64,000 bases of DNA, taken from IMG/VR virus record IMGVR_UViG_3300020470_000868, positions 1 through 64,000 of that record. The stretch is one strand, 5' to 3'. This document shows, piece by piece, positions 1 through 64,000 of this stretch. Both the position numbers and the translations under genes were made by a program. The DNA comes from a virus. The notes under the pieces are model-generated. The model was not told the origin of the DNA. It searched no databases and saw only the letters and a list, made by a program, of their open reading frames with translations. How positions within the stretch are numbered: position 1 is the stretch's first letter; each line of letters starts with the position of its first letter.

Positions 1-1206
1 TTCTTTCAAGAGGTCGAGTATAAGTTCTTGTGCACCTACACGAGTCTTTGGGATAGATTCATCAGCTTCGTAAGTTCGATATAGTTCATCAAATGATTCA
101 GTCCCAAAACTGTCGTAAAGGTTAGGAACGTCGTGAGGAGAAAATAATGTAATTTGTTCATTGTCAATAAATCGTTGGTAAAATAAAGCACTCAATTGAA
201 TTGAGTAATCAAGTTTGCGAACTCGATTATCCTCTGTGCCTTTGTTGTTCTTTAAAACTATTATATCTCTTATTTCTTGGTGCCAGATTGGGAAGTGGAC
301 AGTCGCTGATCCACCTCTAATGCCATTCTGAGTGCAACATCTGACAGTGCTTTCAAACTTTTTGAGGAACGGTACAACACCTGTGTGTTGGACTTCTCCA
401 CCACGGATTTTACTGTTGATCCCACGGATGCGACCTGCGTTGATACCAATCCCTGCCCTTTGTGCAACATAACGACCAATGGCCATATCAGAAGTAAAAA
501 TACTATCCAAGGTGTCGTCAACATCAACCAAAACGCAAGACGCAAACTGCCGAAGAGGTGTTCTAACACCTGCGAGAACTGGAGTTGGGACGTTGATTTT
601 CCCTTTGGAGGTTGCTGTGTAGTAGCGTTTGACATAATCGAGTCTTTTATCTTTAGGGTAATCTTGGAACAAGGTTGCAGCAACCATTATGTACATATAC
701 TGAGGAGTCTCATATACTCTACCAGTGCTACGGTCTTGTACAAGATACTTATCTACGATCTGTCTCAACCCTGCATATGTAAATCCATAGCAACGTTGGT
801 GATCTATATAAGAATTTAGTTCTTCCCACTCTTCATCGTCATATTTCTTTAGGATTCCACCATCATATACTCCTGCTTCTGCACAAGTCTCAACGTGACT
901 TTTGAGTTTAGGATACCCAGTATTATTCCAATCAGCAAATACTTGTTTACGAACACTAAACAATAGTAATCTTGCTGCTACGAACTGATAGTTAGGTGAA
1001 TCTAAACTAATCAAATCACTCGCAGATTTAATAAGAATATTTTGAATCTGTTCTGATTCAATACCATCAAAGAATTGTAGACCACTATTCATTTCTACTT
1101 GTGATGATGATACACCTGTTATGTCTTCACAGGCAAACTCAACCATTTGATGTATCTTGTCTAGGTTGAGAGGTTCGGCAGTGCCATCCCTTTTAATTAC
1201 GTTCAT
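1..1206 (-). CDS. nrdA: Ribonucleotide reductase class Ia alpha subunit (5' part, cut by window edge)
   Basis: The frame is open from ATG at 1206 to base 1, giving 402 residues with no stop, so the C-terminal part lies outside the window. The N-terminus reads as an ATP-cone (VIKRDGTAEPLNLDKI), followed by the class I large-subunit core: ASCVLVDVDDTLDSIF near residue 190, GIGINAGRIRGINSKIRGG, and TEDNRVRKLDYSIQL. These match the T4-type NrdA. The enzyme reduces ribonucleoside diphosphates to deoxy forms with NrdB and supplies phage DNA synthesis. Its ATG overlaps the stop of the primase gene as ATGA, so the two are probably translationally coupled. Confidence 0.95.
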   Translation of the reverse strand, partial: MNVIKRDGTAEPLNLDKIHQMVEFACEDITGVSSSQVEMNSGLQFFDGIESEQIQNILIKSASDLISLDSPNYQFVAARLLLFSVRKQVFADWNNTGYPKLKSHVETCAEAGVYDGGILKKYDDEEWEELNSYIDHQRCYGFTYAGLRQIVDKYLVQDRSTGRVYETPQYMYIMVAATLFQDYPKDKRLDYVKRYYTATSKGKINVPTPVLAGVRTPLRQFASCVLVDVDDTLDSIFTSDMAIGRYVAQRAGIGINAGRIRGINSKIRGGEVQHTGVVPFLKKFESTVRCCTQNGIRGGSATVHFPIWHQEIRDIIVLKNNKGTEDNRVRKLDYSIQLSALFYQRFIDNEQITLFSPHDVPNLYDSFGTESFDELYRTYEADESIPKTRVGAQELILDLLKE

Positions 1207-2201
1207 ACTTTTTTCCAGTTTTGAAATTTAACTTGTGCTGTTAACCCTGAGTAGGTGTTTGATTCTACTATACTTTGAACATTATGTCCAGACAGAATCA
1301 TATCGTTGACATCTTTTTCCTCTATGGAGTTATTCCAGATGACGACTTTGTAACCTCCTGATATTGCTTTTGCAATTCGGTCGGTGATTTGTTTGTTGCG
1401 TGGTTCGTTATCAAAAACAAAAACACTATCGCTCCAACCACACGTCCTAGGATCAAGATCGGACCCGCACATAGCAACACAGTTTTCCAAGAAGAGGGAA
1501 TCAAACGGTCCTTCCACGATGTAGACTGTCTTGTTGCTATCGATTGTGTCGAGACCAAAGACTTTTTGTTTTGTTTCATCGAAAATAATAGTAATGTATC
1601 TTAGTTTTGGATTGGATGAGATTGCTCTCCCTTGTATTCCAAACCATTTTCCACTTTGGTCTATGAGTGGTATTATAATCCTTGGACTATCGTTTTGCAG
1701 ATTGTCAAAGGTATGTTTGTGTTTATTAACAAACTCTTTGAAACGTTCTGCATAGAAAATTCTATCAAGTTTATCTCCATTAATGTTTCTCGATTCAAGG
1801 TAGGATCTTGCAGGGTGTTCTTTATTTAGGTCTGAGATTTTTGGAATCTTAGTACCTGTATTAAAGATTGGTTTGGTTTGAAGACTTGTAAACTTTGGTT
1901 CAGCAACTCTTGTACTTTTACCTGTCAATCCCATCTTATATCTTTCTAAGACAAACTGATCGTATAAGTCTCTAGCATTATCCTTCAAGAAATTTCCTAG
2001 TGTTCTACCAACACCACAGTTGTGACACTTGAATATAAAATCAGAACCCTTGACGAAAAAATACCCTCTTGCTTTAGACTTATGTTTCTGTGAGTCTCCG
2101 CAATAAGGGCATCTAAAATTGTATAGGTTTGTCTTCTTTTCCTTGAAGAGATCAAGACGACTGCCTACAAGACGTGCGTACTTGACATCAACATAACTCA
2201 T
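1203..2201 (-). CDS. 61: DNA primase, T4 gp61-like
   Basis: This 332-residue protein is close in length to T4 gp61 (about 340). It opens with a zinc-binding domain (C31-P-Y-C34 and C59-H-N-C62, within CPYCGDS and KCHNCG). A Toprim-like core follows, with VEGPFDSLFLEN near residue 230 and VFVFDNEPRN near 260. Gp61 synthesises RNA primers on the lagging strand as part of a primosome with helicase gp41, which is encoded at 11.8-13.1 kb. It lies directly upstream of nrdA with a 4-base overlap. Confidence 0.92.
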   Translation of the reverse strand: MSYVDVKYARLVGSRLDLFKEKKTNLYNFRCPYCGDSQKHKSKARGYFFVKGSDFIFKCHNCGVGRTLGNFLKDNARDLYDQFVLERYKMGLTGKSTRVAEPKFTSLQTKPIFNTGTKIPKISDLNKEHPARSYLESRNINGDKLDRIFYAERFKEFVNKHKHTFDNLQNDSPRIIIPLIDQSGKWFGIQGRAISSNPKLRYITIIFDETKQKVFGLDTIDSNKTVYIVEGPFDSLFLENCVAMCGSDLDPRTCGWSDSVFVFDNEPRNKQITDRIAKAISGGYKVVIWNNSIEEKDVNDMILSGHNVQSIVESNTYSGLTAQVKFQNWKKV

Positions 2202-2213
2202 TATAAAAGTTTC

Positions 2214-2594
2214 TTATGGAACGATTTCTATCATACTCGTATTTGTTTGTGATGTCAACATAGGTTGTATCACTTTCTGTCCAACTGGACTTACAAGGAA
2301 AGAGATAATACTAAGAGCACCAAAGATACTCCACATCTTTTTCTCCATCAACCTGAGTCTATCATCTACTTTTCTTATATCTCTCTCACATCCTTTCTTA
2401 ATAGCATTTGTTTCTCTGGTTACATCAGCGTGTAGTCTATCTACCTTCTCGAATAGAACTTGATCAATCTTATCTTGCTTATCTAACTTCTCATTATGAA
2501 CCGCAAGCAGTTGACCCATCTTTACAGAGTTCTCTTGAAGGGTATCTACAACTTTTTCTAGTCTTTCTATTATCGCTGAATTAATATCAGACAC
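2214..2594 (-). CDS. Small coiled-coil protein with one membrane segment
   Basis: 126 residues. Residues 1-85 are charged and heptad-like (IERLEKVVDTLQENSVKMGQ, LDKQDKIDQVLFEKVDRLHAD), suggesting a coiled coil. A single hydrophobic stretch follows around residues 88-105 (MWSIFGALSIISFLVSPVG). This layout recalls XhlA-type haemolysin/holin accessory proteins, but I see no diagnostic motif, so function is unknown. The start is GTG at 2594, with GGAG seven bases upstream; it shares a base with the TAG stop of the preceding gene. Confidence 0.7.
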   Translation of the reverse strand: MSDINSAIIERLEKVVDTLQENSVKMGQLLAVHNEKLDKQDKIDQVLFEKVDRLHADVTRETNAIKKGCERDIRKVDDRLRLMEKKMWSIFGALSIISFLVSPVGQKVIQPMLTSQTNTSMIEIVP

Positions 2595-3301
2595 TACATT
2601 GCTCCTTGACGCTTATCCCAGTAATATTTTAACACAGTAGAAGGTGTTAGACGGGTGATTTTTATCTTGTCAAATTTTTCTGGTCTGTATATAGACCTCA
2701 AACGTATTTTTACATCAGAGACACTACGACCATAGAATACAAAGTCTGTCTCTCCTTCAAACTCAGTGAACTCTACTTTGAAAGGAAAGTATCTCCCCTC
2801 ATTTCTAGTATAACTTTCTTTAGTAGTAGAAGGACCACACTTGATGGTTCCATTCTTTTTGGTTTTACATTTAAACCTTCTACCTTTAACTGGTCTACCA
2901 ACACCACCTAAAGGTTCATCTAGTCCTGCTGTAGGACCATTAGGATCAGAGTCACCAGAGAATCCCGCTGCTTGTGCAGTAGAACCTGTGCTCATAGTAG
3001 GAGCACCTTCTTCTTTGACAGTTTTCTTTTTCTTCGCTGTCTTAGCAACATACTTTCCTTTCGCATCACTATGACTGGTAGATCCAGGTCTTGCTGACGA
3101 TACAACAGCACCATACCCAATCATATATTCTTTCACCATAGGTAGTTCTTTCTCTTTAGTAGAGGCGAACTTCTTTACATCAGTCTTTTTCATACCTTTA
3201 GCAGCAGACGCAATCTCTTTCGATGGTGCAGACATCTCGCCCTTCTGGACTGCTCTGACCATCCCCATAAATCTACGTTGTGCTACTGATACTGCGGGCA
3301 T
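2594..3301 (-). CDS. Conserved phage protein with DUF3008-like N-terminus
   Basis: 235 residues. The N-terminus PAVSVAQRRFMGMVRAVQKG resembles the short DUF3008 family (P-A-x-S-x-A-Q-x-x-F-M-G). A long lysine/glycine-rich low-complexity middle follows, with FKCKTKKNGTIKCGP near residue 143. The C-terminal domain (FPFKVEFTEFEGETDFVFYG to the end) is compact and mixed alpha/beta. The gene sits among probable virion proteins, so a virion role is possible but not shown. Its start overlaps the previous stop as TAATG. Confidence 0.75.
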   Translation of the reverse strand: MPAVSVAQRRFMGMVRAVQKGEMSAPSKEIASAAKGMKKTDVKKFASTKEKELPMVKEYMIGYGAVVSSARPGSTSHSDAKGKYVAKTAKKKKTVKEEGAPTMSTGSTAQAAGFSGDSDPNGPTAGLDEPLGGVGRPVKGRRFKCKTKKNGTIKCGPSTTKESYTRNEGRYFPFKVEFTEFEGETDFVFYGRSVSDVKIRLRSIYRPEKFDKIKITRLTPSTVLKYYWDKRQGAM

Positions 3302-3675
3302 TAGAGTTTACTCAACTGTGACGTAACTTCAGCGTCAATGACTATCTCATCGAGAATACCATTGCCACCTTCGGGATCTAATCTATTCAAATATAATAGA
3401 TAGGATTTCATAATAGACCAATACTCCATCTCGATTTTAAAAACCAATAAGGGTATCGCTGCTTCACCAAATACATTGAACAATACAATCAAATGGTTTA
3501 AGATCAAATGATTACGCAATACCCCAGACTTAACATACCTACCAAAAAGACGTTTGAGATACTTAAACCTCATCATATCTTCTTGAAAGTCATCGTAAGT
3601 TACAGACTGGGGATTGTCATAATGCTTCATAGCGAACAACATATAGTTGTCGTTCGTTAACACTGAAAAATTCAT
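3301..3675 (-). CDS. Conserved hypothetical protein, helical
   Basis: 124 residues, predicted mostly helical (FQEDMMRFKYLKRLFGRYVK; EYWSIMKSYLLYLNRLDP). I have the impression that proteins like this are common in T4-like cyanophages near virion genes (possibly DUF7207), but this is from memory. No catalytic motif or membrane segment is evident. The hydrophobic stretch LNHLIVLFNVFGEAAIPLLVF is likely a buried helix. Only about 17 bases separate it from the Ig-like gene upstream, so the two are probably co-transcribed. Confidence 0.75.
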   Translation of the reverse strand: MNFSVLTNDNYMLFAMKHYDNPQSVTYDDFQEDMMRFKYLKRLFGRYVKSGVLRNHLILNHLIVLFNVFGEAAIPLLVFKIEMEYWSIMKSYLLYLNRLDPEGGNGILDEIVIDAEVTSQLSKL

Positions 3676-3692
3676 AACGAATTATAATTTAA

Positions 3693-4481
3693 TTAACTAC
3701 CAAATGATAGAGTTGCGATAGAACTTACTACCTCTTTAGCACCTTTGCTACTGTTAAGTTTAACTCTGTATGAGTCACCATCATTAGCAGCAAGTTGTCC
3801 AGACAATACAAGAGATGCACTTGTAGCACCACTTACGTCAGCAAATCTAGTACCACTAGCAGTTCTCTTCTGCCACTGATATGTGATTGTACCTGACTGA
3901 TCAACAGTTGCAGCAACTGTGAATGTTGCAGCACCACTAGATGAGGTCTGGTTAGAAGGTTGTGTACCGATAGTAATAGTTTCAAGTACGTCTGCTACTA
4001 CTGTCTCGTCTGCCATATCACCTGATGTTCCTACTGCTACTCTTAGTGCAGCAAGTTTCTCTGCCTTATGACGTGTGGTTCCTTGTGCTGTATTGTATGT
4101 TCTATACAACCACCATCCTGGTCCGTCTATACCACGAGACTTGTTAGATGCAATTCCATCTTCTGTTGTATCTACAAATACTAATTGATAGTCAGTGATA
4201 CTATCTCCACCTTTGATTACATACTCTGCAACCGCTTTTGGTGGAGTTCTTTTAATTACGCTTGATGCAGTAACTGTTGCAGTTGATCCTGCATATGCTT
4301 TGTGTAACTCTATAGCAGTAGTGCTAGTTACCTGTTTAACAATATATGCAACGCTAGAAATTTCTAGTACGTCACCTGGGACTACGCTATCAGCAGCATT
4401 TTTTGTTACAGTAGCGTCGCCATTAGTGACGCTAATGTTCTGTGTAAATGCAGCAGCGTCAATCTTACCATAGATCGCCAT
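3693..4481 (-). CDS. Probable virion structural protein with C-terminal Ig-like domain
   Basis: 262 residues. The N-terminal half (residues 1-160) is beta-rich and alanine/threonine-rich, typical of cyanophage virion proteins. From about residue 168 to the end the sequence reads as an Ig-like fold: ITIGTQPSNQ, FTVAATVDQSGTITYQWQKR with the core tryptophan, then LAANDGDSYRVKL with the D-G-x-x-Y-x-V signature. Ig-like domains on T4-like capsids (for example Hoc) are surface decorations that bind weakly to sugars. The start is chosen for GGAG nine bases upstream. A perfect late -10 motif lies 36 bases before it. Confidence 0.8.
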   Translation of the reverse strand: MAIYGKIDAAAFTQNISVTNGDATVTKNAADSVVPGDVLEISSVAYIVKQVTSTTAIELHKAYAGSTATVTASSVIKRTPPKAVAEYVIKGGDSITDYQLVFVDTTEDGIASNKSRGIDGPGWWLYRTYNTAQGTTRHKAEKLAALRVAVGTSGDMADETVVADVLETITIGTQPSNQTSSSGAATFTVAATVDQSGTITYQWQKRTASGTRFADVSGATSASLVLSGQLAANDGDSYRVKLNSSKGAKEVVSSIATLSFGS

Positions 4482-4517
4482 TAGTTATTCTCCAAGAACA
4501 TTGTGTTTCCTATTATT

Positions 4518-4525
4518 TATTTATA
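4518..4525 (-). promoter_or_regulatory. T4-type late promoter -10 motif (TATAAATA)
   Basis: TATAAATA is a perfect match to the T4 late promoter core read by gp55-containing RNA polymerase. It starts immediately downstream of a terminator and lies 36 bases upstream of the ATG at 4481, so it should give the Ig-like structural gene its own late transcript. Confidence 0.8.
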
Positions 4526-4530
4526 ATAAA

Positions 4531-4551
4531 AAGGAGGGGTGTACCCTCCTT
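4531..4551 (-). terminator. Rho-independent terminator
   Basis: An 8-bp perfect stem (AAGGAGGG with CCCTCCTT) and a 5-base loop is followed on the minus strand by TTTATTAT. It lies just after the stop of the 68-residue gene (4555) and would end transcripts arriving from upstream. Confidence 0.8.
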
Positions 4552-4554
4552 CGT

Positions 4555-4761
4555 TTATCTTGCTTTGATTGCTGCTGAGACTTGCTCAAACAACTTATCA
4601 TCTGCTTCTGTTTTAGTCATTTTGACTGCTTTACCTATGATGACTAAACAGATGTCGATGAGTTTATCACCGAGTTCTGCATCATCAGGGATTTTAGCGA
4701 TTGCTTTCTCTATAATACTCTTTGCAAAAGGTAAGAGAAAACTTGAAACTGAACCAATCAT
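4555..4761 (-). CDS. Small hypothetical protein, amphipathic helical
   Basis: 68 residues, all apparently helical (LLPFAKSIIEKAIAKI; LGDKLIDICLVIIGKAVKM; KLFEQVSAAIKAR). The N-terminal part could associate with a membrane, but charged residues interrupt every hydrophobic run. No Shine-Dalgarno is obvious before the ATG at 4761. The gene is bounded downstream by a good terminator. Function unknown. Confidence 0.6.
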   Translation of the reverse strand: MIGSVSSFLLPFAKSIIEKAIAKIPDDAELGDKLIDICLVIIGKAVKMTKTEADDKLFEQVSAAIKAR

Positions 4762-4797
4762 TTTAATAAAGAATAAGGTACCTACCCTATATATACA

Positions 4798-5253
4798 TCA
4801 ATGATTATGTGCTTCAGATACTAATACTTCTAAATCTTCTACTGCTACGTTCTCATAGATTCTTCCACCCTTGTCTACGATGTCATAGTGTGATACGTAG
4901 TGAGTGTTACCCTGATCATCTGGTTCTTCCATCTCAACTAGAGTGTGATGCTCTGGGATAGTAGTTACAAGACCATACTCAGCGTGCTCTGCCATCTTTG
5001 CACAGATATGAGTCTTCTTACCCATTGCTTTTGATATAGTCTTTCTTCTGTTAAGAAGATACTTATCATCTTTGTCGTGATCACCGTCGTTGTCGATGTC
5101 CTTGTCCTCTGTTCCTACAGGATCAAGTTTTTTCTTTGCTTTCTCTTGTAAGTTTTGTACTTCAAGACGAAGCATTTCGCGAATAGATTCTTTCATTAGA
5201 TCAGATTTCTTTGGGTTTACTAAAATCTTAGATTTTTTTTCAGAGAGTTCCAT
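4798..5253 (-). CDS. Conserved cyanophage protein with acidic Asp-rich loop
   Basis: 151 residues. A lysine-rich helical N-terminus (KESIREMLRLEVQNLQEKAK) is followed by DIDNDGDHDKDDKYLLNRRK at about residues 52-71. That run resembles the calcium-binding loops of dockerin/EF-hand repeats (D-x-D-x-D-G-x-x). The C-terminal 70 residues form a likely beta domain rich in His and Glu (AEHAEYGLVTTIPEHHTLVE). It lies 9 bases from the large modular protein downstream and is probably virion-associated. Calcium binding is inferred from the motif only. Confidence 0.75.
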   Translation of the reverse strand: MELSEKKSKILVNPKKSDLMKESIREMLRLEVQNLQEKAKKKLDPVGTEDKDIDNDGDHDKDDKYLLNRRKTISKAMGKKTHICAKMAEHAEYGLVTTIPEHHTLVEMEEPDDQGNTHYVSHYDIVDKGGRIYENVAVEDLEVLVSEAHNH

Positions 5254-5261
5254 TTTATTTA

Positions 5262-7097
5262 TTAATCTTTCTGGTTATAGAGATCATTTGCTTCTTTGTG
5301 CTTTCCTTGGTTGGTCAATGCCTTGACCTTCTTCATCTTCTCTCTCTTCGCCAACTGCATAGCGGTTGGTTTCTTCTCATTGTAATACTTACCAGTTCCA
5401 GACTCAGGAGTTGCCATCCCTTCTTCAAAATTCATTCTTTCTCTCCAAGAATAATTTTCTTTTTTGACCTTCTTTCTTGAAGGTTCATCGTAGTCAGACT
5501 TACCGTGTTTCTTTGTACCCGCTAAACCTTGACCTTGATTGTACCAATGAGATCCACCTTGTCTTCTATCATTATAGGGATGATACGAATTGGGTCTATT
5601 CATAACGTGACCTTTCTTCTTCTTGACACCTCTTTCTGCCTCGTGGTTATGTTTACGAGCATCAGCATTATACTTTGCACCGTAAGTTCCTGATCCACCA
5701 TAATTACGTGCTATTCTATCTTTTACTTTAGTCGCTCTGTCTTTTCCCATATCTCCCTTTGGAGTTTCAGAAATAACAAATTTAGTTGACTTAATTATTT
5801 CTTCTGGAACACAGTTAGGAACTTCTTTTCCATTTTTCATTTTAGTTGGAGGACTGCCAATCTTCTTTCCATCCCAACACTTAGATGCTCCCACGTTCTT
5901 ACGTGCTTGCTTTAGACCTTCCTCTACAGATACTGGTGTGGTATCTTCGTGTTCGATTACCTTACCATCTTTATCCTTTTGATGATGCTCTACAAACTTA
6001 ACAGGCATTGATACAGTTCCTTTTCCTGGAACGTACTTTGTAGTTCTAGGATTCTTAGGATCATCTGACTTGAAGTCTTTATGAATCTTATCATATTCCT
6101 TCTTAGTCATCTTGAGTTCTTCATTATAATTACCAACTGCTTCTTTTACCCTATGCAATACTCCCTCGTACTTTGGATTAGGTGAAGTACTATCAAAAGC
6201 AGGATTGTTTTTATAACGATCAGGTTGTGCGTCTCTTTGTTTTGTTAACTTCTTTGCTTTATCATCAAGATACTTTTTCATTACTGATGTATCCTTCTCT
6301 TCAATATGCTCCACCTCTTCTCTCTTAAACTGAGGATGATTGTCTAACTTCATTCCTCTTTTCTTTTCAAGTGCTGCTTTCTTTTTTGCTGACTCTTCAC
6401 CTGTGTTATCAGAGTATCTATTGTCATACTTTTCATATACAGCAGCGTATGCTTCTGCCATCTTAGCACCTGCTTTTGCCATACCACCTACTCTCTTTTT
6501 AATTTGTTTATCTTTTATTTTTTTAACATCAGGGTTATCGCCTTTGTATTTCATATGTCCTTCAACTTCTTTCGATGCTTTAGCAACGTAACCACCTAGA
6601 GTTTTGTTACTCAACTCATCAAGATGCTCAACCTCTTCTTTAGCAGTCTTTGCTGCTTTCTTGAAAGCATCTTTTGCAGGATAGTCTTCATCACCAGGTT
6701 TTGCAGGTGATTCACCTCTTGCTCTCTTAGCGTGGATGTTAGCATAAAGACCTTTCTTCTCCTCTATATGCTCTACCTCTTCTGTCTTAGCAGATGCTTC
6801 TGATGGTTTTGCTTTTATAGTTTTCTGATTCTCGCACTGTGGATCTACAGTAGTCTCCTTTTCCTTAACAGTATCAATCTTTGGAGAAGCATCACTTGGT
6901 TTCATATTAAGTGTCGCTGCGTTTGCTGTCTCTACAAAAATCTGTGCTATTTCTTTTTGTGCAGTGCTGTGTGTATGCACATCGATATACTCACTAGGGT
7001 TATCGGTGTTATGATTAGCATACTCTACGACATATCTGACACGTTGTACGTCTGAAGGACTATACTTCAATAGTTTTGTCGCTGTTTTAAGGTCCAT
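5262..7097 (-). CDS. Large modular, charged virion-type protein with EEVEH repeats
   Basis: 611 residues, very rich in Lys and Glu, built from short modules: KGLYANIHAKRARGESPAKP near residue 114, KTLGGYVAKASKEVEGHMKY, and ARKNVGASKCWDGKK with VPNCVPEE later. Three copies of a motif EEVEH(I/L)(E/D)E separate the modules near residues 106, 155 and 262. Each contains an (I/L)-x-E tripeptide, the consensus cut by the T4 prohead protease gp21. A related protein lies at 54.6-56.5 kb. I infer a scaffolding or internal head protein; no enzyme motif is visible. A CTAAATA late motif lies about 21 bases upstream of the start. Confidence 0.78.
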   Translation of the reverse strand: MDLKTATKLLKYSPSDVQRVRYVVEYANHNTDNPSEYIDVHTHSTAQKEIAQIFVETANAATLNMKPSDASPKIDTVKEKETTVDPQCENQKTIKAKPSEASAKTEEVEHIEEKKGLYANIHAKRARGESPAKPGDEDYPAKDAFKKAAKTAKEEVEHLDELSNKTLGGYVAKASKEVEGHMKYKGDNPDVKKIKDKQIKKRVGGMAKAGAKMAEAYAAVYEKYDNRYSDNTGEESAKKKAALEKKRGMKLDNHPQFKREEVEHIEEKDTSVMKKYLDDKAKKLTKQRDAQPDRYKNNPAFDSTSPNPKYEGVLHRVKEAVGNYNEELKMTKKEYDKIHKDFKSDDPKNPRTTKYVPGKGTVSMPVKFVEHHQKDKDGKVIEHEDTTPVSVEEGLKQARKNVGASKCWDGKKIGSPPTKMKNGKEVPNCVPEEIIKSTKFVISETPKGDMGKDRATKVKDRIARNYGGSGTYGAKYNADARKHNHEAERGVKKKKGHVMNRPNSYHPYNDRRQGGSHWYNQGQGLAGTKKHGKSDYDEPSRKKVKKENYSWRERMNFEEGMATPESGTGKYYNEKKPTAMQLAKREKMKKVKALTNQGKHKEANDLYNQKD

Positions 7098-7118
7098 TTG
7101 ATTAATTATCCTATGATA

Positions 7119-7126
7119 TTATTTAG
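7119..7126 (-). promoter_or_regulatory. Candidate late promoter motif (CTAAATAA)
   Basis: The motif overlaps the TAA stop of the nucleotidyltransferase gene and lies about 21 bases upstream of the ATG at 7097, with AGGATAA as a possible ribosome-binding site between. It deviates from TATAAATA at the first positions. Confidence 0.5.
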
Positions 7127-8270
7127 ACTTTCGGAAGTCGCTAAATTTCTTTATGCTTTGCCCAGGAGTCATTGCCTGTACTGCTTGTCTATAGGTATCG
7201 GTTCCTATTTTCCAGTCGTTTCCTGACCCATCATCAGCAGAATGATGTTTTTCTCTTACCTCATTTAGTGAGGTTAACCAACAACGGAATCTCCATCCGT
7301 TACCGTCTTCAAATATTGCATAGTTAGTTCCACGATGAACAATCTTACCTTGAACACCAGTGTCTAGGTGCTCAACTACTGTTCCCATATCAAAAATACT
7401 TTTGCGAACGTATGCTTCTCTTAAGTTTTGTAGATCTAACTTAGGAGCGATCTGCCAGAGTTCTTTAATCTCTACGTCCTCTTTCTCTTGGATACCCATA
7501 CCTTTACGTACCGCATCCATAAGTCTTTTTGCTACTCCCTCATCTTTTCCAGGGATACCTTTAGCAAAATCTTCTAGGTTTCCTTCAGCAGCAAATGCAC
7601 GCATCTTAGATGCAGACATACCTTCAACACCTTCAGCATCAGGATCTCTTTGTCCACCAGATACTACCTTGAGTTCTTCAAAGTTGTATGCTTGACCATT
7701 ATATTTTTGTAGGAGGTCATTAAATTCTGCTACCCTATCACTACCAACAACCATTGTTACTGAACTGTAACCCTCTTCATTGATAGAAGACAATACATTA
7801 AAAATGTTTCCTTTATCAGGATCATTTTGTATTGCATTTGCGTGGTCGGGGAACATCTGTTTAAGATAGTTTATCTTCTCCGCAGGTTCCAACGGATTTT
7901 TCTTTGCATCAACAGTACGTGATGGATAAATCCTGTATTCTCCTCCTTGAGAAGACTCCGCAACTTTGGATAAAAGTTTTTCGTGACCCACAGTAGGAGG
8001 ATTGAACCTCCCAAAAGTAATTGCAATGTTTCCAAGATCTGTTACCGATGAATTACCTTCATTTTCAGCAGCACCTTCTTCAGCACCCGCTTGTGCTTGT
8101 TCTGCTTCATCACGAGAAACTGTAACAAGTCTCTCACCACCTTCTGATTTTGCCACAATGTTACCTGTGCGATCAGCATAGTAACCGTGACCAACGTGTT
8201 GGAGACCTCGTTTCGCTGCTGCTTCTCCTGCAACAGTGCGTGCTTCTGATAGGAATTGCTTAAATTTCAT
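7119..8270 (-). CDS. Nucleotidyltransferase-like protein (HxGH superfamily) with phage-type N-terminus
   Basis: 383 residues from the ATG at 8270; an upstream in-frame TTG at 8285 is less likely because MKFKQFLSEA is a typical start for proteins of this phage group. Residues 84-100 (TFGRFNPPTVGHEKLL) match the GxFxPxTxGH signature of cytidylyl/adenylyltransferases, and GMSASKMRAFAAEG is a variant of the ISGTxIR motif. A GYYADRTGNIVAKS module precedes it. An SH3-like end (GKIVHRGTNYAIFEDGNGW) follows. NMN adenylyltransferase-type chemistry is possible but the substrate cannot be told. It follows a ligase-like and a nuclease-like gene. Confidence 0.8.
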   Translation of the reverse strand: MKFKQFLSEARTVAGEAAAKRGLQHVGHGYYADRTGNIVAKSEGGERLVTVSRDEAEQAQAGAEEGAAENEGNSSVTDLGNIAITFGRFNPPTVGHEKLLSKVAESSQGGEYRIYPSRTVDAKKNPLEPAEKINYLKQMFPDHANAIQNDPDKGNIFNVLSSINEEGYSSVTMVVGSDRVAEFNDLLQKYNGQAYNFEELKVVSGGQRDPDAEGVEGMSASKMRAFAAEGNLEDFAKGIPGKDEGVAKRLMDAVRKGMGIQEKEDVEIKELWQIAPKLDLQNLREAYVRKSIFDMGTVVEHLDTGVQGKIVHRGTNYAIFEDGNGWRFRCWLTSLNEVREKHHSADDGSGNDWKIGTDTYRQAVQAMTPGQSIKKFSDFRKSK

Positions 8271-8281
8271 AATACTATTTA

Positions 8282-9469
8282 TCAACCCCAGTTCTTTTCT
8301 ATATTAAAGTTAGTTTTACTGAACTCTAGTCTGTCAACTAACTTTATAGCGGAACCAGATTTAATTGCTACAAAACCTTCTGGTGCTGTAACACGATAAC
8401 CATTGTCAGTTTTGATGTAAGTACCAATAGTATTTACTTTTGATAACTGACGAACAATATACATCTTACATTCAGTTAAATTCATATAAGATGCTACTGT
8501 CATATATATCGGTCGTGCATTAGTTTTAATAAACTTTAGACCATCTAGTTGTATCTGTTTATATTTATTCTTTGTCGCTTCTGTTTTCTTGGTATCAATT
8601 TCTTTTTGCAATGTTGCTTTATAAAATTTCTCAAAAGCATTAGATACATCTGCTGTACTAGAAAACTTCACACCCTTTTTAATATAACTGTTAAAGAATA
8701 ATTTAAAGACTTCTGATAGTAAAAACTTACCACTACCTGTCTGTCCTAGAACATCTAAGAACTGTGATGCTTGTTTGAGAGAACCCTCTGCACGGTTTGT
8801 TGCTGAGATAAACTTAGATAATGTAGTTCTATCAAATGTAGAAGCACCTGTTGCATCTTTAAAGTTAGATGAGAATACTGCTACGTCATTACTTTTCATA
8901 GAAGATGTATTAACACCGAAAGATGCTTTCATATCTCTAACTGTGCCATCACCACCGCTATACTTTGTATGGAATACGATACCCATCTTTGCGGTTCTAA
9001 TTTTCTTACCCATATCACTCTTTACAGGTACAGCATAGGTAATAGTATTAGGTGTAAACACATAACAAGATTCACCATTTACATTTCTAGTAACCACATC
9101 ATTATAAAAAAGTAAATCACCTTGCAGTACACCTTTGATACCTAACTTAGGTAAATATTCTAAACAAACCTTAAGTTTATCTGCTAGTTGACCTGCATAG
9201 TATGTGTCTATATCACTATTGCTTCTACAAATTTTTGGTGTTCCTTTATTAAATACTGCTTTTGTTCCAACAAAAAATTTTCCTGTAGTAGGATGCTGTC
9301 CACATACAATAGCAGGTGCACCATCCCATTTGGTAGTGATTCGTATATTGGAATGTGGTTCTGTTAACATAAGACCTAACTCTCTTAGAATCTTGATAGC
9401 ATTTCTACCACCATTAGACCCACTGTTGAGTATATCGTCTTCTAAATGTTCGAGGTGAGTGTTTTTCAT
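8282..9469 (-). CDS. Nucleic-acid-ligase-fold protein (DUF6267-like)
   Basis: 395 residues. TTKWDGAPAIVCG at 45-57 fits motif I (K-x-D-G) of covalent nucleotidyltransferases, with K47 the candidate AMP-lysine. GKFFVGTK, KGVLQGDLLF (motif III position, with D for the usual E), and GIVFHTKY (motif IIIa) follow. Near the C-terminus APEGFVAIK (motif IV, E364) and IKLVDRLEF (motif V, K376) appear in the correct order. About 300 residues separate motifs I and IV, far more than in ordinary ligases, so a large insertion is present. I infer a ligase or related AMP-transferase; DNA versus RNA cannot be decided. Confidence 0.72.
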   Translation of the reverse strand: MKNTHLEHLEDDILNSGSNGGRNAIKILRELGLMLTEPHSNIRITTKWDGAPAIVCGQHPTTGKFFVGTKAVFNKGTPKICRSNSDIDTYYAGQLADKLKVCLEYLPKLGIKGVLQGDLLFYNDVVTRNVNGESCYVFTPNTITYAVPVKSDMGKKIRTAKMGIVFHTKYSGGDGTVRDMKASFGVNTSSMKSNDVAVFSSNFKDATGASTFDRTTLSKFISATNRAEGSLKQASQFLDVLGQTGSGKFLLSEVFKLFFNSYIKKGVKFSSTADVSNAFEKFYKATLQKEIDTKKTEATKNKYKQIQLDGLKFIKTNARPIYMTVASYMNLTECKMYIVRQLSKVNTIGTYIKTDNGYRVTAPEGFVAIKSGSAIKLVDRLEFSKTNFNIEKNWG

Positions 9470-9470
9470 A

Positions 9471-10370
9471 CTATCCTAGTTTAACATCTATTCTGATTAC
9501 TGGATTATATTGTGTGACACCTTGTAGACTGGTAGGAATCCTCTCTATAGGACCTTGAACACCTTGCCCTAGTTGTCTTGTCTTTGGAAATGTACCTTGT
9601 TTCTTTTTAGAAAATCTTGGATTTACTATTGCACAAAACTCTTGTACTAATTTCTTAGTAATTGGTCTCAAACCTTTTTCTGTTAGTATATGTGTCGCTA
9701 TTTGGAGAGGTTTTCCTTTTAATGTCAACTTTCCTGTGATTGATTCTTCTACAAAGGCACATCTAAATTCATCATAGACTGATCCGACACCATCCTTACC
9801 TTTAGTTCCTATAATTTCTATCAACCTTTCTTCTAGTGCTGCTGCATTTGGATTGTGTTTGACTAATGAATCAACGTCTTCCTTTGTCATATATTTATTT
9901 GGAAAAAATGCTTCCACATCATTAATTACTGCTTGGATATTTGCCAAAGTATTACCATCTGTGCTTGAACCCTTACCTCTAGCAATTTTTTTATATATTT
10001 CAGTGAGTGCAGTTACATTAGTCTCTATCATTGAACTACTAAGTTGAAAAGAATTTCCATATTTCATAGAGCATTGATATAACTTACCACCTTTATAAAA
10101 AACTATATCAGATTTACTTCCCGATTCCATCTTTTCAAATGAGGCATAAAATTTTAAACTTTCATTAGTGGATAAGGTCTTTGCAAGTTTATCTACTACT
10201 TTTACAGAGTCTTTTTGTACTGTACTGTTTGTTTTATTCCAAGTTTCTAATGCTTTTTCTTTAGTTTTTAGTTGTTTACTAGATAAAACTTCTGGATTAG
10301 TAAGACGACTATATGCAGTATGTAATACGCACCATTCAAACTGAGTTCCTTGATCTTGTTTCCTTGCCAT
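9471..10370 (-). CDS. Possible PD-(D/E)xK nuclease-like protein
   Basis: 299 residues with no close family that I recognise. The stretch SKSDIVFYKGGKLYQCSMKY (residues 85-104) has the spacing of a restriction-nuclease-like core: D88 at the end of one strand, then Q99 and K103 in the next. GTQFEWCVLHTAY at 8-20 could supply the conserved N-terminal glutamate helix. The assignment is tentative because the usual E-x-K is not intact. The gene stops one base before the ligase-like gene and belongs to the same run as the nucleotidyltransferase. A CTAAATAG motif lies 13 bases before the ATG. Confidence 0.6.
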   Translation of the reverse strand: MARKQDQGTQFEWCVLHTAYSRLTNPEVLSSKQLKTKEKALETWNKTNSTVQKDSVKVVDKLAKTLSTNESLKFYASFEKMESGSKSDIVFYKGGKLYQCSMKYGNSFQLSSSMIETNVTALTEIYKKIARGKGSSTDGNTLANIQAVINDVEAFFPNKYMTKEDVDSLVKHNPNAAALEERLIEIIGTKGKDGVGSVYDEFRCAFVEESITGKLTLKGKPLQIATHILTEKGLRPITKKLVQEFCAIVNPRFSKKKQGTFPKTRQLGQGVQGPIERIPTSLQGVTQYNPVIRIDVKLG

Positions 10371-10383
10371 CGACCTTTTTTTA

Positions 10384-10391
10384 CTATTTAG
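10384..10391 (-). promoter_or_regulatory. Candidate late promoter motif (CTAAATAG)
   Basis: It overlaps the TAA stop of the oxygenase gene at 10388 and lies 13 bases upstream of the ATG at 10370. The motif matches TAAATA only and the leader would be very short. Confidence 0.4.
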
Positions 10392-10933
10392 AAGGTACCT
10401 GCTTTTTTATATAAATTCATAGCAAAACAACGTCTTCCTGCTGACGTAACTGGCACTTCGTGTTGCATCTTTGCATCAAATATTAATAGTTGTCTTGCTG
10501 ACACATAGTATGGATTACGTCCGTCAAATATTATAGGTGATGCACCATCATCTATTTTTAAATATCCAACAGCAGCAAAATCAGCAGGAAAATGACAGTG
10601 TGGTTTCACATAGTCTCCCTGTTTATAATCTGCACCCCATATATCTTTAGCAAAATATTCTACATCTGTGGTTCCATCATTCAATCCACCATAAACTCTG
10701 CCACCTGCATTGTATATCAGGTTAGCAATCATTTTACAGCACAAACTGACATATGATTCGCACTTAGGCATTTTCATATCCCAATCAGTTTGACGTGCTA
10801 CAACATTAGATGCTTCTGGTGATGGTTTATCTAACTTTAACCAATCATCAATAACAGTGTTTGCTTCTTCAATACATTCATCTGGTAGTATAAACTCAAA
10901 TACTGGTTGTCCACTACCGACATAAACTGTCAT
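10388..10933 (-). CDS. 2OG-Fe(II) oxygenase superfamily protein (HxH type)
   Basis: 181 residues. VKPHCHFPADFAAVGYLKI around 108-126 fits the iron-binding His region of the phage-type 2OG-Fe(II) oxygenases (PF13759-like). ARQLLIFDAKMQHEVPVTSA carries the distal histidine, and the following GRRCFAMN the 2-oxoglutarate-binding arginine. Such enzymes hydroxylate proteins, nucleic acids or small molecules; the substrate here is unknown. Its ATG overlaps the preceding stop as ATGA. It is one of eight oxygenases in the window. Confidence 0.82.
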   Translation of the reverse strand: MTVYVGSGQPVFEFILPDECIEEANTVIDDWLKLDKPSPEASNVVARQTDWDMKMPKCESYVSLCCKMIANLIYNAGGRVYGGLNDGTTDVEYFAKDIWGADYKQGDYVKPHCHFPADFAAVGYLKIDDGASPIIFDGRNPYYVSARQLLIFDAKMQHEVPVTSAGRRCFAMNLYKKAGTF

Positions 10934-11235
10934 CTTAGTTCATTAACTTTCTCTACTATTTTATCTATAATGTCAATATCTATTCCTAAAAATGGTGGAA
11001 TGATACCTAGTAGACGTAGTGTTCCATCTAAAAATAATGCTAGGCAAGTAAATCCTAATATCATACTTATGACAGTAGCATCTCTGTTATGCTTACGCAT
11101 AGATTCTTCATCTATTTTCTTCGCTTGTTCTAATGTCTGTTGAAGTAAAAATTTAACTTCTTCCTTAGTATAAAAACTTCCTAATCCTGGAAGTTTTATA
11201 CTTGGTTTCATATCTGAGAATGGAAAATTAGTCAT
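10930..11235 (-). CDS. Small protein with C-terminal hydrophobic segment
   Basis: 101 residues from ATG at 11235; an in-frame GTG at 11265 would add ten residues but its GGAAG lies too close. A soluble N-terminus (FYTKEEVKFLLQQTLEQAKK) is followed by one or two membrane segments (VISMILGFTCLALFLDGTLR and LLGIIPPFLGIDID). The charged C-terminal tail is DKIVEKVNELR. Function unknown. It sits between MazG and an oxygenase in a tightly packed operon. Confidence 0.65.
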   Translation of the reverse strand: MTNFPFSDMKPSIKLPGLGSFYTKEEVKFLLQQTLEQAKKIDEESMRKHNRDATVISMILGFTCLALFLDGTLRLLGIIPPFLGIDIDIIDKIVEKVNELR

Positions 11236-11254
11236 TTCCTTTTCCTGTTGTGAT

Positions 11255-11770
11255 TTATCTGTCACCTTCCTTTCGTTCCTCTGAACGTTTTATAGAAAAC
11301 TCTCCCTCTGGATAGCGAGATGCAAGTTTCACTGTATTACGGAAGATTACTTCTGCAAGACGTTCATCCAATGCCATTGCTGCTTGTGCAGCATACCACA
11401 TCACGTCTCCGAGTTCTGTAACAAGGTGGTCTTTAACATCATCGTTCCAAGGTTTACCTTGAAATTTGATTTTTTTAACAAGTTCCATAAACTCGCCCGC
11501 TTCAGCAACCATTCCTGATGCTGCGGTATCGAGTCTTTCTATTTTACACCCTTCTTTATGTAGTTCCTCGTACCTTTCTATTAGAGAATCATAACTCTTA
11601 CTTGCATCAGATGTTACCAAATCAACGAACTCTGTGTACTTATCAAGATCTATGTCAAATTTCTCTGCTGTTTTTTGTCCCTTTCTTTTTTTCGCTTCTG
11701 GTGATGCGAACCCCTTAAAATCTTGTGATTGTGTAAAATCTTGAGGCATTGGGTCTGGTGTAGAAGTCAT
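11255..11770 (-). CDS. mazG: MazG-type nucleoside triphosphate pyrophosphohydrolase
   Basis: 171 residues. The all-helical MazG signature is present: E90-A-G-E93 in MVAEAGEFMELVKKI and E119-L-G-D122 in HLVTELGDVMWYAAQAAMAL. These glutamates and aspartate bind Mg2+ and hydrolyse NTPs or dNTPs to monophosphates. MazG is a recurrent cyanophage auxiliary gene, proposed to alter host nucleotide pools or (p)ppGpp during infection. The N-terminal 35 residues are low-complexity. The gene overlaps the end of gp41 as ATGA, tying it to the replication operon. Confidence 0.9.
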   Translation of the reverse strand: MTSTPDPMPQDFTQSQDFKGFASPEAKKRKGQKTAEKFDIDLDKYTEFVDLVTSDASKSYDSLIERYEELHKEGCKIERLDTAASGMVAEAGEFMELVKKIKFQGKPWNDDVKDHLVTELGDVMWYAAQAAMALDERLAEVIFRNTVKLASRYPEGEFSIKRSEERKEGDR

Positions 11771-13125
11771 ACTTTAAAATCAGTAAATAATGTTGGTTGA
11801 ATTTTAGGTGTGTCCTCACCATTGTGACCAGGATCTATAATATTCTCCTGCTGATCACAATCATACAGTCTCATCTTCCCTCTGTCAATACCCACAACAA
11901 ATCTTTTGTTCATTGTCGGATCATTGTATCTATTTTTTAACTGCTTGATCATTATTTGACCGTTTGCTTCCAAGTCTTCACTAGAGATAAGAGCAAACAT
12001 AAAGTCAGCAGTTGCAGGAAGACCAAAAGATTCAGAAGTGTCGGTAAGTTCCACGTCTGAATTACCGTAACCTGATCTAGTAGTTTGAGTAGCACTAATG
12101 ATAGGAAGGTTGCACTCAGCAGCAAGACCACGGAGTTCTTCAGCGATTGCTTTAACATAGGTATAAGAGTTAACTATTGCCCCCTTATATCTAGCAGATG
12201 CACAGATGTTTAAATAATCTACAAACACTACGTCAGGAGTAAAAGACTTTTTAATTGCTAACTCTTGTAGTAGAGATTTGAAATGACCTACGTGTGCTGC
12301 TGCTGTTGGATATTCTTTTACAATAAGACGACCTTGAGTTTTCTCTGCAACCTTTGTCAACTTATTATCGTACATAACTTTAGGCAATGTTTCTAGTTGT
12401 TGTACGTTTATATTCAATAAGTTTGCATCAATACGTTCAGCAATTTTTTCCTCTGCCATTTCACAAGTAATATAAAGAACATTATATCCTTGCATTAGAT
12501 GTGAAGCAGCGGTGTGGCACATAAACAATGACTTACCAACACCAGTTCCTGCCAGTGCGATATTCAATGTCTTCTTACCTAGACCACCCTTTGTAATCTT
12601 ATTGAGCATAGAAATATCAAAAGGAATTTTCTCTTCCTTTCTATGATAGAAATCAAATCTATCGTCAGCATCATCTATGTAATCGTGTCCAACAGAATTA
12701 TCAAAACTAACAGCAAGTGCATCAGTAAGTAATGATGGAATAGCATCTCTACTTGCTTTCTTCTCACCGTCAGCAATTTGAATTGACTCTAATAGAGCGT
12801 TGTATATTGCACGATCACGACACCACTTTTCTGTAGTGTCTACTAACCATTTAATATCGTGTGCTGTATCTTCAAAATTAGAAATACTATTTTGTATAGT
12901 CTTAGATTGTTCATCTGTAAGATCTCTACGGGTTTCTAATTCAATAGTCAATGCTTCCTTAGTTGGAAGACGATCGTACTCAACAAAATATTTTGATGTT
13001 TCTTCAAAAAGTATTTTGTTATTAACATCTTCAAAATATTCTCCTTTGAGATGTGGAATTACTCTACGAGTAAACTTTTCTTCAAAGAATAATGATGAGA
13101 TAATTAAATTCTCAAGATTAGACAT
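11767..13125 (-). CDS. 41: Replicative DNA helicase, T4 gp41-like (DnaB family)
   Basis: 452 residues, close to T4 gp41 (475). The RecA-like core begins after residue 170, with Walker A GTGVGKS at 193-199. Next come a Walker B region VVFVDYLNIC and a DnaB-like ISATQTTRSGYGNSD. The N-terminal domain is helical. Gp41 is a hexameric 5'-3' helicase that unwinds the fork and recruits primase gp61. The gene sits downstream of gp43 and UvsX with an oxygenase gene between, and its ATG overlaps the end of that gene by 8 bases. Confidence 0.95.
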   Translation of the reverse strand: MSNLENLIISSLFFEEKFTRRVIPHLKGEYFEDVNNKILFEETSKYFVEYDRLPTKEALTIELETRRDLTDEQSKTIQNSISNFEDTAHDIKWLVDTTEKWCRDRAIYNALLESIQIADGEKKASRDAIPSLLTDALAVSFDNSVGHDYIDDADDRFDFYHRKEEKIPFDISMLNKITKGGLGKKTLNIALAGTGVGKSLFMCHTAASHLMQGYNVLYITCEMAEEKIAERIDANLLNINVQQLETLPKVMYDNKLTKVAEKTQGRLIVKEYPTAAAHVGHFKSLLQELAIKKSFTPDVVFVDYLNICASARYKGAIVNSYTYVKAIAEELRGLAAECNLPIISATQTTRSGYGNSDVELTDTSESFGLPATADFMFALISSEDLEANGQIMIKQLKNRYNDPTMNKRFVVGIDRGKMRLYDCDQQENIIDPGHNGEDTPKIQPTLFTDFKV

Positions 13126-13699
13126 AATGTGTGTAAGAACTTACGATAAATTTGTCGTCAGAAATAGTGCGTTTACCTGAGTGTGGGTATAACCATAGAG
13201 GAGGGAACATAACTAATCTGCCTTCCTTTGGTTTTATTGTAGGACCGTTTTCAAAAACTGTCTCGCCACCTTCTTCAACATCATTTAGATACCAGAACAT
13301 TGATAAGAACCTACGAGCAGATGCGTGGTCTCCCACATCAACGTGTTTATCAAAACGATCATCAGTTCCCTTTTCATATTTCTTAACTCTGAATTGTTCA
13401 AGAGCAGATTTGACAGGAAAATATGGTCTACAATCTACATCCTCCATATATTTTTGGACATAGTAATGTGATGATTCAATCAAAGCATTCTGTATCATTC
13501 CCCACTCAGACCAAGGAGATACATTGAGATTATGCTCATTGTCATCTATTGCCTGTGTGATATTGAATTGACGAAACTTAGGTAGACCTTTCTGATCTAC
13601 CTCTTCGTGAATCTGACTACCAAATAATCTAATAACGTTTTTGCAAACAGTATTAGGTAATGTGTAGTCATAAACTTGTATGTAATCTCTGAGTTCCAC
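13118..13699 (-). CDS. 2OG-Fe(II) oxygenase, prolyl-4-hydroxylase-like (HxD type)
   Basis: 193 residues. The double-stranded beta-helix signature is clear: FDKHVDVGDHASARRFLSMF (His and Asp iron ligands in H-V-D), then NDVEEGGETVFE. WLYPHSGKRTISDDKFIVSS carries the distal His and the basic 2OG-binding residue. This resembles the P4Hc family. The start appears to be GTG at 13699, sharing its G with the TAG stop of UvsX; no nearer ATG exists. It is inserted between UvsX and gp41, which I would expect to be nearer neighbours. Substrate unknown. Confidence 0.85.
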   Translation of the reverse strand: MELRDYIQVYDYTLPNTVCKNVIRLFGSQIHEEVDQKGLPKFRQFNITQAIDDNEHNLNVSPWSEWGMIQNALIESSHYYVQKYMEDVDCRPYFPVKSALEQFRVKKYEKGTDDRFDKHVDVGDHASARRFLSMFWYLNDVEEGGETVFENGPTIKPKEGRLVMFPPLWLYPHSGKRTISDDKFIVSSYTHYV

Positions 13700-14715
13700 T
13701 AACCGTACGCAAATTCTTTTTGTGCTGCTTCATCTAGTTGCTGCATTATTCCTTCGGTGAAGTACTTGTCAGGATCGGCAAGGATAGCAGAAGGATAAAC
13801 GGAAGATTCACCAACAACAATCCTATTACCCCGCTTTGTGAAGACTCCATACTTTTCACCCAACTCCAGTAATCCGTAATACCTGTCGAGTCCACGTTCG
13901 TCATAGAAAAGACGAGTAGTAATTTTAGCATTCTCTTTTGTAAATCTAGATTTCTTTGTTTCACATCTAATGATGTTTCCGATCACTTCTTTACCATCTT
14001 TCTCTTTAGACTTAGCGAGATAGATGATAGTCGATGCTGCATATTTAAGACCAGAACCACCGCCCATTTCTTTTGTAGGTACATATGCACCCACTACATC
14101 ATATGTATGGTTTGTGACAATCATAGGTATGTTCGCTTTACCCAACTTCAAAGTAAGAACACGGAAGATTGCTTTGACAACCTGTGCACGAGTCATATCT
14201 CGTGTGTCCTTACCATCAGAGGAGTCTTGGACTTCCTTTGAAGTAGATAACATACCAAGAGAATCGAGAACGAACATTAATGGTTTACGTTCTGCTTCTG
14301 GTTGTTCAAGATATTTGTCAACAATTCTTAATGATTGTGTTCTAAATTCTTGAACTGTAGTAACAGGAACTAAGACCATACGATCAGAAGGAATATTCCT
14401 AGACTCAATCATATCCTTAGATAATGCAGACTCAGATTCAAAATAAATGCACCCTGCTTCTGGATTACTTGCAAGAAAACTTTTTACCATACTAAGAGTA
14501 AAGAAAGTTTTACCTGTACTACTCTCACCTGCAATAGCGGTGATCTTATTGGAAGGTATTCCACCTTTAATACTACCACTTACTAGGGCATTAAAGATGT
14601 AACTACCTGTATCTACAAAAGACGCAACGTCTCCTGCTGATACTCCATCTGACACTACACCTGCATACTCGTTTCCGATGTCGCTGATAATGTCTTTAAA
14701 AAATGCTGATGTCAT
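13699..14715 (-). CDS. uvsX: UvsX RecA-like recombinase
   Basis: 338 residues. Walker A GESSTGKT at 63-70, Walker [13 protein letters not shown], and RecA/UvsX features such as [20 protein letters not shown] and [16 protein letters not shown] are visible. UvsX forms filaments on single-stranded DNA and drives strand exchange for recombination-dependent replication, loaded by UvsY (encoded at 41.0 kb). It lies directly after gp43 with an ATGA overlap. Confidence 0.96.
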
Positions 14716-17189
14716 ACAAAAAGGTCTTCTAAAGTAGCGATTTTTTCTGCCTTCCAGTTGATAGTATCCATAATAACTTGTAAAGGATCAAGAAAACTCT
14801 TCTGGAATTGTAGATCAAAATCTATGTATTTGTCAAGTCCAAACTCTTTAGGTAATGTTTGGAAGAATGAAATAACGTTTTCATTAATTTTGTTTGGTCG
14901 TCGAAGATAAAGAAACTTTACTTTCTCTCCCTCTTGTATGAGAGGATACTTGTGAGTTATCTTTGTTTTCTTAGCGTGGAAATTATATAGTAACGCACCA
15001 CGTACGTGTATGGGAGTTCCCTTACTATAAATTGTAGCAGGATTTGAGAATTTGCCAACCCCATTACATCCACGAGGGAATGCAATATCTTCTGGTGGCA
15101 TAGTTTCAAATTTCTTTCTGAAGTTTCCTACAAATTCTTGTACATCAGATTCTGTACCATTCATAATAACTTTCAGTGCATCTTTAATTGCTGTCCTACA
15201 AGCAGCAGGTGTAGATGATTTAACTGCTTCAATACCCATCATCTTTAGTTTAGGTTCAGCGTATTGAACACCCTCACTATTCCATACATTGAGGATGTAT
15301 CTTTTCTTAGCAGTCCAGATGCCTTTGTTAGCGATGTTCTCTCGCTTCATAAACATCTTTTGATCATATGCGTTTACAGTGGTTGCCAACGCTTCATAAG
15401 AATTCTGAATATACTTTTCAAATTCCACATCACACACCTTCTCAAGGAACCTGAGAACGCTTTGATCGCTTTTCTCTCTGCCCTTGAATACAGTTTCAAC
15501 CAGAGAACCCAGATTAAGATAAATGGAATCGGTATCAGAAGCAATAACATAATCAACCTCCTTTGTTTTTAAAATTTTGTTTATGTAAGAGTTCATTTTG
15601 TTTTCTATCCAACGGATAGATAACTGTCCAGACAATGTAATTGCTTCAGCATTAGCGATGTTGAAGTATCGGAAGTATTGATTTCCGATAGCACCATAAG
15701 CACTATTAAGTTGAATCTTACGTGCCATCTGGATATTATTAAAAGCAGATATGTCTGCTTGTAATTCTTTATCACCTGTCTTTTCATATTCAGACTTGGC
15801 AATAAGCATTTTCTTTTTATAGATCGTACGTTCATCGTAGATCTTTTGCATCATCTCAGGTAAGAAACCTTGAATGTCTTTTCTATATTGTGCACCATTA
15901 GCAGCAACACAATAGTCACTATCAATATCAATCTCACCATTTAAGATTTTGTCCACAGAGATACTTGGGTATCTAGTGGGAACCAAAGTCTCTGGTGAAA
16001 TGTTATATTCCATAATGAGATGAGGGTACAGAGAGTTAAGGTCGAAACTAACCACCCAATCATATAACCCAGGTATAGGTTCCTTAACGTACGCACCTGC
16101 GTATTTGTCATCTTTCTTACTTTCTTGACGAGGTGGAACACAGATCTTTCTCTCCTTTAGATAGTTGTATATAAGTGTATCCCACATACGAACCTGAGAA
16201 TACACATCTTCAAAGTTTACCTTGGCATCATATGCCATAGTAATTGCTAGTTCGAGAAGTTTCATTTTCTTCTCTAGTCTGTCAACTAGATCAACGTCTT
16301 TAATGTTGTACTCTACAAACTTCTGCCAATGTTCTGTATAGAAGTCTTTAAAGTTTTCAAACTCACTATGATCTAGTTTACCTTCACCAAGTTCTACTGT
16401 AGCAATATGCTCTAGACGATATGATTCTTGATTAGTATATGTAAACTTTCTATAGAGATCAAGATAATCTAAGATGCTGACACCTAGTATATCGTAAGCA
16501 AGATTTCTACGTCCTTGAATGTAGACCTCTCGCATATTTACTTTATTCCAAGGTGATAATGACTTCTGCCATTTCTCTCCTAGTACACGTTCTAGACGAC
16601 GACAAATGTAAGGTATATCATACAAGTTACAGTTCCAACCAGTAATAATATCAGGTGTATTAGAACACCACCACTTATGAAAGTCGGTAAGCATTTCCTG
16701 TTCTGTCCAGAACACTCGATACTCTGTGTCTACCTTTGCTTCACGAGTTCCCCAAGTAATAAACTTACCAGTAGCAAGATCTTTGATTGTTATACAAAGC
16801 ATTTCCTCCTGTGATGCTTCTACATCAGGGAATCCATTTTCACAAGCAACCTCAATATCAATAGTAATGATTTTCATATCACTCATATTGAATCTTAGTT
16901 GACCTGGATATTTTTCAGAGATCCATTGATATACAAAACGTTCGTAACCGTGAACCTCAAAGTTATTAACGTCTTTATATTTTTCAATAAACTCTCTAGC
17001 ACGACGAGCACCATCCTGCACTACAGGTGTCATTTTCTCACCTGTTAGTGACTTCCATTTACCTTTAGGTGAAGGAACAAATAATGTAGGTTTGATAATC
17101 TCTTTAAACGATACTGGATCACCATTTTCATATCCTCTACAAAGGATAGAGTCACCTAGTAAAGTTACGTTAGAGTATAATCTGCTCAC
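14712..17189 (-). CDS. 43: Family B DNA polymerase, T4 gp43-like
   Basis: 825 residues (T4 gp43 is about 900). The 3'-5' exonuclease motif is [16 protein letters not shown] near residue 110, with FITGWNC-type Exo II seen as [14 protein letters not shown]. Polymerase motif A is [15 protein letters not shown], motif [17 protein letters not shown], and motif [17 protein letters not shown]-terminal clamp-binding tail (ATLEDLFV) ends the protein. Translation appears to start at GTG 17189, overlapping the upstream stop as GTGA. It copies the phage genome together with gp45, gp44/62 and gp41/61. Confidence 0.97.
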
Positions 17190-17425
17190 AATGCTTTCTT
17201 GTAATTAGTTATTGCGTCTTTGGATGGATCTACTATAGTCAAAATTACATCAGATGTCAAGAAGACATCTCTTTGATCTGTATGTTCTGGAAAAGCAGAT
17301 ACTTTATCACCATCAATTTTCATACAACCTGTAATTAAGTATGATGGTTCTTCATCTAATTCAGTAACCTCTCCCATAAGGTAACTAAGACTGTCCCTTA
17401 GTATCACCAGTTTGATTGGTGCCAT
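17186..17425 (-). CDS. Small Sm-like candidate protein
   Basis: 79 residues. IKLVILRDSLSYLMGEVTEL followed by a turn and VFLTSDVILTIVDPSKD gives a short, strongly twisted beta pattern like the Sm1/Sm2 motifs of LSm/Hfq proteins, although no residue proves it. GGAGG lies six bases before the ATG. Its 3' end overlaps the GTG of gp43 by four bases, suggesting coupling with the polymerase. It could act in RNA binding; alternatively it is simply a small beta-barrel structural protein. Confidence 0.6.
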   Translation of the reverse strand: MAPIKLVILRDSLSYLMGEVTELDEEPSYLITGCMKIDGDKVSAFPEHTDQRDVFLTSDVILTIVDPSKDAITNYKKAL

Positions 17426-17753
17426 TGTCTGCCTCCGTTAGTTTTTCCCATTTAGATAATAACTCTGGGTGTGGATTGTAAATTGTTTGAACCTGACTTA
17501 ACTGTACTAGACAACGTTTGTCTGCTGACATAGGTATCCAAGGAAATAGTTGTAGATCTAAGTCATTGATTTTTTGTGGTTCATCAGAAGTTCCTGATTC
17601 AAAAAGCATTTCCGCTGTTGCTTCTACTATAACCTGATAAGGGTTAGTAAGAAAGTATCCAATAGGAGAATATACTTCTTTATTAGGATACGCTTCTTGA
17701 ACATCAGCGATTATATCTTCCCCGTTGGCGACTCTTACGATCTTGACGGTCAT
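17385..17753 (-). CDS. Sm-like (LSm fold) protein
   Basis: 122 residues from ATG 17753, chosen because MTVKIVRVANGEDIIADVQE is the natural N-terminus and GGAG lies eight bases upstream. G-E-D-I-I-A-D-V followed by IGYFLTNPYQVIVEA is the Sm1-like pattern. LQLFPWIPMSADKRCLVQLS could be the second part. To my knowledge an Sm-like protein of presumed cyanophage origin has a solved structure and looks like this family. It probably binds RNA or stabilises protein complexes. It overlaps the next gene by 41 bases and the previous by 50. Confidence 0.72.
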   Translation of the reverse strand: MTVKIVRVANGEDIIADVQEAYPNKEVYSPIGYFLTNPYQVIVEATAEMLFESGTSDEPQKINDLDLQLFPWIPMSADKRCLVQLSQVQTIYNPHPELLSKWEKLTEADNGTNQTGDTKGQS

Positions 17754-17889
17754 ACTCTTTCTCCATAAGTTGTTGGTAAACACCTTTGACAAGTTCGCCA
17801 AAGGCACGACGTGATGAAATATTTCTTTCGTCCGCTAAGAGACGAACGTAGTAAAGAAAATCCTCGACATCAGATGTAGGGATGTCCAT
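17704..17889 (-). CDS. Small basic conserved protein
   Basis: 61 residues from ATG 17889 (MDIPTSDVEDFLYYVRLLAD). This start has AGGAG at good spacing, whereas the upstream ATG at 17946 has none. The helical body is followed by a very basic tail (YDRQDRKSRQRGRYNR) that could touch RNA or DNA. It overlaps the downstream Sm-like gene by about 50 bases in another frame. Function unknown. Confidence 0.65.
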   Translation of the reverse strand: MDIPTSDVEDFLYYVRLLADERNISSRRAFGELVKGVYQQLMEKEYDRQDRKSRQRGRYNR

Positions 17890-17960
17890 ATTGACATTCT
17901 CCTTCTCTTTAATATGCCGAGGTGTGCAATTCACATAGTAGTTCATAAATTTAGTTGAAT

Positions 17961-17989
17961 AAAAAAGAGACCCGATGGGTGGGTCTCTT
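17961..17989 (-). terminator. Rho-independent terminator
   Basis: A 9-bp stem (AAGAGACCC with GGGTCTCTT) and 7-base loop is followed on the minus strand by a run of five T. It lies 25 bases after the stop of the outer-membrane-like gene and isolates that unit from the polymerase operon. Confidence 0.85.
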
Positions 17990-18013
17990 CAGTTGTGTAT
18001 TATGTATAAAGGT

Positions 18014-18361
18014 TTAGAAAGTGTACTTTGTACCTAACTTAACACCGTATGCGTTATCAGCAGCATCTGCTGTCTGTAGTGAAAACTCTCCATACACTCC
18101 AACTGCTTCGGTTACGTCAACAGAACCACCAAGGTATCCAATGAAGTCTGTTGAAGACTCACCACCGTCAGGTGCAGTTGTGATAGGACCACCAGAAACA
18201 TACCAGTTGTCTCCTTCATATCCGACTTGTAATTCTGTTGTTGTGCCTGTGTAGTTACTACCTGTTAGAGATGAGTTTACTTCTACGTTGACATAAGGAC
18301 CTGCTAGTACAGGTGCTGAGAGTGCAGAGACAGATGCTACTGCTAATAGTGATTTAATCAT
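18014..18361 (-). CDS. Small exported, outer-membrane-like beta protein
   Basis: 115 residues. A classical signal peptide (KSLLAVASVSALSAPVLAGP) is followed by alternating beta strands (YVNVEVNSSLTG, TELQVGYEGDNWYVSGGP, VDVTEAVGVYGEFSLQT). The protein ends in KLGTKYTF, with the terminal Phe typical of outer-membrane barrels. It is far too short for a full porin, so it may be an 8-strand mini-barrel or a surface-exposed exclusion factor; this is inference. It has its own consensus promoter, a structured leader and a terminator, so it is an independent unit probably expressed early. Confidence 0.78.
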   Translation of the reverse strand: MIKSLLAVASVSALSAPVLAGPYVNVEVNSSLTGSNYTGTTTELQVGYEGDNWYVSGGPITTAPDGGESSTDFIGYLGGSVDVTEAVGVYGEFSLQTADAADNAYGVKLGTKYTF

Positions 18362-18384
18362 TTTTGTTTTTAATTTCTCGCAAG

Positions 18385-18470
18385 GAAAACCCCCGCGGAT
18401 GTTAGACTACCTCGACATAGGTGTCTTTTGAATCTACGCAGGGGCACGATCTTTCGATCCCTTTGTATAA
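18385..18470 (-). ncRNA. Structured 5' leader RNA candidate
   Basis: Between the sigma70-like promoter and the ATG at 18361 lies a leader of about 110 bases with nested complementarity on the minus strand. GATC-GAAA-GATC (18448-18459) forms a GNRA-capped hairpin. CCCCTGCG (18437-18444) pairs with CGCGGGGG (18390-18397) with one G-U. Inside it AGACACCT (18419-18426) pairs with AGGT-A-GTCT (18404-18412) around a 6-base loop with one bulge. TTTTCC follows the outer stem. The outer stem contains a G-U pair only valid on the minus-strand RNA, supporting strand. Could be a riboswitch, an attenuator or a stability element. Confidence 0.6.
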
Positions 18471-18476
18471 TTATAT

Positions 18477-18505
18477 AGTATATCTTAATACACTAACATT
18501 GTCAA
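18477..18505 (-). promoter_or_regulatory. Consensus sigma70-type promoter
   Basis: TTGACA (18505-18500), a 17-base spacer and TATACT (18482-18477) match the host-type consensus almost perfectly. Transcription would begin near 18470 and read through the structured leader into the outer-membrane-like gene. Cyanophage early genes use host sigma70-like promoters, so early expression is expected. Confidence 0.85.
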
Positions 18506-18516
18506 GTGTCCTTAAT

Positions 18517-18960
18517 TTAGGATATATCAAAGACTTTTCTCTTCTGATGTTCTGGTACAATCTTGTTCAAACTTATTGATAGAAGACCGTTCTTGTATTG
18601 AACTTCTCCAATCTCTACATCATCAGCAAGGTTAAAAGTCTGAGTAAATTCTCTAGATGCGAGTCCACGATGCACGTGTGTGCGTGGTTCTTCATCTTCT
18701 TTACTTTTTTTAGATGCAATAGTTAGAACGTTTTGTTCTGTAGATACTTCTATGTCATCTTTATCCCATCCTGCAAGTGCCATCTCAATCTCCCAGTTTT
18801 CTTCTGAGTTTTTGATGATGTTATATGGTGGATAGGATCTGTTAGATCCGTTTGTGACATCCAATCTCTTAAGAGTTGGTCCTAATCCGATGCTTGTTTT
18901 CTCTATAGCATCCATTAGAAAGTCAAGGTCATTTGCTGTGTACCTAGATAGCGTACCCAT
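18517..18960 (-). CDS. hsp20: Hsp20 small heat-shock protein
   Basis: 147 residues from ATG 18960, chosen for AAGGAGAA at ideal spacing. The alpha-crystallin domain is evident: YPPYNIIKNSEENWEIEMAL, AGWDKDDIEVSTEQNVLTIA, and GLASREFTQTFNLADDVEIG. The A-x-x-x-N-G-L pattern appears as VQYKNGLLSISLNK. Hsp20 proteins hold unfolding proteins; in cyanophages they are common near structural or accessory genes and may protect virion assembly or photosystem proteins. Confidence 0.93.
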   Translation of the reverse strand: MGTLSRYTANDLDFLMDAIEKTSIGLGPTLKRLDVTNGSNRSYPPYNIIKNSEENWEIEMALAGWDKDDIEVSTEQNVLTIASKKSKEDEEPRTHVHRGLASREFTQTFNLADDVEIGEVQYKNGLLSISLNKIVPEHQKRKVFDIS

Positions 18961-19090
18961 AATAGTTCTCCTTTTTAAGCGAGTGTGAATAGTGTCCCTG
19001 TAAGGCGACAATACTATTTAACACTATATGTATTGCTATGACTAGGAGGATAACCATAAGTAAATATACGGGTGTCACGAAACCATTCAT
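18944..19090 (-). CDS. Possible 48-residue single-span membrane protein
   Basis: From ATG 19090 the frame gives MNGFVTPVYLLMVILLVIAI and further hydrophobic residues, then a polar tail (GHYSHSLKKENYYGYAI). No Shine-Dalgarno is seen, but the hydrophobic run is long and clean and the frame overlaps the Hsp20 start by 17 bases like other couplings here. It could be chance. Confidence 0.4.
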   Translation of the reverse strand: MNGFVTPVYLLMVILLVIAIHIVLNSIVALQGHYSHSLKKENYYGYAI

Positions 19091-19094
19091 TTGT

Positions 19095-19102
19095 CTAAAT
19101 AG
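19095..19102 (+). promoter_or_regulatory. Candidate late promoter motif on plus strand (CTAAATAG)
   Basis: CTAAATAG lies 29 bases before the ATG at 19132 and is the only late-type motif I found facing the three plus-strand genes. It matches the TAAATA core only. Confidence 0.45.
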
Positions 19103-19131
19103 AGCCAGTATAGTCTCTAAATTTAAAGACA

Positions 19132-19641
19132 ATGAAGAAACTCGCTTTCGTTATTGTTATGGGAATATTGGGTGCACCTCTATCAGCGAGGGCAGATTTA
19201 ACGCATAAAATTCAATCTAGTATCCAGTTAAATGTGAATGCAGCAGCGACTCAGGTAAGTCGTACTCCAAACGTTTACAGTGTATCAGGTAATAACGTTA
19301 CAACAACTGGTACAGATTCTAATGGTGCATCATACAACACCATAGGTGCTATGACAATCACCGCATCTACAGGTGTCGGAGCAATACCTTCTCTAGGTGC
19401 AGTTCAGGCAACAGCAGGGGAAAGTTTCAGCTTTACACAATCTTGGAATCAAGGTGATGCCATATCAACAACGTTGACCACAGGTGCAGTATCAGCGTTC
19501 GGTAATCAGACATCCACAGCAGCAGGTACAAAAGATAGTTTAGCAGGAACTGTTGATTCATCTGGTACGATTTCACTAACAGCAGGTGGAGCAGGTACAG
19601 GTGCTGTAGGACAATTCACAACTGAATTAACCATCCAATAA
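19132..19641 (+). CDS. Exported Ser/Thr/Gly-rich protein
   Basis: 169 residues. A signal peptide is clear (KKLAFVIVMGILGAPLSARA, cut before DLTHK). The mature part is low in charge and rich in T, S, A, G and N (VYSVSGNNVTTTGTDSNGAS; TVDSSGTISLTAGGAGTG), like beta-solenoid or curlin-type surface proteins. First of three genes on the plus strand. No family recognised. It could be exported by the infected cell or be a virion protein. Confidence 0.75.
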   Translation: MKKLAFVIVMGILGAPLSARADLTHKIQSSIQLNVNAAATQVSRTPNVYSVSGNNVTTTGTDSNGASYNTIGAMTITASTGVGAIPSLGAVQATAGESFSFTQSWNQGDAISTTLTTGAVSAFGNQTSTAAGTKDSLAGTVDSSGTISLTAGGAGTGAVGQFTTELTIQ

Positions 19642-19654
19642 GTAACTATATAAT

Positions 19655-20098
19655 ATGAAACGTGTATGGTACATATGTGGCATTGCAACGTTGACTATGG
19701 GCGTAAACCCAGTCATAGCAGTGCCTGTGGTGCCAAATTTTTCTCAGGGTAGTATGACTTCCCACACGGAAACGACTTCCACCGTGACGGAGACCATAAA
19801 TTCTATGGATTATGCGACAGGGTGGCAATATTCGGTCAGTGGTACAAACATATCACAAGATGGAACAACCATATCACCCGCTATAGGGAATGGTTCATCT
19901 AATACTATTAATGGAGTGACTTCGCAATGGCAAGACTTAGACCACGCAAACAAACCAAACTACACGATAACAACTCCAGGAGCAGCGTTCCAGTTCACGG
20001 AGACGTATCGTGCCCCAGGTCTAATAAATCATACAGTAATACAAAGAGAAACAACCGTAACTTCGGTCACAGATACGCAAAGTATATTTCAACAATAA
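19655..20098 (+). CDS. Exported low-complexity protein
   Basis: 147 residues. A signal peptide is likely (VWYICGIATLTMGVNPVIAV), followed by T/S/N-rich beta sequence (TETTSTVTETINSMDYATGW; SVSGTNISQDGTTISPAIGN). YRAPGLINHTVIQRETTVTS near the end has no known match. It lies 13 bases after the first plus-strand gene and shares its composition, so the two may form one surface structure. Its 3' end overlaps the next frame by up to 172 bases. Confidence 0.7.
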   Translation: MKRVWYICGIATLTMGVNPVIAVPVVPNFSQGSMTSHTETTSTVTETINSMDYATGWQYSVSGTNISQDGTTISPAIGNGSSNTINGVTSQWQDLDHANKPNYTITTPGAAFQFTETYRAPGLINHTVIQRETTVTSVTDTQSIFQQ

Positions 20099-20805
20099 TA
20101 GCAACAGTTCTCACTGCTAACGCTCTACCTATGCGTGCAGAGACAGTTGGTGGTGTGTCAGCAACAGCATCGCCAATAGCAAACAGTTCTGGAAGTGTCA
20201 CAAATCAAGCTATACAGGTTTTGCAGGGTCCGTATATAACTAACACTTATGGAAATGGCATACAATGTCAAGGTCCAACGTTAAACTTCACACCGTATGT
20301 TACAGGGAGTACATCTCTACAACGTCCCTACGAAGATATATGGTTTGATCAAGTGTATGATATGCGTGACTTGACTGGTACTACAGATGCAAATGGAAAT
20401 CCCACAGGAGATGGTGCACCAGATAATCCAGGGGTGGTGTTATATGAAGTTCCAGTAAGAACAGGTCAGAAAGATAATCATTCTATATCAATAGGTTTTA
20501 GTGCAACGTGGTCTAAACCATTAGACAAGACACTACAAGACCAGTGTAAGGAAGCAGTAGCAACTCAAATAGCATATTCACAACAACTCACTGCTAATAA
20601 AAGATTAGACTTTGAGATCGCGAGATTAAAAAATTGTGGTGAACTGATGAAGGCAGGAATAATGTTCCATAAAGACTCACCATACTATGCTGTATGTGCC
20701 GATGTGGTTCTAGTAAACCCACCTGGAGTTCTTCCAAACCACGCTCATACAATACCTAGTACAGATGCTTCATTATTAAAAGAAGTATCTATTGGTAATA
20801 ATTAA
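19927..20805 (+). CDS. Exported protein, start uncertain (third plus-strand gene)
   Basis: The open frame gives 292 residues from ATG 19927, but the first 50 or so are basic, low-information sequence that overlaps the previous gene. A signal-peptide-like segment (KYISTIIATVLTANALPMRA, followed by ETVGG) begins near 20080. Between 19927 and 20131 there is no ATG, GTG or TTG in frame, so either the long overlap is used (GGAG lies about 11 bases before 19927) or a rare codon such as ATT at 20086 starts translation. The mature part has several cysteines (GNGIQCQGP, LQDQCKEAV, LKNCGEL, YAVCADVV). Its stop meets that of the minus-strand gene. Confidence 0.7.
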   Translation: MARLRPRKQTKLHDNNSRSSVPVHGDVSCPRSNKSYSNTKRNNRNFGHRYAKYISTIIATVLTANALPMRAETVGGVSATASPIANSSGSVTNQAIQVLQGPYITNTYGNGIQCQGPTLNFTPYVTGSTSLQRPYEDIWFDQVYDMRDLTGTTDANGNPTGDGAPDNPGVVLYEVPVRTGQKDNHSISIGFSATWSKPLDKTLQDQCKEAVATQIAYSQQLTANKRLDFEIARLKNCGELMKAGIMFHKDSPYYAVCADVVLVNPPGVLPNHAHTIPSTDASLLKEVSIGNN

Positions 20806-21569
20806 TTTTTCTTTTTCTTTTTAGGAAGTTTGAAGGGAGGTAGTCCTTTTTTCTCACGATATTTATTACACTGTATCTCATTACGACTTAACTTAGGTGG
20901 TTCTTTACCGAACTTCTTCTGTATGGTAGTAGTGAGTTTTTTTATTGCAGGTTTTATAACTCTCAATAATAATGGTGTCGCAGCAGCAGATGCTGTAGCA
21001 ACCACTGCTATCGCTGCTGTCACAGATACTTGATTTGTAGATGGTAAAAATTTTTCGACTACTGTAGTGTCCTCATATAACACTACACATTGACCTTCTC
21101 GTACCTCGTGACCTATAACTCTCTCTTCTCCATTCTGAGTTAGATCACCAACTCTAGGTTGATTAGGTGCAGGGCATTCTATTTCTTTATCTGTAGAAGG
21201 TATGTTTGGTGGTGTTACTTCTGGTGTTTCTATTTCTGGAGGTGGTGCTATATCTGGAACCACAGTCTCCTGTTCAAATATTAATTCATCTTCTCTATAA
21301 TCTATAGTCTCAAAAGATGGTACTCCTCCATCACAATATGTGATAGTTTTATCAGGATCATCCTCAGCAAGATTTTTATTTTTTTGATTATTGAGTTCGT
21401 GTGCTTCAACGCAACCTGGAATATTGACAACAGGAGTTCCGATGTCAACTGTTACAGGAACGCTAGGACCAAACGACCACGCGGGTTTTCCAACCCACGG
21501 TGGTACATTTACAGCATTTGTGTTTGGTATGTAGAGATCCGAAATAATAATATTTGGGATTTCTTCCAT
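20802..21569 (-). CDS. Membrane protein with acidic Pro-rich domain and basic tail
   Basis: 255 residues. The long N-terminal part is acidic and proline-rich (VVPDIAPPPEIETPEVTPPN) with four cysteines. A hydrophobic segment follows near 180-203 (VSVTAAIAVVATASAAATPL), then a strongly basic tail (KKLTTTIQKKFGKEPP; PFKLPKKKKKN). The topology is most likely N-out/C-in. It ends convergently with the plus-strand genes and is last in a run of membrane proteins. No family recognised. Confidence 0.68.
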   Translation of the reverse strand: MEEIPNIIISDLYIPNTNAVNVPPWVGKPAWSFGPSVPVTVDIGTPVVNIPGCVEAHELNNQKNKNLAEDDPDKTITYCDGGVPSFETIDYREDELIFEQETVVPDIAPPPEIETPEVTPPNIPSTDKEIECPAPNQPRVGDLTQNGEERVIGHEVREGQCVVLYEDTTVVEKFLPSTNQVSVTAAIAVVATASAAATPLLLRVIKPAIKKLTTTIQKKFGKEPPKLSRNEIQCNKYREKKGLPPFKLPKKKKKN

Positions 21570-21796
21570 TACATTCCTTTAGGTAGGTTAGGTCCAGTAG
21601 GTAAGACAGGTCCAGTTATATCAGGTAATGATTTTTGAATAGCACCGCCCATAGAAGGCATAACTGCTTCCATTATTTTACCTTTGACGTTTTCGATAAT
21701 CGCATCCTTGCGTATGAATACATACCCAACAGTACCAACAACGGTGAGAGAGATAACACCACTTGCAATAGCGATTCCATTAATGATCTTTTGCAT
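21569..21796 (-). CDS. Small single-span membrane protein
   Basis: 75 residues from ATG 21796 (an upstream TTG at 21811 is less likely). A hydrophobic N-terminal span (IINGIAIASGVISLTVVGTV) is followed by a short soluble part ending in Pro/Gly/Leu (ITGPVLPTGPNLPKGM). It overlaps the previous gene by 17 bases and the next as TAATG. Function unknown; part of the membrane-protein block. Confidence 0.62.
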   Translation of the reverse strand: MQKIINGIAIASGVISLTVVGTVGYVFIRKDAIIENVKGKIMEAVMPSMGGAIQKSLPDITGPVLPTGPNLPKGM

Positions 21797-22103
21797 TGTA
21801 ATTAATTTCAAAATTGTTTAAACCCTTCACTTCTGAAGGTGAACTATTTATCACTCCAAACTGTTCACGTTCCTCAGCATCCCAGTCTTCTTTAATCTGT
21901 TCTACCTGCCTATCTACATCATCCATTGTGTTCTCTATCTTCTGCTCTATCCATTCTTCTTTAAGATATGCTACAAGACCTAGTAAAAGATGATTGATAG
22001 GAAACCTTTGTTTCTTTGCCCATCTTTCCATCTTGGCATACCAAGGATCTACTCCTTTCCCAAATTGTTTTTCAAATTTAAGTAACGTCTTTTTCTTTTC
22101 CAT
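21780..22103 (-). CDS. Soluble charged protein in membrane block
   Basis: 107 residues from ATG 22103 (an in-frame TTG at 22139 is possible). Basic helical start (KKKTLLKFEKQFGKGVDPWY), a short hydrophobic helix (PINHLLLGLVAYLKEEW), then an acidic helix (MDDVDRQVEQIKEDWDAEER). It overlaps the upstream membrane gene by 55 bases. Unknown function; its charge pattern suggests a partner of the neighbouring membrane proteins. Confidence 0.6.
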   Translation of the reverse strand: MEKKKTLLKFEKQFGKGVDPWYAKMERWAKKQRFPINHLLLGLVAYLKEEWIEQKIENTMDDVDRQVEQIKEDWDAEEREQFGVINSSPSEVKGLNNFEINYNAKDH

Positions 22104-22369
22104 CTCGGTAAATAAAATACTACGAAAGAACCAATCCAAAAAATTGCTAGTACTGATATGTGTAGTAGTCTGTTAGAGTTTACTATTAGACCAAGTGTTA
22201 CAAGTCCAATCCAAGTGTAATCTAACGTACCGTGAAGACGATACCACACATTCTCTCCTAATTTGTTAATGACTCTTTCTCTTTGTTTTGCAAACCACGG
22301 TGACACGTGACGCATCATCACGAATCCTTCGTTGAAGAACATAACAAAAAAACCAATCCAGAATATCAT
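22049..22369 (-). CDS. Small multi-span membrane protein
   Basis: 106 residues with three likely membrane spans: IFWIGFFVMFFNEGFVMM, YTWIGLVTLGLIVNSNRLL and ISVLAIFWIGSFVVFYL. The tail is very basic (RWKRKRRYLNLKNNLGKE). Size and topology would suit a holin, but nothing more specific supports that. ATGA overlap with the gene upstream. Confidence 0.65.
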   Translation of the reverse strand: MIFWIGFFVMFFNEGFVMMRHVSPWFAKQRERVINKLGENVWYRLHGTLDYTWIGLVTLGLIVNSNRLLHISVLAIFWIGSFVVFYLPRWKRKRRYLNLKNNLGKE

Positions 22370-22575
22370 TTTGTTTTATCTATTAATTCAGATTCATCGA
22401 TTGCTTCTCGAATGATTCTCTTTAATTGTTTTGCTTGCTTCTTATTAATAGATCCAAGTGATGTATCTATCTTTACCTTTACCCAGTAAAGACCTATAAG
22501 AACAAGTGTAAAAGGAACTGCATCTGCCCAAGAGATTTCGTTCCACGCTTCTACTACGTTTAATACTGAAAACAT
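22366..22575 (-). CDS. Small single-span membrane protein
   Basis: 69 residues. One hydrophobic segment (AVPFTLVLIGLYWVKVKI) lies between an acidic N-terminus and a basic, helical tail (KKQAKQLKRIIREAIDESEL). It overlaps the next gene by four bases. Unknown function. Confidence 0.62.
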   Translation of the reverse strand: MFSVLNVVEAWNEISWADAVPFTLVLIGLYWVKVKIDTSLGSINKKQAKQLKRIIREAIDESELIDKTK

Positions 22576-22584
22576 AATTTAATC

Positions 22585-23130
22585 CTAACAATTTTTATTT
22601 AGGTCTTCTGCCATATTACCACCAATGTTTGCACCTTGGTCGCCACCGAACATCGCTACCCAACCTGCTGCAACCCAACCTACAAAAGGAATACTACTAA
22701 GAGTAGGAGCAGCAGCAGCACCAACGCTAGTGCCTACAAGTCTTCCAGTTCCTTTTGCAGCACCAACCGCTTCAATACACGCTTCTGATTTATTACTAGC
22801 AGTAGGGTTGTCTTGTTTATTAACACTACCACTTATATGTGTATCACCTTCCATTGTGAATTGTTCTGCTATATCTCTAGTATTATTTGCCAATCCTAAG
22901 AATCCTGCCTTCTCTTTTATTGTAGAAGTCTTATACATTATCTTTGGATCATTTGCTCTATAAGAAATCTTATAACCTTCTTTACTTACTTCTGCGTGAT
23001 AAGAAGTATAGTTTCCTACTGGTATATTGATATTAGGAAATCCATTTCCTTGTCGTCTTGCAATCATACCAATCATTCCTATGTGGGATACACCCAACAG
23101 AACACCTAGACCTAGACTAAACCACTTCAT
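22585..23130 (-). CDS. Membrane-anchored protein with Gly/Ala-rich C-terminal segment
   Basis: 181 residues. An N-terminal signal anchor (WFSLGLGVLLGVSHIGMIGM) precedes a polar domain (YHAEVSKEGYKISYRANDPK). A Gly/Ala-rich hydrophobic hairpin (GAAAAPTLSSIPFVGWVAAG) follows, with GGDQGANIGGNMAED after it. The C-terminal pattern recalls glycine-zipper segments of small membrane or pore proteins; that is inference. ATGA overlap with the preceding gene. Confidence 0.65.
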   Translation of the reverse strand: MKWFSLGLGVLLGVSHIGMIGMIARRQGNGFPNINIPVGNYTSYHAEVSKEGYKISYRANDPKIMYKTSTIKEKAGFLGLANNTRDIAEQFTMEGDTHISGSVNKQDNPTASNKSEACIEAVGAAKGTGRLVGTSVGAAAAPTLSSIPFVGWVAAGWVAMFGGDQGANIGGNMAEDLNKNC

Positions 23131-23522
23131 TTTGAATCAGGAGTAATTTTTATAGGTGCTGACTCTATTCTTATAGTCTGTGCAGGAGCAGTCTCTGATG
23201 CCTTGGCAATAAGAAACTCCATATCTTTTTTAGATATGTTTGCATCTCCACTACCATCACCTTTCTTTTTCTTACCCCCAGTCTGGACACCGAAAGTTGC
23301 CAAAGTTCCTGTAAACACTGAAGCTATGAAAGTTGGATCAATCTTTTCTCCTGCATCATAACCTGGTATTTTAACGTAGTTCAAAGTTAAAATTCCTGCT
23401 GACCACACGAGAACGATCACTCTTATCAGTGTCGCTAAGTACATTAGTTGCTCTTCTTTGTCTTCTGCAACTTCTTTAAGTTTACCTATAGGACCTTTAG
23501 GTTTTTCTTTTACTTCTGCCAT
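23127..23522 (-). CDS. Membrane protein, possibly holin-like
   Basis: 131 residues. Two hydrophobic segments are seen: LMYLATLIRVIVLVWSAGIL and PTFIASVFTGTLATFGVQTG. The N-terminus is charged (KGPIGKLKEVAEDKEEQ) and the tail polar with many Lys. Two-span layout with basic linker (GGKKKKGDGSG) resembles class II holins, but no motif settles it. A CTAAATAG late motif overlapping the previous stop lies 21 bases upstream, and it opens the membrane-protein block. Confidence 0.65.
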   Translation of the reverse strand: MAEVKEKPKGPIGKLKEVAEDKEEQLMYLATLIRVIVLVWSAGILTLNYVKIPGYDAGEKIDPTFIASVFTGTLATFGVQTGGKKKKGDGSGDANISKKDMEFLIAKASETAPAQTIRIESAPIKITPDSK

Positions 23523-23530
23523 TACAATTT

Positions 23531-23551
23531 AGGGTGACTAACCCTATTTAG
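23531..23551 (-). promoter_or_regulatory. Late promoter motif (CTAAATAG) followed by a small hairpin
   Basis: CTAAATAG at 23551-23544 includes the TAG stop of the small gene after RegA. A 5-bp hairpin (AGGGT/ACCCT, 23531-23545) partly overlaps it and precedes the ATG at 23522. Confidence 0.5.
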
Positions 23552-23714
23552 ACACCAAAAATTTTCTAGTTTTCTTTAGATGTTTCCACTCAGTCCTTAT
23601 TCTTTCGTATGCAACTTCCTGTGTTATCTTACCTGACATTTCCATTGCACACACATACTCAATCCTCTTAGCAAAATCTCTTACTATCTCTCCTAGTTCA
23701 TCTGTTTCGTACAA
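23544..23714 (-). CDS. Small protein following RegA, TTG start
   Basis: 56 residues, too short for usual cut-offs. It starts at TTG 23714 directly after the RegA stop (TAA-TTG) with GGAGGA seven bases upstream, a strong ribosome-binding site. The product is charged and helical (YETDELGEIVRDFAKRIEYV; VAYERIRTEWKHLKKTRKFL). Function unknown; the coupling to regA suggests co-expression. Confidence 0.65.
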   Translation of the reverse strand: MYETDELGEIVRDFAKRIEYVCAMEMSGKITQEVAYERIRTEWKHLKKTRKFLVSK

Positions 23715-24146
23715 TTAAGATTCCTCCGTAGTTTTCTTTTTACCGATATTATACTTAGATTCTAAGATCCACTCCTTCTTATCTCTAAAAGAAATAACCT
23801 TGATTTGATTTAAAGGTGCAATATCTTCGACTCTATTCTCATCTACCATTACAACTAAACCCCAATCAGACAACAGTTTTGTAATACGATTCCTACGTTG
23901 TACATCATTAGTTGTTAGATTAGAATGCTTACCATCTAAAGCAAATAGTTCTTTGAAGTGAACAATATAATACTTACCTTTCTTATGTAATATATGGCAA
24001 GACTGAAATAGTTTTTTCTCTTTACGAGAAGCAACTCCAATTCTTGTTAGTGTCTCTCTTACCTTGAGGAAATCATCAGGTTGACGTAAAGTCACCTCTA
24101 CCATTTGCTCAGGACTCCACGAGATTTCTACGTTCTCGTCAGTCAT
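23715..24146 (-). CDS. regA: RegA translational repressor
   Basis: 143 residues (T4 RegA is 122). The order gp62-regA and features such as FLKVRETLTRIGVAS, YIVHFKELFALDG and NDVQRRNRITKLLSDWGLV identify RegA. It binds start regions of early phage mRNAs and represses their translation, including replication genes in T4. A longer C-terminus ends in a Lys-rich tail. ATGA overlap with gp62. Confidence 0.93.
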   Translation of the reverse strand: MTDENVEISWSPEQMVEVTLRQPDDFLKVRETLTRIGVASRKEKKLFQSCHILHKKGKYYIVHFKELFALDGKHSNLTTNDVQRRNRITKLLSDWGLVVMVDENRVEDIAPLNQIKVISFRDKKEWILESKYNIGKKKTTEES

Positions 24147-24541
24147 CTTCTGCCTCCTGTATCCATTTTAAGTTTAATCAAATCAATTTGATCCTTTGTT
24201 AGAATCCTCAACGCATCCTTGGTTTTTTCATCAGAGTATTTAAAGAAACTCTTTACAAGTTCAAAGTCTTTTATTTTCTCCTTTCTTTCCCAAGGTGAGA
24301 AACGTCGTTTCTTCCTAAGGCTATTTAGATAAAAGGAATATTGTAGATCTTTATCTAAGTTAAAATTCGCATTCATTTCATTAGCATATAGAACTGTATC
24401 TATAAAACCGCTAAGACATTTGTTTACAATGAATGGAGGATAGTTCTTATCCCAGTCACCTTCACGTTCTAATAAATTTTCTTTAGTGTGATTAATACTA
24501 TTCAAATAATCCTTTAAAGGATAGTCGTCACGTTTGCTCAT
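24143..24541 (-). CDS. 62: Clamp loader small subunit, T4 gp62-like
   Basis: 132 residues, shorter than T4 gp62 (187), as I recall is usual in cyanophages. It is identified mainly by position just before RegA and by the helical composition (DDYPLKDYLNSINHTKENLL; FVKSF-like ELVKSFFKYSDEKTKDAL). With gp44 it loads clamp gp45 on primed DNA. Here four oxygenase genes and dam separate it from gp44, whereas in T4 they are adjacent. Confidence 0.88.
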   Translation of the reverse strand: MSKRDDYPLKDYLNSINHTKENLLEREGDWDKNYPPFIVNKCLSGFIDTVLYANEMNANFNLDKDLQYSFYLNSLRKKRRFSPWERKEKIKDFELVKSFFKYSDEKTKDALRILTKDQIDLIKLKMDTGGRR

Positions 24542-25056
24542 AATATATCTCCGAGAGAGAATGAATCTGTTGGATGTGTTTGGAAGACAAGACTATATCG
24601 TCTGGGAAAAGCATCCCTTACAGGAGGTCTTGCCATATGTGGAATGATAGATTGAAACTTAATCATTCTACCTGGTCTAGGAAGAACTGACTTTATAATC
24701 TCATCTGTTTCATTATCTATAAAGAGTGTTTCTCCTCCCATAGTAATGTTCCAATCAGGATTGACATATATCAGATATGTTACACCCTGTTCTACTTGAG
24801 AGTCAACGTGAGGTTTAGGACAGTCTTCGTGTCTAAAACAATTATACAAACATTTCTTTACTGGCACATCTATAACATCTAAAAACTTATTACCTATTGG
24901 TTCAAAGTTTGGATAATCAAACGACTTGCCTAAAGTATATGCGTGTTGGTTCTCAGGAGAATCTGCTAGGTGATCCCAGTTGTTATATGAATCAAGATAG
25001 TAGTATGCTTCATTTACTAAACGTCTCGGAAAAAAATCATCTATAACTTCAATCAA
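24538..25056 (-). CDS. 2OG-Fe(II) oxygenase, prolyl-hydroxylase-like (HxD type)
   Basis: 172 residues. CPKPHVDSQVEQGVTYLIYV supplies the H-x-D iron ligands; MGGETLFIDN follows, and FQSIIPHMARPPVRDAFPRR has the distal His and the basic residue for 2-oxoglutarate. The start is TTG at 25056, supported by GGAGGAG about seven bases upstream inside the end of dam. First of four oxygenases placed between gp62 and gp44. Substrate unknown. Confidence 0.84.
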   Translation of the reverse strand: MIEVIDDFFPRRLVNEAYYYLDSYNNWDHLADSPENQHAYTLGKSFDYPNFEPIGNKFLDVIDVPVKKCLYNCFRHEDCPKPHVDSQVEQGVTYLIYVNPDWNITMGGETLFIDNETDEIIKSVLPRPGRMIKFQSIIPHMARPPVRDAFPRRYSLVFQTHPTDSFSLGDIL

Positions 25057-25876
25057 CGAATAACTCCTCCAATGGTGATTTTATACTATAGTTAGTAATT
25101 AAAAGTTCCTTCTTTCTAGTATTGTCTTCTCTGTGTTGCATTCCATACGTAATAGAATATTTTTCTATATTATAACTTTTGAATAGTTCTTCAATGTTTT
25201 CATTGATGTTATATGTGATCATCCAGTTGTTAGTTGTCTCTGCACAATTATATGCAAACTGTCTGTGGTCAAAACCTTTGTGCATTGTTCCACCTTTACC
25301 ACCATATAAAAAATCTTTTATATCATATGGAGGATCTAAGAAGAGAAAAGCATCACCACCAAAACAAGAATTATAATCTAAGTTAGTTATCTTCCAATCT
25401 TGAATCAGTTCTCCATAGTAAGGTAAGTTCTTAATACCTTTCTTAGTGAAATTCTGTACTGATGCCTGTGGTGAAAATGATGAGTTCTCTGTTAGACCTG
25501 AGTAGGAACATTTATTCATTACCCAAAAGTAAACAGCAGACAAAAACATATCAGAGTCATTAACTCTAGTCTTTGCTGCGTGATATAGTTCTCTTGCTTT
25601 CTCAGGAGTATCGTGATTCATCTTCAATCCCATTAGGGCATCAGATAAAGTATCATAATCTTCTTGTAAGATAGTCCAGAAATTATACAAAGGAACGTAT
25701 AAGTCATTTACCCATACAGGTATATCTCTATATCTTTTTGTAAATTCTATAGCAGTAGAACCACCACCAAGAAAAGGTTCTCGATATTCTGTCATACGTG
25801 GCATCTTGTCCACGAGCATTGGTGCTACTCTTGACTTTCCACCAGGATACCTAAGAGGAGTCTTCAATGATTTCAT
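25049..25876 (-). CDS. dam: DNA adenine-N6 methyltransferase (Dam, D12 class)
   Basis: 275 residues. The SAM site PLRYPGGKSRVAPML and EPFLGGGSTAIEF lie near residues 8-45, and the catalytic DPPY motif is in AFLFLDPPYDIKDF near residue 180. This order is that of the D12 (GATC-type) class, as in T4 Dam. It would methylate adenines in phage DNA to resist restriction or mark the genome. It overlaps its neighbours on both sides (8 bases and TAATG). Confidence 0.92.
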   Translation of the reverse strand: MKSLKTPLRYPGGKSRVAPMLVDKMPRMTEYREPFLGGGSTAIEFTKRYRDIPVWVNDLYVPLYNFWTILQEDYDTLSDALMGLKMNHDTPEKARELYHAAKTRVNDSDMFLSAVYFWVMNKCSYSGLTENSSFSPQASVQNFTKKGIKNLPYYGELIQDWKITNLDYNSCFGGDAFLFLDPPYDIKDFLYGGKGGTMHKGFDHRQFAYNCAETTNNWMITYNINENIEELFKSYNIEKYSITYGMQHREDNTRKKELLITNYSIKSPLEELFVD

Positions 25877-26412
25877 TATGAATTTAATCTTGTTATTATA
25901 TTACCACTAACTGACACTCTTTGTCCAGTAGATTTGTAGGGATACACATAATGTTTTAACCAAGCAGGAAAAATATAAATGTCACCTACCTGTGGTTTGA
26001 TTGGACCATACTGACACCTTGCGTGTGGTAACTGTTCTCCATAGTTAAACACGATCGAACCTGCTATCTCTGGTTCATCATACATTCCAGGTGGAATATC
26101 TACATAAACTACAAAACTAAATTCACCTGCGTGATTATGTACAGGTTGCCAATCATCTGCACGTTGAAAGTTTACCCATATAGGTTCTATATCAATATAA
26201 TTTTGATTAGTATATGTGCCAATGTGTTTACGCAATTCATCTAAATCACGTTTACTTGGATAGATATAAAATTGTTCTTCTAGTTGACCTGCTAATATAC
26301 CAGACGCATCCTGTGATGGTTCTGCATCAAAAGCATATCTTAGTAAGTCTAGTCTTACATCTTCATCTATTCTACCGTGATAAATTTTAGGACCGAAAGG
26401 AGTTAAGATCAT
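25876..26412 (-). CDS. 2OG-Fe(II) oxygenase superfamily protein (HxH type)
   Basis: 178 residues. QPVHNHAGEFSFVVYVDIP carries the first iron-ligand histidines, GSIVFNYGEQ the following strand, and IFPAWLKHYVYPYKSTGQRV the distal His and Arg. The signatures are those of the PF13759-like phage oxygenases. Flanked by dam and a second oxygenase of the same type with TAATG overlaps, so these were probably gained or duplicated as a block. Confidence 0.86.
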   Translation of the reverse strand: MILTPFGPKIYHGRIDEDVRLDLLRYAFDAEPSQDASGILAGQLEEQFYIYPSKRDLDELRKHIGTYTNQNYIDIEPIWVNFQRADDWQPVHNHAGEFSFVVYVDIPPGMYDEPEIAGSIVFNYGEQLPHARCQYGPIKPQVGDIYIFPAWLKHYVYPYKSTGQRVSVSGNIITRLNS

Positions 26413-27020
26413 TAGTTTACTTTTAGGTTTACCATATTCTGTCCATAAGGACCAAAGTTAATACCACCATCAGGTAGAGCATTCCAAGCAATAACAGCAC
26501 GTGGTTCTGGACCGTGATGTGGTACAGACCAATGAATCATCCAACTTGGCCAGATCAATAGTTGACCTACAGTTGGTTCTATCGCTACAGCATTCTCATA
26601 TGTTCCACTTATTATCTCTAGTTGATTCATCGTACGTGGTGTCAGAGGGTCCTGGAAGACCGTAGGAGACCCTTCTGTGAGGTAATAGATACCAGACAGG
26701 TATGAAAACGGATGCCTATGTGCTTGATGACAACCACCGCTATCAGGTCCACTTACATTTCCCCAAGACATACAGACCTTGAAGTCACCTTCAAACTGTA
26801 ATTGTTCTTCAGTTTTTATATCATTCAAACATTTTTCAAACCATTTATGTATGTCCTTAAATTCTTCTCTCTCAAATAAATCACCTTTAGTAGTCTCTAC
26901 AGTATTAGGAATATTAAATAACCCACGTTCACATTCCATAAGGGTCTGTAAAGTAGGTTCTACTAAATCTTTATTATCAAATGAATAAAACTTAACTGGG
27001 AAGAATTCGTGTGTGTCCAT
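26412..27020 (-). CDS. 2OG-Fe(II) oxygenase superfamily protein (HxH type)
   Basis: 202 residues. GCHQAHRHPFSYLSGIYYL holds the iron-binding histidines; TVFQDPLTPR follows. LIWPSWMIHWSVPHHGPEPR supplies the distal His and the Arg for 2-oxoglutarate. This is the closest in the window to the canonical PF13759 pattern. It overlaps the next gene upstream by 29 bases. Substrate unknown; cyanophage enzymes of this type have been suggested to modify proteins or DNA bases, without proof. Confidence 0.88.
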   Translation of the reverse strand: MDTHEFFPVKFYSFDNKDLVEPTLQTLMECERGLFNIPNTVETTKGDLFEREEFKDIHKWFEKCLNDIKTEEQLQFEGDFKVCMSWGNVSGPDSGGCHQAHRHPFSYLSGIYYLTEGSPTVFQDPLTPRTMNQLEIISGTYENAVAIEPTVGQLLIWPSWMIHWSVPHHGPEPRAVIAWNALPDGGINFGPYGQNMVNLKVN

Positions 27021-27579
27021 AATAATTAATGTTCAAGATAGTTCTTGAAGAATGTTTTCTAGGTGCATTACCAGAGTGATACATACGACCATCAAAGATT
27101 ACATACTTTCCTTTCTCAGGATCTATGTATTGTTTAGGTCTGACGTTCTCTGGATTTTCACCATACCGTTCTTTATATATCGTAGTTGGACCATCGCTAT
27201 TATCACAATAGTAAATCATAACCCAATGTCCAAACGGTGCGTCAACGTGTGGTTGTGTAGGTGGCACTTTATTCTTCATAGTCTTTGCTGCACGTACACG
27301 AATTAACTCACCAAAATCTCCGTCAACATTTTTTACCATCCACTTCCAAAATTTATCAAACACAATATCATATGCGTTTGACTTTATCTGATTGTCAGTA
27401 ACAATAGTGTGTGCAAAGTATGGATGTTCTTCATAACCATCTAACTGTAATACTTCAGCAGTGCCATTATAAAATGAGGTCTGCTCTTGATAAAACCACG
27501 GAAAGGTATTATCTCTGCACAAGACCTCATACATAAAATCTGATATGTCTCTTGGAATATATCCTACTTGTATTGACAT
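26992..27579 (-). CDS. 2OG-Fe(II) oxygenase, prolyl-hydroxylase-like (HxD type)
   Basis: 195 residues. PPTQPHVDAPFGHWVMIYYC contains the H-x-D ligands, GPTTIYKERY follows, and KYVIFDGRMYHSGNAPRKHS ends with the distal His and basic residues before TILNINY. It lies immediately after gp44, whose coding end it overlaps by 16 bases. It differs clearly from the HxH group next to it, so the cluster is not just a recent duplication. Confidence 0.86.
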   Translation of the reverse strand: MSIQVGYIPRDISDFMYEVLCRDNTFPWFYQEQTSFYNGTAEVLQLDGYEEHPYFAHTIVTDNQIKSNAYDIVFDKFWKWMVKNVDGDFGELIRVRAAKTMKNKVPPTQPHVDAPFGHWVMIYYCDNSDGPTTIYKERYGENPENVRPKQYIDPEKGKYVIFDGRMYHSGNAPRKHSSRTILNINYYGHTRILPS

Positions 27580-28505
27580 TGCATCATCATTTCGGTTAGG
27601 AACGCAACTAAGTTAATCTCTTGATCTGCAACAAATGCAGTTTTGTATTGATAGTCAGCAATAATTAGAACTGCCTGTGGAATACTTTGTGGTTGTAAAT
27701 GATCATACAGAGAATCATAGATAGTTCTCATAATAGAATTAGGATCGTTATCTAAGTTAGATACAACCCACTTACGCATCTTAGTAAACTCTTTTGTTTT
27801 TAAATAAGATACTAGATCATTTAGATTAGTTGATTGCTGTACAGCAAGAACACCTGTATCAATTTGTCCAATAGAAGAATATCTTTGTAGTTCATTAAGT
27901 GTTCTTCTAAAGTCAGGAAAATATTTCTGTACTAAAGCAGCAACAACTTTAGGTTCATAACCTACGTGCTCTTTATCTAGTATAGTTTTTATGCTAGTAA
28001 AAAATCCTGCTGCTATAGTTGCTTTCTCTTTACCTGTGATTGAGAAATCAATTACACTACATCTTGAATGCAATGGTTCTATAATTTTATTCTTATAGTT
28101 ACAAGTAAAAATAAATCTACAGTTACTACTAAACTCTTCTATAGATGCTCTAAGTAAAAGTTGAACATCGTGAGTAGTATTATCTGCTTCATCAATAATA
28201 ATTACTTTATGTTTTGCAGAAGATGCTAGAGACATAGTAGATGCAAAATTCTTTGCATTGTTTCTAACAGTGTCTAAGAATCTACCTTCATCAGATCCAT
28301 TGATTACATAATAGTCTGCACCAATCTGTTCACACATTGCTTTAGCAACAGTGGTCTTTCCAATCCCAGGAGGACCTGATAGTAATAGATTAGGTAGTTC
28401 TCCTTTCTCTACAAACTTATTTAAAACATCTTTTATATTTTCTGGAAGAATACACTCATCAATAGTTTTGGGTCTGTATTTTTCAACCCATAAAAAATTA
28501 CTCAT
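27564..28505 (-). CDS. 44: Sliding clamp loader large subunit, T4 gp44-like
   Basis: 313 residues from ATG 28505 (T4 gp44 is 319). AAA+ motifs: WVEKYRPKTIDECILP, Walker A GPPGIGKT at 44-51, Walker B VIIIDEADNTTHDVQ, and the sensor/arginine finger region EPLHSRCSVIDF. It loads clamp gp45 with gp62. The in-frame ATG at 28517 is less likely since TAATG coupling with the gene before favours 28505. Confidence 0.96.
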   Translation of the reverse strand: MSNFLWVEKYRPKTIDECILPENIKDVLNKFVEKGELPNLLLSGPPGIGKTTVAKAMCEQIGADYYVINGSDEGRFLDTVRNNAKNFASTMSLASSAKHKVIIIDEADNTTHDVQLLLRASIEEFSSNCRFIFTCNYKNKIIEPLHSRCSVIDFSITGKEKATIAAGFFTSIKTILDKEHVGYEPKVVAALVQKYFPDFRRTLNELQRYSSIGQIDTGVLAVQQSTNLNDLVSYLKTKEFTKMRKWVVSNLDNDPNSIMRTIYDSLYDHLQPQSIPQAVLIIADYQYKTAFVADQEINLVAFLTEMMMQCQYK

Positions 28506-29005
28506 TATGAAATCCAAGAAGGTTTGCGTTCTGGTCTACGAAGATAATTATCGCACACCCAAGGTTTAGATGCAATGTATCTTTTGTATGCTGTAAAAGT
28601 GTCGATAGTATTATCGTACTTGAACTCATCATACATTGCTCTTACAAAATTTGTAGGTGCAGGACTATCAGGAAATATAATATCAGCACACTCGATAGTG
28701 TATTGACAACTGTGTGTCTTACCATAACGATGAGTGTACTCTGCACATAAGGCAAGTCCGTGTTCTATTAACCAACGAAAGTATGTCTGTGCCCATACTG
28801 TACAAGGATGATTACGAAATGCACCTTTGTCTGTTTTATATGGAGCACCGTCTAACTTGGGTAGAACACCGAAACCGTGACCCCACTTTTCTGATGCAAC
28901 AATAGAAAGCATTTGACAAGTTTCTAGTGGCATCTTGACAATGTGTTTGTCAGGTAATACTTGTGCTGACTTTACAGGGTCAGCATCTGTGACAAAAATA
29001 TTCAT
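28505..29005 (-). CDS. Conserved phage protein, pyrimidine-dimer-glycosylase-like in some annotations
   Basis: 166 residues. The opening (NIFVTDADPVKSAQVLPDKH, IVKMPLETCQML) and KGAFRNHPCTVWAQTY, ALCAEYTHRYGKTHS and DEFKYDNTIDTFTAYKRYI belong to a widespread phage and bacterial family with conserved DKHxVKM and NHPCxxW signatures. I recall such proteins being labelled endonuclease V/pyrimidine dimer glycosylase, but the sequence does not match T4 DenV closely, so the enzyme role is uncertain. It sits between gp45 and gp44 genes. Confidence 0.7.
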   Translation of the reverse strand: MNIFVTDADPVKSAQVLPDKHIVKMPLETCQMLSIVASEKWGHGFGVLPKLDGAPYKTDKGAFRNHPCTVWAQTYFRWLIEHGLALCAEYTHRYGKTHSCQYTIECADIIFPDSPAPTNFVRAMYDEFKYDNTIDTFTAYKRYIASKPWVCDNYLRRPERKPSWIS

Positions 29006-29463
29006 TCTTTAGATCTCCATTCTTTTCTCATCCTAACATAGGTGTCACATTTAGCAACAATGTCTCTAATCTTTTTAAATATTTGTGCCGACTTAGCATA
29101 CTTATTAGTCAGATGATCTGGTTCTTGAGGTTTGACATTCTTATTCTCATCATATTTGTTGCCATCTTTATGATTAGCATAACGTCTTGACCTAGTAAAT
29201 CCCATCTCTAAAAATTTACGACACATATCCATACCAATAAAATCCTCTTCATCTCTGTAATCGAGATACATCGAGTAAATTTTATTGGATGATGTTACTG
29301 CTTCATCAGGAGTTTTGAATCTCCAATGAGCACATATGTCGTTAGTATAAGGGCGAACCAGTAGAACTCCTTGCTCTCCCCTTCCAATACGATAAAGTTC
29401 ACGAGTTTTCTCGTCTGTAAAGTCAAGAGACTTATAATCGAGTCCATAATCAAATTCTTTCAT
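29002..29463 (-). CDS. DUF4385-like conserved protein
   Basis: 153 residues. FDYGLDYKSLDFTDEKTREL, YRIGRGEQGVLLVRPYTNDI, HWRFKTPDEA and FIGMDMCRKFLEMGFTRSRR match my memory of the DUF4385 family, found in cyanophages and bacteria with no known function. The basic RSRRYANHKDGNKY segment may bind nucleic acid. ATGA overlap with the next gene. Confidence 0.78.
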   Translation of the reverse strand: MKEFDYGLDYKSLDFTDEKTRELYRIGRGEQGVLLVRPYTNDICAHWRFKTPDEAVTSSNKIYSMYLDYRDEEDFIGMDMCRKFLEMGFTRSRRYANHKDGNKYDENKNVKPQEPDHLTNKYAKSAQIFKKIRDIVAKCDTYVRMRKEWRSKE

Positions 29464-29742
29464 CTAGTCGAGTGCGTCTAGTTTACCGTGCTTTACAGGT
29501 TTGTGATCTTTCATACCACCGTGGTTTCCGTCTCCAGGAAGTTTACCAGTTGCTATGTAAGTAACTGCATCAACTGATCCTTGAAGTCTAGTAAGATCTT
29601 GTTCGAGTTTTACATACTCATCATACCACCCTTGCAACTCATCTTTTCTAGCAGTGAGTTGTTTGATACGTTTGTCGAATCTTGCCAACAGTTGTTCTGG
29701 ATTTTCTGTTGGTTTTGGAGTGTCGTGTTTCTTAAGTTTCAT
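29464..29742 (-). CDS. Small coiled-coil protein next to clamp gene
   Basis: 92 residues. A long amphipathic helix (LLARFDKRIKQLTARKDELQ and onward to RLQGSVDAV) is followed by a Gly/His/Lys-rich tail. Its ATG overlaps the gp45 stop as ATGA, so it is produced along with the clamp. No family recognised. Confidence 0.65.
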   Translation of the reverse strand: MKLKKHDTPKPTENPEQLLARFDKRIKQLTARKDELQGWYDEYVKLEQDLTRLQGSVDAVTYIATGKLPGDGNHGGMKDHKPVKHGKLDALD

Positions 29743-30410
29743 TGTGGTTCAAGAGCGATAAAGTATTGCAGATCACGATTCACTGCATCAAATAGAGCAC
29801 ATCTATTATCATAGATTGTAACATCATATTCTTCGGGTTGCAACCTAAGATTCTCTACTTTAAAACAATAGCAAAGATCATCTTCAGTTGTTGTTCCTAC
29901 TGGCACTTCATAACTGTTAGATGTCTCATTCTTTTTATCACATACAGTTAATACAAGAGAACCATTCTTGGAATATAAACATAAATCTTGAACTGCATAA
30001 ACTGATGCTGCACGTAGAAGATTATCTAACACATTAGGTTTAAGAGTAAACTTAACTGTCTTAGTGTCAGGTAGTTTAACTCCATCTTTAGGAGGTTGTA
30101 CTACGAGTTCTGGGTCGCTGTAGAAGAAGTTTGATTCTGCACCCGATTCATCTTTGATGATAACCTTACTGTCTGAACTGAAATCAAAGATAGGGTTCTC
30201 AAACATCGAGAGACCAGAGAGAAATACACCGAGGTCATAAATGGGGACTTGTGTAGGAAAGACTTCTTCGACTTCAGCAGAAGCAAATATGTTTTTGTTA
30301 ACACTGATCGTACGGATTTTAGAACCAGGATTGATAACAATAGATTTGTTGATCGTCGCAAAATTTTTAAGTGTGTTGAATGTGGATTTAGTTAATTTAA
30401 CTTGGGTCAT
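29739..30410 (-). CDS. 45: DNA polymerase sliding clamp, T4 gp45-like
   Basis: 223 residues from ATG 30410 (MTQVKLTKSTFNTLKNFATI), matching T4 gp45 (228). The longer frame upstream overlaps the DUF3310-like gene and is not part of the protein. Two similar beta domains are visible (KFTLKPNVLDNLLRAASVYA begins the second). The trimeric ring tethers gp43 and also activates late transcription with gp55 (and gp33 in T4). Confidence 0.94.
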   Translation of the reverse strand: MTQVKLTKSTFNTLKNFATINKSIVINPGSKIRTISVNKNIFASAEVEEVFPTQVPIYDLGVFLSGLSMFENPIFDFSSDSKVIIKDESGAESNFFYSDPELVVQPPKDGVKLPDTKTVKFTLKPNVLDNLLRAASVYAVQDLCLYSKNGSLVLTVCDKKNETSNSYEVPVGTTTEDDLCYCFKVENLRLQPEEYDVTIYDNRCALFDAVNRDLQYFIALEPQ

Positions 30411-30669
30411 TGTTGTCGGACTTATCAGAGAAATGTAATAAGAGTATAGCATAGTGAACGATTTTAACAATGTCCTTCCTTGCTGTTCCCTTGCGGTCGT
30501 AACGAGAAGCATACTTTAAAATATTACTTCTACAGAATGCTTCAGCATCACCGACCGATTCTATAATGTCAAGAGTTTGTACTTGTCCATTTGAGTAGTG
30601 ACCTTCATAGGTCTTTTCAATGTACTTGTAAATTTCTTTGAGGAGTTTGTCCTCTTCATACTTGAACAT
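30397..30669 (-). CDS. DUF3310-like small protein
   Basis: 90 residues from ATG 30669. HYSNGQVQTLDIIESVGDAE, AFCRSNILKYASRYDRKGTA and KDIVKIVHYAILLLHF follow the DUF3310 pattern (HY...iE...f...N..KY..R..rKg..eDl.K...Y). The family is often called a nucleotide-kinase-like phage protein, without real evidence. A GC hairpin with T-run ends seven bases before the ATG, so there is no ordinary Shine-Dalgarno; an alternative ATG at 30726 inside the previous gene would add 19 residues. Confidence 0.72.
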   Translation of the reverse strand: MFKYEEDKLLKEIYKYIEKTYEGHYSNGQVQTLDIIESVGDAEAFCRSNILKYASRYDRKGTARKDIVKIVHYAILLLHFSDKSDNNDPS

Positions 30670-30671
30670 TA

Positions 30672-30693
30672 TAAAAGGGGGTTTATACCCCCC
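30672..30693 (-). terminator. Hairpin with T-tract between CobS-like and DUF3310-like genes
   Basis: GGGGGT/ACCCCC stem with a 4-base loop is followed by TTTTAT on the minus strand, directly before the ATG at 30669. It may be a terminator, a processing site or a translation block. Confidence 0.6.
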
Positions 30694-30700
30694 TAGTATA

Positions 30701-31804
30701 TCAGTCTTCCTTTTGGAAGTCAACATCTATCTTATCATAGAGTTCTAAGAATGCTTGCTTAGTCTCATCATCGAATCTGTTGATGCTGTACTTGATTGCA
30801 TCTTCTTTCTTGTTGAAGATTGAGTATGCACGCATAATGTGTACAAGTCTACGAGTAGAGATTACTTCATCAATACCTCCATCGTTGAATGTCTTACGGA
30901 TGACCTGTGCCCAATCACATAGACGAGATACAAAGTCTTTGTCATTGATCTTTAGATCAGTAGCGATCTTAGTAAGAATCTTATTCTCAACAGTAACTGT
31001 TGGATACTCTTGCTCTAGTGTGATAGCAAATCTCTCAAGGAATGCTTCATTAAGAACATTGGTGCCGATGAATCTACCATCGTCAGAACCTTTACCTTTG
31101 GTATTAGCAGTTGCAAATACATTGAATCCATTAGCAGGTTTTACATACCTACCTAGTTTCTTAAGGAATACACCTTTACCTTCTAGTACAGATTGTAAGC
31201 AAAGAATTTTGTTTGATGCTAGGTCAATCTCATCAAGGAGAAGGATAGCACCTCTTTCAAGTGCTTCGATAACTGGACCATTGTGCCATACAGTATCTCC
31301 ATTGACTAAACGGAAACCACCGATAAGATCATCTTCATCTGTCTCAACTGTGATGTTGACTCTTACAAAGTCTTTCTTGAGTTGAGCACACGCTTGTTCT
31401 ACACCGAATGTCTTACCGTTACCAGATAGACCAGAGATGAATGTAGGATAGAAAACGTTTGAACTGATAATCTTTTTAAGAGCAGTGAAGTTACCAAAAG
31501 GAACATAGTTAGGGTCAATTTCTGGAACAAGTATTTGCTCTGAACGAGGAACAGATTGTACTTGCTGAACAGCAGGTGTAGCAGCAGGTGCTTTGAATGT
31601 TTGCTCTAGTTCTTTAACAGATAGGTTCCACTTACCAATAGCAACTTTGTAAGTCTTAAGACGTTTCTTGATTGTTGCTAGTGAACAACGGAACTCATCA
31701 GCAGCAGATAGTAGTTCTTTGACAGATACTTCATTGCCGAAGTTTGTTGTTAAGTATGTGACTATATCAGGTGTGGTCACAGGAATTGCAGTTGTAAAAG
31801 GCAT
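30701..31804 (-). CDS. cobS: CobS-like MoxR-type AAA+ ATPase
   Basis: 367 residues. After a non-conserved N-terminus with Pro/Ala linker, the AAA+ core has Walker A GLSGNGKT at 125-132, GGFRLVNGDTVWHNGPVIEA, Walker B ILLLDEIDLASNKIL, and sensor 1 FNVFATANTKG. LNEAFLERFAITLEQEYP follows. This is the CobS/MoxR pattern. CobS is a chaperone ATPase of cobaltochelatase in bacteria; cyanophage homologues are common. The VWA protein immediately upstream (with a terminator between) looks like its CobT-type partner. Cobalamin role is unproved. Confidence 0.85.
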   Translation of the reverse strand: MPFTTAIPVTTPDIVTYLTTNFGNEVSVKELLSAADEFRCSLATIKKRLKTYKVAIGKWNLSVKELEQTFKAPAATPAVQQVQSVPRSEQILVPEIDPNYVPFGNFTALKKIISSNVFYPTFISGLSGNGKTFGVEQACAQLKKDFVRVNITVETDEDDLIGGFRLVNGDTVWHNGPVIEALERGAILLLDEIDLASNKILCLQSVLEGKGVFLKKLGRYVKPANGFNVFATANTKGKGSDDGRFIGTNVLNEAFLERFAITLEQEYPTVTVENKILTKIATDLKINDKDFVSRLCDWAQVIRKTFNDGGIDEVISTRRLVHIMRAYSIFNKKEDAIKYSINRFDDETKQAFLELYDKIDVDFQKED

Positions 31805-31843
31805 TAGTTGTCTTGTGTCTATGTATATACAATAGCAATAAAA

Positions 31844-31863
31844 AACCCCCTTTCAAGGGGGTT
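31844..31863 (-). terminator. Rho-independent terminator
   Basis: AACCCCC pairs with GGGGGTT around a 6-base loop and is followed by TTTTA on the minus strand. It lies 21 bases beyond the stop of the VWA protein gene and separates it from the CobS-like gene, so the latter needs its own promoter or read-through. Confidence 0.85.
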
Positions 31864-31884
31864 GTGTGACACTAATATAATTGG

Positions 31885-34077
31885 TTATGCAACTGTCTCT
31901 ATGAATGAGTTGTGCATTTTCTTATTAGACTTTTTGTTCTTGAACATCTTTTTGAATGTCCTAGTAATCTCTGCACGTGAAGAACCTTCCTTGATGTCAT
32001 CCCATAGTTCTTCTGTATCTGATTGATTGTTAGATGGCATAACGAATAGTTTGTGGTATCCAGTATGTGTGATAGCAACATACTTATCCTTTCTGTATGC
32101 TTTCTGTGCTTTCTCCATTGGTTCCTGATCATACTCAAATGTTCTGGAGAAGAAACTATATCCATCACGTGAACCAAGTAAACGGAACCCAATAATATTG
32201 AGAGTAGGATATGTCTCACGTAAGTTCTCAAGGAGAATATTTGTAGTTTTATCAGACCCATCAAACTTCTCATAAGTACGTCCTAGTTTACGATCTCTAA
32301 GAGAACAGTTGTAACCCATAGAGTTTGCGTATGGACGATTATTATAAGTATGCTCACCGCTGTAGTAAGCAGAATTTTGACCTTCGCCATCAGTAAGAAC
32401 ACATAGTGTAACTTTGTCTAAGTTTCTGGAAAATTCTTTTACAACAGGTTTCATCAATACAAGTGCTTCATTCAAAGGTGTACCTGATAAACCGAATCCT
32501 GGTGCCATTTGATAACTTACAGCAAAACCATTTTTGAAACTGTAGTAACTTCTGTAGTTGTTAGCAGTAGCATTAATGAAAAGGTACTTAAGTGCATCTT
32601 CAAAGTTTCTCTTTTTCTGTTTTGAAGATACTACATTGAGTAATGTAAAACCATTCTCAAGAGCAAACTCACCTACAACAGGTTCGTGTAGACTTTTATA
32701 TCCATAATGATCTGGGTCGTTCTTGATACCATTGACATCCATTCTATAAGATGCAGCATATCCATCATTAGTAAATGCGTAAACATCAAATGGGATGTTG
32801 ATTTTTTTACAGAACCAACATAGTTGGATAACCTGCTCTACAGTTTCTCTGATGTTATTAGACATAGAACCTGACCAATCTAATAAGAAGATCATACCGT
32901 GATTCTTACCTTCTGGAAGAACAGTAACTTTCTTGAAGATGTCATCAGTAAACTTGTATGTGTGTAGTTTAGATGTATCAAGAACACCTGTACGAGAGGT
33001 TCTAGCACGAGCATATGATGATGCTGCTTTCTTACACTCAAACTCTTTTACAAGATAGTTTACTTCTTTCTGTGATTTCTTGTAGAAGGTGTTGTACTCA
33101 TTAACAGTTTGATCATAGGATGCTTGCTTACCTTCTTCTTTTAATTCATTCTCAGAACTGTAATGCTCTCTGTTTATCTTTAGAAGATAGTCTGCACCAA
33201 CTGTAAAGTGATCAGGATTTAGTTTCTTTGGTAGTTCAACATATACTGTATCACGACCGTAATGTGATTCTTCTGTTAGATCTTTAGTTCCTTGAGTAAA
33301 CGCTTCATCAGTTTGTGATTGGAATGGATCGTAGTCTACACCACCAGAATTACCACCTGATGCTTTACCTTCTTGCACTCCTTTTTGTTGCATCTGCTGT
33401 CCTTGATCCCAAGGTTGATTTGGATCAATGATCTCTAGGTCTGGTGTTTGCTCACCTTCACCTAGATTTCCACTACCACCACCTTCTTCTTCTCCTTCTT
33501 CTGTTTCAGCAAGTTTTTCTAGTTCTTTTTGCTTTTCAATCTCTTGCATTACTTTGTATATTTCTACTGCTGCTTCTATTGCATCTTCAAATGTTTCTGT
33601 TTCACCTACAAGGTCTACAAGATACTCGTGCTCTGGAGCAAATTCGATAGGAGTAAATGCACCTGACTTGAAGTGAAGATTGATCTTGTCAACTAGATTG
33701 ATCTCATCTTGATCATCAGGAATCATAAAGAAATCCATAGCATCTAGTTCTCTGTATCCTCTATAAAATGTTTTTGGAAGACCACCATACTTTCTCTTCA
33801 TCAACTTCTCAATACGTGCATCTTCTGTTACGTTGATGATTGACTTAGGGCAAGGTAAATCATCCCATTGTCTATTAGGTGTGAACAATGCGTGTCCTAC
33901 TTCGTGTGCTACTAGAAGATCATATACTTCTTCAGTTGCTTTTTCCCAGTTAGGTAATGTAAGGACTCTGCGAGCAACATCGAAAGATGCAGTTTCACAG
34001 GTCTTGTGCTCAACAACAAGGTCTTCTGTTGCAAGTAGTTTTGCAAGTGTGCCTTTTACTCCAGTGTTAACAGTCAT
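31885..34077 (-). CDS. VWA-domain protein with HExxH motif, CobT-like partner
   Basis: 730 residues from ATG 34077 (a GTG at 34131 would add 18). Near residue 58 VAHEVGHALFTP is a zinc-metallopeptidase HExxH motif. An acidic, Gln/Gly-rich linker (EEGEEEGGGSGNLGEGEQ) follows, and the C-terminal half is a von Willebrand A domain with MIDAS FLLDWSGSMSNN and GTPLNEAL, TLCVLTDGEGQN. The order (acidic linker then VWA) is as in CobT. I infer that it and the CobS-like ATPase form a MoxR-VWA chaperone complex; the HExxH part might be a protease. Confidence 0.82.
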   Translation of the reverse strand: MTVNTGVKGTLAKLLATEDLVVEHKTCETASFDVARRVLTLPNWEKATEEVYDLLVAHEVGHALFTPNRQWDDLPCPKSIINVTEDARIEKLMKRKYGGLPKTFYRGYRELDAMDFFMIPDDQDEINLVDKINLHFKSGAFTPIEFAPEHEYLVDLVGETETFEDAIEAAVEIYKVMQEIEKQKELEKLAETEEGEEEGGGSGNLGEGEQTPDLEIIDPNQPWDQGQQMQQKGVQEGKASGGNSGGVDYDPFQSQTDEAFTQGTKDLTEESHYGRDTVYVELPKKLNPDHFTVGADYLLKINREHYSSENELKEEGKQASYDQTVNEYNTFYKKSQKEVNYLVKEFECKKAASSYARARTSRTGVLDTSKLHTYKFTDDIFKKVTVLPEGKNHGMIFLLDWSGSMSNNIRETVEQVIQLCWFCKKINIPFDVYAFTNDGYAASYRMDVNGIKNDPDHYGYKSLHEPVVGEFALENGFTLLNVVSSKQKKRNFEDALKYLFINATANNYRSYYSFKNGFAVSYQMAPGFGLSGTPLNEALVLMKPVVKEFSRNLDKVTLCVLTDGEGQNSAYYSGEHTYNNRPYANSMGYNCSLRDRKLGRTYEKFDGSDKTTNILLENLRETYPTLNIIGFRLLGSRDGYSFFSRTFEYDQEPMEKAQKAYRKDKYVAITHTGYHKLFVMPSNNQSDTEELWDDIKEGSSRAEITRTFKKMFKNKKSNKKMHNSFIETVA

Positions 34078-34154
34078 TTGAATTTGTTTCGTTACACCTA
34101 TATTAAACGTTCCCTGACTGTTTGGAAACACTTAGTAGACGGTTTATTAATTGT

Positions 34155-34319
34155 CTACATCTTTTTCTTGCTGCTCTTAGTTTCTGAGGTTTTAGATGTC
34201 TCTTCGTCTCCTTCTTCGAGTGATGCTGCCAATTCGGGACTCTTGTACTCATCTTTCTTTTCCAGATCGTTGATTAGTTTATCCAACCACTCGCTGTTAT
34301 CGGTAAATCTTTCAATCAT
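34155..34319 (-). CDS. Small acidic-then-basic protein
   Basis: 54 residues beginning ERFTDNSEWLDKLINDLEKK and ending in a Ser/Thr/Lys tail (ETKSSKKKM). The ATG at 34319 overlaps the oxygenase stop by 8 bases. A 6-bp inverted repeat (GTAGAC/GTCTAC, 34135-34158) surrounds its stop codon. Function unknown. Confidence 0.55.
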   Translation of the reverse strand: MIERFTDNSEWLDKLINDLEKKDEYKSPELAASLEEGDEETSKTSETKSSKKKM

Positions 34320-34890
34320 AGACTAACATAGATGGAAATCTTTCTAATCTATCTAGGTGAGTTAAGGATAACATAAACGAAACGCTCCATCTTTCTTCAT
34401 CTGAATAGTTATATGTTACCTCGTGGTCCAAGAACCCTGGCCAGATCAGGATGTCTTTCTCTGTAGGTATGTGAAGATGGGTGGAACAATGATAGGGTTG
34501 GTGTATCATCATTGCTTCTACTGTAGGTGATGGATTATAAAATTGTATGTTACCTGAGTCTGCTTCTGGAACTGTCACATAGTATGTACCTGCCATATCA
34601 CAACAAGCGTGGTTGTGTCTGGTTTGATATGATCCTGGTGGATTTATATTAACCCAAGCGTGAGTACATTGTAGTTTATCATCATACTTTGATATTGCTT
34701 CATTAAGATATGAACCAAACTCAGGATACTCTAAGTGAATACGATTGTCTGATCTTATTGTAGAATATCCAGTTCCATTAAAAGCATTATCTGGCACACA
34801 AAATTCATCCCTTCTACTATGTAGATGTTTCTGGAACTGATGGTGCATTTTAAACTCATCATTTCCTCTGTAATAAGGAGTGTCAAACAT
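34312..34890 (-). CDS. 2OG-Fe(II) oxygenase superfamily protein (HxH type)
   Basis: 192 residues. YQTRHNHACCDMAGTYYVT has the iron-binding histidines, GNIQFYNPSP follows, and LIWPGFLDHEVTYNYSDEER carries the distal His and Arg before WSVSFML. PF13759-like. It lies between gp46/zinc-ribbon and the VWA gene. TAATG overlap with the zinc-ribbon gene. Confidence 0.86.
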   Translation of the reverse strand: MFDTPYYRGNDEFKMHHQFQKHLHSRRDEFCVPDNAFNGTGYSTIRSDNRIHLEYPEFGSYLNEAISKYDDKLQCTHAWVNINPPGSYQTRHNHACCDMAGTYYVTVPEADSGNIQFYNPSPTVEAMMIHQPYHCSTHLHIPTEKDILIWPGFLDHEVTYNYSDEERWSVSFMLSLTHLDRLERFPSMLVYD

Positions 34891-35042
34891 TAGTCTTCGT
34901 CTTTCGGTAAATAGACCTCTACATATGAATCACATTTAGGACAAGAAAGATTAGTGACTATTGCAATCTCAGGTAAATCATAATCTTCTCCTGAGAAGTC
35001 TGCTCCCCAAATCAATTCAGTGCCACAGTGCCAACAGTTCAT
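34890..35042 (-). CDS. Small zinc-ribbon protein
   Basis: 50 residues beginning MNCWHCGTELIWGADF, with C3-x2-C6 and a second pair C34-P-K-C37 (LSCPKCDSYVEVYLP), which makes a two-knuckle zinc ribbon. It overlaps the gp46 stop as ATGA and the oxygenase start as TAATG. Zinc binding is inferred from the cysteines; the role (nucleic-acid or protein binding) is unknown. Confidence 0.78.
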   Translation of the reverse strand: MNCWHCGTELIWGADFSGEDYDLPEIAIVTNLSCPKCDSYVEVYLPKDED

Positions 35043-36754
35043 TCTATCTCCTCACATTTAGAAAAATTGTTTACCTTATCAAATTTAATTGTTTTTTCAA
35101 ATTTGTCAAGTAGGACTTCACCTTTATGTGAGATAATAAAAGTATTAGCATCTCCAAATCCCTTTAGTATCTTTAATAATTCTTCTGTAGCATAGTTGTC
35201 AAGAGAACTATCAAAGACCTCATCTAAGATAAGTAAGTTTGTAGCAATAGAATTTTTCATCTTAGCAACGTGTCTCCAAGTAAAGAGAAGTGATAGATCA
35301 ATCTTTTGTTTCTCTCCTTCTGAGAAAGAAGCATAGGAAAACTTATCCCTGTAACGTGATTTTATAACTTCATTAAACTCTTCATCTAGAGTAAAGTTAA
35401 TATAAGTATCCATATTAGATAGGAACTTATTAATGTTTTGATTGATGACAGGTATATACTTAGCAATAATTTTAGACTTGATACCACCATCTTTCAATAA
35501 ACTACTTACAAGTTTGTAGTCACTTGATAGTCTTGATACTTCTGCACAGGCATCTTCTTTAACATCAAACTCTGCTTGTCTTTGCATAAGAGTTTGTTTC
35601 TCTGTAGCAATATTAGGTTTGTCGTGTAAGTTTTTAATCTCTCCTAGTATTCTAGTATTGGTCTTTACAAACCTATCTTGTTTATCTAATAGATGATGTA
35701 TTTCTCTTTGCATATCTGCATACTTATCTGCTGCTTCTGTAAATGCAACCATCTTAGATCGTACCTTTGCAATCTCTAACTTAAGTTGATCACGTGCTTT
35801 GTCTAACTCATTACCTTTAGTTGCAAGATTATTAACTTTTATATTTCTAAGTGACTCATTAATATCTTGAGTACAAGTAGGGCAAGTAGAATGTTCATTA
35901 AAGAATTGTATATCTTTTTCTATTCTTTCAATCTTAGTATCTAATTTAGTTTCAATAGTTTTTGCTGATTCCCATTTAGATTCAAGAGCGTTTATATGAC
36001 TTGTAAAGTCACCTAGTTCTGTCATAGATGTTTGCAACTCTTCAATCTTAGTTTTTATTGCCATCATATTATCTTCATTTTCTTGGAACTGTTCTTCTAA
36101 TACTTGTATCCTTTCATCGTTAGCACCTGTTAATGCTGCTAGAGTTCTCTTCTGTGCAGTAACTCTTTCTTCTGCTATCTGTAACTCATATTCACAATCT
36201 CTTAGAGATTCATTATTATCTCTAACACGTTCCTTTAGTAACAGATTCATATTAGAAAAGATTTGTATGTCCAGTAAATCTTCAATAACTTCTCTTCTAT
36301 GTGATGCTGTAAGTTGCATAAAAGGAACAAATGTACTACTCCCTAATATAACCACTTGTGTAAATGATTTGTAGTTGAGTTTAAGAACAGATTGTTCTAG
36401 ATATTTTTGATAGTCTCTACTAGCAGCGTCTTGATCTAACAATGCACCGTTACGATATATCTCAAAAATAGCGGGTTTCATACCACGCACTACTTTATAA
36501 CTAACTGTTCCTACTGAAAATTCTATCTCTACTACACAATCTTTATCATTAATTGAATTGACTAAAAGACCTTTACTAACTTTACGAAAGGGTCTATTAA
36601 ATAATCCATAAGTTAAAGCATCAAGCATTGTAGATTTGCCCGTGCCATTACCTCCTATCACTAGAGTTGACCTAGTGTCGCATAAATTAAATTCTGTAAA
36701 TTGATTGCCTGTAGATAATAAATTCTTCCAACGAAGTTTTTCAAATACAATCAT
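35039..36754 (-). CDS. 46: Recombination exonuclease subunit, T4 gp46-like (Rad50/SbcC)
   Basis: 571 residues (T4 gp46 is 560). Walker A GGNGTGKST at 34-42, long coiled coil with a zinc hook CPTC near residue 290, and signature SFSEGEKQKIDLSLLF followed by Walker B NLLILDEVFD. With gp47 it resects DNA ends to create 3' tails for recombination and replication. It overlaps the DUF3110-like gene as ATGA. Confidence 0.96.
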   Translation of the reverse strand: MIVFEKLRWKNLLSTGNQFTEFNLCDTRSTLVIGGNGTGKSTMLDALTYGLFNRPFRKVSKGLLVNSINDKDCVVEIEFSVGTVSYKVVRGMKPAIFEIYRNGALLDQDAASRDYQKYLEQSVLKLNYKSFTQVVILGSSTFVPFMQLTASHRREVIEDLLDIQIFSNMNLLLKERVRDNNESLRDCEYELQIAEERVTAQKRTLAALTGANDERIQVLEEQFQENEDNMMAIKTKIEELQTSMTELGDFTSHINALESKWESAKTIETKLDTKIERIEKDIQFFNEHSTCPTCTQDINESLRNIKVNNLATKGNELDKARDQLKLEIAKVRSKMVAFTEAADKYADMQREIHHLLDKQDRFVKTNTRILGEIKNLHDKPNIATEKQTLMQRQAEFDVKEDACAEVSRLSSDYKLVSSLLKDGGIKSKIIAKYIPVINQNINKFLSNMDTYINFTLDEEFNEVIKSRYRDKFSYASFSEGEKQKIDLSLLFTWRHVAKMKNSIATNLLILDEVFDSSLDNYATEELLKILKGFGDANTFIISHKGEVLLDKFEKTIKFDKVNNFSKCEEIE

Positions 36755-37017
36755 AAAATTAAATCAGGAGGAGGGGTAACGAGATCGTTAGGAGTAATTA
36801 TACAATACATATAACCGTGATTGACACAGTTTGCCTTAATTTGCTCTTCTTCTAATTCTAGAATTTGCAAAGGACGTTGATAATCTAATGCCTCTAACTG
36901 TCCATAATAGCGTATAGCGTCATCTTTGTCAACAAAAATTTGCACAACCTTTTCATCTTTCTCATCATCTGTGACAGCGTAGACTCCTCCAGTTGCTTTA
37001 TCAGTTAGGACGTACAT
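36751..37017 (-). CDS. DUF3110-like small protein between gp47 and gp46
   Basis: 88 residues. MYVLTDKATGGVYAVTDDEK, VVQIFVDKDDAIRYYGQLEA and DYQRPLQILELEEEQIKANC fit the DUF3110 pattern that I recall from cyanobacteria. The end is GYMYCIITPNDLVTPP, also typical. The family has no known function. It is translated with both nuclease subunits (TAATG and ATGA overlaps), hinting at a partner or regulator of gp46/47, or just cyanobacterial ancestry. Confidence 0.72.
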   Translation of the reverse strand: MYVLTDKATGGVYAVTDDEKDEKVVQIFVDKDDAIRYYGQLEALDYQRPLQILELEEEQIKANCVNHGYMYCIITPNDLVTPPPDLIL

Positions 37018-38063
37018 TAAACGTTGAGTGCTTCTAGGTAAAGTGACTTAACTATTTTAACAATATTTTTCTTATCTATGTGATCCTCTAGTTCATTAAC
37101 ATAGTTCTCTAAGATAGTCATTGTGTCTTCTAGTTTGATAGACTCATCTACCTCTACTGCTTCAAGAGTAAGATCTTCAATAATTTTTAAATCTGCTACA
37201 CCTATGTCTTGTAAATGTTTTACGTAGCGATCAAATAATTTTTGGTTATCTTTTTGTTGAACTACAAGTTTTACATAACTTCCTACCAGTTCCTTATGGT
37301 CTGGTAATGTTTCATAATCATTATTAGTATCATCATAAAATATTTTTTCAAATATATTAAAAGGATTTTGAATGAATGTTAATCTTAAGTCATCAGTATT
37401 TAGGGTGTGAAAACCTCTAATTGCACCGTAGTCATTCCAGTAAAGTTGGTACGGATTACCGAGATACATTATATTATCTTGTCTTGATCTGTGATGGAAG
37501 TGACCTGTGCAAGTTAATTTAAACTTAGAAAATCTCTCAGGATCTTCACCGTGTTCCATACGAATCCCAGGAAGTGCTTCAAACCCTGATAGTTCTAGAT
37601 GTCCCATACAAGCAGTGGCATCTGTATCTTCTATTGCTTGGTAAATATCATTTTTATTATCGTCACAAATCCAAGGAAGCATTAGAAATTTTCTATTATC
37701 TAATACTACTTCTGTTGGTTTGTTTATGATTTCTAAGTTATCATATTCTTTAAGTAGATGGTCACAAGCATTTACTCTCAGAGTATTCTTAAAGTATATG
37801 TCGTGATTACCAATCAACATATACATCTTGATACCTCTATCCTGTAAAGGTTTAAACCACATTTCTCTAGTTGCATCTAATGAAAGATAGTTTATACTCT
37901 TACGTTTATCAAACGTATCTCCTAAACAAAATACAGTATCTATATTATTCCTATCAATATAAGGAAATACTATCTGTTCATAGAACTGTTTAAATTTACC
38001 CAAGAATATTGGGTTGTCATTTCTAGCACCAAAATGCTGATCAGTTATTAAAAGAATTTTCAT
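37017..38063 (-). CDS. 47: Recombination endonuclease subunit, T4 gp47-like (Mre11/SbcD)
   Basis: 348 residues (T4 gp47 is 339). The calcineurin-like phosphoesterase motifs appear in order: ITDQHFGA at 6-13, FCLGDTFDKRKSIN, MLIGNHDIYFKN, MGHLELSG and CTGHFHHRS. These ligate two Mn2+ ions. It works with gp46 to process DNA ends. Its ATG overlaps the gene before as ATGA. Confidence 0.96.
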   Translation of the reverse strand: MKILLITDQHFGARNDNPIFLGKFKQFYEQIVFPYIDRNNIDTVFCLGDTFDKRKSINYLSLDATREMWFKPLQDRGIKMYMLIGNHDIYFKNTLRVNACDHLLKEYDNLEIINKPTEVVLDNRKFLMLPWICDDNKNDIYQAIEDTDATACMGHLELSGFEALPGIRMEHGEDPERFSKFKLTCTGHFHHRSRQDNIMYLGNPYQLYWNDYGAIRGFHTLNTDDLRLTFIQNPFNIFEKIFYDDTNNDYETLPDHKELVGSYVKLVVQQKDNQKLFDRYVKHLQDIGVADLKIIEDLTLEAVEVDESIKLEDTMTILENYVNELEDHIDKKNIVKIVKSLYLEALNV

Positions 38064-38353
38064 TTTGATTTTTTTATATCATTGTGTAATCTTTTAGTTG
38101 CATATTCTTTCATATACTCTTCTCTACCATCTTTGGTAAAGACCTTTCTTTCGTAATCGAAATCAGGATGAGGTGCAGCAGATACTACTGGGTCTTTTGT
38201 TTTGTTCTTAATAACAATAAATCTGTCAGCAGCAAATGTTCCTGCTAATTGTACCTCAATCTCATCGGTATCTTTCCAGTTGACAGTACCATCTTTCTTG
38301 GTATGAAGCATTGCTTCTTGTATCTTGTCAATTAGTTCCTTCGTTAATTTCAT
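38060..38353 (-). CDS. Conserved small protein upstream of gp47
   Basis: 97 residues from ATG 38353 (MKLTKELIDKIQEAMLHTKK); the in-frame TTG at 38365 is less likely. Predicted helical start, beta middle (EIEVQLAGTFAADRFIVIKN) and a basic tail (YATKRLHNDIKKSK). No function known. It overlaps the upstream small gene by 26 bases. Confidence 0.68.
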   Translation of the reverse strand: MKLTKELIDKIQEAMLHTKKDGTVNWKDTDEIEVQLAGTFAADRFIVIKNKTKDPVVSAAPHPDFDYERKVFTKDGREEYMKEYATKRLHNDIKKSK

Positions 38354-38507
38354 ACTCAATTTCAATAACTTTTGATGATCTTCCAGAGTAATCTGCTCTG
38401 GTCAGTTTTTTCATATTACCGCCTAGTGACTTGGCGATGTGTTCTAGTTCTTCTAGACATTGTGCTTCAAGATCCTCGTATGGATCATAGTACCTATCAA
38501 CTTTCAT
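38328..38507 (-). CDS. Small protein downstream of gp55
   Basis: 59 residues (MKVDRYYDPYEDLEAQCLEE, LEHIAKSLGG, then VIEIEYEINEGTN). It begins at ATG 38507, overlapping the gp55 stop as ATGA, and its end runs 26 bases into the next gene. This joins gp55 and gp47 in one coupled string. Function unknown; a role with gp55 is speculative. Confidence 0.65.
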   Translation of the reverse strand: MKVDRYYDPYEDLEAQCLEELEHIAKSLGGNMKKLTRADYSGRSSKVIEIEYEINEGTN

Positions 38508-38992
38508 TGGTATCTGTTGTTCATCTCAATACGAGTTTTAATATTGTTTAGTGTAGCAGGATCTACATCACCGTCAGTGTGGAAGATCTGATCAAAACCA
38601 GACTTCTCTATAATTTTTTCTCTAATTGATTGCTGTCTTTTCTCTTTTGCAATCCTTCTTAAAAAAGCAAAGTAAACTATTTGTGTAAAATATGCAAATG
38701 GATTCTTAGATTTATTTGGATCAAAGTTATCAATATACTGAACACAGTTTTCTATACCATCTGAAACCATATCTTCTTTGTACATATAGTTTATGAAGTT
38801 TGGTCTATACGAAAGGTGCGTCGCGATTTTTAAAAAGCAGTCTCCTACATACTCTGGTATCCTTGGTTTAGGTTTGTCCTGAGATGCTGCACGCTTTATC
38901 CTTTCTTTATGATTGATAAGTGCTTCTAAAAATTTTTTGTTGTCAACGTAATGCTGACTCTTTTGTTTTCTTCTTGGCATTGAGATCGCCAT
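38504..38992 (-). CDS. 55: Late transcription sigma factor, T4 gp55-like
   Basis: 162 residues (T4 gp55 is 185). Sigma region 2 is recognisable: INYMYKEDMVSDGIENCVQY, FDPNKSKNPFAYFTQIVYFA and FLRRIAKEKRQQS, with the conserved NPFAYF/TQ core of -10 recognition. It replaces the host sigma on RNA polymerase and reads TATAAATA late promoters such as those in this window. A sigma70-type promoter lies directly upstream, fitting expression before late genes. Confidence 0.94.
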   Translation of the reverse strand: MAISMPRRKQKSQHYVDNKKFLEALINHKERIKRAASQDKPKPRIPEYVGDCFLKIATHLSYRPNFINYMYKEDMVSDGIENCVQYIDNFDPNKSKNPFAYFTQIVYFAFLRRIAKEKRQQSIREKIIEKSGFDQIFHTDGDVDPATLNNIKTRIEMNNRYQ

Positions 38993-39016
38993 TGATGACT
39001 AGATTTCCTATACCTT

Positions 39017-39045
39017 ATAGTACCTTATTTGTTAGGAAACGTCAA
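39017..39045 (-). promoter_or_regulatory. Sigma70-type promoter for gp55
   Basis: TTGACG (39045-39040), a 17-base spacer and TACTAT (39022-39017) lie about 25 bases before the gp55 ATG. The gene for the late sigma factor would thus be read by host-type RNA polymerase. Confidence 0.75.
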
Positions 39046-39051
39046 TAGGGG

Positions 39052-39080
39052 TTGACAAGAGTTACAATTATCTGTACAAT
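39052..39080 (+). promoter_or_regulatory. Plus-strand sigma70-type promoter, antisense to Sm-like gene
   Basis: TTGACA (39052-39057), 17 bases, TACAAT (39075-39080). Transcription would start near 39087 and run into the complementary strand of the Sm-like gene at 39113-39562. No plus-strand open frame of note follows, so an antisense or small RNA is possible. Confidence 0.65.
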
Positions 39081-39112
39081 TAACACTGTAAGGGTTCAAG
39101 GGATGGTTATAA

Positions 39113-39562
39113 CTACTCTAAAGGTTTATTAAAGAGATCTTCAAACTTTTTACGGTTATCTTCAACAGTACCTAAGAATCCTTGATTAGGATTTGGGGGT
39201 AGTTCGTTTTGTTCTTTTAAGTCTGATAGACTTGTGCGTTCAAACTCTTGACGAACAAACATCTTATACATCATCGTCGCCTCGACCGACTGCGGAGCAA
39301 GTGAAATAATTTGATTATCAGGAACTATAAAAAATTCTTCATCAGAAAAATACATCCACCTCTTTAGACCAACCATCTCAGTTCTTTTTCCGTCTGCTGT
39401 ATTGATTGATCCGTGATGTACTTTAGCAGGATCAACTATGAATACAACATCTGTACCATCTGTATCCTTTACAACTGTAAACTTACCAATAACCTCATCC
39501 CCATTAGTAAGTTTAGCAACTCCTAAAAATTCTTCTTCGTGTTTGACGTAATTGAGTGACAT
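39113..39562 (-). CDS. Sm-like (LSm fold) protein between UvsW and gp55
   Basis: 149 residues. FLGVAKLTNGDEVIGKFTVV with K-L-x-x-G-D-E-V-x-G-x is a classical Sm1 motif; FFIVPDNQIISLAPQSVEAT resembles the Sm2 strand. The C-terminal tail (LPPNPNQGFLGTVEDNRKKF) is longer than in Hfq. It probably forms a ring and binds RNA, but this is inferred from the fold. It lies three bases after UvsW and faces an antisense promoter at its 3' side. Confidence 0.75.
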   Translation of the reverse strand: MSLNYVKHEEEFLGVAKLTNGDEVIGKFTVVKDTDGTDVVFIVDPAKVHHGSINTADGKRTEMVGLKRWMYFSDEEFFIVPDNQIISLAPQSVEATMMYKMFVRQEFERTSLSDLKEQNELPPNPNQGFLGTVEDNRKKFEDLFNKPLE

Positions 39563-39566
39563 TGTT

Positions 39567-41027
39567 TTACTTCCTGAGATTAATTTCTGTTACTGAGTAG
39601 TCAAATTTTTCATCATTATATGTCTTAATCCTAAAAACCATATGGTTCAAAGTCATATTTCGGTTGTACTCATTACTAATATCATCAGCAAAGTCATACA
39701 GATAAGCACGTGCTTTGGAATCGTGTTTCCTAAGTGTCCTTCCTATGGATTGAAGGTTTCTGATTCTAGACTTGGATGGTGAAGCAAAGATTACATTATG
39801 TAGGTTCTTAATATTAATACCCGTACTGAATGTACCGTACGATGCAAGAATGATAGCATTGCTAGTCACCTCACATATCTCTCTCACCATTTCCCGTTCA
39901 GAAGTATCAGTTCCTCCGTGAATATAAAAGAGTTTTTTATCTCCCTTTTTACTATTTAGCATATCTCTAAGAACGTCTCCGTGTCTTTCAATGTAATTAA
40001 ATAGCACAAGGGTATTACCAGATAGATCTGACGCTAGGTTTACTATGATCTTATTTCGTTTTGGGTGTGTAATTATATACTCTATCTCTTCCTGATAGTT
40101 TTCAAACTCAATATATTCGTGCTTACATACTAATACATTTATTTTTAAATCTGATAAGTATCCTTTCTTCTGTAACTCATCAGTTCTAATTACTTTTTCT
40201 ACTGGACCAAACAATCCTTCTAGTTGTAATTGATGACATTGCATACCATCAAGAGTACCTGTAAGACCAATACGATACTTACAACTGTGCATTTTGGTTA
40301 GTAATTTTGTTAGAGACTTTGCTTTGTAAAGGTGTGCCTCATCCCCGATAACAACATCAAACCTATTAAAGAAATTGCGAGGTTCTTTGTAGATAGATTG
40401 CCACGTAGAAATGACAACAGGAGATTCTCTATAACGTTCTTTCCCTGCATAGATTTTGTTAACGTGTTCTCTTGCATTCCATCCATAATCTTGAAAGTCT
40501 TTGAATAATTGTTCTACTAATGATGTAGTGGGTACGATAATAAGTATATTTCTTTCGTGAAACAAGTGCCATCTAATTAAAGTATAGATGATTAACGATT
40601 TCCCAGATCCAGTTGGTGATAATAGAAGTCTTCGGTTATACTTAATGCTACAATAAAGTCCTCTAAGTTGGTATCCTCTGATCTTGAAAGGCAGATTGAG
40701 ACCTCTAACAAAGGAAGCAACAGACTCAGGGGTGACAAATTCTTCCGACTCATTGGGTTCTCCATACTGTTTGTTTGACTGTACACTGTAATTATAACCT
40801 TTTCTATCTAACCATTCAACTAGGTAATCATATAACCCAACATATAATTCACCATTTCCAGGTGAATATAATCTGATCTTTCCGTCCCAGTATTTGTACC
40901 TTCTCTGCTTCTGTAAAAATTTTGCATTAGGTACTTCAAAAGTAAAATAATCTGATAGTTCTTGATGGATGTGTGGATCAGCATCAACTCGCAAGAAGAC
41001 TTCATTCTTCTTTGTGATGAGGGTCAT
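39567..41027 (-). CDS. uvsW: UvsW recombination helicase (SF2)
   Basis: 486 residues (T4 UvsW is about 500). An N-terminal DNA-binding part precedes SF2 motifs: Q-motif-like IRGYQLRGLYCSIKYNRR, Walker A SPTGSGKS at 137-144, and DEAH VIGDEAHLYKAK. IGLTGTLDG (motif III) and IGRTLRKHD (motif VI) follow. It unwinds R-loops and recombination intermediates and switches origin-dependent to recombination-dependent replication. It overlaps UvsY as TAATG. Confidence 0.95.
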   Translation of the reverse strand: MTLITKKNEVFLRVDADPHIHQELSDYFTFEVPNAKFLQKQRRYKYWDGKIRLYSPGNGELYVGLYDYLVEWLDRKGYNYSVQSNKQYGEPNESEEFVTPESVASFVRGLNLPFKIRGYQLRGLYCSIKYNRRLLLSPTGSGKSLIIYTLIRWHLFHERNILIIVPTTSLVEQLFKDFQDYGWNAREHVNKIYAGKERYRESPVVISTWQSIYKEPRNFFNRFDVVIGDEAHLYKAKSLTKLLTKMHSCKYRIGLTGTLDGMQCHQLQLEGLFGPVEKVIRTDELQKKGYLSDLKINVLVCKHEYIEFENYQEEIEYIITHPKRNKIIVNLASDLSGNTLVLFNYIERHGDVLRDMLNSKKGDKKLFYIHGGTDTSEREMVREICEVTSNAIILASYGTFSTGINIKNLHNVIFASPSKSRIRNLQSIGRTLRKHDSKARAYLYDFADDISNEYNRNMTLNHMVFRIKTYNDEKFDYSVTEINLRK

Positions 41028-41455
41028 TAGAAACCTGCTTCAAAACGTCTATGTTCAAGGGCATTTTTAATGTGGTAGGTTCTGTTGTTAATTTGTTTTA
41101 ACACCCCTTCCAAATAATTTATAACAGTTTCAAAGTATGCTATTTTTAATTGCTGAGTCTGTATGTCCTCGTCTGCTTCCATAAAAGTATTCAGATCATT
41201 CTTCAATACTTTTAAATCAAAAGGATTATCTTTATATACTTCCGCATCTGCTTTACCAGTATAAAAAAGATACTTGTCTCTCCTCAAGACACTAAGTTTT
41301 TTCTTATTATCTTCTAGTATTAAAGAATACTTTGACCAATAGTCTTGATACTTTGCGTGTAAAGATGGTATCTTTAACGACTCTTGATCTAATTTGTCTT
41401 CATCAAAAATACAGTCTCCTGCCCAAGACTGCTTAATCACTTCAAGTGGGTCCAT
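41027..41455 (-). CDS. uvsY: UvsY recombination mediator
   Basis: 142 residues (T4 UvsY is 137), all helical (SLHAKYQDYWSKYSLILEDN; NTFMEADEDIQTQQLKIAYF). The family is recognised by size, charge and its place next to uvsW. UvsY displaces gp32 and loads UvsX on single-stranded DNA. Confidence 0.9.
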   Translation of the reverse strand: MDPLEVIKQSWAGDCIFDEDKLDQESLKIPSLHAKYQDYWSKYSLILEDNKKKLSVLRRDKYLFYTGKADAEVYKDNPFDLKVLKNDLNTFMEADEDIQTQQLKIAYFETVINYLEGVLKQINNRTYHIKNALEHRRFEAGF

Positions 41456-41458
41456 ATT

Positions 41459-42016
41459 TTATTTTAAGGTTGTTAAACGATCTCCTGTTAGACTACGTAT
41501 TTCATAATCTAGATAGTTAAATTCTACCACAGAATTAAAGTATTCGGTGTCAGATAAAGCAGCGTCAAACTCTAGTGTATTCAATGCTATTGGGAACATA
41601 TCTCTGAATACTATATTGAATGAAGGTTGAAAATTACTATTCAATACAGTAAGAGTTCCGTCTGCAAATTCTTTATCACCTATTCCTGGTGAAAAATTAT
41701 TAGGGTTTGCGTCAATCATTTCCTGTCTTTCTTTAAACTTCTCAGGAACACCAAGTCCTCTCATCCAGTTATGGATAATTAGATAGTTTTCAAGACCCTC
41801 ATCTACTAAGAATCTTAATGATAATGTTTGATAGTTTAATACACCTTCAAATGGAATAGGTCTGAATGGTGTTGGTTGAGTTAGTTCACCGACTGATATA
41901 GCGGGTATGTTTGCTGATTGACAATAGTATGCAATCTTAGGATACTTCGCTAAGGTAAATCGGAAACCACCTGGACTAAGGAAATTCCTATTGCTTATTT
42001 GCGTTGGAAAAGACAT
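41459..42016 (-). CDS. 3: Tail completion/tube terminator protein, T4 gp3-like
   Basis: 185 residues, close to T4 gp3 (176). The beta-rich sequence RNFLSPGGFRFTLAKYPKIA, LRFLVDEGLENYLIIHNWMR and FNIVFRDMFPIALNTLEFDA resembles the tube-protein fold (as gp19). Its position after gp23 and before uvsY is that of gp3 in cyanophages, from memory. A perfect TATAAATA motif lies 27 bases upstream. A gp19- or gp54-like tube protein is the alternative. Confidence 0.72.
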   Translation of the reverse strand: MSFPTQISNRNFLSPGGFRFTLAKYPKIAYYCQSANIPAISVGELTQPTPFRPIPFEGVLNYQTLSLRFLVDEGLENYLIIHNWMRGLGVPEKFKERQEMIDANPNNFSPGIGDKEFADGTLTVLNSNFQPSFNIVFRDMFPIALNTLEFDAALSDTEYFNSVVEFNYLDYEIRSLTGDRLTTLK

Positions 42017-42043
42017 TTACGATATTAGTTGTTTCCGTAATTT

Positions 42044-42051
42044 TATTTATA
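42044..42051 (-). promoter_or_regulatory. T4-type late promoter -10 motif (TATAAATA)
   Basis: Exact TATAAATA, 27 bases before the gp3 ATG and immediately after the stop of the preceding small gene at 42052. Confidence 0.8.
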
Positions 42052-42216
42052 CTACTCCCAGTATTCGTCTAGAACATCAAGAACGTTATTTAATATCATC
42101 TGTGCAGCAGCACGTTCTTCATCATTCCAATGAGGATACCACTGATGTCTGTGCAGACCATCTTTCATACGCATAACTTTTGCAAGCATTTGAACTTTGT
42201 TCAATCGTCCGTTCAT
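42052..42216 (-). CDS. Small conserved protein between gp23 and gp3
   Basis: 54 residues from ATG 42216 (MNGRLNKVQMLAKVMRMKDG), with GGGAGG about 12 bases upstream; the earlier ATG at 42246 lies right after the terminator. Basic helix, then HQWYPHWNDEERAAAQMILN and an acidic end. Function unknown, but it is probably a late gene as it follows a TTAAATAA motif (42243-42236). Confidence 0.68.
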   Translation of the reverse strand: MNGRLNKVQMLAKVMRMKDGLHRHQWYPHWNDEERAAAQMILNNVLDVLDEYWE

Positions 42217-42235
42217 AGAAATGTTCAACCTCCCA

Positions 42236-42243
42236 TTATTTAA
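42236..42243 (-). promoter_or_regulatory. Candidate late promoter motif (TTAAATAA)
   Basis: TTAAATAA lies 19 bases before the ATG at 42216 and directly beyond the terminator after gp23. Two bases differ from TATAAATA. Confidence 0.4.
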
Positions 42244-42250
42244 CATAAAA

Positions 42251-42272
42251 AAAGACCCCCGAAGGGGTCTTT
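42251..42272 (-). terminator. Strong terminator after gp23 with TTCG loop
   Basis: AAAGACCCC pairs perfectly with GGGGTCTTT (9 bp) around TTCG on the minus strand, followed by a run of T. The UUCG tetraloop is extra stable. It lies 21 bases after the gp23 stop and should end most capsid transcripts. Confidence 0.92.
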
Positions 42273-42293
42273 GTAAAGAATATAAGCGATTGC

Positions 42294-43661
42294 TTACATT
42301 AGGTTATCAACAAGAACTCTTCTGTAATAACGGTTAGCGTTAGCAGTAAGTGCTCCCTCTCCTTGAGTTGTACCTTCCGCGAATGGGTTTGCAACAAGAC
42401 CGTATCTTGTCTTAAATCCGATTTTTGGTTGGAATGTGTCCTGACCAACTGCTCTTACCATTTGTAGAGGAACATATGGACAGTAGAATAATCCTGCATC
42501 ATATGCAGAAGATCCTTTGTATCCTGCAACATAGAAGTGTCTGTCACTTACGTTTGCTGAATATGGGTCAACATAAACCTTGATTCTTCCGTTTAATGTT
42601 CCTGCAAGTGTTGAGGAGTTATCATCTGGAAGTAGGTTGCTGTTACCTTGTAGAGCAGGAGTGTAATCAAGTACACCTGCCATTGAGAGTGCTGAAGCAA
42701 CGTCAGCAGAACATATGATTATGTTCCCTTTTCCGCGACGAGTTTCGTGCCCGATTGCGTTCATATCTCTCTCGATCTGGAATAGAAGTCCTTTGAACTT
42801 CTCAACAGACCATCTACCATTGGAGTCTACGTCTAAGTCGAAGATACCTGCGGTAGCAGTGTTGTTCTGAGCACCAGGTCTTGCGATCTTGTAAACAGTT
42901 CTAACAACTTCACGGTTGATTTCAGCAAGAACTTCTGTAGATAGAATGTTTGCCAATTCAGACTCAGCGTCTAAACCGTGAACTGCTTTAAGATCCTGTG
43001 CTAGTTCCAAACTGTACTCTGCCTTGAGTGCTCTGGACTTCGCAGTCACAGTAACTTTCTCAATGCTGAAGTTCATTTCAGCGAAGGCATTAGAACCAGT
43101 ACCTAGAGTCTCAGACTCATCAGTTCTCATTCCTGTACCGTTTGTGTATGTACCAGAATCATTTAGTAGACCTGGGTTTGATCCTGCTTGTGCAGAACCT
43201 TGTGAACCGAATCCACTTGTCTGAGCAGCGTCAGTACCAGTGAATTGTGAATCTGCTTCGTTGAAGAATGCTTCAGTACCAGATGCACGGTTGGTTCCGT
43301 ATCTAGATCTCATCGCAAAGATGAGTCCAGTTGGACCAGTCATAGGTTGTACACCCGCAATGTCATAAGCGATTAACTTAGGCATTGATCTTCTAATCAA
43401 TGAGATTAGAACTGGGTCGAAACCTGCAACAGGACCAGTTGCTGTAGCAGTAGCACTAAAACCTGCTGCTGAACTTGAAGATCCAGTAGAGTTTGTAGGT
43501 GCTGCTTCAGTTAAAATTCCTGCTTCTTCGCGTAGGAATTTTTCTTGGTTTTCTAACAGGACAGCGGTAACTGCTTTTCTGTAATTGTCCTTGATACCAT
43601 CAAGACCATCACAGTCAAGAACAGGGTTCCACTTTTCCTGCAACTGTTCAGAATTAAACAT
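42294..43661 (-). CDS. 23: Major capsid protein, T4 gp23-like
   Basis: 455 residues. Features of gp23 are clear: MPKLIAYDIAGVQPMTGPTG, FAMRSRYG, EKVTVTAKSRALKAEYSLEL, ERDMNAIGHETRRGKGN and KIKVYVD-like GRIKVYVDPYS. The end reads PKIGFKTRYGLVANPF. It forms the hexamers of the prolate or isometric capsid. In T4 about 65 N-terminal residues are removed by gp21, and LTEAAPT near residue 50 is a possible site. GGAGGGG lies ten bases before the ATG. Confidence 0.97.
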   Translation of the reverse strand: MFNSEQLQEKWNPVLDCDGLDGIKDNYRKAVTAVLLENQEKFLREEAGILTEAAPTNSTGSSSSAAGFSATATATGPVAGFDPVLISLIRRSMPKLIAYDIAGVQPMTGPTGLIFAMRSRYGTNRASGTEAFFNEADSQFTGTDAAQTSGFGSQGSAQAGSNPGLLNDSGTYTNGTGMRTDESETLGTGSNAFAEMNFSIEKVTVTAKSRALKAEYSLELAQDLKAVHGLDAESELANILSTEVLAEINREVVRTVYKIARPGAQNNTATAGIFDLDVDSNGRWSVEKFKGLLFQIERDMNAIGHETRRGKGNIIICSADVASALSMAGVLDYTPALQGNSNLLPDDNSSTLAGTLNGRIKVYVDPYSANVSDRHFYVAGYKGSSAYDAGLFYCPYVPLQMVRAVGQDTFQPKIGFKTRYGLVANPFAEGTTQGEGALTANANRYYRRVLVDNLM

Positions 43662-43718
43662 TTGCGTATTTCCCCTCCAGGAAAAGTATTTTTTTAAAAG
43701 TTGTTTAGGGTATTTTTA

Positions 43719-44717
43719 TCACTTAGTCCAACGACGTAAAGCATCCACGTAACGTGACATACTTTCAGTCATATCTGTATCCACAACAGGTTGTACGTCT
43801 TCAGCAATAGTTTCTGTTGCAGGAGCAGCAGGTTTGCTAGGATAATAACTCTCCTTAAGAGTTGCTACCTTATTGCGGAATGACTCTTCATCTTCAAACT
43901 CAACACCCTCAGCAAGTTGGGATAACTTCTCCTTTTCGGTAGATGCTAAACCTTCTGCTACTTCGTTCACAATCCCATTCTTAACAAAGGCACTTACCTT
44001 TTTAGTAAGTTCAACGTTAGCTTCAATTTGCTCGTTGAGTTTTGTTTCCATATTATCTAATTCAGCAGTCATTGCATCAACAACGTCTGCTTTCTCGTCA
44101 GGAACCTCAATGTGATTCTCAACGAAAACCTTTTTAAGACCAGAAACTACACTCTCAGCGATCTCTGCTTTAAGACCATTTTCGACTTCGAGTTGGTTAC
44201 TGTCTAACCATTGCTGAGTTGCGTATGTAAGATACTCATCAACTTTCTCAGCAAGTTCTGTCTTAATCTTTTCTACTTCCTCTGAAAGAGTGGAAGCGTA
44301 CTCTTCGTGGATCTTACCCACTTCCTCATTCAAACGAGAAACAACTGCTGCTTCAAAAATAGTAGTTGCTTTTTCTTTGAATTCTTCGGAAAGGTCCTCA
44401 CCCTCTGTGAGTGCTGCTACATCAGCGGATAAGTCAACCTCAATAAGGTTGTCGCCTTCTGCATTTTCTGCTTCAACAGACTCGTGCTTCTGAGGACTAG
44501 CATCAGAAGGTTTTGTTTTTGGAGCAGTCGCTGTTGGACCACCACCAGTCTTGAGTTTGTTTGACTCATCATCAGGTTTAGAGTTCGTTGGAGTAGGACC
44601 TCCAAGATCTTGAACTGCACCTAAAGTAGACTGATCAGATACAGCACCGTCAAATTTTGCTTCGGTGACTTCCTGCTTAGAATCTTCGGGTGTCATAACT
44701 TTTTCATTCGCGGACAT
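43719..44717 (-). CDS. 22: Prohead core scaffolding protein, T4 gp22-like
   Basis: 332 residues, very acidic and helical (EEFKEKATTIFEAAVVSRLN; EVGKIHEEYASTLSEEVEKI; MDTKLNEQIEANVELTKKVS), with coiled coils throughout. It ends MSRYVDALRRWTK, typical of gp22. The N-terminal third is disordered with many PSDAS/KPSD repeats. It forms the internal scaffold that gp21 later destroys. A perfect TATAAATA lies 41 bases upstream of the ATG. Confidence 0.92.
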   Translation of the reverse strand: MSANEKVMTPEDSKQEVTEAKFDGAVSDQSTLGAVQDLGGPTPTNSKPDDESNKLKTGGGPTATAPKTKPSDASPQKHESVEAENAEGDNLIEVDLSADVAALTEGEDLSEEFKEKATTIFEAAVVSRLNEEVGKIHEEYASTLSEEVEKIKTELAEKVDEYLTYATQQWLDSNQLEVENGLKAEIAESVVSGLKKVFVENHIEVPDEKADVVDAMTAELDNMETKLNEQIEANVELTKKVSAFVKNGIVNEVAEGLASTEKEKLSQLAEGVEFEDEESFRNKVATLKESYYPSKPAAPATETIAEDVQPVVDTDMTESMSRYVDALRRWTK

Positions 44718-44758
44718 TTGTGTCTCCTTGTTAACTTTAATACAGTTTTTCTAACAAT

Positions 44759-44766
44759 TATTTATA
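44759..44766 (-). promoter_or_regulatory. T4-type late promoter -10 motif (TATAAATA)
   Basis: Exact TATAAATA, 41 bases upstream of the gp22 ATG and just before the stop of gp21 (44768). Confidence 0.8.
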
Positions 44767-44767
44767 A

Positions 44768-45415
44768 TTATAAAGTTCCTAGGAACTGTGAAAACGCGGA
44801 AAGTTTTCTTTCTTCCAAGACTTTACTACTAGGGGCATTGTCTAACCCACGTTTAATATGTGCAATTTCTGACTCTTTTATAAGTCCGTTTGCCCATATC
44901 CACTCTTTTCCTTCCATAATACCATTGACAAAAGCATCAGGTGCGGAAGGATCAGCAACAATATCTGCTGCTGTAGCGAGCATATAGTCATCAGCGACAA
45001 CTTTACACCCATTAGTTTCTTTTAATGATCCAATACCACGTGAAGAAACTCCAAGTTTCACTCCTTCATCAAGCAAGTTCTTAGCAATGTTACCCATTGG
45101 TGTTTCGAGAATACGAGCACGACCTCTGAAGTTGTTGCCTTCTTGCACTAAAGAAGTAATTAAATGAGATGCACGATCTAAATTTACGGTAGGACCTTCT
45201 GGATGACCTAACTCACCAAGAGCACGACCGCTTTTTATGAATGACTCATTATATTTAGACACTTCTCTCTCAAGAGTTGCTAACGGATACATTCTTCCGT
45301 TGCGGTTTTTGATCTCTCCTTGTAGAAAAGTACCTTCTATATAGAGTTTTTTCTTACCGTTTTTCTCTTCAGTTAAGACTTGTACGTCTTCAACCTTCTC
45401 CGTTATCAGTTTCAT
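44768..45415 (-). CDS. 21: Prohead core protease, T4 gp21-like
   Basis: 215 residues from ATG 45415 (T4 gp21 is 212); the longer frame upstream overlaps the small core gene. GELGHPEG (H71) and LGVSSRG (S124 or S125) are the catalytic His and Ser of the herpesvirus-assemblin-like serine protease fold. It cleaves scaffold and capsid proteins after (I/L)-x-E. The protein itself begins MKLITEK, which contains I-T-E. It overlaps the small gene before it by 26 bases. Confidence 0.95.
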   Translation of the reverse strand: MKLITEKVEDVQVLTEEKNGKKKLYIEGTFLQGEIKNRNGRMYPLATLEREVSKYNESFIKSGRALGELGHPEGPTVNLDRASHLITSLVQEGNNFRGRARILETPMGNIAKNLLDEGVKLGVSSRGIGSLKETNGCKVVADDYMLATAADIVADPSAPDAFVNGIMEGKEWIWANGLIKESEIAHIKRGLDNAPSSKVLEERKLSAFSQFLGTL

Positions 45416-45590
45416 TAGATGTTTCCTCTGTTTCTTCTGGTTCGTACAGAAAGTTTTTTGCAATTTCAATTTTTTGCTGATCAATAGCAGCAGCGGTCAT
45501 TGTATTCATCGCATCGTCAACCTCTGAACTGACATCTTTTGATCCAGAAAAGAGTTTGTTGACTATTTCCATAGCTCCAATGCTAGGCAT
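45390..45590 (-). CDS. Small prohead-core candidate (gp67/68 position)
   Basis: 66 residues (IVNKLFSGSKDVSSEVDDAM; AIDQQKIEIAKNFLYEPEET). Acidic helical protein between portal gp20 and protease gp21, where T4 has the core proteins gp67 and gp68. Position and character suggest a core protein, but the sequence is too short to prove homology. GAGGAA lies eight bases before ATG 45590, and a CTAAATAG motif overlaps the gp20 stop upstream. Confidence 0.6.
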   Translation of the reverse strand: MPSIGAMEIVNKLFSGSKDVSSEVDDAMNTMTAAAIDQQKIEIAKNFLYEPEETEETSNETDNGEG

Positions 45591-45610
45591 AATTAATTCC
45601 TCAATTAATA

Positions 45611-45618
45611 CTATTTAG
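45611..45618 (-). promoter_or_regulatory. Candidate late promoter motif (CTAAATAG)
   Basis: CTAAATAG overlaps the TAA stop of gp20 and lies 20 bases before the ATG of the small core gene. Confidence 0.5.
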
Positions 45619-47243
45619 AATTCTCCGCGTTTATAATCAGCGGGAGACACTGATTCGGGTCCTGTTGATGTAATATCTTCGGACTCTTCCTCTGGTGGAG
45701 CATCCATTGGTGCACCCTCCATAGGTTCTCCTGTCATAGGATCAAGAGCAGCGGGATCTGGTAATTTACCAGTGCTAATTTCTTTTTCCATTTGCTTATC
45801 AATCTCCTTAATCTCAGCGTCTGACTGGCGTAAGACCTTACGACGTATGTAATCAAGAGAGAAGTAACGACCCGCAAAAGGATCCATTGTAGTAACAAGA
45901 TTCAATCTTTCATTCAGAATTTCTTGATCTTTTAATTCACTGAAGTAGTTATCAGCGATAAAATCATACTGAATGTGCTCAGACATATCATCCCATTCTT
46001 CAATAGAGATGATACCTTTTAAAACTAATTGTGTTTTAAGTAAATCGTGGAATAATTCTGAGAATTTTTTGCGGAGACGTGTGACAAACTTTTGGAATTT
46101 AACTTCATCACGTGTAATCTCAGCAGCACGACCCAAATTAAATGTGGAATCAGATTCTAATCTAGACTCTGGTACATTTAATGCACGATATAGTTTCTTT
46201 TGGAAGTACTTGACATCCTCAAGTTCTCCAAGATTTTGTCCACCTGGGAGCGTAGTGATCTCAGTGCCTCTCCCGCCTTCTCTTCTGGGCAACCAGAAGT
46301 CTTCGAGCATTGACATAAATTTTCTGTCATCTCTTATTTCTCCTGTATCTGCATTGTAAACTAACTTGTTTCTATAGCGACTCATAACCTCACGGAGGTA
46401 TTGTTCCGCTTTTTGTTTTGGTAGATTACCTACATCAATGTAGAATATTCTACGTTCTGGTGCTCTTGATAATCTATAGATCACAAGACTATCTTCAATC
46501 ATTCTAAGTTGATTGAGTGCTTTGATTGCCTTATGTAAATGTGACATAATCACATTCTTATTCATATCTTTCAAACCACTGTGGCAGAAAGCAATAGCAT
46601 CAGATGCAATCTTGATCCCTGTAGTTTCAAGACCACGTAAACCTTTTTGATTGTAAACGTAATATTCTGCTGATCTAGGTGCAGTCAAAGATTCCATTGT
46701 GCGTGGATCTACAAACTGTCTATCTTTCTTTGCTTCAAATTCTATTACTTTACGAATCTTACGGGGGTCAATGTACCTTAACTCTGTAATACCACGACGA
46801 GGATTTTTAGTATCAATGACCTTATGATAATATAACTTTCCATCTATGTACCATCTGCGGAATATATCGTATGCTTTCTTATCAAAATCTAGTAATCTGA
46901 GAACGTTATGAAACTCATCTCTGATTTTTTTGCGTATCGCTGCACTTACTTCTAGGTTTGCTAGGTCTACATCTACGGGACTATCATCTCTGTCACCTGC
47001 GATTGCCTCATTGACAACATCATCCACTGCCCTATCACACTCTGGGTGAATGGACATTTCTCTATATCGTCTAATAAGATCTGATTCGTCTTTATAACTA
47101 CCATCTAAGTCAATAGCGGTTCCAAAATAACCACCACCTGCTACGGGAGTTGCAGCATCATCAGATTCTTTACGCACAAAAGAAGGACCATTACTCTGAC
47201 CCTTCTTCGCACGCTCAAGAGAATAACCAAAAAGTTGAGACAT
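45615..47243 (-). CDS. 20: Portal vertex protein, T4 gp20-like
   Basis: 542 residues (T4 gp20 is 524). Recognised from SIHPECDRAVDDVVNEAIAG, VLRLLDFDKKAYDIFRRWYI, RYIDPRKIRKV, RAPERRIFYIDVGNLPKQKA and LPGGQNLGELEDVKYFQKKL. This is the classic marker gene for cyanomyovirus diversity. Twelve copies form the DNA entrance and dock the terminase and tail. A CTAAATAG motif lies 24 bases upstream of the start. Confidence 0.98.
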   Translation of the reverse strand: MSQLFGYSLERAKKGQSNGPSFVRKESDDAATPVAGGGYFGTAIDLDGSYKDESDLIRRYREMSIHPECDRAVDDVVNEAIAGDRDDSPVDVDLANLEVSAAIRKKIRDEFHNVLRLLDFDKKAYDIFRRWYIDGKLYYHKVIDTKNPRRGITELRYIDPRKIRKVIEFEAKKDRQFVDPRTMESLTAPRSAEYYVYNQKGLRGLETTGIKIASDAIAFCHSGLKDMNKNVIMSHLHKAIKALNQLRMIEDSLVIYRLSRAPERRIFYIDVGNLPKQKAEQYLREVMSRYRNKLVYNADTGEIRDDRKFMSMLEDFWLPRREGGRGTEITTLPGGQNLGELEDVKYFQKKLYRALNVPESRLESDSTFNLGRAAEITRDEVKFQKFVTRLRKKFSELFHDLLKTQLVLKGIISIEEWDDMSEHIQYDFIADNYFSELKDQEILNERLNLVTTMDPFAGRYFSLDYIRRKVLRQSDAEIKEIDKQMEKEISTGKLPDPAALDPMTGEPMEGAPMDAPPEEESEDITSTGPESVSPADYKRGEF

Positions 47244-47267
47244 TAACTATGTACCTGTTCTACGTAA

Positions 47268-47275
47268 CTATTTAG
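47268..47275 (-). promoter_or_regulatory. Candidate late promoter motif (CTAAATAG)
   Basis: GCTAAATAG lies in the gap between gp19 and gp20, 24 bases before the gp20 ATG. Confidence 0.55.
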
Positions 47276-47294
47276 CGAGGTAAGAAACCGCCTT

Positions 47295-47966
47295 TTATGA
47301 CTGGTTTCCGCTATCTACGTCTGTATCGTATGTCCAGTATTGTACTTGGAACTCTACAGTGTACTCTTCTGGAGTGTCATTTGTTCCCCAGTCAAGTTCG
47401 ATAGCACTAATGTTGCTTGGCCAGATACCTTCAAATCTATAAGTTCTGATGATGTTTCCTTTACGATCCATCTGACGAACTTTTGCTGTAGACTGATAGT
47501 CTGCAATAGTATTTGAGTTTTGGAAGTTTTGTTGTAGTGCTTGGATGTTAGATGACCACGCCTCGAAGAATGCTCTGAACTTAAATGACTGATCATTAAG
47601 TACAGTTACTGTCCAAGGTTCAAAGGTTCTATCACCTGCAATTTTTAATTGTCTTCCTCTGTAAGGAACGTTAACAACTCCTACAACTGATGCAGGAATG
47701 TTTGCTGCCTTTACAAGGAATGTACCAAACGCATTTGCTGATGCTGCGTTTAATTGTGAACCACCCGCTGATGTTTCTAAAACTTCTGCGGTTGATCCAC
47801 TTACTCCACCAGGTTGGGGTGTAATTGCATCCTGTAAAACAGGAGGTGCAAACACTTCAACTTGGAACAGATTAGGACGTGCAAAGTCCTTTACGTTATC
47901 TCGGAAGGTAAAGATAGGTGCTTTTATATTTGCACCTTGTACCTGTCCTGGTTGTGCTTCTGCCAT
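47295..47966 (-). CDS. 19: Tail tube protein, T4 gp19-like
   Basis: 223 residues (T4 gp19 is 163), with a longer N-terminal half including a Gly/Ser/Ala-rich insert (GGVSGSTAEVLETSAGGSQL). The tube fold is seen in DFARPNLFQVEVFAPP, VVNVPYRGRQLKIAGDRTFE and PWTVTVLNDQSFKFRAFFEA, ending EYTVEFQVQYWTYD. It polymerises inside the sheath and directly follows gp18. Confidence 0.95.
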   Translation of the reverse strand: MAEAQPGQVQGANIKAPIFTFRDNVKDFARPNLFQVEVFAPPVLQDAITPQPGGVSGSTAEVLETSAGGSQLNAASANAFGTFLVKAANIPASVVGVVNVPYRGRQLKIAGDRTFEPWTVTVLNDQSFKFRAFFEAWSSNIQALQQNFQNSNTIADYQSTAKVRQMDRKGNIIRTYRFEGIWPSNISAIELDWGTNDTPEEYTVEFQVQYWTYDTDVDSGNQS

Positions 47967-47980
47967 TGTTAGTCTCTTGA

Positions 47981-50764
47981 TTAGTTAGTTACTTCAGAGA
48001 AACTAGAACCAGTTCTAGTTGCAGTGAAGGTTAATGTAATGTAGTTAATAGAGCGTGTTGGTTTCACGAATATCTCCGCGAAGAACTCTCCTCTATCTAT
48101 AGCCTCAGGTGGGTTATTGCTCGTATCGCAAACGACCAAGAAATCAACGATTCCGCGACGAGATTGTATGGAACGCAAGAATGGTTCTACAATGTTCTTG
48201 AATGAAGAACGTGTAAACTCATCATTGAGTTCAAATAGTTGTGTTTTCGCTGCGTCTGAGATTGCATCTTCTAGTACCAAGAACAAGCGACGAACGTTAA
48301 TTCTATCGAATGCTGATTGATATGAAAGTGCAGTCTTGTCACCGAATAGTACAATACCCTGACCTGGGAATGATACGATTGGGTTGACTCTTGCAGCATA
48401 GAGTTTGTCTCTATGATCTTTTAGAGGAGAGTAAGCAAGTTTGATTGCGTTACGTAACTGTCCTCTGTTAAATCCTGCGGGTGAGAACCACGCTTCTGAA
48501 TTTAATGTTGCACCTAGTACAAGACCTGCAACGTCTGCGTTACAAGGAATGTAACGATATTGATCGTTATACTTGTCATAGATGTATTTGTAGTTGTTAT
48601 CGAATACCGCGTAAGATGTACTACCTAATTGCTCGTACATATCGATAGTCTTGTTCACAATTACATTTGTGTCAGACTGACCAATAATGTCTCCGCGTGA
48701 TGGAGAAACAAATGCGATACAATCTTTACGAGTTGCAGCAATGTCAATGATCTTCTGTGCTTTAGCAACAGTATCATTAGTGCTTGCCATTGATGGACCC
48801 ATTAAGATGTAATCTACATCAACTGTTTCCTTATCACCTACGAGGTCATAACCTCCAAGGATGTCAGAACGAGCAACTGTATATCCGTCAACACCACCTT
48901 GTAGTGTGTACTTAACAGTTGATCCGTTAGTTGTACCAATGATTTCGCGACCTAAATTTGTTTCTTTAGTCTTAAGAGGTGTTCCGTATTTGATAAGATC
49001 GAATGAACGAGACACACCTGATAAACCAAATCCACCATTAGCAGCACCGTCAACATCCATTATAGATGATCCTTCGTGACTACCCCAGTAAATGTATGCT
49101 GAGTTTGCTTTAATAACGTCTTTGTAGTATAGTGTTTCGCCCTGTACACCTTTAGCATCTGTGGACTTAGAAACAAATAGGAATTTCTCAAGAAGTGATC
49201 CAGGAGTTCCTGTTAGTTTTCCGTCTCCATCAAGTACAAGGATGTGCATCTGGTCGTTGTCACCACCACGATCTGAAACCCAAGGAGAAGTTGTAGGACG
49301 TGGAGCAATGTTGATCCATTTTTGCTCACCACCATAGTAACGCTCTTCGTAATCTGAACGTACACTTAAGATTTGAATACCACCACCAGAAGTGTTGTCA
49401 TCATCTATTGTGTAGTTTGCTGCAAAGTTTTCTGAACCTGCTGCGTTTACAACACGTAATTGACGCTCAACACTTTGTACTGTTGCTTTGTCACCAGTTC
49501 TGTTACCACCTGATGCTGCATCCCATAGTGCAATAACGTCACCTATTTGTAAGAAGTCAGATGACTGGGCGTAGTCTACGCTAAGTTCAATCTTTCTTGT
49601 TACAGGATCGTATGCTACAACTTGACCAAGAACGTCAACGGATGATCCTGTAGAACTCTCTGCTCTCCAGTATTCATCTTTTTTGAAGTCACCATTGATT
49701 GTAGTTGCATCAAATGTTACGACCATTGTGTAGGAAAATACTTTTGCCTGTGAGTTTCCTAAGTTGTAAACTACATTAGTTGAGTTTGTAATTATATCTG
49801 AAAAGTCCCACTCAGCAGATGTTGGTTCTGCAAGTGATAAGATTTGATCTGGACCTGCATCTGTCATTACAACTCTTATAGAGTTACCATAGATTCCAGG
49901 GAATCTTGAACCCCACTTCCAAGCATTAGCAGCAGTTTCAACAGTTGTTTCATACTGCTCAATGTTTTTGATAAGAGGTGCAGTAACACCAGTTGTTGTT
50001 ACTTCGTTGATAGATGTCTTACCGACTGTAACTGTTAGACGACTAATAGCAACACCGTCTGTATGAGATGCAGCGGTTGTGCTTAGTTCTCCACGTGTTA
50101 CTGTTATGTTGTTTCCAACGATTGCAGATGCACGTACTATCTCATCTTCAATCTTTAAGTAGTCATTTAACTGTACGCCAAGAGTACCTGCGTCAGAAAC
50201 AGTAATTGTTGTATCAGCAGCACTAAGTGTTCCACCTTCGTTTATAGTGGTTGAAGTTCCTGCTGCTTCAATTAATGTGACCGCAGATCCCGCAGCGTGT
50301 GAAGTAGCAGCAGATGCTAACTGTCCACGTAGAACTGTAAGGTCATTACTGTTAACAGCAGTTACTTGTAGAATTTCAGCGTCGATTAATATGAAATCGT
50401 TCTGAGCAAAGTCTGTACTGTTTTGAACTGTAAGAGTTGTGTCTGAACCAGAAAATACAGTCTGAGTTGTTTGTGCTGTATCTATTGCGTTTTTAAGTGC
50501 ACTTGCTTCTGCTCTAATAACTTTTAATGTACCGCCATAGAGTAGGAACTGTGATGCACTAAACCAGTATTCGTAGTTATAATCATTAGGTCTACCAAAG
50601 ATAGAAAGTAATTCTTTCTCGCTTGTAATGTCAACAATCTTGTTAACAGGACCCTTTTCAAAGGAACCAACAATCACTGCCACATTATCTAAAGTTGCAT
50701 TTGCAACTGTTGTCAGATCCTTCTCAAGTACAACGACCCCTGGTGAAAGTTGGGTGGATGCCAT
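47981..50764 (-). CDS. 18: Contractile tail sheath protein, T4 gp18-like
   Basis: 927 residues, much longer than T4 gp18 (659). The N-terminus (LSPGVVVLEKDLTTVANATL; VIVGSFEKGPVNKIVDITSE) and C-terminus (VNPIVSFPGQGIVLFGDKTA; FDRINVRRLFLVLEDAISDA; AEIFVKPTRSINYITLTFTA) are typical sheath domains. Inserted between residues 90 and 250 are two repeats of an IEDEIVRA/TVLRGQL-type beta module. AAGGAG lies nine bases before the ATG, and AATAAATA 42 bases upstream. Confidence 0.96.
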   Translation of the reverse strand: MASTQLSPGVVVLEKDLTTVANATLDNVAVIVGSFEKGPVNKIVDITSEKELLSIFGRPNDYNYEYWFSASQFLLYGGTLKVIRAEASALKNAIDTAQTTQTVFSGSDTTLTVQNSTDFAQNDFILIDAEILQVTAVNSNDLTVLRGQLASAATSHAAGSAVTLIEAAGTSTTINEGGTLSAADTTITVSDAGTLGVQLNDYLKIEDEIVRASAIVGNNITVTRGELSTTAASHTDGVAISRLTVTVGKTSINEVTTTGVTAPLIKNIEQYETTVETAANAWKWGSRFPGIYGNSIRVVMTDAGPDQILSLAEPTSAEWDFSDIITNSTNVVYNLGNSQAKVFSYTMVVTFDATTINGDFKKDEYWRAESSTGSSVDVLGQVVAYDPVTRKIELSVDYAQSSDFLQIGDVIALWDAASGGNRTGDKATVQSVERQLRVVNAAGSENFAANYTIDDDNTSGGGIQILSVRSDYEERYYGGEQKWINIAPRPTTSPWVSDRGGDNDQMHILVLDGDGKLTGTPGSLLEKFLFVSKSTDAKGVQGETLYYKDVIKANSAYIYWGSHEGSSIMDVDGAANGGFGLSGVSRSFDLIKYGTPLKTKETNLGREIIGTTNGSTVKYTLQGGVDGYTVARSDILGGYDLVGDKETVDVDYILMGPSMASTNDTVAKAQKIIDIAATRKDCIAFVSPSRGDIIGQSDTNVIVNKTIDMYEQLGSTSYAVFDNNYKYIYDKYNDQYRYIPCNADVAGLVLGATLNSEAWFSPAGFNRGQLRNAIKLAYSPLKDHRDKLYAARVNPIVSFPGQGIVLFGDKTALSYQSAFDRINVRRLFLVLEDAISDAAKTQLFELNDEFTRSSFKNIVEPFLRSIQSRRGIVDFLVVCDTSNNPPEAIDRGEFFAEIFVKPTRSINYITLTFTATRTGSSFSEVTN

Positions 50765-50806
50765 TGTTTAATTCTCCTTGAAAAATGCTTCCAATTTTAC
50801 TAGAAT

Positions 50807-50814
50807 TATTTATT
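50807..50814 (-). promoter_or_regulatory. Candidate late promoter motif (AATAAATA)
   Basis: AATAAATA, one base from TATAAATA, lies 42 bases before the gp18 ATG in an otherwise AT-rich gap. Confidence 0.6.
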
Positions 50815-50854
50815 AATACCGATCTTTCTGATGGGGAAACAAAACGTGAACTGT

Positions 50855-51085
50855 TTACCAGTCAGGATAGTCACACCATTTACGACTCTTTTTATTTCTT
50901 CTACGTACTTGAACACGCTTCTTAGTACATTCTTTACACTCATACGCAAATGCAGATGGATAGTTACCTCTATCCTTTCTAGTTTTGTAAAAATCTGATA
51001 ATAAATTTTTTGTGACAAGACATTTACGACACCTTCTATCTTCTAATAACAGGTGTTCTAATTCTAACTCGTCCTCTAGGTTCAT
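50855..51085 (-). CDS. Small basic zinc-finger protein
   Basis: 76 residues. C19-R-K-C22 and C50-K-E-C53 (within RRCRKCLVTKN and YECKECTKKRVQVRRRNKKS) form the two-pair zinc finger usual in phage proteins (C-x2-C, then FY, then C-x2-C, basic). Such fingers often precede HNH nucleases, but no HNH motif follows here; the protein ends in a basic run and SRKWCDYPDW. Its ATG overlaps the terminase stop as ATGA. DNA binding is likely. Confidence 0.72.
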   Translation of the reverse strand: MNLEDELELEHLLLEDRRCRKCLVTKNLLSDFYKTRKDRGNYPSAFAYECKECTKKRVQVRRRNKKSRKWCDYPDW

Positions 51086-52731
51086 CTATATTCCCACATA
51101 TAGGTTCTTTCACCATAAGGATCAGAGTTCCAGACGTTACCATCTTCATCAATAAATGTTGTATCTTCTATACCATTATCAACAAAACCAAATGGTGCCA
51201 TATCTGCTTCTATTGCTTCTCTTTGTTCTTCATACATCTTTACACGAACATCATTATCGTGTATCTCTTTGAAATATGGTTGCACTGCTAACCAAGCAAA
51301 GATAACTAAACACATAGCAAGGTCATCATTACATCCTTCTTCTGCTTGCCACGACTGTCCTTTCTGAATAAACGTAGTTAGTTCTGAGATAATATCATAA
51401 TCACATAGAGTCATCTTATCATCTTCTATTAATTGTTTTAAGTTAGAACAACCAACTTTCTTTACAGCACTAGACATCTTTACACCAAGTTGTACTTTAC
51501 CACCAGAGAATCCTTGTCCTATAACTTGTCCTGCTCTACCACGCATAGCAGACATTAATAGATTGTCATACTCAAGATCATACTGTATGATGTCTGCTAC
51601 CTGTGCACCAACGTCATTTACTTCTACTAATACAAAAGCGTGGTTGTATGCACTTGCAGTCTTGACTATAATATCTGGGAATAAAAGGGGTTTAACTGTA
51701 TTACTTCTATATTTTGCTACTAATTTATACGGAGGTTCTGTAGTATCAAATATACAAAATGCACTATAGTCACCATCTACTCCGCGTGCTACGTCTACAG
51801 TCATTGTATAAGTGTGTCCGTCAATCGGATCTTCATAAACATCCAGTCCTACACTGGAGTGTAGAGGATCTTCATAAACCATCAATCTTAATTTACTTGC
51901 GGAAATTAGTGTATCTACAGATCCTAGAAACTCACATTCAAACTCAACTCTGAACTGTGCTTCTGATGTGTTTGCTATAGTTTGCTCTTTCCACTTCTGA
52001 TCTCTACCTGGAACCTGTGACCAGTGCACTTCTGTATTAACATATTCATTCTTATTTCTTTCTGCATCGTGCCATATCTTATAATACATATTCATCCCGT
52101 GTGGGGTAGATATGATAATAACTTTTGTAGATTTACCAGATGAGATAGTAGGATAAACAGAAGCAAAGAACTGTTCAGCAATATTATTTGGAACGAACGC
52201 AAACTCATCAAGGAAGATAATATTAAAGGACATCCCACGAACAGCAGAAGCAGAAGTAGATGAAGCAAGGAGACGAGATCCGTTCTCCAATTCGACTGAC
52301 CCCTTGTTCCAACCAACAATACCTTGCTGCATCCATTTAGGAAGGTTCTCATAAGATAACTGTAAGCGTCCCAACATTTCTCTAGCAGTTGGGGCTTTGT
52401 TTGCGAGGATTGCGACATTGACGTTATCGTTAAAAATTACATACCATAATAGATATGATGTTACAATAGTTGACTTACCAGACTGTCTAGGTAATTTAGC
52501 AATATTAAATCTATTCTCGTGAAAACTTTTTACCATCTCCTCTTGGAAATCGTACATATTAAAAGGTATAACACCTTCATCAAGAGATACGATCCTAATA
52601 TAATTACGAATAAAATATGCAGGATCTCTACTACATTTAACAAACTCTCTTACCTGTTCTGGTGAGAAGTTAGTTGCAACGTTTGCTTTCTTAAGATTGG
52701 GGTTGCCTAAGTATATCTGATTTTCTGCCAT
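51082..52731 (-). CDS. 17: Terminase large subunit, T4 gp17-like
   Basis: 549 residues (T4 gp17 is 610). ATPase motifs: FNIAKLPRQSGKSTIVTSYL (Walker A near 81-87), FNIIFLDEFAFVPNN (Walker B near 170) and IIISTPHGM (motif III). The RNase H-like nuclease includes TMTVDVARGVDGDYSAFCIF with its first Asp, VLVEVNDVG and CNDDLAMCLVIFAW. It cuts concatemers and drives DNA packaging through gp20. Its ATG overlaps the pcyA stop as TAATG. Confidence 0.97.
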   Translation of the reverse strand: MAENQIYLGNPNLKKANVATNFSPEQVREFVKCSRDPAYFIRNYIRIVSLDEGVIPFNMYDFQEEMVKSFHENRFNIAKLPRQSGKSTIVTSYLLWYVIFNDNVNVAILANKAPTAREMLGRLQLSYENLPKWMQQGIVGWNKGSVELENGSRLLASSTSASAVRGMSFNIIFLDEFAFVPNNIAEQFFASVYPTISSGKSTKVIIISTPHGMNMYYKIWHDAERNKNEYVNTEVHWSQVPGRDQKWKEQTIANTSEAQFRVEFECEFLGSVDTLISASKLRLMVYEDPLHSSVGLDVYEDPIDGHTYTMTVDVARGVDGDYSAFCIFDTTEPPYKLVAKYRSNTVKPLLFPDIIVKTASAYNHAFVLVEVNDVGAQVADIIQYDLEYDNLLMSAMRGRAGQVIGQGFSGGKVQLGVKMSSAVKKVGCSNLKQLIEDDKMTLCDYDIISELTTFIQKGQSWQAEEGCNDDLAMCLVIFAWLAVQPYFKEIHDNDVRVKMYEEQREAIEADMAPFGFVDNGIEDTTFIDEDGNVWNSDPYGERTYMWEYR

Positions 52732-53420
52732 TAATCTTTACTCCAAGGTTTGTCAAATAAGACATTGTTTATGTATTTATCTGCCCAGAGGGGATCAAAC
52801 CACTGTGACAATACTGCTTTAGTTTTTTGATTTTTTCTTTGAGACACACAGTACCAACACTGATCATCTAATCTTTTCATTATTGGTATAAAAGGAGAAT
52901 GTGGATCTTTCTTAGCGTGTCTCACAGCATTACAATATATTAGTAAATATTTCTGAACTACAGTATAGAAATCATCTCTTGCTTTTTGATCTTTCAATCT
53001 AGCAAATTTACAATGGTTCGAGAATATATCCTCTGCCCATATAGGAAGAGGTCTCTTGTCTTTAAATTTATATTTTTCACTAACTACTGATAACTGAGGA
53101 TTGAGATCCACCCCGTGTACAGGAGACACATCAACAATAGCAGCAGTAATAGTTGAAGTTGTTTGGATAATGTCACAACCAAAAATAGGTAAACGATATT
53201 CTGGATCTGGATAAAGAACACAGTGGATGATCTCTATCTTGTCAGTATTCGCTCTTTCAATATGTAATTTTCTGAGTCCTTTGCACTTCCACATCTCATT
53301 GTGTATAGTCACTTTCTCGTGCTCTATAACACTATGATCCGATTCCATAACCTCAAGGTCAGGCAAATCACTAATGTTCCTGCGAATAAGATCCGCTAAC
53401 TCATCACAAAGATTTGTCAC
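52731..53420 (-). CDS. pcyA: Phycocyanobilin:ferredoxin oxidoreductase (PcyA)
   Basis: 229 residues. LRKLHIERANTDKIEIIHCV, LYPDPEYRLPIFGCDIIQTT, ITAAIVDVSPVHG and QCWYCVSQRKNQKTKAVLSQ identify a ferredoxin-dependent bilin reductase of the PcyA branch rather than PebS. E55, H66 and D83 are at positions suited to the catalytic Glu/His/Asp of PcyA. It reduces biliverdin IXa to phycocyanobilin, the phycobilisome pigment, as a cyanophage auxiliary metabolic gene. GTG start at 53420. No heme oxygenase is in the window, so biliverdin is probably supplied by the host. Confidence 0.9.
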   Translation of the reverse strand: MTNLCDELADLIRRNISDLPDLEVMESDHSVIEHEKVTIHNEMWKCKGLRKLHIERANTDKIEIIHCVLYPDPEYRLPIFGCDIIQTTSTITAAIVDVSPVHGVDLNPQLSVVSEKYKFKDKRPLPIWAEDIFSNHCKFARLKDQKARDDFYTVVQKYLLIYCNAVRHAKKDPHSPFIPIMKRLDDQCWYCVSQRKNQKTKAVLSQWFDPLWADKYINNVLFDKPWSKD

Positions 53421-53422
53421 AG

Positions 53423-53887
53423 TTAACCTGCTACAAGTGTACCATATGAACGACGAATTTCGCGTAGTTCCTCAAAGTCTTTTTTCTTTGTACCACCATC
53501 ATAAGACCACGCATATCCTTCGGTTATCATTTGCTCGTTGAGAGATACATCTTCATCACCAACATATAACCAACCAAGCAAACGACCATACTTACCCATC
53601 CCTCCCTTGAGTTCAGTTCGTATAGTAAGTTCAGACTCTCCATCAATAGCACCCTCCAATTTTTCTTTTATCCAATTAGTAGCATCTATACCTAATGCTT
53701 TCTCTTCCAAGTCACGGGTGCGTTTCTCAGGAGTATCGACTCCTGCTACTCTCACCCTTTCTTTTTTGTATAGATCAAAACCTAGATCGATAGTAACATC
53801 AATAGTGTCACCATCAACTACTCTGTTTATCTCCGTCACTCGGAAGTTGTAGCAACTCTTCCTGCTTGGTGGAACCATTGCTCCCAT
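53423..53887 (-). CDS. Thermonuclease (SNase-like) family protein
   Basis: 154 residues. NRVVDGDTIDVTIDLGF holds the metal-binding Asp, KERVRVAGVDTPEKR supplies the Arg and Glu of the active site (near R46 and E54), and GKYGRLLGWLYVGDE the second Arg. This is the complete micrococcal-nuclease core without a secretion signal, so it acts in the cell. It may help degrade host DNA or RNA. The ATG at 53887 has GGAG seven bases upstream inside the overlapping small membrane gene. Confidence 0.9.
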   Translation of the reverse strand: MGAMVPPSRKSCYNFRVTEINRVVDGDTIDVTIDLGFDLYKKERVRVAGVDTPEKRTRDLEEKALGIDATNWIKEKLEGAIDGESELTIRTELKGGMGKYGRLLGWLYVGDEDVSLNEQMITEGYAWSYDGGTKKKDFEELREIRRSYGTLVAG

Positions 53888-53987
53888 CGTTCATCTCCAT
53901 ATATGCAGTCCTTAGTATATAGACGATATACCAAGTAACTATTACAACAAGTATTGCAATCATAATAACAACACCCCAGACAACCAT
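53814..53987 (-). CDS. Small single-span membrane protein
   Basis: 57 residues. MVVWGVVIMIAILVVIVTWY is a clean N-terminal membrane span, followed by YIVYILRTAYMEMNDGSN and an acidic Gln/Ser-rich tail. The ATG at 53987 overlaps the oxygenase stop as TAATG, and its end runs 74 bases into the nuclease gene in another frame. Its hydrophobic profile and coupled start argue that it is real. Function unknown. Confidence 0.62.
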   Translation of the reverse strand: MVVWGVVIMIAILVVIVTWYIVYILRTAYMEMNDGSNGSTKQEELLQLPSDGDKQSS

Positions 53988-54604
53988 TAGTTCTTATTGT
54001 GTACTATTGTATGGTTTCCATACCACTGTCCGTGTAATGGAAAGTCTCCTGTTTTATTTACCTTTACATTAAATCCTATTGAATATTTTTGATCTCTTGA
54101 ATAGTTCTGTGTAGTAGAATGTTCCAACCAAGATGGAAATAATATCAAAGTATCAGGGAATGTTTCTACTGCCATCTCTTGATAAGTAGCAAAACAACTC
54201 ATTCTTGCTTGTACAAGTGGACTATGAAAATTAATTAATCCTTGTTCTGGACTTGTCTTATGATAATAACATCCTGACAACTCAAATCCTGGGTGCATAT
54301 GTTGATTCTGATTAGCACCTGTTGGGTATATATTTAACCAAGACTCAGGTATATTCCAATTATCGTGACCAACATATTTAATAACACACTCTGCAATATA
54401 TGATTCTAAGTTTGGCATTTCATACGCACGAAAAAAATCCCTCCAATGATCTTGCTTGGAAGGATCATCACCGAAGTGAAGAATTAATTGTTCTTTCTCT
54501 TGTACATCACTAATAACTTTTTCAAGTTCATCCCTTATCTCAGAGTCATCGTGTCTGAATCTTAGAACTGTGGATGGAAATAAATCAATAACGTCAGGTT
54601 GCAT
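53987..54604 (-). CDS. 2OG-Fe(II) oxygenase superfamily protein (HxH type)
   Basis: 205 residues. ANQNQHMHPGFELSGCYYH carries the iron-binding histidines, GLINFHSPL follows, and LILFPSWLEHSTTQNYSRDQ gives the distal His before KYSIGFN with its Lys/Arg region. It is PF13759-like. It belongs to the accessory block between gp16 and gp17. Substrate unknown. Confidence 0.87.
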   Translation of the reverse strand: MQPDVIDLFPSTVLRFRHDDSEIRDELEKVISDVQEKEQLILHFGDDPSKQDHWRDFFRAYEMPNLESYIAECVIKYVGHDNWNIPESWLNIYPTGANQNQHMHPGFELSGCYYHKTSPEQGLINFHSPLVQARMSCFATYQEMAVETFPDTLILFPSWLEHSTTQNYSRDQKYSIGFNVKVNKTGDFPLHGQWYGNHTIVHNKN

Positions 54605-54626
54605 AATAAAGTTTCTGTTACACTAT

Positions 54627-56525
54627 CTAGGAACTACGACAGTTCCATTTTTTAAGTGCTAATGCTTTACGAGTTGGTCTACCTTTCTCATCTTTCATAG
54701 GTCCTCTCATTCCACCCATTCTTTTGCAAAAATTGTTTTGCCTTTTATCTGCCTTACTACCTGGTTTTGGACTACCTGTTACAGGTGCTTTGAGATCTGA
54801 ACCAGGATTTTCTCTTTCATAAGACTTTCTTCCCTTTTCATTTAACCCACCACTAGGGTTCTTTCCTTCTTTACGTTGCCACGCAGATTCCTTGAAACTC
54901 TTCAAACCACTTTTAAGGTTACTTGCTTTACCTGTTTTAACGTGACCATACTTAGCAAGATCTTTATGTAAGTCTCTATACTGTGCTTTACTATCACCAG
55001 ATCTTTTGTTTGACTGATCCATCCTTTTATTTTTACCAACAGGTTTATAACCACTGCTAGTATATTTCTTTTGATAAAATTCTTCTTTATATGACTGCAC
55101 TCTAGTCTTACCAAGAATGTATTTTGGATCATTCTTCATTGCTTTCTGTGCATCTGCCTCATCATTTTTATTTACATTTATAATTGTCTTTCCACCTTTT
55201 TTAGTTTTAGTATGTGCTATATTACCCATTTCTTCTTTTACTTCTTTTTTCTTCTTAGTTTTCTTAGCAAACGCTGCCATAGGACCTGATGGTTTACCAG
55301 TTCCCTTGTAGAGACCATAAGAAGTTCCTTCACTTTTCATTTTTGATTTTGCTGCTTTGATTCTATCAAGAAATGCTTGTCCACCTTTTTCTTTCCTGAT
55401 CTCATCATCAGTCCTTGGTTTACCCATACTATTATTCTTAGCGTATAACTTACTCTGCATATCATTAGTGCTAGTAAGTCTACCTCTACCATAACTTTCT
55501 TTATACAAATCAATCAATTCATTTCTTGCTTCTCTTTTACTTGGTTTACGATAACGACCAACTTCTGTGACCTTACCATCTTTACCATAGTGTCTACCTT
55601 TTGTTCTATTGACGTGATCTGTCATTGCAGTATCTACCTCTTTAGTGCTTCTAGCATACTGAGTAGACTTATCTCTTAGATTAACTTTCTCTAACTGTAC
55701 TTCTTCTTTTACCTTAATTTTTCTAGGGTATGCTGATGTACTTGAATCTTGTCTCATCGAGCGAGTATCAGTATCTGCAACATAGTTAACTCTATCACTA
55801 ACTTTTTTTCCTAGTTTTTTCTCTGCTCTTTGTATTCCTTTGTCTCTCGCTTTTGCATACTTACCCATCTTGCCACCGTGAACATAATTTTTATCTACCT
55901 TTGCGTGGTAGAGATAGTTCGCAGTAGTTGTCTTACTTAATTCATCAAGATGTTCTACTTCTTCATTTTTCTTACCTACATCCATTATGGCATTCTTACC
56001 ATACTTATCTCTAAGTCTTTGTTTAACATTCTCAACTGCTCTAGCAGTATTCTTCTGCTGCTTTAGCATACGTAATTTTCTTTGAGCATCAGTCTCAGTT
56101 TCTCTTGTATGGTTAGCAGTAGTTGCATCTTTCTTATCTTTAGATGGTTTTACCATTCCCATATCTCTTGCAATATCATATCCCTCTTCTGGAAGATAAC
56201 CTTCACTGTTTATTCCAAGAGCTGCTTTTAATTTTTTACCTGCTGAATATGGATTTTCTTTTGCCTTTCTTTTTTTTGTCTCTGCTTTTATTGATGACAT
56301 CTTCAAAGCATTAGAAATTTTAGCACGCTTACTATTGTACTTTGGTGCTTTACCTCTAAACGTTGAATCAATCGCACGAGCAACTCTCAATCTCTTACTA
56401 ACTGTAGGATCACCATATTCTTTTATGATCTCTTCTTTAGTAACTTTAGATTTTTTCTTTTTGTCTTCACTATGATCGCAACCACAGTGTTCAGTAAAGT
56501 TAGAAAATGATTGAAGATTGTTCAT
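54627..56525 (-). CDS. Large basic virion-type protein with DUF6321-like C-terminus
   Basis: 632 residues, extremely Lys-rich. The N-terminus resembles a phage head-protein start (NLQSFSNFTEHCGCDHSEDK). NEEVEHLDELSKTTTANYLY near residue 188 repeats the EEVEHLDE module of the 611-residue protein at 5.3-7.1 kb. The C-terminal 75 residues (NPGSDLKAPVTGSPKPGSKA, NFCKRMGGMRGPMKDEKGRP, KALALKKWNC) fit the DUF6321 family as I recall it. The basic composition suggests DNA or core contact. Likely a head-internal or core-associated protein, by inference. Confidence 0.78.
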   Translation of the reverse strand: MNNLQSFSNFTEHCGCDHSEDKKKKSKVTKEEIIKEYGDPTVSKRLRVARAIDSTFRGKAPKYNSKRAKISNALKMSSIKAETKKRKAKENPYSAGKKLKAALGINSEGYLPEEGYDIARDMGMVKPSKDKKDATTANHTRETETDAQRKLRMLKQQKNTARAVENVKQRLRDKYGKNAIMDVGKKNEEVEHLDELSKTTTANYLYHAKVDKNYVHGGKMGKYAKARDKGIQRAEKKLGKKVSDRVNYVADTDTRSMRQDSSTSAYPRKIKVKEEVQLEKVNLRDKSTQYARSTKEVDTAMTDHVNRTKGRHYGKDGKVTEVGRYRKPSKREARNELIDLYKESYGRGRLTSTNDMQSKLYAKNNSMGKPRTDDEIRKEKGGQAFLDRIKAAKSKMKSEGTSYGLYKGTGKPSGPMAAFAKKTKKKKEVKEEMGNIAHTKTKKGGKTIINVNKNDEADAQKAMKNDPKYILGKTRVQSYKEEFYQKKYTSSGYKPVGKNKRMDQSNKRSGDSKAQYRDLHKDLAKYGHVKTGKASNLKSGLKSFKESAWQRKEGKNPSGGLNEKGRKSYERENPGSDLKAPVTGSPKPGSKADKRQNNFCKRMGGMRGPMKDEKGRPTRKALALKKWNCRSS

Positions 56526-56668
56526 TATGCTACTTGATTATTAGATGGGTGTCTAGGACAATTTTTTTCGTGTTTTTCAATCCACGTTTTAGGTCTCCAA
56601 TGTCCTTTAGGAGACTTCAATCCACAATATGCACATACCCATTGACCATTAATATCTTGTATCGCCAC
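56525..56668 (-). CDS. Small zinc-finger protein, GTG start
   Basis: 47 residues, missed by length cut-offs. It begins at GTG 56668 with GGAGG seven bases upstream and ends at 56525, overlapping the next ATG as TAATG. C12-A-Y-C15 and H33-x3-C37 (GQWVCAYCGLKSPKGHWRPK; WIEKHEKNCPRH) make a C2HC zinc finger. Function unknown. Confidence 0.72.
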   Translation of the reverse strand: MAIQDINGQWVCAYCGLKSPKGHWRPKTWIEKHEKNCPRHPSNNQVA

Positions 56669-56671
56669 GGA

Positions 56672-57220
56672 TCAACCTCCGACAACTTGTACTTGTTCTA
56701 CAACTACGTCCGCAGAACCTGCTGTTAACTTAACAGTTCTTTGTAACATAGGAACGGTGTTAGCGATTACATCAGCATCACTAATTGAATATGCAGAACC
56801 TGCACCTGACGCATCAATGTCTGTAGTAATTGTTATGTCAGTAACTGCTGTCACTTTCTTACCTGCTGATGCAGCAGATTCAAAGTCTGTTCCAAAACCT
56901 GTGTCACCACCATCTATAGTCTGAACAAAATCTCCTACAGCAAAACTGTGACGACCACCTGCTCCTGTACCGTGTCCACCACCTGCAACAGTAAATACTG
57001 AACCGTTAGCATTAGTTGCACCAGTAATACTAATATTTTTTGATTTACCTACTGAAAGCAAAACTGCTTCCCCTGCTGCAAGTGTAATAGCAGGACCGCT
57101 ATCAAATTTTATGGTTGATGCAGATGCAGCATATGCACGTACAACTCCACTTTTAACGACGATGTAAGCAGTACCTGAACCACTCACTGTCGTAGTATCT
57201 AAGACATTTAATACAGACAT
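56672..57220 (-). CDS. Probable virion structural protein, beta-rich
   Basis: 182 residues, rich in A, G, S, T and V with little charge (TAYIVVKSGVVRAYAASAST; GPAITLAAGEAVLLSVGKSK). It looks like head-decoration or fibre-head proteins of cyanophages, but no family is certain. The gene has its own late motif (ATAAATAG) 27 bases before the ATG. It lies just after gp16. Confidence 0.7.
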   Translation of the reverse strand: MSVLNVLDTTTVSGSGTAYIVVKSGVVRAYAASASTIKFDSGPAITLAAGEAVLLSVGKSKNISITGATNANGSVFTVAGGGHGTGAGGRHSFAVGDFVQTIDGGDTGFGTDFESAASAGKKVTAVTDITITTDIDASGAGSAYSISDADVIANTVPMLQRTVKLTAGSADVVVEQVQVVGG

Positions 57221-57247
57221 CGACTTTTTGACACAAGATTGTTTTTA

Positions 57248-57255
57248 CTATTTAT
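57248..57255 (-). promoter_or_regulatory. Candidate late promoter motif (ATAAATAG)
   Basis: ATAAATAG includes the TAG stop of gp16 and lies 27 bases before the ATG at 57220. Confidence 0.55.
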
Positions 57256-57706
57256 CCTCTTTCTGTTTCTGTTTGAGGAATTTCGCAAGATCAGCAGTGC
57301 TACCAACAAACATTGTGTTGTTAGTAACGTTACCTGTTACAGCACCTTTTGGACCTTCTTCTAATTCTTGCATTTTTTTCTGAAGGTCTATTAGTTTATC
57401 CGTGGCATCTGCCACGTTCTTAATAAGATTACCTGCTACCTCATAGGCACGTGGTGAATCTGTTTGTTGTGATAGTTCTAGGATTCCGTCTACCGCTTCC
57501 TGTCCCTTGTCAATTAACGAATACAAATTGCCACGAGTATATTCGTAGTCTTTTTTAATTGCTTCGTTTTGTTTTACAGGTGTATCTTCTACTCTCTCTA
57601 ATGCAGGTTTCTCATCTTTAACGATGGATGTTTCTACATCAAGAGCGTCTTCAATACCGTCGAATTTACTCGTCGTTTCCTGTGACTGGATTTCTTGATT
57701 TTCCAT
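57248..57706 (-). CDS. 16: Terminase small subunit, T4 gp16-like
   Basis: 152 residues from ATG 57706 (T4 gp16 is 164). The family core is DYEYTRGNLYSLIDKGQEAV, GILELSQQTDSPRAYEVAGN and LIKNVADATDKLIDLQKKMQ, a coiled-coil oligomerisation region. It binds DNA and regulates gp17. The 5' end overlaps gp15 by 41 bases in another frame. Two adjacent ATG codons (57709 and 57706) leave the exact start open. Confidence 0.9.
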   Translation of the reverse strand: MENQEIQSQETTSKFDGIEDALDVETSIVKDEKPALERVEDTPVKQNEAIKKDYEYTRGNLYSLIDKGQEAVDGILELSQQTDSPRAYEVAGNLIKNVADATDKLIDLQKKMQELEEGPKGAVTGNVTNNTMFVGSTADLAKFLKQKQKEDK

Positions 57707-58463
57707 CATTAAAAGTACTGAATAATTCATTAAAACCAAAATCATCATCTGGATCAGAAGTGATTGGGTCTGGTTCGACCGTGTATCTCATCTCACGAGG
57801 TGCACTTGTTTTATTATCAGTTGCAGTATCAACGATTGCCTTACGGATAAGTTCTTTCTCACCGTCAAGGACAGGACCGTAGATATATGTTTTGCAAGTG
57901 AAAGTTATTGTATATATGAGAGTTCTTCTTGTTGTATAATCACCTTCATAATCATCATCATAAGATATTGTATTTAAAACTACTGGAAAATCTTTTTTCT
58001 CCTGTAACTGATCGTTCAGTTGTACAGTGATATTAAATGTGGGTTGGAAGTATGGAAGTATTTGTTCTAAGATTTGTAAACCGTCATCTTGATTCTTTGA
58101 AAGAATTGCTAACTCAAAGTCAACGTTGTACGGTACTGGCATAAACGCTTTTTGTAGGTCAGTTCCAACAGCAGTCCTAACTCTCTGTGTTGGGGAGACC
58201 TTTCTTGTTGCGTCGTAATTGAAACCAGAAATCTCAAACGAAATCCTAGGAAGCGTAATTTGAGTCGCATCTTTCCTAGTTAAATCTCCTACTTGTTGAA
58301 GTCTTGCTAAAAACTTTTGTTTAGGTCCATATGCCAAAGGCACTTTCATATACTCATATTCCGTAGCATTTTTCTTTCTACGAATTTCTATGTTATTAAA
58401 CAAAGTACCAAAAGCAATAACTGACTTTCGGAATATTTCATTGTATGTATATGTACCTAACAT
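57666..58463 (-). CDS. 15: Tail terminator/sheath stabilizer, T4 gp15-like
   Basis: 265 residues (T4 gp15 is 272). GTYTYNEIFRKSVIAFGTLF, IEIRRKKN, VRTAVGTDLQKAFMPVPYNV, DFELAILSKNQDDGLQILEQ and ILPYFQPTFNITVQLN are typical. It caps the tail tube/sheath and joins it to the head. TAATG overlap with gp14. Confidence 0.94.
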   Translation of the reverse strand: MLGTYTYNEIFRKSVIAFGTLFNNIEIRRKKNATEYEYMKVPLAYGPKQKFLARLQQVGDLTRKDATQITLPRISFEISGFNYDATRKVSPTQRVRTAVGTDLQKAFMPVPYNVDFELAILSKNQDDGLQILEQILPYFQPTFNITVQLNDQLQEKKDFPVVLNTISYDDDYEGDYTTRRTLIYTITFTCKTYIYGPVLDGEKELIRKAIVDTATDNKTSAPREMRYTVEPDPITSDPDDDFGFNELFSTFNDGKSRNPVTGNDE

Positions 58464-59329
58464 TAATTAGCACCTCCAAAATCACCAAATGGATTCCCTT
58501 CTGAAAAATCAATAATTGAATCAGCAAGGGTTTCAAACGAACTATTTGAATCGTATTCGCTCGATGTATTATTTAGTGTATTATATGATGCAGTTGTCCA
58601 AGCAGCACTTGATGACTGCCCTGTTATAGTCTCTGGAATTGTAAATATTCCAGTTCTATTAAAGACTTGTAATTGTCTATTAGTAGAATCCCAAGACTTA
58701 ACCTCTGCTGTAATATTAGAGGTTCCACCTGCCACCACTTCACCGACTGTAAAGTCTCCAGTGCCACCTGTGGCAAAGTTGATAGTGATGGATACTGAGA
58801 AGTCCTGTTCGATTTGATCGATTGCAGTAACTCCTGTATCGAACTGCTCGTCGCTGAACTCGAAGAGTTCACACTTAAGACCCCATACGTGGATCTTACC
58901 TAACTGATAGAAAGGTTGTTCGTGCTCAACGAACATAATTTTAAATATTTTATTTGCCATAGGGAAGTAAACCAAGTCTCCTTCGTTAGGTCTTCCTTCC
59001 ACAATCAGTTGTGCATTGTCATCAACTGCTTCTGTAAATCTTTTTCTTGATATTATAAATGTAACTTGATCAGAAATCCTTACACCAAACTTAGTAAAGA
59101 GATCACCGTCACCAGTAAATCCAGTTGGATCTTCAATATATGCTTCTATTTCGTAGGCATCATCAAACTTAGACAAAGCATCTTCAGTAAATGTTGTATC
59201 TTCATTTACTAAAGTTCTAGGCATATAAAAGACATTCTTTCCAAACATCTTTATCTGTTCTATAACAAGATTCTCTATAAGATCTTGTTCACCAGTTGTG
59301 CCTTGTGTAAAGTAAGAGTTAGTTGCCAT
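58463..59329 (-). CDS. 14: Neck protein, T4 gp14-like
   Basis: 288 residues (T4 gp14 is 256). LIENLVIEQIKMFGKNVFYM, PRTLVNEDTTFTEDALSKFD, RISDQVTFIISRKRFTEAVD and HEQPFYQLGKIHVWGLKCEL identify gp14. A Gly/Ser-rich beta insert (GGTGDFTVGEVVAGGTSNIT) follows near residue 190. With gp13 it forms the neck collar. TAATG overlap with gp13. Confidence 0.95.
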   Translation of the reverse strand: MATNSYFTQGTTGEQDLIENLVIEQIKMFGKNVFYMPRTLVNEDTTFTEDALSKFDDAYEIEAYIEDPTGFTGDGDLFTKFGVRISDQVTFIISRKRFTEAVDDNAQLIVEGRPNEGDLVYFPMANKIFKIMFVEHEQPFYQLGKIHVWGLKCELFEFSDEQFDTGVTAIDQIEQDFSVSITINFATGGTGDFTVGEVVAGGTSNITAEVKSWDSTNRQLQVFNRTGIFTIPETITGQSSSAAWTTASYNTLNNTSSEYDSNSSFETLADSIIDFSEGNPFGDFGGAN

Positions 59330-60123
59330 TATCCTATCATATCCATAGGTGGTGTTTCATATGTGGTTCTTAACTGCTCATCTAGTTTTTCTAGTTCCTC
59401 TACAGCATCACTATAAATTTTCTCACCATTTAGAGTAACACCACCAGGGAGTTGAACGTTTTGGAACTTAGTTAAATTTGTTCCCCAATATTTTTTAATC
59501 AAAGATGTAGCATAATCCTTAACCCACATCTCATTATAGATTTTTGTAAAGTTAACTGGATCTAATGCACGAACACAATCAATAACAATATACTCACCTT
59601 CACGAACATCAGTATTAGTGTCAAAGTCAATATATAAACGACCAGATGTATGAGTAAATCTTGTAGGTTTCATTCCTTCTAATAAGAAATTTATTGTCTC
59701 AAGATGTGTCTGAATCATATAGTAATGATAAAACTGTGTTGATGTAAAATCAAACAGATCATTCAATCTTAACTGATAACGAATGTCAAACATATTTGCA
59801 GTACCTTTGTCTTGGAAAGTAAAGATACCATTAACAGACGTTATAAAATCAGGTAAAGTTAAAAAATTATTTTGCGTCTTAAATTCTGTACTACCTACAG
59901 TTTCTGTAGTGTCTGCTTGAAATGCAGCGACTTCAGCAGCAGTCATTTGATGCTTTAGGTAAACTTTTTCTGAACCACCGTAATGATAAATGTGAAACTT
60001 CTCGATAGTGTAATCGATAGCATCATCTATTTGATCATCAGAAACGTTGACTTCTAATACAGGTTTACCTAATCTGCGAAGTGCGTATTCTTTTAGTGTT
60101 GCTTTAGAGGTTGGAGTTGCCAT
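59329..60123 (-). CDS. 13: Neck protein, T4 gp13-like
   Basis: 264 residues (T4 gp13 is 309). KEYALRRLGKPVLEVNVSDD, QIDDAIDYTIEKFHIYHYGG, NEMWVKDYATSLIKKYWGTN and LTKFQNVQLPGGVTLNGEKI identify the family. The C-terminal RTTYETPPMDMIG is also common. It forms part of the neck that connects portal and tail. It starts one base after the previous gene ends. Confidence 0.96.
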   Translation of the reverse strand: MATPTSKATLKEYALRRLGKPVLEVNVSDDQIDDAIDYTIEKFHIYHYGGSEKVYLKHQMTAAEVAAFQADTTETVGSTEFKTQNNFLTLPDFITSVNGIFTFQDKGTANMFDIRYQLRLNDLFDFTSTQFYHYYMIQTHLETINFLLEGMKPTRFTHTSGRLYIDFDTNTDVREGEYIVIDCVRALDPVNFTKIYNEMWVKDYATSLIKKYWGTNLTKFQNVQLPGGVTLNGEKIYSDAVEELEKLDEQLRTTYETPPMDMIG

Positions 60124-60124
60124 A

Positions 60125-60388
60125 TTAGTTGTTTTGTAACTTAACCATTACAGTCTCCTTTTGCATAGGAGCGACATCATTTAATCCATTAGCATCGAAC
60201 CAAGGAGCAGTCTCCCAGTCAAATCCTTCACCAAAAGTATTGTCGGGTGCCATAACATACCAATGACATTTAGCGTCAGGTATATCAACAGCACACACTG
60301 CCCAATCGTCTGCCCACTGTGGAACTTGCACATACATCACTGGTAAGTGATTGGCAAATAATGAAATGATAAAAGAGAAGAAAATCAT
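60125..60388 (-). CDS. Small hypothetical protein with hydrophobic N-terminus
   Basis: 87 residues. A hydrophobic N-terminal run (IFFSFIISLFANHLPVMYVQ) could be a signal or anchor. The rest is acidic with many Trp (WADDWAVCAVDIPDAKCHWY; GFDWETAPWFDANGLND) and two Cys. It lies between a fibre-like protein (ATGA overlap) and gp13. Function unknown; a tail- or head-associated minor protein is possible. Confidence 0.65.
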   Translation of the reverse strand: MIFFSFIISLFANHLPVMYVQVPQWADDWAVCAVDIPDAKCHWYVMAPDNTFGEGFDWETAPWFDANGLNDVAPMQKETVMVKLQNN

Positions 60389-63300
60389 AATGCAGCGATT
60401 GCTATTTTAAATGCAGCAAATGTTGCTGAGTTTGCAACGGTTGTCTTAAGAGTTGCAAGATCAATCGTTTCTGCCTGTAACGCAGAGTCTGCTTTAACAC
60501 CTTGTGCAGCAGTAGCATAATCAGATGAGGCAGTTGCAGCAGCAGTACCTAATGTAGGTTTGTTGCTTAAGTCATTATAATTACCAGAGAATAATGAAGG
60601 TAGTCCACTCAAGTCACTGTAAGCACCTGATGTAGCAACAGTTGCTAGTGATGGTGTACCACTCAAGTCACTGTAAGCACCAGATGTTGCAACAGTAGCA
60701 AGAGATGGAGTTCCAGTCAAATCACTATAAGCACCAGTTCCTGCAACAGTAGCAAGAGAAGGTCCAGTAATAACACCAGTGCTACTATTGTAGGTGATGT
60801 TTTGTGTTGCTTGAATTGATTGACGAGCACGTGCAGTTGTGAAGTACTGGTTAGATCCTTCAGATATATCATCTGTATCCTTAGTTGCTAACTGGGTATC
60901 AAACCTAGCATTGGTATAGAATATATTTGTTGAACCCTCAGTAATATTATCAGTATTGATGTCTGCCTGAGTAACAGATAAACCACCAGAACCATCGTGT
61001 GTAATTCCTGTGCCATATGTAAAGTGTGATCTTGTTCTGGCAGCAGTAGTGAATAGGTTAGTTGATCCTTCAGTTACATTATCAGTATTAATATCTGCCT
61101 GTGTTACAGATAATTGACCTGCTCCACTTAGTTCAATACCAGTTCCATATGTAAAGTGAGTTCTTGTTCTAGCAGCAGTCGTAAATAAATTTGTAGATCC
61201 TTCTACAATACTATCTGTGTCAAACTCACCAAAGTCAGCAGATAGAGTTAGTAAGTTACCTGCATCATCGTAAGTAGCAGAAATACCAGTACCACCTGTG
61301 ATCAATGCAGCAACACGATCATCAACTCTCTCATCAGTGAAATATAGGTTTGTAGATCCTTCAGTAAGAGCATCTGTGTCGTGGTTAGCAATACTACCAA
61401 CCTGTGACTGTTGGAACGTGATAGTTCCAGTGATGTTTAAGTTACCTTGAATCTCAAAGTTTGTAGAACAAACAAAGTTACTTACAGATAAAGTGTTTGT
61501 ACTAGGAACATATTTAAAGTTATCTGAGTCAGTTCTTATTTCAGTGTTTCCAGTTGTAGCAGAAACAAATGTTGGGAAGAATGTAAGGTTAGAACCTGTG
61601 GTATTTGTTACATCAACTAGAGATGCAGTATCAGCATTACCAGTCAAGTCACCTGTTACGTTACCAGTAATCTGACCTGTAACTCCAAGTGTGCTTTGTA
61701 AAGTTACACCATCTTGAACATTAAGAGTTCCAGTAATATCAGTGTTACCTGTAGGTCCATCAACAATAAATTTAACTCCTGCTGCTCCACCTACTGATAA
61801 ATCATCACCAACAAATGCTTTCTTCTTAACTGATAAACCACCATCTGTATGTACAGAAGCAGCAGAGTCATTATATGCAGAAGAATCTGTTACGTTATTT
61901 GCTTGTACAAGACCTGCGAATGTAGCATTACCTGATGTTACATCTATACCAGAATTAAAGTCTGCGTTACCATCTACATTTAAAGTTGAATCTAAGTCAA
62001 CTCCACCTACTACATCAAGTGTACCTGCAATATCAGTATTACCACTTGGACCTGCAACGTTAAATTTATTAGTGTTGATGTTAAATGAACCACCAACGTT
62101 TAAGGTTGACTGTAAGTTTGCTGTAGAAGTAGCAATCAGTGAGGATATAGTTGTTGTTCCACCTGTTACATCAAGTGTTCCACCAACAACTGTGTTACCT
62201 GTAGGTCCGTCTACAGTAAAGTTACCTCCACCAATATCAAAGTCATCTCCAATATATGCCTTCTTAGTAACTGCTAAACCACCTGCTGTAAATATTGCAG
62301 CACCGTTATTGTTTGCAGCGGTTGCCTGTGCAGTAGAATTTGCTCTTAGTTTCTCATCGAATGTTACGATACCACCAACACCAAGAGTTCCATCTAATGT
62401 ACTGTTTGTATATACCTTTAAGTTTCCACCAATACCAGTATTACCTGAGATAGTTGCACCACCTGCGGATACTCTTAACGCACCACTAGATGACCAAGTT
62501 CCACCAAGAGTTGCATTAGTAGCATTTGTAAGAGTTGTTACTCCAGTTACACCTAAAGTATTAGTAACATTGGTAGCACCTGATACATCCAAGGTATTAC
62601 CTAATGTCGTTCCTAACGTCACTCCAAGCGTCCCTGAGAGGGTTGTATTGCTTGTGACACCCAAAGTACCACCAACGCTTAGATTAGAACTTGCTCCAAC
62701 AATATTTACAGATGAATTTAAAGTAGATACTCCGTCTGCTCTAAATGTTCCTGCAACTAATGTATTACCTGTAGCATTAGCAACTGTAAATTTATTTGTG
62801 TTGACTCTAAAGTCATTTGTTACATCGAGCGTGCCATCAATGCTGACATTTCCACCAAACGATCCATCGTCATTGACTGTGAGGTCGTCACCGACATATA
62901 GATCAAGTCCAATACCCGCACCACCACCAACAATGAGAGCACCTGTAGAAGAATTCGTTGCATTTGTAGTATCAAATAATTTGATGGAACCTGCGTCTAA
63001 ACCAGATCTAGTACCAGTAAATACTTCAGAACTATTAGTTGCATTGTGATAGAAAGCAAACCTAAGTGCTGAATCGTCCCACCCGAAGAATCCTATTTTA
63101 GCAGATGAATCGTAATATCGGAACTCTACACCACGATCTTTTGCGTCATCAGAACCAGGAGCAGTATCACCACCTAATGTAATGATAGGATCGTCCACAG
63201 TAATAGTAGTACTGTTTACTGTAGTTGTGCTACCGTGAACTGTTAAGTTACCATCAACTATGGCATTACCACCAACATTAAGATCTTGTCCTGAACTCAG

Positions 63301-64000
63301 GGTAACTGGGGCTGTGAATTGAGTAGTAGCATTTACTGTTAATGCGTCACCAGATGCGTCACCAATGGTATTCTGTGCACCATTTAAAGTAACGTCTCTA
63401 TTTAAAGTAACATCTCCGTGGACGGTAAGTGTTCCTGCTGTTGCTGAACCTTGTCCAGTTCTACCTATTGTTGTATTACCAGATTCTCCAAGAACTGTAA
63501 ATTCTGTTGTATCTCCAGAGTTAAGTTTACCGATATAGAGGTCATCACCAATATGAAGGTCAGTAGCGATACCTGCACCACCATAAACTCTTAAGTTTGA
63601 ATTATTATCTGTAGCGTATGAAGGTGTATAAGCAACTGTTGATCCTGCACGTAATTTATATCTTACACGTAAGTAGTTTTGTGTACTGAATGTTTCTGTT
63701 GTTCCTAAGTCTTTTTGGTTAATAGCACCATTAATGTATAGATCTGAGTTAAACAGAGTGTCACCTTCAATGTAACCACCACCATCAAAACGGAAAGACC
63801 CGTAATCTCCACTAGATATGATGAAATCGTCTTGAGCATTAGTACCTATAGTTGGTGTGTCAGTATCCTCGTGATGGAAGAAGTTACCTAAATTTAGAGT
63901 TCCTTCTATATCTGTATTACCATTTGTGGTACTGATTTGAAATTTTTGTGTACTACCATTAGTAAGAGTAAATGTCTTACCAGTAGTATCCATTAAGAAG
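60385..64000 (-). CDS. Large repetitive fibre-like virion protein (5' end off window)
   Basis: At least 1204 codons. The first ATG in the window is at 63993, but the frame stays open to base 64000 and the sequence begins inside a repeat (DTTGKTFTLTNGSTQ), so the gene very likely starts beyond the window. It consists of many copies of a 20-30-residue beta module such as KFNVAGPSGNTDIAGTLDVV, mixed with GGGLKVYT/DLYVGDDL-type units, then TRTHFTYGTGI repeats, then GAYSDLSGTPSLATVATS repeats. The end is LKTTVANSATFAAFKIAIAA. It looks like a trimeric beta-solenoid fibre or whisker. No chaperone domain is visible. Confidence 0.82.
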   Translation of the reverse strand, partial: FLMDTTGKTFTLTNGSTQKFQISTTNGNTDIEGTLNLGNFFHHEDTDTPTIGTNAQDDFIISSGDYGSFRFDGGGYIEGDTLFNSDLYINGAINQKDLGTTETFSTQNYLRVRYKLRAGSTVAYTPSYATDNNSNLRVYGGAGIATDLHIGDDLYIGKLNSGDTTEFTVLGESGNTTIGRTGQGSATAGTLTVHGDVTLNRDVTLNGAQNTIGDASGDALTVNATTQFTAPVTLSSGQDLNVGGNAIVDGNLTVHGSTTTVNSTTITVDDPIITLGGDTAPGSDDAKDRGVEFRYYDSSAKIGFFGWDDSALRFAFYHNATNSSEVFTGTRSGLDAGSIKLFDTTNATNSSTGALIVGGGAGIGLDLYVGDDLTVNDDGSFGGNVSIDGTLDVTNDFRVNTNKFTVANATGNTLVAGTFRADGVSTLNSSVNIVGASSNLSVGGTLGVTSNTTLSGTLGVTLGTTLGNTLDVSGATNVTNTLGVTGVTTLTNATNATLGGTWSSSGALRVSAGGATISGNTGIGGNLKVYTNSTLDGTLGVGGIVTFDEKLRANSTAQATAANNNGAAIFTAGGLAVTKKAYIGDDFDIGGGNFTVDGPTGNTVVGGTLDVTGGTTTISSLIATSTANLQSTLNVGGSFNINTNKFNVAGPSGNTDIAGTLDVVGGVDLDSTLNVDGNADFNSGIDVTSGNATFAGLVQANNVTDSSAYNDSAASVHTDGGLSVKKKAFVGDDLSVGGAAGVKFIVDGPTGNTDITGTLNVQDGVTLQSTLGVTGQITGNVTGDLTGNADTASLVDVTNTTGSNLTFFPTFVSATTGNTEIRTDSDNFKYVPSTNTLSVSNFVCSTNFEIQGNLNITGTITFQQSQVGSIANHDTDALTEGSTNLYFTDERVDDRVAALITGGTGISATYDDAGNLLTLSADFGEFDTDSIVEGSTNLFTTAARTRTHFTYGTGIELSGAGQLSVTQADINTDNVTEGSTNLFTTAARTRSHFTYGTGITHDGSGGLSVTQADINTDNITEGSTNIFYTNARFDTQLATKDTDDISEGSNQYFTTARARQSIQATQNITYNSSTGVITGPSLATVAGTGAYSDLTGTPSLATVATSGAYSDLSGTPSLATVATSGAYSDLSGLPSLFSGNYNDLSNKPTLGTAAATASSDYATAAQGVKADSALQAETIDLATLKTTVANSATFAAFKIAIAAL
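60592..60735 (-). repeat. 54-bp tandem repeat in fibre-like gene
   Basis: Two full units and a partial third encode the 18-residue repeat GAYSDL(T/S)GTPSLATVATS near residues 1087-1134 (window numbering). The DNA copies are nearly identical in the first two units. Confidence 0.85.
60940..61203 (-). repeat. 132-bp tandem repeat in fibre-like gene
   Basis: Two 44-residue units begin EGSTNLFTTAARTR(T/S)HFTY and end VTQADINTDN(V/I)T. A third, diverged EGSTN(I)F unit and a fourth EGSNQYF follow downstream. Confidence 0.85.

Follow-up and report, generated by a model that had tools for sequence, protein, structure and literature searches.

A covarying two-hairpin RNA leader precedes the Phage_OMP gene of T4-like cyanophages and carries a possible attenuator in the Prochlorococcus-phage type

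Does the DNA between a promoter and a small exported-protein gene of a cyanophage specify a structured RNA, and if so, what might that RNA control? The question arises in a 64,000-nucleotide stretch (the window) that forms part of a 112-kb IMG/VR record of a T4-like cyanophage. A minus-strand TTGACA-17-TATACT promoter with 11 of 12 matches to consensus (18505–18477), as near to perfect as a preliminary description of the locus had judged it, is separated there from the start codon of the Phage_OMP gene (OMP gene) by a leader of about 105 nt (Table 1). The gene product matches PF24653, "Cyanophage outer membrane protein like beta barrel" (E 6e-39), and PHROG 417 (E 6.5e-38); its relatives are annotated as DUF680 and T4-GC 241, and in the literature the gene appears as DUF680, often under the name PhCOG173. 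Published work ties the names DUF680 and PhCOG173 to phosphate limitation, and either of two OMP paralogues may be meant. The second paralogue (MKAIALAALA..GPYVESKHEFKG) lacks the leader; it lies beside pstS in P-SSM2 and is found also in loci L155, L163, L175, L180 and others. On the plus strand of the window, three tandem open reading frames of 169, 147 and 292 aa (19132–20805) run divergently from the hsp20 and OMP genes, and the first two begin with signal-peptide-like stretches.

Table 1. Position of the promoter, leader elements and OMP gene in the window, in order of transcription
Feature	Position	Strand	Basis or remark
-35 box TTGACA	18500..18505	minus	Seen in sequence
-10 box TATACT	18477..18482	minus	17-bp spacer to -35
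Strand 1 CAAAGGG	18459..18465	minus	Possible hairpin P1, with GG(G) pairing to CC(C) in strand 2
GAUC-GAAA-GAUC hairpin	18448..18459	minus	Specific to the GGGAUCG class
Strand 2 CCCCUGCG	18437..18444	minus	5′ strand of outer stem P2; Prochlorococcus-phage type only
Hairpin H1 AGACACCU..AGGUAGUCU	18404..18426	minus	Bulged A; apical loop AUGUCG
GUCG in H1 loop	18413..18416	minus	Near-invariant, at least 90% of 115 sequences
CAUC linker joining H1 to H2	18398..18401	minus	Invariant columns
Strand 3 CGCGGGGG	18390..18397	minus	Pairs with strand 2 (P2) or strand 4 (H2), never both
U-tract	18386..18389	minus	Directly 3′ of the P2 3′ strand; inside the H2 loop when H2 forms
Strand 4 UCCUUGCG	18379..18386	minus	3′ strand of universal hairpin H2; AG follows
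A-rich, nearly G-free spacer	18362..18376	minus	Adjoins start codon; no Shine-Dalgarno-like sequence
Phage_OMP gene	18014..18361	minus	115 aa, signal peptide, small beta-barrel

Relatives of the leader were collected by BLASTN, which recovered leader and gene together in P-SSM4, P-SSM3, P-SSM2, P-TIM68, P-HM1/2, P-RSM6 and other phages, by a pattern scan of IMG/VR for the leader that returned at least 120 loci, and by protein searches with five different OMP proteins, which are unconditioned on leader sequence and added both more distant Synechococcus-phage leaders and independently found leaders of the Prochlorococcus type. The resulting set of about 317 distinct cyanomyophage leaders comprises 181 of a Prochlorococcus-phage type, which share a 5′ part reading GG..CGAA..AUCG..CC(C)UGYG, and 136 of a Synechococcus-phage type, which do not have it. 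In relatives a TAAATA-type sequence resembling T4-like late promoters often overlaps or adjoins the -10 box: among the 181 Prochlorococcus-type leaders a sigma70-like promoter is present in 138, a TAAATA-type sequence in 156 and both in 116, a pairing of motifs that suggests both early and late transcription. Early-type and late-type sequences often co-occur upstream of the leader at Prochlorococcus-type and Synechococcus-type loci alike.

The leader is specific to one gene. Leader and gene occur as a unit in quite different neighborhoods, after psbD, talC, a 2OG oxygenase, glycosyltransferases, tRNA clusters or hsp20, and the leader therefore travels with the gene. An OMP gene follows, at a near-fixed distance to its start, all 290 copies found by DNA pattern that have enough downstream sequence (111 of 111, 115 of 115 and 64 of 64 in the three sets, with one frameshifted gene in the second); 13 copies of the first set originally listed as "other" proved to precede an OMP gene read from an in-frame upstream ATG. 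Searched with R1, a covariance model of the leader core, 22 of 26 full phage records yield a single strong copy, always at the OMP gene; only two much weaker extra matches appear (E 0.01–0.04), and across 956 kb of viral loci every strong match is a known copy, with none elsewhere at E<0.05. The OMP gene is present without the leader in the podoviruses S-RIP1 and NATL2A-133 and in P-TIM40, and ACG-2014f carries a different OMP paralogue. An exact Prochlorococcus-type pattern scan of genome contigs gave a sole match, to a cyanophage contig mis-binned in a "Euryarchaeota" metagenome-assembled genome; this contig, PAZU01000056.1, is a cyanophage fragment with the leader, a Phage_OMP gene and an apparent glutaredoxin gene. 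Synechococcus-type leaders are fused to Prochlorococcus-type signal peptides in loci L342, L219 and L457, and such mixed-type loci suggest recombination around the leader and signal-peptide region.

Both leader types share a universal core in the order H1, whose loop is usually GUCG, then CAUC, H2 and AG, with its end about 20 nt short of the start codon. We aligned 115 diverse leader cores by sequence alone with MAFFT (alignment A1), and RNAalifold analysis of A1 predicts exactly two hairpins, H1 and H2. The H1 stem varies freely, with both-side changes at all five modelled pairs, and a few leaders have ACAA or AAAA in place of the GUCG loop. Among the 115 sequences, the H2 closing pair is C-G in 67, U-A in 48 and broken in none, the third pair is C-G in 68 or U-A in 35, and the fourth is G-C in 57, A-U in 46 and U-A in 2. 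Both sides have changed in 340 cells, a count that none of 500 shuffles reached (mean 140), and most of this signal disappears when the pairing partner is slid by 1–3 columns. On the OMP protein tree, minimum switch counts are 24, 31 and 16 for the three H2 pairs that vary most, though recombination between leader and gene may affect these counts. Cores were admitted to the alignment if they had CATC, an AG following the helix and four or more of five H2 pairs. This selection overstates how often H2 is paired and how invariant CAUC and AG are; it does not produce the many different pair types, and the compensatory changes are less affected.

Strand asymmetry points to RNA. Of the 115 H2 helices, 113 include a G-U pair, a pairing that the opposite strand would not have, and an antisense or DNA element was rejected on this ground. 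The predicted sense-strand fold of the window leader is better than that of dinucleotide shuffles (z -3.3; 0–1 of 200 shuffles as good), with a weaker result for the antisense strand (z -1.5). R1 matches the window at 18430–18375 with 42.3 bits (E 2.4e-8), the window leader being among its 115 model sequences. The comparative evidence shows that a sense-strand, gene-specific structured RNA leader with an H1-CAUC-H2 core is real, and its conserved fold, compensatory changes, sense-strand signal and position in the 5′ untranslated region of one gene class are, at the level of sequence, those of a cis-regulatory structured RNA. The H1–H2 core may be of host origin.

This architecture revises the earlier picture of a GNRA hairpin followed by an 8-bp outer stem enclosing a bulged 8-bp hairpin, then TTTTCC and the start codon. 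Its central proposal, an ordered cis-acting leader before an exported barrel gene, is borne out by the covariation and by the PF24653 assignment, and the survey of related phages that it called for turned up abundant compensatory changes, the contrary of the outcome named as refuting. The bulged inner hairpin (18426–18404) is H1. The outer stem, here P2, is likewise present in the window as 8 bp between CCCCUGCG (18444–18437) and CGCGGGGG (18397–18390), including the one G-U pair noted on the minus-strand RNA; it had been over-weighted, as the strongest evolutionary support falls on H1 and H2. Ordered helices exist as described, but the universal hairpin H2 had been missed: 22 more bases (UUGCGAG... 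and an A-rich tract) separate TTTTCC from the start codon. Some of these bases are as well conserved as the remainder of the leader and pair with the outer stem's 3′ strand to give H2, in the window CGCGGGG (18397–18391) with UCCUUGCG (18386–18379). The GNRA hairpin is present in the window (18459–18448) but is not a family feature; the tetraloop is limited to a minority, most relatives read GGACUCGAAA..AUCG, and we rejected it as a conserved element because these relatives keep just the CGA/UCG stem with a loop of 4–6 nt.

In the Prochlorococcus type, the CC(C)UGYG segment pairs with the 5′ strand of H2 to form P2, and because the two helices share this strand they are mutually exclusive. A T-run of at least four follows the shared strand directly in 168 of 181 Prochlorococcus-type leaders versus 3 of 136 of the Synechococcus type, and a GC-rich stem plus U-tract between promoter and gene is found in the Prochlorococcus-phage type only, an arrangement that suggests an intrinsic-terminator-like element. 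A terminator scanner did not report P2, since it allows loops of 3–8 nt only. Because the first collection pattern fixes part of P2, we tallied this helix on the 102 Prochlorococcus-type leaders found by protein search only, where 96% of cells are paired and covariation is weak: 42 of 2,000 whole-strand shuffles pair equally well, and true double changes (CCUACG/CGUAGG) come mainly from one lineage, plus single cases. Some P2 helices contain an A-C mismatch, and the U-tract is missing in about 7%. Further upstream, P1 would join GG with CC plus CGA with UCG, all of them bases invariant among relatives, which makes invariance its evidence and leaves no covariation available. The alternative helices are unequally documented, by strong covariation for H2, by conservation with little covariation for P2 and by invariant bases for P1.

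The types differ also in their initiation regions. A Shine-Dalgarno-like sequence lies in the last 18 nt of 0 of 181 Prochlorococcus-type leaders versus 108 of 136 Synechococcus-type leaders; at neighboring genes the counts are 25 of 59 in Prochlorococcus-type phages and 40 of 80 in Synechococcus-type phages. Where the Synechococcus type has such a sequence it sits downstream of H2 and outside it, and an RNA thermometer or other sequestration of the Shine-Dalgarno sequence was rejected on these counts. Synechococcus-type loci, among them L134, L137, L141, L306 and L250, have an extra hairpin, located 95–150 nt before the OMP start, whose loop CUCAAYUACUC is conserved and whose stem closing pair varies among C-G, U-A and G-C; it sometimes lies within a longer AACAGA..UCUGUU stem, the 3′ side of which overlaps the -35 box.

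We propose that the leader is an uncatalogued cis-regulatory RNA for Phage_OMP in T4-like cyanophages that acts as a two-state attenuator in the Prochlorococcus-phage type, a combined reading that we hold with about even confidence. Attenuation, one of three functions floated in the preliminary description, is a live idea because the outer stem and U-tract are terminator-like and exclude H2; P2 shows little covariation, and its regulated switching with H2, along with any ligand, is something we infer. The other two functions are so far unsupported: for a riboswitch no ligand is known and, where riboswitches usually serve several genes of one pathway, only one gene family was found with this RNA, and a phage small RNA sits poorly with a motif that is always directly ahead of the OMP gene. 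The P2 and H2 energies behind the proposal are predictions only. In a predicted nascent RNA ending before strand 4, P2 has a mean probability of 0.92 and exceeds 0.5 in 172 of 184 leaders, and the predicted full leader is mixed, with means of 0.62 for P2 and 0.36 for H2. The window leader is predicted to be P2-locked (0.985 versus 0.014 for H2), and H2 is predicted to be favored in P-SSM4 (0.72 versus 0.28 for P2) and strongly so in P-SSM2 (0.97).

In the proposed mechanism, the nascent Prochlorococcus-type RNA would first fold P2 around H1, and P2 with its immediately following U-tract could end transcription as an intrinsic terminator. Once an elongation complex had got past this point, strand 3 would be freed from strand 2 and re-pair with strand 4 to form H2, leaving open an A-rich initiation region from which OMP could be translated. 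Strand 4 is transcribed after the U-tract, so H2 cannot itself prevent termination, and an earlier event is therefore needed: P1, a bound factor or polymerase speed. By occupying strand 2 with strand 1, P1 would stand in the way of P2, and the balance might be shifted by some signal, for example a metabolite, the speed of the polymerase or a protein bound to the GUCG loop. In Synechococcus types, which do not have P2 and the U-tract and usually have a Shine-Dalgarno sequence, H1–H2 probably affects mRNA stability or initiation. A more specific version of the attenuator makes the leader a phage RNA switch in which strand pairings 1:2 and 3:4 exclude 2:3, a host-state signal read through the GUCG hairpin sets co-transcriptional termination versus read-through of the OMP gene in Prochlorococcus phages, and Synechococcus-phage relatives lost or never gained the terminator half; we offer this version tentatively and regard it as rather doubtful.

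A leader that never switches is also possible, if on the unlikely side. In Escherichia coli, the mRNA of the outer-membrane protein OmpA carries tandem hairpins in its 5′ untranslated region. The OMP leader resembles the ompA region in this layout, and by analogy its stacked 5′ hairpins could be a constitutive stabilizer or initiation enhancer that blocks ribonuclease E and keeps the initiation region open. The universal presence of H1 and H2 but not P2, the hairpins' position near the predicted 5′ end, the spacer after H2 in the Prochlorococcus type (64% A, 1% G) and the high, steady expression that an outer-membrane protein may need in an infected cell would all fit. Such a role leaves unexplained why strand 3 is complementary to two different strands, and the near-invariant GUCG, CAUC and AG exceed the needs of a stabilizing hairpin; conserved loop and linker sequences of this kind also set the OMP leader apart from ompA.

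We consider it unlikely that H1–H2 is the operator for an RNA-binding protein of phage or host origin, either a repressor like T4 RegA or gp43 or a host protein, that reads mainly the GUCG loop. Protein operators typically show what is seen here, a loop held nearly constant while its stem varies freely, and the extra upstream hairpin of Synechococcus types with its own conserved loop would suit this reading, but neither H1 nor H2 contains a Shine-Dalgarno sequence and some leaders have ACAA or AAAA loops. The T4 gp43 translational operator hairpin has the loop AAUAACUC. Only the extra Synechococcus-type hairpin, outside the window, resembles it, in a by-eye likeness of loops (AAUUACUC versus AAUAACUC).

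A separate phage small RNA of about 80 nt, ending at a P2 terminator with OMP expressed by read-through, would account for the terminator-like P2 and U-tract; it is very improbable given that the motif always directly precedes the same gene at a near-fixed distance to the start, that Synechococcus-phage types without P2 and the U-tract yet retain H1–H2, and that H2 reaches beyond the putative RNA end. A DNA-level element (a promoter cassette, protein-bound palindrome or shuffling module of the promoter-early stem-loop type) or chance folding adjoining a strong promoter deserves scarcely any credence against compensatory changes with sense-strand G-U pairs, one copy per genome and a fold that clearly outdoes shuffled sequences for the sense strand alone. 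A leader-peptide attenuator or upstream open reading frame was rejected as well: the AUG in the H1 loop is not conserved, AAGUCG, ACGUCG and UUGUCG loops being common, and its frame to the gene varies.

Comparison with described RNAs places the leader apart from each. Terminator-type attenuators, including the trp leader and terminator riboswitches, use alternative strand pairing. The OMP leader similarly has a promoter-proximal GC stem and U-tract sharing a strand with another helix; unlike trp-type attenuators it has no leader peptide or known ligand, and unlike terminator attenuators its alternative helix H2 lies downstream of the U-tract and could form only after read-through. Rfam 15 gives no match at gathering thresholds in the whole window, none at E≤10 on the leader and none in seven homologous loci, in agreement with the earlier statement that no known cyanophage RNA motif matches. 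The glnA (glutamine) riboswitch RF01739 and PhotoRC-II RF01717 are also RNA leaders carried by cyanophages, but they belong to different genes and the OMP leader has no Rfam match. The manA (RF01745) and wcaG (RF01761) motifs are likewise structured candidate cis-regulatory leaders of T4-like cyanophages with no ligand assigned (Weinberg 2010, PMC2864571); neither covariance model matches the OMP leader, and they precede several metabolic genes whereas the OMP leader precedes only Phage_OMP. Going by their citation in PMC4503421 (Arbiol 2010; Comeau 2014), the promoter-early stem-loops (PeSLs) of T4-type phages similarly join a promoter to a stem-loop, and as so described they differ from the OMP leader, which is single copy per genome and tied to one gene; a PeSL cassette was rejected on the single strong copy found in 22 of 26 records. 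The papers we found hold no account of the OMP leader, with many subscription papers outside the search, and the novelty of the RNA family is claimed relative to Rfam 15 and a partly searchable literature only. A shape kept through many matched mutations and absent from the searched RNA catalogs is probably a real and undescribed control element.

What the leader might be for is suggested by its gene. Loss-of-function mutations in the OMP gene of S-TIM4 (ORF224) swept populations passaged on Synechococcus WH8102 in a laboratory-evolution study, and the S-TIM4 protein was classed as non-structural (PMC6224464); the proteome of S-SZBM1 places a DUF680 protein in virions (PMC9146016). Since S-TIM4 populations lost OMP function on WH8102, OMP expression seems to carry a host-dependent cost, one that a leader reserved for this gene could keep in check. 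The phages of Prochlorococcus and Synechococcus, which are the ocean's most numerous photosynthetic bacteria, rank among the most abundant marine viruses, and few regulatory RNAs have been described for them. The OMP leader RNA is present in most cyanomyophage genomes tested, shows dozens of compensatory changes and belongs to a single exported gene; it offers an experimental way into the control of a membrane protein by these phages, and a new covariance model with which to annotate genomes.
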